From positions 1 through 24,129 of the IMG/VR virus record IMGVR_UViG_3300042352_000103: a stretch of DNA of 24,129 bases. The stretch is one strand, 5' to 3'. Every line of letters begins with the position of its first letter. Within the stretch, counting starts at the first letter, position 1. The position numbers were made by a program, and so were the translations under genes. The notes beneath the pieces were generated by a model. It was not told the origin of the DNA, made no database searches, and was given only the letters and a program-made list of their open reading frames with translations. This document shows, in pieces, positions 1-24,129 of the stretch. Source of the stretch: a virus.

Positions 1-227
1 GGATGCTTTGGTACAAAGCCGCACTCTTCGCATATATCTTTTTTATGAAGGCGATGAGGCCTCTCAGAACGGTTTTTGGTGTCTCTATGACGGTTGTAGC
101 AAACCCAGTACGGCTTACCGCTAACCTTGTTTACCCTAGACTGCTTAATCTTTACAAGGTTTTGGCAAACAGAGCAGTAGGCTATAAGAAGCTCACTATC
201 TATCTCTGTCAGTAGGTGTTTGTCCAT
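1..227 (-). CDS. HNH-type endonuclease, N-terminal part (runs off left edge)
   Basis: An open reading frame starts at the ATG at 227 and stays open to base 1, giving 75 codons; the 3' end is outside the window. Two cysteine pairs are visible: C18/C21 (CSVC) followed by C43, and C66/C69 in ICEECGFVPKH. The last motif is the usual lead-in to the metal-binding HNH core of phage homing-type endonucleases, where a D-H-x-D segment follows shortly. The DNA cleavage function is therefore inferred from the family, because the catalytic residues lie beyond the edge. The gene sits just downstream of a terminator, so it probably has its own promoter. No clear Shine-Dalgarno sequence precedes the ATG. It could instead be a plain zinc-ribbon protein. 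Confidence 0.7.
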   Translation of the reverse strand, partial: MDKHLLTEIDSELLIAYCSVCQNLVKIKQSRVNKVSGKPYWVCYNRHRDTKNRSERPHRLHKKDICEECGFVPKH

Positions 228-241
228 TTGTATATAGTAAC

Positions 242-268
242 AAAAAAACCCCTGCAATAGCAAGGGCC
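242..268 (-). terminator. Intrinsic terminator closing the small basic-protein operon
   Basis: Read on the minus strand, a 7-base-pair stem (CCCTTGC / GCAGGGG, one G-U pair) closes on a 4-base TATT loop and is followed directly by seven T residues. It lies 17 bases after the stop codon of the gene ending at 285 and 15 bases before the next start. This is a textbook Rho-independent terminator. Confidence 0.85.
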
Positions 269-284
269 TTTTGTTTGTTTTGGG

Positions 285-575
285 TTACTTCTTGCCTCTA
301 GGCTTGTTTAGTACTTTACGTTCAGCGTTCAACTCAGAAAATTTGCCATATTTGGTTAACTTTTCTGGCTTTTTTCCTCGCGCTACTGCAGACTGATTAG
401 CACGTTTAGCGAGTTTAGTATACTGGTTTGAACCTGGTATTTTTTCTGGGGCTCCGCCAATGGCGGCAAGTTTACTAGCGCCTTTTTTGAGGAGGCTTTC
501 TTTTCCAGTTGCAACACCCTTTGTAAGAGCCTTTTCTGCTTTTTTAGCCGCAGGGCGGCGCATGTTTGCTGCCAT
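285..575 (-). CDS. Small very basic protein, unknown function
   Basis: This gene encodes 96 residues, rich in Lys, Arg and Ala, and ends in RGKK. The N-terminal half (MAANMRRPAAKKAEKAL) could form a basic helix. No catalytic motif or membrane segment is visible. Its ATG overlaps the stop of the preceding gene as TAATG, and AGGA lies a few bases upstream, so it is translated with its neighbour. It is the last gene before the terminator. Positive charge throughout suggests contact with DNA or RNA, but I cannot name a family. Whether it is a virion or an intracellular protein is not visible. Confidence 0.8.
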   Translation of the reverse strand: MAANMRRPAAKKAEKALTKGVATGKESLLKKGASKLAAIGGAPEKIPGSNQYTKLAKRANQSAVARGKKPEKLTKYGKFSELNAERKVLNKPRGKK

Positions 576-910
576 TATTTCTTTCCTGTCTTCTTTTCGC
601 GCATGTTCTCGCGACGTTCGCCAGCTTTACCCTCACGCTTTTCGTGAGCGCTGTGCTTCTTAATGCCACGAATAATCCTAGCATCAATCTTTTTGTCTTC
701 AGCCATGGTCTTAGGCTTCTTCTTGTCGCCGTGAGCCTTGTCCTTCTTTTCGAATTCACGCTTCTCAGCTGCAGTCATGCCCTTGGTCATCTGGGCGTCC
801 TTTTTCTTGTCCTTAGCTTCGGTATACTTACCTTTAAGGAATGCAGGAGCCTTGCTGTCTTTCATGCGCTTCTTACAAGCCGCGCACTTACCGCATTTAC
901 ACATTGCCAT
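575..910 (-). CDS. Basic protein with N-terminal cysteine cluster
   Basis: This gene encodes 111 residues. Residues 4 to 12 hold four cysteines in the pattern C-x-C-x2-C-x2-C (CKCGKCAAC), a likely zinc-binding cluster. The remainder is charged and repetitive, with many Lys, Glu and Arg residues, and probably helical, ending in TGKK. Similar short cysteine clusters occur at the start of small phage proteins related to HNH nucleases, but no HNH core is present here. The gene joins both neighbours by TAATG overlaps. The role is unknown; nucleic-acid binding is an inference from charge and metal cluster. Confidence 0.8.
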   Translation of the reverse strand: MAMCKCGKCAACKKRMKDSKAPAFLKGKYTEAKDKKKDAQMTKGMTAAEKREFEKKDKAHGDKKKPKTMAEDKKIDARIIRGIKKHSAHEKREGKAGERRENMREKKTGKK

Positions 911-1206
911 TATTTCTTACCTACTCTACGTTTGTTTTCTTTACCCACATTTTTACCATGAGACATAGTTCTAAGGTTACTCTTAGAATCATTCTTTTTG
1001 TTGTTGTCTTTGTGGTCAACATCAACATTTTTTGGAAGTTTTCTACCAGATGACGTCTCGTAGTCTTCACGAGCTTTGTTTTTAGACTCAGTCTTCCAAC
1101 CTTTAGCGGTCTTTACTTTCCATACGTAAATCTCTCGACCACCATTCTGTGCCGAACCTTTGTATGGACCAAACTTTTTTCTAGTTCCTACTTTAACGTC
1201 TGCCAT
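910..1206 (-). CDS. HNH endonuclease, compact free-standing form
   Basis: This gene encodes 98 residues. The C-terminal half carries an HNH core: VDVDHKDNNKKND with D64-H65, then N78-L79, H83 and N86 in SNLRTMSHGKN. HNH proteins use a metal ion to nick or cut DNA; in phages they act as homing enzymes or in packaging. The N-terminal half is basic with two aromatic patches and may bind DNA. It lies inside a run of small basic genes with TAATG overlaps on both sides rather than as an obvious inserted gene, so it is either a settled homing enzyme or a regular operon member. The HNH assignment is strong; the biological role is open. Confidence 0.85.
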   Translation of the reverse strand: MADVKVGTRKKFGPYKGSAQNGGREIYVWKVKTAKGWKTESKNKAREDYETSSGRKLPKNVDVDHKDNNKKNDSKSNLRTMSHGKNVGKENKRRVGKK

Positions 1207-1448
1207 TATCGGTGTCTCGCTGTCTTCTTTGCAATCTTCTTAGGCTGGGCAACAAACTGCTTACCTTTTCTGCCACCATCACCTTTCCGCTTTGCACGGT
1301 TAGTGGCGGCTTTTTCAGCTGGAGTAAGGTCTTCCCAAGCTTTCTTAGGAAGGTAGCGCCTTTTACCCTTAGACGGTTTTCCGTCTGAGGTTCCCCACTC
1401 CTCCGTAGTCCACTTATCCAGTGACCTCTGGGACTTTGCTTTAGCCAT
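1206..1448 (-). CDS. DUF5872-type small basic protein
   Basis: This gene encodes 80 residues. The pattern SLDKWTTEEWGTSDGKPSKG, then RRYLPKKAWEDLTPAEKAAT and RAKRKG near the end, fits the DUF5872 family as I remember it, found in phages and large eukaryotic viruses. No biochemical function is known for that family. The sequence is strongly basic with three Trp residues in the N-terminal half. It overlaps both neighbours by one base (TAATG), and GGAGG lies upstream of its downstream neighbour's start. The family name is from memory and would need a profile search. Confidence 0.8.
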   Translation of the reverse strand: MAKAKSQRSLDKWTTEEWGTSDGKPSKGKRRYLPKKAWEDLTPAEKAATNRAKRKGDGGRKGKQFVAQPKKIAKKTARHR

Positions 1449-1636
1449 TAGTTCTTGTAGCCTCCGCCAGCCTTCTTATATTCAGAAGCAAGAAGCTGTG
1501 CCTTACGAGCCGACCACTCACCTGGGTCTCCACCCTTAGACCCAGCTTTAATCTTATTAAAAAGCTGCTTACGCAAACCAGGCTTGGTGTAGTTACCAGC
1601 TTCGTTTACTTTAGATTTAGTCTTTTTAGTAGGCAT
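1448..1636 (-). CDS. Conserved small basic protein (WSARKAQLLA type)
   Basis: This gene encodes 62 residues. Recognisable pieces are SKVNEAGNYTKPGLRKQLF, IKAGSKGGDPGEWSARKAQL and the ending KAGGGYKN. I recall very similar short sequences from aquatic phages and from giant viruses of algae, often near or fused to other tiny basic domains, but none has a known function. It is coupled to both neighbours by TAATG. Length and composition suggest a single small folded domain that binds nucleic acid or another virion component; this is inference. Confidence 0.8.
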   Translation of the reverse strand: MPTKKTKSKVNEAGNYTKPGLRKQLFNKIKAGSKGGDPGEWSARKAQLLASEYKKAGGGYKN

Positions 1637-1860
1637 TACTTCTTCTTCTGTGGATTCTTTTTGTGCCAGTCACGGGTTGACTTAACGCCTTCCCCAACAG
1701 TTTTAGCACCAGCTTTTTTTGTAAGGTTCATCTTATCGTATTTACCTTTAGTGGTGGCGGTGTGGTCAACAATAATGTCGCCTTTTTTACCGATACCCTT
1801 ATTGGACTTCTTTTTGGTAATCTTGTGGCCTACTCCATCTTTAGTTCGAATAGTAGCCAT
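1636..1860 (-). CDS. Small basic protein, unknown function
   Basis: This gene encodes 74 residues when started at the ATG at 1860 (MATIRTKDGVGHKI). A longer form beginning two codons upstream (ATG GTA ATG) exists. The start at 1860 gives the same TAATG overlap seen at every other junction of this operon, so I prefer it. The first half (TIRTKDGVGHKIT, then GDIIVDHTA) looks like short beta strands, and the tail is Lys-rich. No family is recognised. Confidence 0.75.
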   Translation of the reverse strand: MATIRTKDGVGHKITKKKSNKGIGKKGDIIVDHTATTKGKYDKMNLTKKAGAKTVGEGVKSTRDWHKKNPQKKK

Positions 1861-2177
1861 TACCATTTAACCTTGTCAGCCCAGTAAGCAGCCGAGAGCT
1901 TGCCCTTAGCAATATTCTTAGCGTGGCGAGCTTTAAAAGACTCACGACGCTTACGGTATGCCTCCGACTCTCCTTCTTTCTTTGGAGAGCCTTTGACACC
2001 TTGCTGACCAAAACGAATAGTCTTTACTACGTCGCCTTCTTTAGCAACTACTACGTGAGATTTCTTTGCACCAGGAGTAGCTTTTGGCTTATTATACCCA
2101 GAAACACCTGCACGAGCTAAGCGTGGGTCTTTGCCTTTAGCATGGGTCTTTTTGTGGTGCTTTTTGTGCTCTGTCAT
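1860..2177 (-). CDS. Conserved small basic protein (VRFGQQG / ARHAKNI type)
   Basis: This gene encodes 105 residues. After a His/Lys-rich start (MTEHKKHHKKTHAKGK) comes GVSGYNKPKATPGAKKSHVV, then TIRFGQQGVKGSP and FKARHAKNIAKGKLSAAYWA, ending in DKVKW. The 'RFGQQG ... ARH ... YWA.KVKW' arrangement is one I remember from small proteins of marine and freshwater phages and some algal viruses; no function is established. The gene is part of the TAATG-coupled operon. The His/Lys-rich head could bind metal or nucleic acid. Confidence 0.8.
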   Translation of the reverse strand: MTEHKKHHKKTHAKGKDPRLARAGVSGYNKPKATPGAKKSHVVVAKEGDVVKTIRFGQQGVKGSPKKEGESEAYRKRRESFKARHAKNIAKGKLSAAYWADKVKW

Positions 2178-2323
2178 TATCGGCTACCTGTCTTACGCTG
2201 CAGGTTTTTCATTTTAGGAGCAACCTTAGCTACCTTACCCTTGTGCTGTGGCAACACAGTGTGCTTTGCACGACCAATTCTGTCTTTAGGGTTCTTTTCA
2301 TTAGTTATAGCTTTACGAGCCAT
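2177..2323 (-). CDS. 48-residue basic protein
   Basis: This short frame begins at the ATG at 2323 (MARKAITNEKNPKDRIGRAK) and ends in LQRKTGSR with TAA at 2177-2179. It fills the gap between two coupled genes exactly, with TAATG overlaps at both ends, which is strong support despite its size. About one third of the residues are Lys or Arg and there are no acidic clusters. No family is recognised. Confidence 0.8.
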   Translation of the reverse strand: MARKAITNEKNPKDRIGRAKHTVLPQHKGKVAKVAPKMKNLQRKTGSR

Positions 2324-2445
2324 TACTTTACCTTCTTCACTTTTTTAGGAAGTTTCTTGCCTTTAGTTTTAATTTCCCATTCTCTAGCCATTTTAAGGTT
2401 ATTAGCGTACATCCACGCTCTTTGTGCCTGTGACTCAAATGGCAT
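2323..2445 (-). CDS. 40-residue basic protein (FESQAQRAWMYA type)
   Basis: This frame starts at the ATG at 2445 (MPFESQAQRAWMYANNLKMA) and ends in KKLPKKVKKVK. The 'MPF.S.AQR.WMYA' opening is shared with many small phage proteins of unknown role, which supports it as a true gene. It begins four bases after the stop of the gene ending at 2450 and joins the next gene by TAATG. It is the first of the nine tiny basic genes and links them to the tail-fibre genes upstream, so the run is probably expressed late with the structural genes. Confidence 0.8.
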   Translation of the reverse strand: MPFESQAQRAWMYANNLKMAREWEIKTKGKKLPKKVKKVK

Positions 2446-2449
2446 TTTA

Positions 2450-2665
2450 TTACCAGGTACTTAAAGCAACGCGCTTCCACGTGTTAGTGGCAACGCAAAC
2501 GTACAAAAATCCTGAAGCGTAGGCTACTTGACCAGCAGTTCCAGTAGAAGTAGCCGTTGCAGGAACGGTGGCCCAAGGGCCTACTTTAGTGTCTAGATAA
2601 TCTAGGGCAGTGTTTAGGGTTGCACCCCAAGCAGTCTGTCCGACAGTAGGTTTAACAAGTGGCAT
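2450..2665 (-). CDS. Small fibre-associated structural protein
   Basis: This gene encodes 71 residues, rich in Thr, Ala and Gly. Residues 1 to 28 hold the motif 'VKPTVGQTAWGATLNTALDYL', typical of the start of phage tail fibre or baseplate proteins. The second half (GTAGQVAYASGFLYVCVATN, then TWKRVALSTW) is a pattern common near the ends of such proteins: a short beta hairpin seen where a fibre displays data-like strands. GGAG precedes the ATG by seven bases. It could be a minimal fibre tip or a piece of a fibre once fused to a neighbour. Confidence 0.7.
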   Translation of the reverse strand: MPLVKPTVGQTAWGATLNTALDYLDTKVGPWATVPATATSTGTAGQVAYASGFLYVCVATNTWKRVALSTW

Positions 2666-2667
2666 AA

Positions 2668-3270
2668 TTACTCTCCGTACTTTTCTGAGCCATAGCTACC
2701 TAAGCCATAGCCAATTGTTCTAAGTTCTGATGTTGAAGGAAGAGCATAGCTTTGGAATTGTGGGTCATTCACTAGCTCTTCAGGGTTTACTTGGTTGCAA
2801 TCAACTGTGACTACAGCCCAACGTTGCTCAAATGCTCCGCGAGGTAAAACACGTGTAGGAACAAACACTTCACCTCGGTATACAATTCTATCTTTAATAT
2901 GTGAGTTTGAATTGTATAAAATGGTAGGCATTAACTCGTTAACATCTCCTACGTTAATGACCAAGCGAAGAGTGTCAGCAACATAAAAACCTCGTTGGTT
3001 CATTATGTTAGTTCCACGAACAAACTGGGCCATAACTACAGGAAATTTAATTGGGTCTTCCCAACGCCTTCCTGTAGAAGTGCTGCTACTTGAGACGTCG
3101 TAAATATCATCAACAACAGTGGTGTAATTTTGTAGCAGGTACTCGTCGCTCCACTTCCACCAGTCAACTTTCATACCAACAAGACCGCCAAGGTCTTCTG
3201 ATATGCCTTCGTACATAGACTGGGCTTCGTAGTCTATGCTAAAGCGGCCCTCAAGTTTACCGCCGCGCAT
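2668..3270 (-). CDS. Putative virion structural protein
   Basis: This gene encodes 200 residues, with mixed alpha/beta composition and no signal peptide or membrane segment. Notable segments are MKVDWWKWSDEYLLQNY, a Ser/Thr linker (residues 79-86) and RGEVFVPTRVLPRGAFEQRW, which looks like a beta core; the end is Gly/Tyr-rich (GYGLGSYGSEKYGE). It sits between fibre genes and starts two bases after the stop of the S74 fibre gene. The position suggests a baseplate, neck or fibre-connecting part. I do not recognise a named family. Confidence 0.65.
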   Translation of the reverse strand: MRGGKLEGRFSIDYEAQSMYEGISEDLGGLVGMKVDWWKWSDEYLLQNYTTVVDDIYDVSSSSTSTGRRWEDPIKFPVVMAQFVRGTNIMNQRGFYVADTLRLVINVGDVNELMPTILYNSNSHIKDRIVYRGEVFVPTRVLPRGAFEQRWAVVTVDCNQVNPEELVNDPQFQSYALPSTSELRTIGYGLGSYGSEKYGE

Positions 3271-3272
3271 CG

Positions 3273-4322
3273 TTACTTGACCTTGTTTTCTACAGCTGCA
3301 AGACGGGTTGTTAGTGAAGAAATTAGCGCATCTTGGTGCTTAATTGCAGAAACAAGTGCAGAAACCATTTCGCCATAGTTAATGCCGTCGGGAACAACAA
3401 CGCCGTCTACAGTTGTGTAGTTTACAAATACTTTTAGGCTATCTAGTTGGTCTACTTCTTCAGCAATCAAACCGCCGTATGTACGGGCATTTGCGTCATC
3501 AGCAACTTCACTCTTTAGACGGAAGGTCTTTGGAACAAGATTAAGAATATCGTTGTAAGGGTACTGGGCGTCTTCAATATCTTGCTTATATCGTTCAGAT
3601 GAAGTTGTGCGAACAAGGTTACCTGAGTTATCAAAGGTGGCAGTTGTTGACCCACCACCAGCAAGTGCGGTTCGAGTAATTGAGCCATCTGTAGCAAAGG
3701 TACCTGTAGATGTAATTGAAGCTACAGTTCCTGGGGTAGCTGAGCCAGTGCTTCCACCTGGCCCTACGTTGTTCCACTTTTGTATGTATGTAGTTCCGCT
3801 AATTCTTCCTGAGTAAAACCATTCATTTCCGCTAGTAGTTGCCGTTCCGCTAGTTACCGATGCGGATACTGTAAATGAAGGGCTGCCACCACTTGTTACT
3901 GCTGTAACAGTTCCAGTTAGATTGTACGCAGACGAACCGCCGCTAAATCCTGCAACAGTAACTACATCATCAACTGCTGGTACGTTTACCGCGTAATCTC
4001 CAGTAAACTGTCCCGTAGTAGCAACGCTGTAAGTCACTACGCTACCTGTGCTAGAAGCACCTGTAATCTTTTGTAGTTTAAAACCTGAACGTACAGTTAC
4101 TGGTGTGTCTGTAAGATTAGTTGCCAAAATGTTTTCAAAAGTATTTGCGCCTTTAAGCGGAGCTTGGTATCCCAAAGAAGTCCACGCGGTTGAGCCGTCG
4201 CCAACCTTTAGTCGACCAGTGTCTGATTCAAAACCTGCTTCACCTACAGCGAGGGTAGGGTTAGCAGATGTCCAGGCGCTTGCTGTGCCTTGACGTAGTT
4301 GGATTAGGGAATCTCTGGCCAT
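3273..4322 (-). CDS. Tail fibre protein with C-terminal S74 chaperone
   Basis: This gene encodes 349 residues. Residues 1-53 form a small domain (LIQLRQGTASAWTSANPTLA, then GRLKVGDGSTAWTSLGY) like the N-terminal domain of major tropism determinant-type fibres. Residues about 88-168 are a beta-rich Ser/Thr/Gly module. Residues 241-349 are a peptidase S74 intramolecular chaperone: SSERYKQDIED with the expected self-cleavage serine at 242, YGGLIAEEVDQL, NYGEMVSALVSAI and a closing coiled coil. In this family the chaperone trimerises the fibre and then cuts itself off. AGGAG precedes the ATG by about six bases. Receptor binding is inferred from family and position. Confidence 0.88.
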   Translation of the reverse strand: MARDSLIQLRQGTASAWTSANPTLAVGEAGFESDTGRLKVGDGSTAWTSLGYQAPLKGANTFENILATNLTDTPVTVRSGFKLQKITGASSTGSVVTYSVATTGQFTGDYAVNVPAVDDVVTVAGFSGGSSAYNLTGTVTAVTSGGSPSFTVSASVTSGTATTSGNEWFYSGRISGTTYIQKWNNVGPGGSTGSATPGTVASITSTGTFATDGSITRTALAGGGSTTATFDNSGNLVRTTSSERYKQDIEDAQYPYNDILNLVPKTFRLKSEVADDANARTYGGLIAEEVDQLDSLKVFVNYTTVDGVVVPDGINYGEMVSALVSAIKHQDALISSLTTRLAAVENKVK

Positions 4323-4361
4323 TATGTCTCCTATAAGTCTTCTTTAATTGTAGGGCCAATC

Positions 4362-4508
4362 TTATTCAGATAGAGCCTGAACTTGAGCTTCTAGCTCTTC
4401 TACCTTGGTTACAAGGGCTGTTAAGATGTTGAACGCTTTCTCAATACCAGTACCATTAGCAGTGCCCTCTTCTTCCCAAGCATCAAGAATGTTTTTAATT
4501 TCTTCCAA
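4362..4508 (-). CDS. 48-residue coiled-coil protein, TTG start
   Basis: This short frame starts at a TTG at 4508, with GGGAG ending six bases upstream, and ends with TAA at 4362-4364. There is no in-frame ATG or GTG; a TAG lies four codons upstream of the TTG. Residues 1-14 (MEEIKNILDAWEEE) and 24-47 (KAFNILTALVTKVEELEAQV) are helical, and the second has heptad spacing like the closing coil of the S74 fibre next to it. It lies between two fibre genes. It may be a fibre-assembly helper or a small trimerisation piece. The reading frame is convincing; the function is not known. Confidence 0.65.
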   Translation of the reverse strand: MEEIKNILDAWEEEGTANGTGIEKAFNILTALVTKVEELEAQVQALSE

Positions 4509-4520
4509 GATAATCTCCCA

Positions 4521-5675
4521 CTATCCCCATGAACCAATGGTGGTAACTGCTTCAGCACCAAGTTTAGTGACTTTTAAATACGAACCTGAGTTTACAACAG
4601 CAGTAAGGTTTCCTGATGTAGCACCAGTTAGGGCAATTCTTATTGTAAAGTTACCTCCAGTAGTAATTCTGGTAGTACCTTTCATAAGTGCCCTAACGTA
4701 GTTAGTTGTTCCAGTACCAATAGTAACTGTGTTAAGTGCAGGAAAGGTGGTTGTTCCAGACCTACGAACACCTGAAGTAGCTGCCGCGTTTGATAGGACA
4801 GTAGTGCTTGTAGAGTAATCGTAGTAAAGATAGGTTGCAGAGGGAGTAGCCACGCTCGCTGCAGAACCTGGTGTAATAATTGCTGTAGCAGGAGTTCCTG
4901 TTGTAGCTGTTCCATTTAATGTTAGATATAGAACCATTTCAAGGTCATATGCGGCACCGCTTTCTAAAGAAAGCCCGTTTGTTCCAAATGCGCTAATTGT
5001 TGTAGACGCTCCAGGAGAGACGGTGGTTGTACCGCTGTCTGCGTTCAACATGTACATAAATGGTAAAGCAAGGTTTGTTGCAGCACCACCTGTACCACTT
5101 GGTATATCTATATAAAAACCTCTAGCAGAGCCGCCTTGCTCAAAAAAACGTAGTCTATCCTGGTATACGTCAATTGTAACTCCACCAGTAATGGTTGTAT
5201 TTGTTACGGCTTTGTTGAGGAAGATTTCTCCGCCTTCATCTCCAGAAGACGCAGTTACGCTAATCTTTCCAGGAAAAGAAACTGTACTACCAGAAGCACC
5301 AATAGCCATAGTTGTTGCTGCTCCACCAATGTTTAGAGTGGTAGCAGTTGCGTTAATTAGATTAAATGTTGTTTGGTTAGTTAAAAGGTCTCCACCATTA
5401 ATACTAATGTCCCCACCAGTAGACAGCTGATTTGATGAAGGGTTGTAGATTAGGCCAGCGTCAGTACCAAGAGACTGGACGCTACCATCATTAGCGGCTA
5501 CGAACACAGGGTAAAAAGAAGCGTTTGTAGACACAGAGGTAGTGTCCACAGTTACTGCTTCTGTAGCCTTAGCTACACTCAAGTTAGAAACAGTAGTGGT
5601 TGAGGTTACAGAAAGCGGGGCAGTGCCTTGCGGCACGGCAGTTAAATCAATTGGTGTTAGATTTTTTCTAGCCAT
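4521..5675 (-). CDS. Tail fibre-like protein
   Basis: This gene encodes 384 residues, very rich in Thr, Ser, Ala and Gly. The start (MARKNLTPIDLTAVPQGTAP) is followed near residues 110-130 by TTLNIGGAATTMAIGASGST, a repeat type found in many phage fibre shafts. The C-terminal half looks like a beta-sandwich with segments such as LEMVLYLTLNGTA and GNFTIRIALTGATSGNL, and may be the receptor-facing head. No chaperone domain is present. The ATG lies in TAAAATG, immediately after the stop of the gene ending at 5677. A structural fibre is likely; the exact place on the virion is unknown. Confidence 0.75.
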   Translation of the reverse strand: MARKNLTPIDLTAVPQGTAPLSVTSTTTVSNLSVAKATEAVTVDTTSVSTNASFYPVFVAANDGSVQSLGTDAGLIYNPSSNQLSTGGDISINGGDLLTNQTTFNLINATATTLNIGGAATTMAIGASGSTVSFPGKISVTASSGDEGGEIFLNKAVTNTTITGGVTIDVYQDRLRFFEQGGSARGFYIDIPSGTGGAATNLALPFMYMLNADSGTTTVSPGASTTISAFGTNGLSLESGAAYDLEMVLYLTLNGTATTGTPATAIITPGSAASVATPSATYLYYDYSTSTTVLSNAAATSGVRRSGTTTFPALNTVTIGTGTTNYVRALMKGTTRITTGGNFTIRIALTGATSGNLTAVVNSGSYLKVTKLGAEAVTTIGSWG

Positions 5676-5676
5676 T

Positions 5677-6951
5677 TTATCCCGTGATAACTACTCGATA
5701 TGTTCCTGAAGTAACTGTTGATGCTGCATTCCATGATAGTAGAACGTCGTTAAGAGTCAGGGTAAACCCGTAATTGCTTGTAGCAGTTGAGGCGTTGTTA
5801 ATGATTTCAATGTCAGGCTCTACCAAATAGTTGGTGCCTGTAGTGGAATCCACTCGGAACATTTGCACGGTAAGCTTCTGTAGAGAGCTCTCTAGAGAGT
5901 GGGTTGCAGCAGGAATTCTCCAGTAAGCAACTCCGCCAGAAGGAGTAATTGAGCTGTTAGTTGTAGAGTACACACCAATAGCTCCGAGGTTTGTACGTGC
6001 CTCGCCAGCAGTAGCGGCATTTGTTCCACCATTAGCGATTGGAACAGTGTCAATGTCAAGAGTATTACCAGTCTTGGTGAGGCCAATACCTGCGGTTACT
6101 TGGCCAAGACCAGTAAACTGCGTAAATGTAAGTGCAGTAGTTCCTACGGTGATTGTTCCGTCGTTAGTTAGTGTCCAACCACTGTCTGCTTGTGTATTTC
6201 CTTTTTCAACAAAAACTGCAAAACTAGAGGTAAGCTCAGCATCAGTGTCTGCGTCACTTGAGCGAGCGTACGAGTAGTTAGGGGCGGAATAACTTACAAG
6301 ATAAATACCGTTCTGGGAACCTGTGCTCTGGTCCTTAACAAGAATTCGGTCTCCAGCTGCAACAGAAATTCCATCCAAAGTTAAAGGAGTAGAAGATGTG
6401 CTTAGGGAAACGTTAGTTGTTGTAGCCAACTGAACTGACTGCTTCCAGTCAATTCCCACAACGGCGTTATCTACATACGCCTTATTTGCGGCATCTGTAC
6501 TAGAAGACGGGGTTGCTACGTTAGTAATACGTTTGCTAGCAACGTCTACGGTTCCAGTTCCATTTGGAGCTAGGTTAACGTTAGTGTTTGTACCGCCAGC
6601 GGTAAAGGTTAACGCACCAGTTCCTGTAATAGAACCAGTAGTTGTTCCTGTACCACCATTTGCTACAGCTACAGTTCCGCTGACGTTACCAGCGTTACCG
6701 CTAATGCTTACCCCAGCAAGGCTTGTAATCGTGTTACTTCCCTGGCTAAGAGAAATTTCTGTAGTTCCAATAAAGAAGGTGTCATCTTGGTTAGCAACAG
6801 TCTTAGTTGCAGATGCTCCCCGAAGCTTAAGGTGGTCTGAAGCGTACCACAAGTTACCAGCAATAGGGCTTCCAGGCGCAGAGTTAGAAATAACAACATT
6901 GATGAGCTGATTGTTGCTCAGGTTAATGTTGGTCAAGAATGTTCTAGACAT
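5677..6951 (-). CDS. Tail fibre-like protein
   Basis: This gene encodes 424 residues. The first 60 residues (FLTNINLSNNQLINVVIS, then PGSPIAGNLWYASDHLKLRG) and the segment DAANKAYVDNAVVGIDWK near residue 160 are hallmarks of phage fibre proteins. A globular domain follows (ILVKDQSTGSQNGIYLVS, then EKGNTQADSGWTLTNDGTIT), then IANGGTNAATAGEARTNLGA, another common fibre linker. The final 90 residues are likely a beta domain (SLQKLTVQMFRV and a strand-rich end). A weak GGAAG precedes the ATG. It probably forms part of the same host-recognition apparatus as its neighbours. Confidence 0.8.
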   Translation of the reverse strand: MSRTFLTNINLSNNQLINVVISNSAPGSPIAGNLWYASDHLKLRGASATKTVANQDDTFFIGTTEISLSQGSNTITSLAGVSISGNAGNVSGTVAVANGGTGTTTGSITGTGALTFTAGGTNTNVNLAPNGTGTVDVASKRITNVATPSSSTDAANKAYVDNAVVGIDWKQSVQLATTTNVSLSTSSTPLTLDGISVAAGDRILVKDQSTGSQNGIYLVSYSAPNYSYARSSDADTDAELTSSFAVFVEKGNTQADSGWTLTNDGTITVGTTALTFTQFTGLGQVTAGIGLTKTGNTLDIDTVPIANGGTNAATAGEARTNLGAIGVYSTTNSSITPSGGVAYWRIPAATHSLESSLQKLTVQMFRVDSTTGTNYLVEPDIEIINNASTATSNYGFTLTLNDVLLSWNAASTVTSGTYRVVITG

Positions 6952-6960
6952 GTGTACTTC

Positions 6961-7914
6961 CTACGATAAATAGGCGTATCCAGAATACGCCTCAGACAGT
7001 GTCACTACTACTTGTGTTGCACTTGTATATTCTACCGTACCTTCCAACACATTGCCGTTGGAATCAGTAGTAGTTACATTTGGAAAAAATGGAAGACTGT
7101 GGTTAATAGTCCACGTTGTGGCTTGAGAGTTTTGTGTAAATTTTAAATACGTAATACCTGATGTATTTTTCCAATAACCAAGAGTTGAGTCATACGTAAT
7201 TACATCACCATTAGCTGGGCTAGTAATACTTACGTTGTGTAGTTCGTCCAGTTCCCATCCATTGGATATGTGCACAAACACTTCGCCATTAGTACTTTTT
7301 TTAGTTACGACACCCATGTACACAATATGGTTCGGTGCCTGTGGTTTATTAGCAAGACCAAAAACAACGCCACCAGGAGTAGTAGGAGATAGCCAAACAG
7401 GCTCACCAGCGTCTGTTCCTGACGTGTCTACCCCGTCTACAATACCGCTATTTACAACATACCCAGTCGCATTGTCTGCAATATTGTTTTCTACAAAGCC
7501 TAGTGTTTGAGCTGAAAGTTGGTCGTTAGTTGCTTGGGCTTTATCAACTAGGATGTTTGTACCGTTAGACCCAGACGTGTACACAACTGTACCTTTAGTT
7601 AAAGTTGCACCTGTAGTGTTGCGCACTAGATGCTTTAGCTGAGTAGCAGAAGACGACGCACCTGTAGCATCCGCCCAAGCGACATCGTAATTTGTAGAGG
7701 AAAGCTTAGTAAGTACTTGACCAGAAGTTCCTCCAGCAGGAAGTCCAGTTGCTCCTTGGTATGCTAAGGATTCCCAAACCGTAACGCCGTCACCAATTTT
7801 AAACTTATTAGTGTCTGTTTCTACACCAAATTCGCCAGACGCAAGTATTGGGTTTACGGCAGTCCAGGTGGCCGCAATGTCTCTGCGGTTTTGTATCAAA
7901 GTTTTTCTTGGCAT
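6961..7914 (-). CDS. Tail fibre protein, Mtd-type N-terminal domain
   Basis: This gene encodes 317 residues. Residues 1-53 match the first 53 residues of the S74 fibre at 29 positions when I align them by eye, so the two share a duplicated N-terminal domain that probably fixes both fibres to the same site. Residues 57-84 hold LPAGGTSGQVLTKLSSTNYD, a common fibre motif. The middle (TLTKGTVVYTSGSNG, DAGEPVWLSPTTPGG, GEVFVHISNG) resembles a collar domain seen in other fibres. The end is a short beta domain (TWTINHSLPFFPNVTTTDSN). AGGA precedes the ATG by about eight bases. Confidence 0.8.
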   Translation of the reverse strand: MPRKTLIQNRRDIAATWTAVNPILASGEFGVETDTNKFKIGDGVTVWESLAYQGATGLPAGGTSGQVLTKLSSTNYDVAWADATGASSSATQLKHLVRNTTGATLTKGTVVYTSGSNGTNILVDKAQATNDQLSAQTLGFVENNIADNATGYVVNSGIVDGVDTSGTDAGEPVWLSPTTPGGVVFGLANKPQAPNHIVYMGVVTKKSTNGEVFVHISNGWELDELHNVSITSPANGDVITYDSTLGYWKNTSGITYLKFTQNSQATTWTINHSLPFFPNVTTTDSNGNVLEGTVEYTSATQVVVTLSEAYSGYAYLS

Positions 7915-7940
7915 ACTTTAATCCTAGTGGGTGTTGCTAA

Positions 7941-9230
7941 TTAAACTACAACTGTACCTGAGCGAATTGTAAAGAAGTTTCCTCCCTTAAGCTCAATTAC
8001 CTCACCAGTATCTAGGTTTACTGTTCTTAGTGACCAGTACGTGCGCTCTGCTAGCAAGCGAGTTTGGTCTTTTGTAAGGGAAAGGGTAAACGTGTAATCT
8101 CTTGAGAATGAACGGTCCGCAGTTCCATTTTGGTCTGTAAGGGCAACGGCAGTAGTTTCTACACCTGTAACTGTAAAGCTATTTGTACTAACAGTTGCAA
8201 TTGTGTAAAGACCATTAATGTCTTCATTAATATTAGAAATGTACACAGATTGTCCAACAAGGTATCCGTGGGTTGCGCTTGTAAATGTAATTGTAGCGCT
8301 TCCAGAAGTTCTAGTTACAGCTGTAATTGCCTTTACTCCAGTAGTATCAACTGAAAGAGCAAACTCTTGTACACCAAGTACTGAACCACGTTGTGGAAGA
8401 AGTTTTGCCTCAAACGCGTAGCCAGCCCAGTTGCCAGTGTAGTCCAATGAAGTACTAAAGGAACGACCCTGGTAAGCGGTAAGCTCTACGTCTGTTGTAG
8501 GCCACTCTGGTGGGGTATCTCCGTAGATTGGTTCTGGAACATCTACGCGGTCTGGGTATGAACGGTCGTCCACTTCTTGTGGGCGATAAATTGGGACGTA
8601 GCGACCAGTAGCTTTAGAAATACGGCGCAATGAAAATACGTCAATGCTGTATAGACCAATTCCTAAATGAACACAGAGTTCACGGTACTGGTTCTGTCTA
8701 GCTTGAACCATGTCCATAAGTTGACGATAGCGTTCCGCACGTGGAATAGTAACACCATCTGGAGCCTGAATGTCGATGTCAAAAGCTGCGTCTGTGGCTA
8801 GTGCGTACAGTGCCAAAGTTGTGGCGTAAACGGCTACAGGGTACTCATCAATAGTAGGAAGATTAGCAACAGTAAGCTTTCTTCCTGTAGAGTCTGTGTG
8901 TTTAGCAGTGTGTTGTCCAAGAGCGTTGTTGACTAACTCAGTCATTTCCGCGCCAGTAAAGTATCTAAAATAAGTTCCAGATACCGTGATAATGTCTCCA
9001 TCAGCAGGGAGTGCATCCAGCACAAGAACGCCAGTTGATTCTTCAATAGAAGAAGCCGTAGTAATGTCGGTGCTGTTTTTTAAAACAGTAACTGTAGTTG
9101 CATCTACAGGATGGTACTCAATCTTAAAGCGCTTCGTAGTACCGTCAGCGATAATCTGGGTAACGAAGGACTTGCCCAAGTCACCAAGTTCGACACGAAC
9201 TTTATTTACAAGGCTGTCAGTAGTTGCCAA
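7941..9230 (-). CDS. Neck/baseplate-type structural protein with inserted beta module
   Basis: This gene encodes 429 residues, beginning at a TTG at 9230 with GGAGGA just upstream. Residues 1-220 are mixed helix and strand (RVELGDLGKSFVTQIIADG, MDMVQARQNQYRELCVHLG) and resemble head-tail adaptor proteins. Residues about 247-429 resemble an upper-fibre (BppU-type) domain: ELTAYQGRSFSTSLDYTG at its start, then LTKDQTRLLAERTYWSL and VIELKGGNFFTI at its end. Between these parts lies a separate beta module (about 303-372; TSATHGYLVGQSVYIS, NGLYTIATVSTNSFTVTG). It is the first gene after the terminator that closes the head block. The adaptor role is inference. Confidence 0.7.
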   Translation of the reverse strand: MATTDSLVNKVRVELGDLGKSFVTQIIADGTTKRFKIEYHPVDATTVTVLKNSTDITTASSIEESTGVLVLDALPADGDIITVSGTYFRYFTGAEMTELVNNALGQHTAKHTDSTGRKLTVANLPTIDEYPVAVYATTLALYALATDAAFDIDIQAPDGVTIPRAERYRQLMDMVQARQNQYRELCVHLGIGLYSIDVFSLRRISKATGRYVPIYRPQEVDDRSYPDRVDVPEPIYGDTPPEWPTTDVELTAYQGRSFSTSLDYTGNWAGYAFEAKLLPQRGSVLGVQEFALSVDTTGVKAITAVTRTSGSATITFTSATHGYLVGQSVYISNINEDINGLYTIATVSTNSFTVTGVETTAVALTDQNGTADRSFSRDYTFTLSLTKDQTRLLAERTYWSLRTVNLDTGEVIELKGGNFFTIRSGTVVV

Positions 9231-9295
9231 GGATTCCTCCGAAAAGTCTATAAGTTTATAATCTCGCGTTTTAAGCCAAAATACAGCCCAAACAT

Positions 9296-9341
9296 AAAAG
9301 TCCGCCCTGCTGGTGAGGAGGGCAAGACCAGCAGGGCGGAC
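9296..9341 (-). terminator. Strong hairpin/terminator between head and tail genes
   Basis: A perfect 15-base-pair inverted repeat (GTCCGCCCTGCTGGT at 9300-9314 and its complement at 9327-9341) encloses a 12-base loop. On the minus strand it is followed by TTTT and then ATG. It is much richer in G+C than its surroundings. It lies 14 bases after the stop of the gene ending at 9356 and before the TTG-started structural gene. It most likely ends or attenuates capsid transcripts. Confidence 0.8.
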
Positions 9342-9355
9342 AAGTTATATGGAGA

Positions 9356-9736
9356 TTAAACGGTGTAGGTGTAACCTAGACTCGATAGATAATCTGCCAA
9401 ATCACGAGGCACAGAGTACTTAACTCCCTGCTTGAAAGTGTAGTTTTGTGGAGCACCATTAACTACGCCGTAAGTCATATCCTCAATGTCTGAGACAGTG
9501 CGAATAATTACCTTGTCGTTGTTAACTGCCACGCCAACTTCTTCAATCTCATCAATCAAGATTGGCTTGTCGGGTTGCTTTGGGTCGAACACGTCACGCT
9601 CAAGACTCTCTGCTTCTGCCTGACGGATTAGCGAGATTTCTTCTCTACGAGCGGCTAGTTCTGCTGCGTTACGCTTTGCGGCCTCTTCGGCTGCGCGTCC
9701 TGTTGCGTCTTGAGGACTTGTTGGTTTATTTGCCAC
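9356..9736 (-). CDS. Small head-associated protein
   Basis: This gene encodes 126 residues, starting at a GTG at 9736 with AGGAAG about seven bases upstream. Residues 10-50 are a charged helix (EEAAKRNAAELAARREEISL). Residues 60-126 form a compact domain with KVIIRTVSDIEDMTYG, a gap with NG, then YTFKQGVKYSVPRDLADYLS. Small phage proteins with 'D-I-E-D-M-T-Y/F-G ... VP ... YL' patterns commonly follow the major capsid gene in phages with this gene order; their role is not settled. The gene sits between two strong hairpins and so may be expressed as a separate transcript. Head completion or decoration is a guess. Confidence 0.7.
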   Translation of the reverse strand: MANKPTSPQDATGRAAEEAAKRNAAELAARREEISLIRQAEAESLERDVFDPKQPDKPILIDEIEEVGVAVNNDKVIIRTVSDIEDMTYGVVNGAPQNYTFKQGVKYSVPRDLADYLSSLGYTYTV

Positions 9737-9776
9737 GATGTTTTCTTCCTATTAGGTTTATTTATTTGTTTGTGTT

Positions 9777-9802
9777 GGGGGAGCCTCCGAAGAGGCCCCC
9801 CC
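9777..9802 (-). terminator. UUCG-tetraloop hairpin after the capsid gene
   Basis: On the minus strand an 11-base-pair stem closes with C(UUCG)G, an exceptionally stable tetraloop, starting 16 bases after the capsid stop codon. One pair is a G-U wobble in minus-strand RNA, and the same position would be an A-C mismatch in plus-strand RNA, so the structure is suited to the capsid transcript. No U-run follows, so it may protect or define the mRNA 3' end rather than terminate on its own. Confidence 0.7.
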
Positions 9803-9817
9803 TCGACAGTTTGGCTA

Positions 9818-10948
9818 TTAGTTGGTGTAAACCTTGTTGATAGCCTGGTCGGTGATAATACCGAGACCCCAGATGGCGTACCATGCTAGTGCGTGCTCAC
9901 GACCGAAGTCTAGAACACCACCATCACGGAGCTCAACTGGAAGCGAGATTGCGTGACCAAATGCGTTGTCACCAATCATGATTGACTCGTAAACAGTTGC
10001 CGAGTTACCAGTAGCTGAAGTCAAGTAACCCTTTTCAGCAGTAAAGTCTGCCGATACTGGGTTACCACCCGCACCTGGGTTGGTGTTAGGCAGTACTGGA
10101 ACCACGGTCTGGCTGGAAGGAACGCCAACCAGCGACGAAGTGGTGTACGAACCCGAAGCAGCAAGCTGCTTTACCTGGGTGGTCTCGATGAAGACGACGT
10201 CGTATAGACGACCGATTTCACCAAGCATGAAGTTACCTGGAGCAGCGTACTTGGTTACTTCGATGAACTCTGGGTTCGAGCGAAGGTCACGAGACTGCTT
10301 AGGGTGGATGAACTGCACGTAGGTCTCACCAATGCGTGGGATGTTCTTCGAAGCAAGAACAAGCGCCGAGTCCTTGATAGCACCAGTGGTAAGCTTGTGG
10401 TTACCATCTAGCGACGAAATAGCGGTACCAACGGTACCCTCGTCATAGTTGGTGAAGGCACCACCAGAGATACCCGAGCGGTCGTAACCGAAGGATGCCG
10501 ATGTGGCAGCCGACAGGGTGTTACGTGCCTGGATGTCAAGGTACTGAGCCATGTGACGACCAAGTAGACGCGAAGCCGAAGCCATGATGTCGTCGAACGA
10601 GGCGTTGAGTAGCAGTTCAGAAACTGCAACTGCGTAGCCGTGCTCTGCAACGGTGATGGCAATCTGCTCTGCGGTCAGAGCGTTGGTGGTCATACGGACA
10701 CCTTCAGTTAGTGGAGTTGGGTCCACGCTGAAGTTCTTGTAACGAAGGAAGTTCACACGAAGACCTGGTGCAACACCAAGTTCGGTCTTCTTTACTGCGA
10801 ACTGTTCAAAGCGAAGAATAGGCATCGCCTGGAACAGAATTTCCTTCGACCAAATGGTCTGAATAGCCTGCGAAAGCTGGCTGTTCGAACCTGAGTAAGC
10901 GGTAGGCGCAGAAGCGAGCTGCGACGAACCTGTAATAGCTGAAGCCAT
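9818..10948 (-). CDS. Major capsid protein
   Basis: This gene encodes 376 residues. The order scaffold-capsid, together with internal segments LTEGVRMTTNALTAEQIAIT, TVAEHGYAVAVSELLL and RLLGRHMAQYLDIQARNTL, fits HK97-fold capsid proteins related to the N4 gp56-type group: an extended arm, the E-loop region, then a spine helix. A strong AAAGGA lies about seven bases before the ATG. Codon choice is visibly different from that of most neighbours, favouring C-ending codons and GC-rich choices, as expected for the most abundant protein. The final residues (GLGIITDQAINKVYTN) carry the usual terminal beta strand. Confidence 0.9.
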   Translation of the reverse strand: MASAITGSSQLASAPTAYSGSNSQLSQAIQTIWSKEILFQAMPILRFEQFAVKKTELGVAPGLRVNFLRYKNFSVDPTPLTEGVRMTTNALTAEQIAITVAEHGYAVAVSELLLNASFDDIMASASRLLGRHMAQYLDIQARNTLSAATSASFGYDRSGISGGAFTNYDEGTVGTAISSLDGNHKLTTGAIKDSALVLASKNIPRIGETYVQFIHPKQSRDLRSNPEFIEVTKYAAPGNFMLGEIGRLYDVVFIETTQVKQLAASGSYTTSSLVGVPSSQTVVPVLPNTNPGAGGNPVSADFTAEKGYLTSATGNSATVYESIMIGDNAFGHAISLPVELRDGGVLDFGREHALAWYAIWGLGIITDQAINKVYTN

Positions 10949-10982
10949 TATATTTTCCTTTACGGTCGGTTAGGTTAGGGTG

Positions 10983-11753
10983 TTAATTACCGAACAATCC
11001 CTGTCCACGGGTGTTGCTTGTTCCAAGAAGCTTGGAACGATTCTTCGCATAGTCTGCCATTGACATCTTAGAGAGGTCATCTGCTGAGTACATACGTGAG
11101 TCCGAGTCGTTGTCGAGGGGTCCAGAGGCAGGAACCGTTACACGGGTTCCCACCATTTCCTTGCGAGTCTGCTGCGATGCTGCTGCAACCGAATCGAAGA
11201 TTTTAGAGCTGCGTTCCTTAAGGCCTGCAATGCTCTGTTCAATTTCATCACGAGAATCACCAGAAATCAGGTCAATTAGTTCTGGAATGATGTTTTCTCG
11301 TTCCTGCTCTAGTCGCTGCTGGCGATACTGCTGCAGCTCCTGGAACTGGCGTTCACGTTCGAGAAGAGCGAAAGCCTTTTCACGCTCAAGACGTTCTGCC
11401 TCAAGCTGAGACTGCCACTCCTGCTCTTTTTTAGTAAGAAGGTCGCGAAGCTCAAGAGCCTGCTCTTCTTCTGCCTTCTTCTGCTTAGCTAGTTCTGCAT
11501 CACGCTGGGCACGCTGTGCCTTACGCTCTGCTTCTTTAGCTTCACGCTCTTCCTTGTCTCGTTTGAGCAAAGAGAGCTCTTCCTGAAGTTTTTCCATCTG
11601 TGGGTACAGCTTTGCCTTTTCCTGTGCACGAGCTTTCTGAATTGCGTCAGCAACCTCGTTAGTATTTGGCAATAGTGTTTCCTCAGCGAAAGTGACTTCT
11701 GGGGCGGTAACTGCAGTGTCTGCAACTACATTTTCATTGTTTTCCGTAGACAT
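10983..11753 (-). CDS. Capsid scaffolding protein
   Basis: This gene encodes 256 residues, highly charged. Residues about 30-165 form one long coiled coil with dense Glu, Lys, Arg and Gln (QMEKLQEELSLLKRDKEERE, ERERQFQELQQYRQQRLEQE). The N-terminus is acidic, and the C-terminal 60 residues are helix-poor and end in RGQGLFGN. This is the normal shape of phage scaffolds, which co-assemble with the capsid protein and leave the prohead; the C-terminal end usually binds the capsid. It lies directly before the major capsid gene with a 34-base gap. No protease motif is visible, so it is not a fused protease-scaffold. AGAGG precedes the ATG. Confidence 0.87.
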   Translation of the reverse strand: MSTENNENVVADTAVTAPEVTFAEETLLPNTNEVADAIQKARAQEKAKLYPQMEKLQEELSLLKRDKEEREAKEAERKAQRAQRDAELAKQKKAEEEQALELRDLLTKKEQEWQSQLEAERLEREKAFALLERERQFQELQQYRQQRLEQERENIIPELIDLISGDSRDEIEQSIAGLKERSSKIFDSVAAASQQTRKEMVGTRVTVPASGPLDNDSDSRMYSADDLSKMSMADYAKNRSKLLGTSNTRGQGLFGN

Positions 11754-11822
11754 AGTCTAACCTCTTTTCGTTCTCTTGGTCGTTTTCCGTATTAGTGCCA
11801 CATGACCTTGTCAGTGTTTATA

Positions 11823-11878
11823 AGATAAGTAAACCGTATAATCAGCTAACTTATCTGCGTAAACTAATTAAAGTTTAC
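11823..11878 (-). promoter_or_regulatory. Two hairpins in the portal-scaffold gap
   Basis: A 7-base inverted repeat (GTAAACT at 11859-11865 and AGTTTAC at 11872-11878, loop of six) starts at the portal stop codon. A second, 8-base repeat (AGATAAGT at 11823-11830 and ACTTATCT at 11849-11856) follows it, and the loop contains TTATAC-like bases. Neither is followed by a U-run. They could stabilise or punctuate the transcript, or mark a weak promoter for the scaffold-capsid genes. No convincing -35/-10 pair was found. Confidence 0.4.
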
Positions 11879-13608
11879 TAATCCTTATCAACTGCGCTCT
11901 TTTTTGGAATGTTAGCTCCATAAGCTTGGCTGACAAGATTTGTTCTAATCTGCTGCTCGGCGTTCATGTTTTCCATGAGTGCTTCTTCGCCGCCAGTAGA
12001 TGGGTTCTCTGGGTCAGTAGGACCAACTTGACCGTCGCCTAGAGCATCTCCATCACCCATCATCATAGGCTCCATTGGAGTTCCAGTACCGTCAGGACCA
12101 GGCATAAAGCCAGTCATGTCCATAATCTGCTTTTGAACCTGAATCTTTAGTAGTGTGAGAGCTCCTTCAGACTGAGCTTCATCCATAAGCTCACTTCTGA
12201 TTTCTTGTAGCTTCTCTTCTGGGAACTCTTCGCCAAGTGCGCGTAGCGCGCCTTCCTTGGACTCAAGTCCCATTGAAATCTTCTGAGCCAACTCGTTGAG
12301 AAGAACAATCTTGTCTAGAGGTAGCGGAGGTGGGAAGTGCGCGTAGCTAACGTAAGTTAGTGGGCTGTTAGGGTCAAGACGCTCTAGTTGACCTTCTTTT
12401 AGAGGACCATCAGTTTCTGGATTCCAGAGCATTGTTTGAGGCTCTTTAATAGCAAGAGTCAAAATAATTAGTTCATTAATTCTTTCAAAGCCCTTGCCGT
12501 ACTGAGCTGCTTTTTGTGAGTAGCGGTTCATCAAAGGCTGGAACTGAATCGAGAGTGCAACACCAGAGGTGTTAGAGATTGGCTGAACTTGACCCAGAGC
12601 GGTTTCTGGCACATTCATCATTTCGTGCATCGAACGCTTTAGAGTCTCCAGGTACTGAAGAGCGCCCTGAATACCAGACGCACCACCTTCAAGGTTGAAT
12701 ACCTGTGAGTCTTTTGGAAGACCACCCCAGACCTTTTTTGCGCCCTTCTCAAGGTTCGAAGCCTTAGCACCAACGATAACTGTCACAGGGGCAGCGTGGT
12801 AGTTGATGATGTCAGCGATGTCTGTGGAAATTTCATTGTACGCACGGTTAATCGTGATGATGTCGTGTGCGTCAGCTAGGCCCCATGGCGAACCAGAAAC
12901 TGGGATGTTTGGGATATGGACAACTGGAATTTGTCCTACTGGATTTGGTCGGCTGTCGATAAGCTCATCGTTAATATACTCTTCGATGATGTCATCGGTA
13001 AGAATTTCAGTATAAGTAAATACCTGACGAGTACCTTCTAGTGAGGTTCCCCAGAAACGGTACTTCTGCTTAAATCTAAGTAGACGGCTACGGTCGTGTG
13101 GGTGGAACTCAGGGAAAGCAAAAGCAGGGTTCAAAGGAAGAACACGAACGCGACCTGGGTGCTGACGGCCAATAGCGTCATCCCACGGTTCTTCATAGGC
13201 AACTTTAACGAAAGCGTCGCCAGTAATTCCACCAGTTTGACCAATTTCAAATAGGACTCTTTGCTTATCGTTGTCTAGAGACCAAACGCGCTCAAGACGG
13301 TCTGGAACAATTGCCTCAGTAGCTTTTGGTGAGCGGAAATGAACTCCTTGCCCAAAAGTAAAGCGAGAAAGATAATCTACAAATGCTCGATAGTAGTTTA
13401 CCGCAATTTGCATTTCGCCCTGTTCGCGGCGGTAACCCCAGTGATGGCCAAGGTACATGGCCCAGTTTAGCGAGTAACGGTTTAGGCGAGGACCGTGGAC
13501 CTCAAACTCTTCATCAGCAAGCTCAACAAGACCCAACGGTGAGATAGAAATTGTTAGGTCAGAAGAAGCCGCCCTATAGCTAGGGGGTGAAAAGTCAACA
13601 AACGACAT
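11878..13608 (-). CDS. Portal protein
   Basis: This gene encodes 576 residues, a normal length for a portal. The middle (IPVVHIPNIPVSGSPWGLAD, then HDIITINRAYNEISTDIADI and INYHAAPVTVIVGA) matches the wing and stem of SPP1 gp6-type portals. KRSMHEMMNVPETALGQ, followed by SGVALSIQFQPLMNRYSQKA, is the usual region after it. The C-terminal 90 residues are rich in Met, Gly, Pro and Asp and likely disordered. The portal forms the dodecameric DNA channel at one capsid vertex and docks the terminase. Its ATG overlaps the preceding stop as TAATG, so it is co-translated with the 85-residue protein. It lies between terminase and scaffold, the expected position. Confidence 0.9.
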   Translation of the reverse strand: MSFVDFSPPSYRAASSDLTISISPLGLVELADEEFEVHGPRLNRYSLNWAMYLGHHWGYRREQGEMQIAVNYYRAFVDYLSRFTFGQGVHFRSPKATEAIVPDRLERVWSLDNDKQRVLFEIGQTGGITGDAFVKVAYEEPWDDAIGRQHPGRVRVLPLNPAFAFPEFHPHDRSRLLRFKQKYRFWGTSLEGTRQVFTYTEILTDDIIEEYINDELIDSRPNPVGQIPVVHIPNIPVSGSPWGLADAHDIITINRAYNEISTDIADIINYHAAPVTVIVGAKASNLEKGAKKVWGGLPKDSQVFNLEGGASGIQGALQYLETLKRSMHEMMNVPETALGQVQPISNTSGVALSIQFQPLMNRYSQKAAQYGKGFERINELIILTLAIKEPQTMLWNPETDGPLKEGQLERLDPNSPLTYVSYAHFPPPLPLDKIVLLNELAQKISMGLESKEGALRALGEEFPEEKLQEIRSELMDEAQSEGALTLLKIQVQKQIMDMTGFMPGPDGTGTPMEPMMMGDGDALGDGQVGPTDPENPSTGGEEALMENMNAEQQIRTNLVSQAYGANIPKKSAVDKD

Positions 13609-13865
13609 TACTTCTTAGCCTTCTTCTTGTTACGGTCACGAGAGTCCTCGTGCTTTTCACGCGCTTCTCGACGGCGTTCAATAATCTTTCGCATAATATC
13701 CTTGCGCTCAGCAATCTTCTCGCTGTCTTCAAACTTACCACCAAGCTCAAGATAGCGCTGGTGAACCCAGTGCGAAGCACCTGGGGAAGGATAAATGCGG
13801 TATTTAGCTTTAGCTTGGAAAACAACCATAGCATAAAGCTTTTCATTAACAGGAACGTCTGCCAC
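13608..13865 (-). CDS. Small conserved phage protein
   Basis: This gene encodes 85 residues and begins with GTG at 13865, with GAGGAG about six bases upstream. Residues 15-45 (VFQAKAKYRIYPSPGASHWV, then HQRYLELGGKF) follow a pattern I know from short phage proteins of unknown role, 'A+...YPS..A..W....Y...GG'. The C-terminal 40 residues are a very basic helix (RKIIERRREAREKHEDSRDR, then NKKKAKK). It shares a TAATG junction with the portal gene. A helper for portal assembly or DNA contact is possible but unproven. Confidence 0.8.
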   Translation of the reverse strand: MADVPVNEKLYAMVVFQAKAKYRIYPSPGASHWVHQRYLELGGKFEDSEKIAERKDIMRKIIERRREAREKHEDSRDRNKKKAKK

Positions 13866-13883
13866 TTATACTCCTCAATACTG

Positions 13884-13929
13884 TAGCACCTATCCCTACT
13901 GTATTACAAAAAGTAGGGATAGGTTGCTA
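13884..13929 (-). promoter_or_regulatory. Long hairpin before the portal operon
   Basis: A perfect 13-base-pair inverted repeat (ACCTATCCCTACT at 13888-13900 and its complement at 13912-13924) with an 11-base loop is extended by four more pairs beyond a single bulged base. No U-run follows on either strand. It lies nine bases after the stop of the gene ending at 13938 and just before the GAGGAG of the GTG-started gene, so it is either a processing/stability element or a site controlling that ribosome binding site. Confidence 0.55.
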
Positions 13930-13937
13930 AACAGTAA

Positions 13938-14333
13938 TTAGTCGTTTACGACTGTTGGGTTTAGACGCTGAGTGCGACCGCCAGTAACAACCTTGGTCTC
14001 AACAACTTGCTCGGCGTTCTGTGAGAACGAGCCGTGAGCAAATTCGCCAAGGAATGTTGGGGCCTCAATCCAGGAAGCCGAACCTACGTGTGCACGCTCA
14101 GACAGAGTCTCAGCTGCTGGCTTCTGCCAGACAGGTGCATTGCGGTTTGGACGACCAGGGGCAGCAGCAAAGCCGCTCATGATGCCCTTCTGAAAATCGT
14201 TAGGAACGTCAGTGTCAGTAGCAAGACCTTCTTCGAAACGTAGTGGGCCGCGACGCTCGTCGTTGCCAGACATCTTCATTTCGTAGATTTGTGGTGCGCG
14301 CTCTGGGAATGCAGGTGTAGGACCGATACCCAT
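13938..14333 (-). CDS. Conserved protein of the packaging module
   Basis: This gene encodes 131 residues, rich in Pro, Ala, Gly and Asn. Recognisable parts are MGIGPTPAFPERAPQIYEMK, FQKGIMSGFAAAPGRPN, then LSERAHVGSASWIEAPTFLG. It contains no membrane segment or known catalytic motif and looks like an extended rather than a globular protein. Extended proteins in this place, between terminase and portal, are often minor head proteins. AAGGAG precedes the ATG by five bases. I do not recognise a named family. Confidence 0.75.
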   Translation of the reverse strand: MGIGPTPAFPERAPQIYEMKMSGNDERRGPLRFEEGLATDTDVPNDFQKGIMSGFAAAPGRPNRNAPVWQKPAAETLSERAHVGSASWIEAPTFLGEFAHGSFSQNAEQVVETKVVTGGRTQRLNPTVVND

Positions 14334-14353
14334 GGGAACTCCTTAAATGTTTG

Positions 14354-14418
14354 AATGGAAAACTGCAGTATTTCCAATAGCAAGTTTCTCCTTTTTTCGT
14401 TAACTTTTCATAGTTAAC
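14354..14418. promoter_or_regulatory. Near-palindrome and GTTAAC repeat after terminase gene
   Basis: A 25-base near-palindrome at 14354-14378, centred on CTGCAG, reads the same on both strands at 21 of 25 positions. Beside it is a 7-base inverted repeat (GTTAACT 14399-14405, AGTTAAC 14412-14418). Together they fill the 94-base gap between the terminase stop and the next gene. An AAGGAG in the gap has no convincing frame after it. A regulator-binding site or start region for the portal operon is possible; this is not shown. Confidence 0.35.
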
Positions 14419-14427
14419 TCAAATTAT

Positions 14428-16038
14428 TTAGAAAAACGGGCTAGAAGAGACATCTACTTCAGGCATAACCAACGACTGGGTTAGAGAACATGCGATAGAC
14501 AATGAGTCAACGAAGTCGTCGTGCGCATGAGCTTCTTTAGGTGCAGCAACAGTAAAGTTTGGTCCTTTAAACTGAACTTCAGCGTCAGTCATCTGCTGAT
14601 AAAAACGTTTCCAGGTACGAAGTCGTCTAGTTTTAGCATGGGCTGGGAATGACAAAGCTTGTCTTTGAATTAACGCCTGCAAATGCTTGTATCGTTTTGA
14701 CTGCTCAGACGGGGAGGAAGTAATGGCTACTACTTCAGCTCTTCCCATAAGTACTTTAAGACGTTGAGCCACTGCGTCACCAACACCGTTGGCGTCTACT
14801 CCGATAGCAAGTACATCGTAGTTGCTTAGGAAGTTGACTATTTGGAAGTATTGTTCTTCCCAGTCGTCTCCTTGTAACTCCAGCCAGTTGAGAACACGGT
14901 GGTCGAAATAGCCAAACTCATCAGGTCTATCCCAGTCGACCCAGACCACAGTGACAACTGTTGAGTCCATTTTACGAGCGGGGTCGATACCAACAACGAC
15001 TGGAGTTTTGTGCCAGACTTTGACGAGTTCTTGAGACGTGTCACCAAGGCTATCCATAGTGGAAGTTGTGACAAACATGCCTCGCTCAAGAAGCCATTTA
15101 CAGTTGTACGACATTTGGAATTCGTCTGAGTCTTCGCCAATTCGCAGCATCTCCTTCTTGATAAATGACTTGTAGTTATCATTGTACTTTGCTACGTCTT
15201 TCCAGTCCCACTGGAAATGATTCTGCTTTTTTCCACGCTCAGTTTGAGTTCGTTTGTTTAGTTGAATAGCTCTGTAGAAGTTGTTCTTGGAAGTTGTAGG
15301 GGTTCCAGTTTTAACCATGATGCCAGCGTAATACGCGAGCATAGGAGCAATAGACTTAGACACCACAAAGTCGTCGGCTTCTTGACACTCATCGATAACA
15401 ATGAGGTGGAACGACTTAGACTCAATCTTGGCACGAGGGTTAGCTGTCATCATAGTAATGCTGCTGCCAGAGTTCTTAAGTCTAACCATTCGAGTAACTC
15501 CACCAATGCGAGCTGCGGTGTCGTCAATTTCTGGGTCATTAAGAATTTCTTGAGCAATTTCACTAGTAAGGCGAGTTACAGTTCGGCCAAACAACGTTTC
15601 TACCTGACCTTCAGTAGGAGCAAAAAGCCCTACCCAAATTCCGTCCTTGTACTTGCCTAGTAGGTCTGGGTAAATCTTGGCAAGCTTTGGAAGGAGAATC
15701 ATTAACGTAGCTACTGTGTTAGCAATAGTTTCTGATTTACCTGACTGACGTGAAGCAAGAGCTGTAATTTCATCACCTTTACCAATAATTACAGACTCAA
15801 TAATTCGTCTAGCTAAAGGTTTTTGGTAGGGGTGCAGGTCGTGACCAACAAGGACTTGCATAAACTGCATAACTTTATCAATAAGTTTTGAAACAAACTC
15901 AGCAGATAACTCGTCCTCTTCCTCATCCTCTTCTTGTTGAGCTTCTTCCTCTAAATCCTCCAAAAACATTTCTGGAGTAATTTCTTGAAACTGCTCCTCT
16001 TCGTCATCTTCGTAGTCGTCTTCAACTTCATAGTTCAT
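14428..16038 (-). CDS. Terminase large subunit
   Basis: This gene encodes 536 residues from the ATG at 16038 (MNYEVEDDYE), which has AGAGG seven bases upstream; an upstream in-frame ATG would add 13 residues overlapping the previous gene. Residues 3-45 are strongly acidic. The ATPase has Walker A SRQSGKS (96-102), Walker B LIVIDE (212-217) and coupling motif TGTPT (244-248). The RNase H-type nuclease has GIDPARK (D352), GVDANG (D415) and HDDFVDS (D507, D508, D511). All key residues are present, so the motor and cutting functions should be intact. It drives DNA into the prohead at the portal. No small terminase is recognised nearby. Confidence 0.95.
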   Translation of the reverse strand: MNYEVEDDYEDDEEEQFQEITPEMFLEDLEEEAQQEEDEEEDELSAEFVSKLIDKVMQFMQVLVGHDLHPYQKPLARRIIESVIIGKGDEITALASRQSGKSETIANTVATLMILLPKLAKIYPDLLGKYKDGIWVGLFAPTEGQVETLFGRTVTRLTSEIAQEILNDPEIDDTAARIGGVTRMVRLKNSGSSITMMTANPRAKIESKSFHLIVIDECQEADDFVVSKSIAPMLAYYAGIMVKTGTPTTSKNNFYRAIQLNKRTQTERGKKQNHFQWDWKDVAKYNDNYKSFIKKEMLRIGEDSDEFQMSYNCKWLLERGMFVTTSTMDSLGDTSQELVKVWHKTPVVVGIDPARKMDSTVVTVVWVDWDRPDEFGYFDHRVLNWLELQGDDWEEQYFQIVNFLSNYDVLAIGVDANGVGDAVAQRLKVLMGRAEVVAITSSPSEQSKRYKHLQALIQRQALSFPAHAKTRRLRTWKRFYQQMTDAEVQFKGPNFTVAAPKEAHAHDDFVDSLSIACSLTQSLVMPEVDVSSSPFF

Positions 16039-16273
16039 TTTTGAACCTCTTAAGTAATTCGTCAGTAATGGCCACAAGCGCTTCTGCGCCCATTTTAGCT
16101 TCTAGCAAAGACTCTTCGTTACGGTTGCGCTGATGATGCGTAATCTCTTTGCCAATAACAAATAAAGCGTTTTCTACCCACATAATTAAATCAGGAGTAG
16201 ATATATTCGCTACCCTCTTCTGAATCGAGGTCTGGTGCTGGAGTCCAGCCTTTTTCTTTTTGAAAATCATCAT
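16028..16273 (-). CDS. Small protein upstream of terminase, start uncertain
   Basis: This gene encodes up to 81 residues, ending 11 bases inside the terminase start. Residues 26-78 look like a conserved small phage protein: ISTPDLIMWVENALFVIGKE, then EESLLEAKMGAEALVAITDE, two helices. The ATG at 16273 gives an 83-base overlap with the gene before it and only a distant AGGA. An internal ATG at 16183 removes the overlap and gives 51 residues, but would cut into the region I judge conserved. Which start is used is not decided. A packaging accessory role is possible from position only. Confidence 0.65.
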   Translation of the reverse strand: MMIFKKKKAGLQHQTSIQKRVANISTPDLIMWVENALFVIGKEITHHQRNRNEESLLEAKMGAEALVAITDELLKRFKNEL

Positions 16274-16517
16274 CGGTTAGTATTCGTCCTTGTATCGCGT
16301 TATTGAGAGCTGATTCTTCATCAGGTTGTTTACCTGTCCACTTACCAAAGACTATCGCTTTATGTAAAGGAAGTCTAACTATAAGAGGTGTGGATGTTCT
16401 AAACGGATACTCAATCTCTTGAGTCCATCCACGAACTGCCAGTTTCCAACCCCATTTTACAGGGAAGTCAATAAACTGTACAAATCGTTCTTTTCCAATG
16501 TTGTGTACCTTGGGCAT
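16191..16517 (-). CDS. Protein of unknown function
   Basis: This gene encodes 108 residues. It is a mostly beta-type sequence with aromatic residues (ERFVQFIDFPVKWGWKLAVR, YPFRTSTPLIVRLPL), then an acidic C-terminal tail (DLDSEEGSEYIYS). There are no Cys residues, no membrane segment and no motif I recognise. AGGA precedes the ATG, and the gene starts six bases after the KTSC gene ends. It is expressed with the terminase group. The tail overlaps the start of the following gene. Confidence 0.7.
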   Translation of the reverse strand: MPKVHNIGKERFVQFIDFPVKWGWKLAVRGWTQEIEYPFRTSTPLIVRLPLHKAIVFGKWTGKQPDEESALNNAIQGRILTDDDFQKEKGWTPAPDLDSEEGSEYIYS

Positions 16518-16523
16518 GTAGTC

Positions 16524-17264
16524 CTATTTGGTTGGGTTTTTTCCGTAACCTTTACGGCGTAGTGCTGCTTTTCTAGACGTTACACCAGTAAAGCTAGCTC
16601 TGAAAGTCTTTCCACTTTCTCTGTAGTCTGGTGCATACATCTTAACACTAACTTTACGTTCATCGCCAGACTTTGTTTTACTTGGATTTTTAAAGCGCAC
16701 CTGAGCGGTTCTAGCTAGGTTGTAGATATTCTGCCTTATCTTAGCAGGAGCTTGACTAATGTCTGCTGGTCCTTGCGGCTTACCAATAAACAACCCATCT
16801 ACTTGTTGCTTGCCATTTGGAAACCCTCGGTTCAACCACGGAGAGCCTTTTGAAATAGAAGCACTAAAGTTTTGCCATTCACCAGGAGTAACATCGTAGT
16901 AATTATACAGAGTTCCATCACGGAACAAGACAGTCATTTTTCCTAGTGGTTGTTCCATCTTTTTTGCTCCAACGTACTGCTGGTAACCTGCCGCTACTGT
17001 GCGAGGTCTAGCAGAGTTGGTAGATGAAGTTGGCTTATCAGTTAGAGCTGCAGGCCCAGTGTTAGTGCTGCCCTCTAGGTACTCTGCGTACTCTTCTTCA
17101 GAGTCAAACTCAGCAGCGTCAAAGTTTTTAATAGAAAAACCATAGTCGTCTTCAGTTTGGGGGTTGTACTCCCCGTAACTTGGTGCACGTTGAATATCGG
17201 CAGTTTGTCTTAGGGTAGCTCGGAACTTAGCTTCTTCATAAGGGTCAAAACCTCTAGCTGGCAT
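16524..17264 (-). CDS. KTSC-like domain protein
   Basis: This gene encodes 246 residues. Residues about 108-150 (GKMTVLFRDGTLYNYYDVTP, then FSASISKGSPWLNRGF) fit the short KTSC domain, which has a strand-rich opening, 'Y-x-Y-x-x-V' and the S-K-G-S signature (138-141). KTSC domains occur alone or fused in phage and bacterial proteins and are of unclear function, with suggested links to nucleic-acid or envelope-bound proteins. The N-terminal 90 residues are acidic and disordered-looking. The last 60 are very basic (RKAALRRKGYGKNPTK). GGAG precedes the ATG by six bases. It begins right after a strong terminator, so it probably needs its own promoter or read-through. Confidence 0.7.
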   Translation of the reverse strand: MPARGFDPYEEAKFRATLRQTADIQRAPSYGEYNPQTEDDYGFSIKNFDAAEFDSEEEYAEYLEGSTNTGPAALTDKPTSSTNSARPRTVAAGYQQYVGAKKMEQPLGKMTVLFRDGTLYNYYDVTPGEWQNFSASISKGSPWLNRGFPNGKQQVDGLFIGKPQGPADISQAPAKIRQNIYNLARTAQVRFKNPSKTKSGDERKVSVKMYAPDYRESGKTFRASFTGVTSRKAALRRKGYGKNPTK

Positions 17265-17280
17265 TTCATCTCCATAATAT

Positions 17281-17321
17281 AAAAAGACCGTGCTACCAGT
17301 TTATAGGCAGCACGGTCTTTT
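17281..17321 (-). terminator. Strong intrinsic terminator after the PASTA gene
   Basis: A perfect 13-base-pair inverted repeat (AAAAGACCGTGCT at 17282-17294 and AGCACGGTCTTTT at 17309-17321) has a 14-base loop and T-runs at both outer ends. It lies 10 bases after the stop of the gene ending at 17332. It could work on both strands, but only the minus strand has a gene to end here. Confidence 0.9.
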
Positions 17322-17331
17322 AGGGCGTTAA

Positions 17332-17994
17332 TTAGCTAGCAGCAGCGTACGCAACGATGGTAATTGCAGCACCAACAGCAATGCTGTCAGCACCAGCGGC
17401 AACCGACTGGGTCTTGATGGTTCCAGCAACACCAGTAAGCGATGCAGCAGGGGTAATCGAGCCAGAGTCAGCAACCACAAAGCCAGTACCTGCAACGGTA
17501 ATGTATGTGCTTGTAGCAGCAGTTACAGTCCAAGTACCAACAACCTCAGTTGGGATACCAGTTCCCGAACCGATGGTCACCTTAGTACCAACTGGGTAAG
17601 CGGTGCTTGCCGACGAAGTGTAGACGTTAGCTGCAGTAGTAGCAGTTACGTTAACACGAGTAATCGACTTAGCGGCGTTAGTAGCAGCAGTACCAGCAGT
17701 AACAACAAGACCTGCGTCCTCAAGGATGTCAGTAGCGTTAGCAGTGGTCTGACCAATTACGCTAGGAACTACAATGTAACCAGCACCCTCAAGACCCGCC
17801 GAGTTAGGGGTGTAAAGTGGGTAGCCGTTCCAGCCTTCGTAAGCGATGCTGTGGTTGTCAAGAGTAGCGTCGAGTAGACCGCCGCCATTCTCTTCACGTT
17901 CGTCGTTTGGCTGTAGTGGGAAGTTTCCCCATACAAAGTCAACAGCGACGTTTCCTGATGAGTCAATCAGGTTTCCGTTTTCATTTGTTGCCAT
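17332..17994 (-). CDS. PASTA-like domain protein interrupted by a beta module
   Basis: This gene encodes 220 residues. Residues 76-104 (VPSVIGQTTANATDILEDAG and on) match the first half of a PASTA domain, and 189-217 (GTIKTQSVAAGADSIAVGAA and on) match its second half. Between them, at 109-186, sits a Thr/Val-rich beta module (YPVGTKVTIGSG, VVGTWTVTAATSTYITVAG). PASTA domains bind cell-wall fragments or act as rigid spacers in Gram-positive bacteria. No signal peptide is present, so a virion part such as a head fibre or decoration protein is likelier than a host envelope protein. In the first 80 codons Asn is AAC 8 times and AAT twice, Asp is always GAC and Tyr always TAC, as in the capsid gene, suggesting high expression. 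Confidence 0.75.
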   Translation of the reverse strand: MATNENGNLIDSSGNVAVDFVWGNFPLQPNDEREENGGGLLDATLDNHSIAYEGWNGYPLYTPNSAGLEGAGYIVVPSVIGQTTANATDILEDAGLVVTAGTAATNAAKSITRVNVTATTAANVYTSSASTAYPVGTKVTIGSGTGIPTEVVGTWTVTAATSTYITVAGTGFVVADSGSITPAASLTGVAGTIKTQSVAAGADSIAVGAAITIVAYAAAS

Positions 17995-17996
17995 AA

Positions 17997-18236
17997 TTAT
18001 TCTTCACTTTCGCAATCATGATTGGTTAATTCATCCTCGTAGAGGACTTCGCCGCAGTACCGACAACGGTACATGCGAACATCGTCTAATGCTTCATGTA
18101 AGGAGTCGGAGTGCATAGATTCGTCATACGCCCTAGGATTTTGCGCAAAAATCTCAGGCGGAAACGGTCCACGAGGACTTGTGTAACCGCTAGGAACAGG
18201 GTGTCCCTGAACGGCAAACTTACGAATTAGTGGCAT
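17997..18236 (-). CDS. Small zinc-finger protein
   Basis: This gene encodes 79 residues. The C-terminal part has a CCHC metal site: C58 and C61 (CRYC), H73 and C75 (NHDC). The N-terminal half is Pro-rich and extended (GHPVPSGYTSPRGPFPPEIF). It overlaps the gene before it by 17 bases and ends two bases before the PASTA gene, so it is part of a tight operon. Zinc fingers this small in phages often bind DNA, RNA or a protein partner. No family name can be given. Confidence 0.75.
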   Translation of the reverse strand: MPLIRKFAVQGHPVPSGYTSPRGPFPPEIFAQNPRAYDESMHSDSLHEALDDVRMYRCRYCGEVLYEDELTNHDCESEE

Positions 18237-18432
18237 CTGTTTCCACGGATGCTACTGTTTTCTTTTTTGTAGTAGGAGTTACTACGGGTTCGGCTACTTC
18301 TGGAGAATCCAACAGGTGTGGGTTCTTTGCTAGAAAGCCTGGAACGTGGTATTGACAATAATTGATTCCAAAGTTGTCAGTAACCTTGTACACGTACAAT
18401 GCATCGTTTACACATACAGCGCAAGTAGCCAT
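18220..18432 (-). CDS. Small zinc-finger protein (CxxC...CxxH)
   Basis: This gene encodes 70 residues. Residues 4-29 carry a treble-clef-like site: C4 and C7 (CAVC), C26 and H29 (YCQYH). The C-terminal half is Pro/Thr/Val-rich with a Lys patch and is likely disordered. AAGGAG precedes the ATG by about six bases, giving a strong start. The pairing with the next zinc-finger gene suggests related jobs, but the two share no clear sequence likeness. Function unknown. Confidence 0.8.
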   Translation of the reverse strand: MATCAVCVNDALYVYKVTDNFGINYCQYHVPGFLAKNPHLLDSPEVAEPVVTPTTKKKTVASVETDATNS

Positions 18433-18497
18433 AATTTACTCCTTAAGTACATAACCAGATTGCCTTATTTTTTTAGTTTTGTAAGACTAATTAAAAA

Positions 18498-19058
18498 CTA
18501 TTTTGCTTTTGGAGCTCTTGGAGCTCGAGTAGTCTTTGCAGCAGGTTTAGCGACAGCAGGCTTATCAGCGTCTTTAGCTCTAGGCGTAGGAGATGGTTTA
18601 GGTGCAGAAGTTTTAGTTCTTGCGCTTCTTGTGGGAACCTGCGCATTTTTAGGCTGTCGGTATACCGCTACAGCACGAGCAGCTGCCCTACCTTCAATTT
18701 GAGCATTTGCAATTTCAGTTGAGGTAAGATTTGCAAGATGCTTTGTTTGAGGTATTCGGCCGTCCGCCTCTGCAAACTTAACGTGGTCGTAGGAAGTCTT
18801 TTTAGAAGCAGCAATCTTTGCTTTTGCAGACGCTTTCTCCCTAGCCTCTTTAGCAGTTGCAAGGTCGGCAGCTTTAGTTTTTGCTTTCTTTTCAGAAGCA
18901 GCTTTGTTTATTGCTTTCTCAACTTTTTTAGCTTTTTCTTTGTAGGCGGCATCTTGTGCGCCTGAAAGTTTGGATAGTGCGTTAAGAATAGGTCTTTCAG
19001 AACCAATAGGTCTAATTCTGTTTTCATCAAACGTGGGGTCGATTACGTAATCACTCAT
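18498..19058 (-). CDS. Lysine/alanine-rich protein with histone H1-like tail
   Basis: This gene encodes 186 residues. After a folded-looking start (MSDYVIDPTFDENRIRPIGS), residues 35-90 are a long Lys/Ala/Glu helix (KAKKVEKAINKAASEKKAKT). A middle part (VKFAEADGRIPQTKHL, then TEIANAQIEGRAAARAVAVY) may be a small helical domain. The last 45 residues are Lys/Pro/Ala-rich (TPRAKDADKPAVAKPAAKTT), resembling histone H1 tails. Binding to DNA or to acidic partners is an inference from charge. It overlaps the preceding membrane-protein gene by four bases (ATGA). It may be a virion DNA-binding protein or small-terminase substitute, but there is no direct evidence. Confidence 0.75.
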   Translation of the reverse strand: MSDYVIDPTFDENRIRPIGSERPILNALSKLSGAQDAAYKEKAKKVEKAINKAASEKKAKTKAADLATAKEAREKASAKAKIAASKKTSYDHVKFAEADGRIPQTKHLANLTSTEIANAQIEGRAAARAVAVYRQPKNAQVPTRSARTKTSAPKPSPTPRAKDADKPAVAKPAAKTTRAPRAPKAK

Positions 19059-19402
19059 CGAAGCTTTTCCTCAATTTCCTCAAACCGCTTGTTTCCTTCA
19101 TCAAGTCTCTCAAGGATTCGTTTTTGTGTCTGCTCTATCCTTTTAACAGAGTCTTTCATGGTAGAGCCGCCATTGTGCTTAAGCTCACCATCAATATTGT
19201 TAAGCCGCTCCATAACACCAGGAACGCGGTCTCTACCTGGAGAAGCTTCTTCACCAAACCAGTCAAGAACAAACATGTTCAAGGAGTCTAGGAGATTCTT
19301 AGTTTTTTTAACTATAGGATTAACTATTTTGTATATAACTCCTACAGCACCCCCAATAGAAATAATAGCTGCAGACCACATTAAAATATCTTGAGTAATC
19401 AT
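19055..19402 (-). CDS. One-helix membrane protein with coiled coil (holin-region type)
   Basis: This gene encodes 115 residues. Residues 8-27 (MWSAAIISIGGAVGVIYKIV) are a membrane helix at the N-terminus, followed by a basic stretch. WFGEEASPGRDRVPGVMERL and DGELKHNGGSTMKDSVKRIE follow, then a coiled coil to the end (KRFEEIEEKL). This arrangement resembles the DUF2746-type membrane proteins found beside endolysin genes of actinophages. The 'PGVMERL..ID.ELK.NGGST.KD' part is one I recognise from such phages. It may be a holin, an antiholin or a holin partner. It overlaps its neighbours by four bases on both sides. Confidence 0.75.
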   Translation of the reverse strand: MITQDILMWSAAIISIGGAVGVIYKIVNPIVKKTKNLLDSLNMFVLDWFGEEASPGRDRVPGVMERLNNIDGELKHNGGSTMKDSVKRIEQTQKRILERLDEGNKRFEEIEEKLR

Positions 19403-19584
19403 TTAGGTGGTGTCCCTACTATTCTTCCTCCGCCAAATCCCTCACTGTTTTGGCGTCCTGCTCTTGCCCAAGTATAAATACTTGGTTTTTCATTTGATTT
19501 AGGGAATTTTGCGCGTGCAACACCTGCCACCATGGCTTTCTTTCGTCCACCATTATTTGGTGACAGGTGTTTACGCTTTTGCAT
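19399..19584 (-). CDS. 61-residue basic protein
   Basis: This gene encodes 61 residues, rich in Lys, Arg and Gly, with no membrane segment (MQKRKHLSPNNGGRKKAMVA, ending GGGRIVGTPPK). It shares a TAATG junction with the holin candidate before it and a four-base overlap with the membrane protein after it, which supports it as a real gene in the lysis operon. Its role is unknown; it is not an obvious spanin or amidase. Confidence 0.7.
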   Translation of the reverse strand: MQKRKHLSPNNGGRKKAMVAGVARAKFPKSNEKPSIYTWARAGRQNSEGFGGGRIVGTPPK

Positions 19585-19964
19585 TACTTTGTTTCAGTAA
19601 GCTCTTCGTCGTCGTCGTCTAGGTCGTCTTCATCGTCGTCTAGGTCGTCAATGTCGCCAAAGTCGTCTAGCTGAGCTGTGTCCTTGGCTGAAGTACCAAG
19701 TGCTTCCTTAATATCCTCATTGTTTCCAGCTTGTTTTGCAACAGCGGCACGGAAACCCTTCTCGATATCTTCATCAGAAATCATGGCGTCCCAAGCAAGT
19801 TGGACACCAAAGAAGATGATGATTGATGAGAATACTGTTGCAACACCAATGAAACCACCAGCAACCCATCCAACAGATGGACCACCAACGGCGGCACCTG
19901 GGATGAATGCAAACATGACTACACCGATAGAGCGGATAAGTACGTTCTTTAGTTTATTCAGCAT
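19584..19964 (-). CDS. Holin candidate with two membrane helices and acidic tail
   Basis: This gene encodes 126 residues. Two hydrophobic helices are visible at about 8-28 (LIRSIGVVMFAFIPGAAVGG) and 32-58 (GWVAGGFIGVATVFSSIIIF). The C-terminal 28 residues hold 18 Asp or Glu (LDDFGDIDDLDDDEDDLDDD and on), probably facing the cytoplasm. Holins commonly have charged cytoplasmic tails, and this gene overlaps the M23 endolysin gene by 11 bases, the usual arrangement for a lysis pair. A poly-acidic tail is less usual, because basic tails are typical. Its function in pore formation is inferred. Confidence 0.75.
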   Translation of the reverse strand: MLNKLKNVLIRSIGVVMFAFIPGAAVGGPSVGWVAGGFIGVATVFSSIIIFFGVQLAWDAMISDEDIEKGFRAAVAKQAGNNEDIKEALGTSAKDTAQLDDFGDIDDLDDDEDDLDDDDEELTETK

Positions 19965-20487
19965 TCTTTACTTCTTTCTTAACTGCAGGAGCAGCGGCTA
20001 CAGGAGCAGCTGGGGCTGCCGCAGCAGCTTTTGCTTTTTCCTTGGCGCGAGCTTTAGCCGCAGCTTTCTGCTCTACCATCTTCTTCTTAATGAATGCGTC
20101 CGCGTCGTAGACCTTACCAGAAAATACTGCGTTCTTGTCAGTACCTAGTGTGAAGTGCAAGTGCACACCACTGCTGTATTTACCAGTTGTTCCAGCTCCA
20201 CCAACTACGTCGCCACCCTTAACTTGGGTGCCAACTTTTAGTGGGCTCTGCTTGTTGAGGTGGCAGTATCCGAAGAACTTTCCACCAACTTTGAGAACTA
20301 CTACCCAACCAATGGCGTCACTCCACTGATTGATTACAATTTCTCCATTGTTTACTGCATAAAGTTTTGTTCCAGCTTTAAAGCCATTGTAGTCGGTGCC
20401 GCGGTGACCGCGTGGGTGCCACTCGTCTACTACTCCAAATTTTGGACCGTAATTGAATTTTCCCTGCAAGGGCATTTGCCAAGCCAT
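19954..20487 (-). CDS. Endolysin, M23 family peptidase
   Basis: This gene encodes 177 residues. The M23 (lysostaphin-type) zinc peptidase fold is visible: H28 and D32 in HRGTD, H76 in YCHLN, and H109/H111 in VHLHF. These enzymes cut peptide bridges in peptidoglycan. There is no signal peptide, so release needs a holin, which the next gene may supply. Residues 133-177 form a Lys/Ala/Pro-rich tail (KAAAKARAKEKAKAAAAAPA) in place of a usual wall-binding domain. AAAGGA precedes the ATG. The tail may bind acidic wall polymers or the acidic tail of the adjacent membrane protein. Confidence 0.88.
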   Translation of the reverse strand: MAWQMPLQGKFNYGPKFGVVDEWHPRGHRGTDYNGFKAGTKLYAVNNGEIVINQWSDAIGWVVVLKVGGKFFGYCHLNKQSPLKVGTQVKGGDVVGGAGTTGKYSSGVHLHFTLGTDKNAVFSGKVYDADAFIKKKMVEQKAAAKARAKEKAKAAAAAPAAPVAAAPAVKKEVKNAE

Positions 20488-20520
20488 GTTCTATTCCTTT
20501 CGGTTCTTATTTATTATCTG

Positions 20521-20688
20521 TTATTCTTTTGGGTTACGCAGTCTGAACGTTGCCGCCCAAACTACAAGTGAGCCAATAATGCACCAGCCCACAATTTCTT
20601 TAGCAGAGCCTTCTAGAACTACCCAAGCAACAAACATGCCTAGGAGGGTCCAAAGCTGGCCTACAATATCGTTAAAAAAATCTTTCAT
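20521..20688 (-). CDS. 55-residue two-helix membrane protein
   Basis: This short frame begins at the ATG at 20688, overlapping the PA14 gene stop as TAATG, and ends with TAA at 20521-20523. Residues about 10-27 (QLWTLLGMFVAWVVLEG) and 32-49 (IVGWCIIGSLVVWAATF) are hydrophobic helices, with a basic end (RLRNPKE). Its place just upstream of the M23 endolysin makes it a second holin or antiholin candidate. Its coding strand, coupling and hydrophobicity support it despite the small size. Confidence 0.75.
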   Translation of the reverse strand: MKDFFNDIVGQLWTLLGMFVAWVVLEGSAKEIVGWCIIGSLVVWAATFRLRNPKE

Positions 20689-22457
20689 TAGTTTATCTTT
20701 CTGATAGATGCTGCACTTACTGTGGTGGTAGTCGTAACTGCACTAACCGCAGCGCCAACTGCGACAATCGCTGAAACAACTACCTTTTTTGATTCTTCAC
20801 GTACTTTTGGAGACATATCTGCACCAACGTTTCCTACGAAGTTAATTGCGTCAACTACTCCAGAGGCAACGGCACCAAGTACAGGGACTGCTGCCAAAGC
20901 TTCATCAATAACAATGTCATCGGCCTCGGCAGCTACCCACAGCTGCTCAAGAGCTTGCTCATACTCTGGAGAGCCTTGTTCTGCTGTAGCTAGGGTTTCA
21001 ATAGCTGCTTCCTTTAGTTCAGCAACTTGTTCGGTAGTCAAAGTTGTTGGGTCAATTGTTGTAGGGTCTACTTCAGTAACATCCACTGTGGGTTCTGGTG
21101 TTGGTTCTGGTGTAGGCTCAGGCGTGGGTTCAAGAGTTGGCTCTGGTGTTGGTTCGGGAGTTGGCTCTGGAGTAGGCTCAGGCTCTGGTTCTGGCTCAGG
21201 TTCAACAGGAGTTAAGTCAATAACCGTTTGAGTCAGCACAGGGATTGCAGCTACTGCCTCGTTTAGCCTAGTCTCTGCAGTTTTTTGCTCAGACAGTGCA
21301 TTGTCGTATGCGGTTTGTGCCTCTGATTCTTTTGCTAAGTTTTGATTTAGAATCTCTAACAAATCAGGATTACGGATTAAAGGAGCCTCAGCACCTGGAA
21401 CTAGTTCAGTTGTGTAGTAGGTTTCCGTTACCATGTTGGTCACTTCTTCCCAGGTGGTAACTTCTTCCCAGACAACTACGTCTTCCCAAGTAGTGACTTC
21501 TTCGTAAGTTACTACAGTTTCCCAAGTAACAATCTCTTCATAGGTTGTTTCAGTAACTGTTGTTTCACCAAACCAACTTGGTGGGACAATAGTAAACGGG
21601 GTGTCGGCTGTTGAGTAGTATAGCCAGACGTTGGCTCCGCCACCGTTTTCGTAGTAGTACAAAGTAGTTGGGTAAAGAATGCCTGCTCTAATCCAAACAG
21701 GTTCGGAGATGCTGCCGCCGCCACCTTTGTCATACCAGTCATTGATTAGACTCATACCAGCGATGTCTAGCTTTACTCCGTCATCACCTGGAGCGTAAAA
21801 GCTGTACCATCCATCTACTGGAACCATGATGTTTCCCTCAAAAGCTACAAGGACATCTTCGTACCGCCCAGAGTTAAGAATTTGGCCTCCACCCCATTGG
21901 TAGTCAATGTTTGGAACATTCTCAGTAGATACTGGCGTCTCGTTTGCAGTAGGCAAAGGCGGAGCATTGTTATAGCCGAGACGATTGTACGACTTGGCAG
22001 TAAGTCCTCCAGGAACCACTGTGGTAATGGTGTTCTCAACTATAGTGGTATGTGGAACATGAGTTACTACTTCTACAGTTTCAGTGTGACTCACCGTTTC
22101 AATACGAGAAACTAACTCTGTTTTCGGCACTAGCTCAGTCTTTGGAACCAAACGAGTGTGCTCTACCTCTTGAGTTGGGTGAACCCAAGTAGGGTCTGAG
22201 ATTAGATTTGTATCGTAGTTTTCTTGAGCAGTTGTCGTTTCTTGTTGAGCTAGCTGTAACGCAACCCTAGTATCCTCTACTGTCAAATCGACAGATTGTT
22301 TGTGTTGGGTAGCATCAATTACCTCTTGTTCTCCTAGAGCAAGAGCTTCCTGTGCCTCTTCATATGTTTGGGCGTACGCTGATGTTTCAGATAGTAGCGG
22401 GAAAAAAGCTACGAATGTTATTCCGATTGATGCTGCGAGTTTACGCAGTTTGTTCAA
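20688..22457 (-). CDS. Secreted PA14-domain protein with repeat arms
   Basis: This gene encodes 589 residues from a TTG at 22457, with AAGGAG about five bases upstream. Residues 1-29 are a signal peptide cut after AYA. A helical region follows at 31-85, then a Val/Thr/Glu arm (99-147), a PA14 domain (148-296) with the D225-D226 site in APGDDGVKLDIAG, a second Val/Thr/Glu/Trp arm (298-352), another helix (365-405), an EPTP repeat (417-457) and a C-terminal part with a hydrophobic stretch near 557-575. PA14 domains of this kind bind sugars through calcium at the paired Asp. Export plus a C-terminal hydrophobic segment suggests display on the host surface, such as an adhesin or an exclusion factor; a virion role is also possible. 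Confidence 0.8.
   Translation of the reverse strand: MNKLRKLAASIGITFVAFFPLLSETSAYAQTYEEAQEALALGEQEVIDATQHKQSVDLTVEDTRVALQLAQQETTTAQENYDTNLISDPTWVHPTQEVEHTRLVPKTELVPKTELVSRIETVSHTETVEVVTHVPHTTIVENTITTVVPGGLTAKSYNRLGYNNAPPLPTANETPVSTENVPNIDYQWGGGQILNSGRYEDVLVAFEGNIMVPVDGWYSFYAPGDDGVKLDIAGMSLINDWYDKGGGGSISEPVWIRAGILYPTTLYYYENGGGANVWLYYSTADTPFTIVPPSWFGETTVTETTYEEIVTWETVVTYEEVTTWEDVVVWEEVTTWEEVTNMVTETYYTTELVPGAEAPLIRNPDLLEILNQNLAKESEAQTAYDNALSEQKTAETRLNEAVAAIPVLTQTVIDLTPVEPEPEPEPEPTPEPTPEPTPEPTLEPTPEPTPEPTPEPTVDVTEVDPTTIDPTTLTTEQVAELKEAAIETLATAEQGSPEYEQALEQLWVAAEADDIVIDEALAAVPVLGAVASGVVDAINFVGNVGADMSPKVREESKKVVVSAIVAVGAAVSAVTTTTTVSAASIRKIN
21087..21209 (-). repeat. EPTP-coding tandem repeat
   Basis: A run of repeated 6- and 12-base units codes the Glu-Pro and Thr-Pro string at residues 417-457 of the PA14 protein. 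It is an in-frame coding repeat acting as a stiff linker and can be expected to vary in length between relatives. Confidence 0.8.
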
Positions 22458-22465
22458 TCGTCTCC

Positions 22466-22786
22466 TTAATATGCGGCAGTGCCGCCTACGCTCAGACCAG
22501 GTTGGATTCCGTCAGCCATTCCAGCTTCCATAGCCACAATTTCTGAGCCTGCTTGGGGGTTCTGTAATGCACTCAAGTTAGAACCTGGCTGCAAAGTACG
22601 TGGGTCATAGTTTGTCATACCACCAATAACGGATGGGTAGCCTTGCCAGTACCAACCCAGTCCCTGGCCACCGTATGTAGTACCACTGGTTGCTGCTCCG
22701 TTACCCTGAAGATTTTGGCCAAACGTCCCACGAGGACCACCAAACATTCCAGTGGTTTTGTTCTGTAGTTTACGTTCTTGCTGCAT
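22466..22786 (-). CDS. Gly/aromatic-rich protein of unknown function
   Basis: This gene encodes 106 residues. After a short basic start (MQQERKLQNKTTGMFGGPRG), the middle is rich in Gly, Tyr, Trp and Asn (TTYGGQGLGWYWQGYPSVIG). The end has Pro-, Gly- and Ala-rich parts (VGGTAAY). There is no membrane helix or Cys. It joins the gene before it by TAATG and ends eight bases before the PA14 start. This style of sequence is common in flexible virion proteins; that is only a guess here. Confidence 0.7.
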   Translation of the reverse strand: MQQERKLQNKTTGMFGGPRGTFGQNLQGNGAATSGTTYGGQGLGWYWQGYPSVIGGMTNYDPRTLQPGSNLSALQNPQAGSEIVAMEAGMADGIQPGLSVGGTAAY

Positions 22787-22959
22787 TACTGATGTCCCGT
22801 GTTTTCTGCTGTACTTGCATCAGCCGTTTTGTTAGGATGTTTTCCCTCAAAGAAAATGTCTTGGTCTGGGTCACCCTCAAACTTGTGCGTTTGCTTAATA
22901 GCAATTCCTTTGTCGCCCATGGAAGATTCCTGAGCAGCGCTTCTGCAATCGTAGGCCAT
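22786..22959 (-). CDS. 57-residue small protein
   Basis: This gene encodes 57 residues starting at the ATG at 22959 (MAYDCRSAAQESSMGDKGIA), which has a perfect AAAGGAG six bases upstream; a longer form with 12 more residues lacks such a site. The rest (IKQTHKFEGDPDQDIFFEGK) is hydrophilic. It begins after the terminator at 22993 and is followed by a TAATG junction, so it heads the transcript toward the PA14 and lysis genes. No family recognised. Confidence 0.75.
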   Translation of the reverse strand: MAYDCRSAAQESSMGDKGIAIKQTHKFEGDPDQDIFFEGKHPNKTADASTAENTGHQ

Positions 22960-22992
22960 TAGGACTCCTTTAGTAATCTTGTTCAAGTATGA

Positions 22993-23027
22993 CAAAAGGC
23001 CTACGCTTTTTCAGCGTAAGCCTTTTG
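22993..23027 (-). terminator. Terminator after NlpC/P60 gene
   Basis: A 15-base-pair stem (one G-U pair on the minus strand) with a 5-base GAAAA loop, ending in TTTTG, lies five bases after the stop of the gene ending at 23032. The G-U pair would be an A-C mismatch on the plus strand, so it suits minus-strand RNA. The U-run is short, so some read-through is likely. Confidence 0.75.
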
Positions 23028-23031
23028 CCTT

Positions 23032-23574
23032 TTACCAGTTCACACGAATAAACGTTGCGTCACTGTGTTTAAAAGAGGGGTCGTCCAGACTGATAACTTC
23101 TGTAGATGTTCCTGGGCGGAACCCTGCGTGAATTACCTTGCCGTTACCGATGTAAATAGATGCGTGGTAGTAAGACGAGGAGCCTTTATAACTCCATACC
23201 ACAATGTCACCAACTAGTGGGGTTTGCACCTGGTGCCCGATGTTTCCTTGCTTATTAGCGGAGTGGGGCACTTCTATACCCAACTGCTCGTAAAACCATA
23301 CGACGAGACCTGAGCAGTCCCATCCTGATGGTGTAGAGCCTGAGAATACGTACCAGGTTTTACCTACACGGCTATTCAGTTGGGCGGTTACTGTATTTAA
23401 TTGTTCCTTCTTGGAGTTCTTTACGGCGTCTGCCACAATGTCATCCAAGAAGGTTGACTCTTCCACTCGAGTCTGAGTTATGGCTACTGCACTAGCCTTT
23501 GGGTCTGCTGTAGCACTGCTGCTACAACTTGTCATTACTAGTGCGATAGCACCGATTGCAATGAACCTCTTCAT
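23032..23574 (-). CDS. NlpC/P60 peptidoglycan hydrolase, probable lipoprotein
   Basis: This gene encodes 180 residues. Residues 1-17 are a lipoprotein signal (AIALVMTSC, lipobox M-T-S-C with Cys17 as the attachment site). Residues 60-180 form an NlpC/P60 domain with catalytic C87 in WDCSGLV, H137 in HASIYIG and H149 in VIHAG. Such enzymes cut gamma-glutamyl peptide links in peptidoglycan. Unlike the M23 endolysin it should be exported by the host and tethered outside the membrane, so it may loosen the wall before lysis, act in entry or alter the surface. It lies between two terminators as its own unit. Confidence 0.87.
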   Translation of the reverse strand: MKRFIAIGAIALVMTSCSSSATADPKASAVAITQTRVEESTFLDDIVADAVKNSKKEQLNTVTAQLNSRVGKTWYVFSGSTPSGWDCSGLVVWFYEQLGIEVPHSANKQGNIGHQVQTPLVGDIVVWSYKGSSSYYHASIYIGNGKVIHAGFRPGTSTEVISLDDPSFKHSDATFIRVNW

Positions 23575-23646
23575 TTAGCGACCTACCTTTCCTTGCGTTA
23601 GTACTTGGTCGTTTATTGTCAAAGTGTTGCTCACTATTAAGTTATA

Positions 23647-23673
23647 AAGAAAACCCTACCATAATAGGTAGGG
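23647..23673 (-). terminator. Intrinsic terminator before the NlpC/P60 gene
   Basis: A 7-base-pair stem (CCCTACC / GGTAGGG) with a 6-base loop is followed on the minus strand by TTTTCTTT. It lies five bases after the stop of the gene ending at 23679. It should end the upstream FmdB-like group, and a promoter for the NlpC/P60 gene is therefore expected in the 70 bases between 23575 and 23646, where I see only an isolated TTGACA. Confidence 0.85.
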
Positions 23674-23678
23674 CTTCT

Positions 23679-24008
23679 CTAGTTGCTAACTTCTTCTTTT
23701 TTCTTTTTTTGTTTTGCCTTGTATTCAGCAGCAAGATTGGTAATTGTTTGGTTTTTACTGTGAACTGTCTTTATTTGTTCAAGTCTAAAACTTCTGATAG
23801 ACTCCATACCTTTAGGCCCACCCCACACGTCTACCCACTGAGCAGCACCTGTGTCAACATACTTAATAAACCTAAAACGACCTCTATGACCAGAAATCTT
23901 AAGTTCAGTTCCTGGGCTAACAAACCTATTGTTAACTTGCATCTCTGTAGTTACTGTCCAATCAGAGTTTGGCCTAATTGCTGGAGGAACGCTTTTCTTA
24001 CGTCTCAT
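23679..24008 (-). CDS. Small basic beta-type protein
   Basis: This gene encodes 109 residues from the ATG at 24008 (MRRKKSVPPAIRPNSDWTVT); an upstream ATG six codons earlier lies inside the previous gene, and the TAATG overlap supports 24008. Residues 18-75 look like a small SH3-like barrel: QVNNRFVSPGTELKISGHRG, then FRFIKYVDTGAAQWVDVWGG. The C-terminal 25 residues are a Lys-rich helix (AEYKAKQKKKKEEVSN). This fold type suggests binding to nucleic acid or protein; the assignment is by eye only. Confidence 0.7.
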   Translation of the reverse strand: MRRKKSVPPAIRPNSDWTVTTEMQVNNRFVSPGTELKISGHRGRFRFIKYVDTGAAQWVDVWGGPKGMESIRSFRLEQIKTVHSKNQTITNLAAEYKAKQKKKKEEVSN

Positions 24009-24129
24009 TATCTGTCTGAACCCCAACCAGAGCCTTTAAAAGAAACGGCACCAACTCCAGGAAGCTTTTTCAATCCTACATTGCAATTGTCGCAAGTTAG
24101 CTGTGGCTCATCCATCATCGGGTGGTCTA
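24008..24129 (-). CDS. FmdB-like zinc-ribbon protein, C-terminal part (runs off right edge)
   Basis: An open frame from the right edge ends with TAA at 24008-24010, overlapping the next ATG as TAATG. The visible 39 residues include the second cysteine pair of a zinc ribbon (TCDNC), KKLPGVGAVSFKGSGWGSD and a terminal Arg. The 'C..C.....+LPG.G.V.FKGSGW' pattern is that of FmdB-type zinc ribbons, which are common in actinobacterial phages. The 5' part with the first cysteine pair is outside the window. Regulatory or nucleic-acid binding functions are proposed for the family without firm proof. Confidence 0.8.
   Translation of the reverse strand, partial: DHPMMDEPQLTCDNCNVGLKKLPGVGAVSFKGSGWGSDR

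Follow-up and report, generated by a model that had tools for sequence, protein, structure and literature searches.

A Two-Gene Phage Cassette Predicted to Display Exchangeable Lectin-Like Tips, Possibly for Adhesion to Neighbouring Host Cells

In this study, we analysed an exported PA14 protein encoded in a virus record of 24,129 bases (the whole stretch, hereafter the window) together with its relatives in other viral contigs. The gene is one half of a modular cassette in which a constant anchor module and a small membrane partner are combined with tips that are freely exchanged between phages. Its product is very probably a surface-display protein, and the PA14 tip found in the window is probably a calcium-type lectin. 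Among the jobs that such a cassette might do, adhesion to neighbouring host cells ("sibling capture") appears the likeliest, and we propose it tentatively.

Architecture of the Display Protein

The display gene occupies the minus strand, a point left unstated in the initial annotation, which had delimited the open reading frame correctly (20688-22457) but treated it as a single phage gene, missing both the partner at 20521-20688 and the exchangeable nature of the tip. The features of the locus are as follows.

22461..22467, minus: Shine-Dalgarno site AAGGAGA before the TTG start (sequence; non-ATG starts are the rule in relatives)
20688..22457, minus: gene of the display protein (589 aa from a TTG start), encoding the signal peptide, the stalk, the PA14 tip, the linker and the membrane anchor
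22371..22457, minus: signal peptide, residues 1-29, ending AYA before QT (sequence; hydrophobic N-terminus in relatives)
22209..22364, minus: stalk helix 1, residues 32-83 (AlphaFold model, pLDDT mostly 82-96)
22011..22175, minus: N arm, 55-residue beta strand of the ribbon, residues 95-149 (model; arm-length covariation)
21564..22010, minus: PA14 tip domain, about residues 150-298 (Pfam PF07691; structural matches)
21780..21785, minus: Asp225-Asp226, counterpart of the D-cis-D calcium pair (invariant in 19 relatives; aligned to the DD of sugar-binding MhPA14, 6M8M)
21645..21647, minus: Asn271 of the invariant loop ENGGGA, counterpart of the calcium/sugar-loop Gln of MhPA14/MpPA14 (alignment)
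21402..21563, minus: C arm, second beta strand of the ribbon, about residues 298-352 (model; arm-length covariation)
21213..21368, minus: stalk helix 2, residues 364-415 (AlphaFold model)
21063..21212, minus: Glu/Pro/Thr-rich linker, residues about 416-465 (sequence; low pLDDT, as expected if disordered)
20691..21062, minus: constant C-terminal anchor module, residues 466-589, NVGADMSPKVREESKK-VVVSAIVAVGAAVSAV...IRKIN (conserved with different tips)
20521..20688, minus: partner, 55-aa membrane protein with two transmembrane (TM) segments, start overlapping the display stop in TAATG (neighbour-ORF clustering, conservation)
19954..20487, minus: M23 peptidase, lysin candidate, directly downstream of the cassette (profile search)
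19055..19402, minus: holin-like gene (phrog_15431 holin, E=8e-6)
23032..23574, minus: NlpC/P60 hydrolase, upstream of the cassette (profile search)

The protein opens with a Sec-type signal peptide, MNKLRKLAASIGITFVAFFPLLSETSAYA followed by QT, with cleavage expected after AYA, and a hydrophobic N-terminal core is present in essentially all relatives with an intact 5' end. Towards the C-terminus, the linker is followed by the anchor module, in which a hydrophobic segment at about residues 559-574 precedes the basic IRKIN. Signal peptide, Glu/Thr/Pro linker, and C-terminal hydrophobic segment had all been proposed beforehand, and each was found. A Pfam match to Trypan_PARP/TonB_N was rejected, as it corresponds to the low-complexity linker. 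The overall layout is kept in at least 80 independent viral contigs, a conservation far beyond chance.

AlphaFold2 was run on 19 window and locus sequences. In the resulting model of the window protein, helix 32-83, strand 95-149, the PA14 domain (152-297), strand 298-352, and helix 364-415 follow one another, the two helices (52/52) and the two strands (55/55) being of equal length, with the linker and the C-terminal part at low confidence. Among 18 distinct relatives, the lengths of the two arms covary almost perfectly (38/44, 43/50, 50/55, 56/62, 62/68, and 92/98 residues; Spearman 0.996), mostly in increments of six residues. Since the modelled strands are equal and the arm lengths change in lockstep, the two arms are read as the two strands of one beta-ribbon carrying the tip. 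The models thus show a stalk made of a helical hairpin plus a beta-ribbon whose two strands have 55 residues each, with PA14 at its tip; the two repetitive arms of the initial annotation do exist (95-149 and about 298-352), yet as a single paired structure and not as separate elements.

The tip matches the PF07691 profile (E=3e-6; 27.5 bits against a curated cut-off of 24), and in a structure search with the model its beta-sandwich (residues 145-302) matched solved PA14 domains at Z 11-17, which is what structure prediction, suggested earlier for this region, has yielded. The best match, structurally and in sequence, is RsgI3 (6QE7; Z 17.4, E=4e-28); others are the sugar-binding PA14 of MpAFP (5J6Y/6XA5; Z 14.6) and Flo1/Flo5/Epa1 (Z 11-13). 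The D-D pair claimed from the first reading is D225-D226, invariant in 19 relatives together with N271-G-G-G-A and W241-x-D-K-G-G-G-G. In MpPA14, the Ca2+/sugar site is formed by Asp110, Asp111, Gln156, Gly157, and Asp159, the D-cis-D pair holding the sugar-binding calcium with Gln156 and Gly157 of loop 11 (PMC8092209), and in MhPA14 by Asp136, Asp137, and Gln182 (PMC6650083). In the alignment with MhPA14 (6M8M), D225 and D226 fall on its D-D pair and N271-GGGA on its Q-GGA loop, so that the Asp pair and the loop residue of a predicted Ca2+-lectin site are both in place in this comparison of residues. Given this match to the MpPA14 and MhPA14 sites, calcium-dependent sugar binding is the likely activity, and the tip is probably a lectin of the calcium type. 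Throughout 33 contigs searched for a second PA14, the domain was found only in the display gene; the possibility that the phage's own fibres carry another PA14 as a shared receptor binder was rejected on this basis.

Partner Gene and Exchangeable Tips

Clustering of the neighbouring ORFs of 79 relatives recovered a small gene directly downstream of the display genes, overlapping or abutting their stop. The window copy encodes MKDFFNDIVGQLWTLLGMFVAWVVLEGSAKEIVGWCIIGSLVVWAATFRLRNPKE. Its conservation is strong (10 invariant columns in 32 sequences); against Pfam and PHROG, it matched no family, holin families included, and only the two hydrophobic segments stand out. The same anchor motif (GADMSPEVREESEK-hydrophobic-RRK) is present in the ORF upstream of the partner in 75 of 79 loci examined from the partner search described below, and exactly one partner was found per contig in all 45 whole contigs tested (45/45). 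The display gene is thereby half of a two-gene cassette, for which a partner search of IMG/VR returned at least 596 loci/contigs.

While the anchor is constant, the tip is freely exchanged between phages. Classified by motif, the tips of the 79 partner loci include 15 window-type PA14, 19 variant PA14, 11 'TTNSVITFG', 10 'GWDNSNQFF', and 4 SUEL-like domains, the remainder being unclassified or truncated. Pfam supports PA14 in L085 (3e-10), FN3 in L097 (6e-7), and, at the cut-off, a SUEL lectin in the tip of L141 (3e-7); several tips matched no known fold, and the structure model of L102 (tip B) reached a pLDDT of 48. The exchange is best seen in two colinear phages, L066 and L127, in which the more than 3 kb flanking the tip on each side are 80% and 95% identical in DNA. 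Their display proteins are 78% shared over the first 41 residues and 100% over the last 103, and the 470-500 bases of the tips are unrelated: the two phages differ by a clean natural tip swap. Their putative tail-fibre tips (phrog_863 family) also mostly differ past a conserved N-terminus, the neighbouring genes being 73-83% identical; with regard to tip type versus fibre type, this is one suggestive pair, the loci being too few for a wider comparison. Among putative tail-fibre proteins of this family (L201:3074-3877, L204:19161-19928, and L127:329-1111), two close phages have only a short N-terminus in common, and their tips have been exchanged in the manner of the display-protein tips. In 20 loci (L028, L030, L058-L071, and relatives), the display gene is immediately preceded by a gene for a serine recombinase (cluster c9), which suggests that some carriers may be temperate or that the recombinase helps tip exchange.

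Start Codons and Frameshift Subgroup

Start codons were chosen by the same scoring for display genes, neighbours, and partners. The best display start is ATT/ATA/ATC in 37 of 70 genes, TTG in 21/70, and ATG in only 4/70, whereas ATG is the start chosen for 167 of 231 neighbouring genes and 49 of 54 partners. The ATT/ATA/ATC/TTG starts stand behind strong Shine-Dalgarno sites (e.g. L012:524, L108, L131, L004:1660, and window position 22457). At most 42 of 121 distinct ORFs show no ATG/GTG/TTG from the in-frame stop up to the first stretch of strong hydrophobicity, an upper estimate since in L005, L008, L014, and L023 the scan ended before the true signal peptide; L012, L108, and L131 are clear cases in which only ATT is left as a start. 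In Streptomyces, ATT in infC and GTC in sigR are starts repressed by IF3 (PMC5472188), so low or regulated synthesis of the display protein is plausible. On a practical level, ATT starts of this kind reveal genes mis-started by standard gene callers.

In the window, the anchor is in frame and the gene has no frameshift signal. Searching with alignment A4 brought out a subgroup (36 loci) whose display ORF terminates ahead of an anchor encoded in the -1 frame, and the last codons of this ORF carry a frameshift signal (L165-L197, and also L095, L098, L101, L110, and L116). A canonical slippery heptamer forms the last seven bases before TAA in 30/30 closed genes (TTTAAAA in 17, CCCAAAA in 12, and AAAAAAA in 1), compared with a background of 0.0026 per position; across the subgroup, it switches kind yet remains slippery. 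Five bases after it, a stable stem is predicted in 29/30 (-16 to -24 kcal/mol; z about -3 in several). Covariation in this stem is weak because it barely varies and is also coding; the stem was judged from folding energies and from the divergent L196, where it is kept with a different sequence. The natural reading is that a programmed -1 frameshift would yield the anchored form of an otherwise secreted lectin, in which case the subgroup would hold a natural switch between the secreted and anchored forms of one protein.

Lysis Neighbourhood and Proposed Role

The initial annotation had placed the gene beside lysis genes, and the linkage is real: of the 68 loci whose sequence extends far enough, 60 have a lysis gene within 3 kb downstream, often about 150 bases past the partner. 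A holin-like gene is present in 50 of the 68, and CHAP or M23 endolysins in others; the neighbouring 'holin' call is based on phrog_443 (E=2.7e-4) and position, with no Pfam support. The tail-fibre-like genes of the window are separate (2668-7914), and the display protein matched none of the tail PHROGs. That the layout is one of a cell-surface adhesin and not of a normal fibre, as first suggested, agrees with the signal peptide, the anchor, the PA14 fold, and the location of the fibre-like genes elsewhere.

We suggest that the display protein would be exported by Sec and held in the membrane of the infected cell by its C-terminal hydrophobic helix, with the two-TM partner. The helical hairpin and beta-ribbon, on their Glu/Pro linker, would carry the predicted calcium-type PA14 tip outward, and we estimate from the length of the stalk that its reach may be enough to span a Gram-positive wall. 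As a weak start codon is found in a lysis region, the protein is probably made in few copies and late in infection, its synteny being what points to late expression. The tip would then hold on to surface glycans of adjacent cells belonging to the same host, and through such sibling capture progeny freed at lysis could meet a new host in dilute water. A role of this kind was proposed for the curli operon of a pelagiphage (PMC7029224). Adhesion as the purpose is a tentative choice, favoured because of the long outward stalk, the low-looking synthesis, the lysis position, and a PA14-curlin homologue in the pelagimyophage HTVC008M.

Close behind, though on its own rather less likely than not, comes receptor masking or superinfection exclusion, to which the observations behind the adhesion reading apply just as well. 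Here the tip would bind the receptor glycan of the infected cell itself, blocking rival phages and keeping progeny from sticking to the dying cell or to its debris, with tip swaps tracking receptor changes. An exported surface protein with exchangeable lectin-like tips in a lysis-linked position would suit this well, as would the soluble lectin that the frameshift subgroup would also release, and precedents exist in Llp of T5 (PMC9586334) and streptococcal Ltp (PMC3952083). Yet weak start codons suggest too few copies to cover many receptors, and masking in cis needs no long outward stalk. The concurrent difference of putative fibre tips (phrog_863) in L066 and L127 is in keeping with masking, but one phage pair is an anecdote, and the wider set of tips and fibres had too few loci.

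The tip might instead sense a surface ligand and signal via the stalk to the partner, acting as holin, antiholin, or channel, and so set the timing of lysis. That the partner is a 55-aa two-TM protein beside holin-like and endolysin genes, that the tip finds its closest structural match in the extracellular PA14 of the anti-sigma factor RsgI3, and that low-copy starts fit a sensor all speak for such a regulator; however, a separate holin-like gene is usual (50/68) and the partner matched no holin family, making this reading improbable. Very unlikely, finally, is a virion component (decoration or receptor-binding protein) with a merely signal-like N-terminus. Swappable carbohydrate-binding tips are typical of receptor-binding proteins, and one related phage gene, annotated only as hypothetical, lies near structural genes; yet a signal peptide and a membrane anchor are general in the display family, the window has its tail-fibre-like genes apart from the cassette, and the genes linked to it are lysis genes and a membrane partner.

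Relation to Known Systems

The PA14 fold, lectin-tipped adhesins, and phage surface proteins are already known kinds. With the RTX adhesins MpAFP/MpPA14 (Marinomonas) and MhPA14 (Marinobacter) and the yeast flocculins Flo1/Flo5 and Epa1, the display protein shares the PA14 fold (Z 11-15), the D-D pair, the Asn/Gln of the sugar loop, and the placement of the domain at the distal end of an elongated adhesin. Unlike them, it is phage-encoded, has a C-terminal hydrophobic anchor with a partner and a hairpin stalk, and carries a tip replaceable by unrelated domains; the marks of RTX adhesins (type I secretion C-terminus, RTX repeats, tandem extender) were not found in its sequence or in the Pfam scan. 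The extracellular PA14 of RsgI3 (6QE7), although the best match to the tip, belongs to a cellular sensor and has no GGGA sugar loop where that of the tip aligns. Myxobacterial cells recognise one another through TraA/TraB, a surface PA14 protein working with another envelope protein; unlike the cassette, TraA/TraB are cellular, located in the outer membrane, and have an unrelated partner.

Phage genes for exported envelope proteins that act on the host surface are likewise familiar (Llp of T5, Cor of T1, and Ltp of TP-J34), yet these are small lipoproteins without stalk, lectin tip, partner, or tip exchange. The curli operon of HTVC008M offers the parallel of a lytic phage of a streamlined plankton bacterium with an exported PA14 protein, but there PA14 and curlin repeats form one protein, encoded beside CsgB/F/G, and no such stalk, anchor module, or partner was seen. 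The HTVC008M gene itself (L082, 7845-9170), coding for a signal peptide, PA14, and curlin repeats by CsgB/CsgF/CsgG, is a candidate sugar-binding subunit of phage curli, whose function has been called unclear (PMC7029224).

No description of the cassette was found in the papers (a search that left most subscription journals outside its reach), families, and phage records consulted; what we did not find described is the combination of a constant anchor, a partner without family, and interchangeable tips, linked to lysis, with ATT starts and a frameshift-controlled anchor. We put forward, with some reserve, an undescribed "grappling" cassette of the infected cell, in which a constant stalk, anchor, and two-TM partner would present swappable sugar-binding tips under ATT/TTG initiation, a -1 frameshift at the last codon would set the ratio of secreted to anchored protein in a subgroup, and recognition of neighbours would be tied to lysis in the most abundant freshwater actinobacteria. 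With the cassette on at least 596 viral contigs and no partner in any of the phage records searched, these viruses possess in it a major trait that has so far escaped description. Should the tips bind glycans of the host, its surface sugars could be read from their repertoire, and it would become possible to test how phages reach new hosts, or keep from losing progeny, in dilute water.

Carriers and Hosts

Freshwater actinobacteria are among the most abundant cells in fresh waters, and hardly any of their phages have been cultured. The cassette carriers appear to be viruses of such plankton actinobacteria. The terminase and major capsid protein of the window are nearest to those of the Streptomyces phages BRock and LuckySocke (52% and 60-62% identity), and WhiB, an actinobacterial marker (PMC10202952), is encoded in 42 of 45 cassette contigs, pointing to actinobacterial hosts for these relatives; a search for WhiB in the window fragment found none. 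The cassette occurs in at least three terminase lineages, one of them cluster c17. A display gene in the cultured relative LuckySocke was considered and rejected: the gene before the peptidase lacks a signal peptide and resembles a beta-helix spike in its sequence, and no copy of the partner was found.

Among 50,697 phage records, the partner is absent and HTVC008M gives the only match to the display protein. The initial annotation had looked to host genomes for the origin of the gene; with the partner as query, 84,980 bacterial and archaeal species genomes gave a single contig, itself phage, and a host-derived gene or lysogenic conversion was rejected on that account. Thus, the cassette is viral and so far one of uncultured viruses. 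The single contig (L164, PACV01000075.1), from a Flavobacteriaceae MAG and likely misbinned, is a phage with a related cassette that carries a signal peptide, FN3-like domains, an acidic stalk, the partner, and a lysozyme-like gene. A second exported phage protein, for which no family was found (cluster c6; about 310-340 aa, with a signal peptide and a coiled C-terminus), is encoded near the terminase in 22 loci, for example L033:925-1920 and L020:3430-4458.
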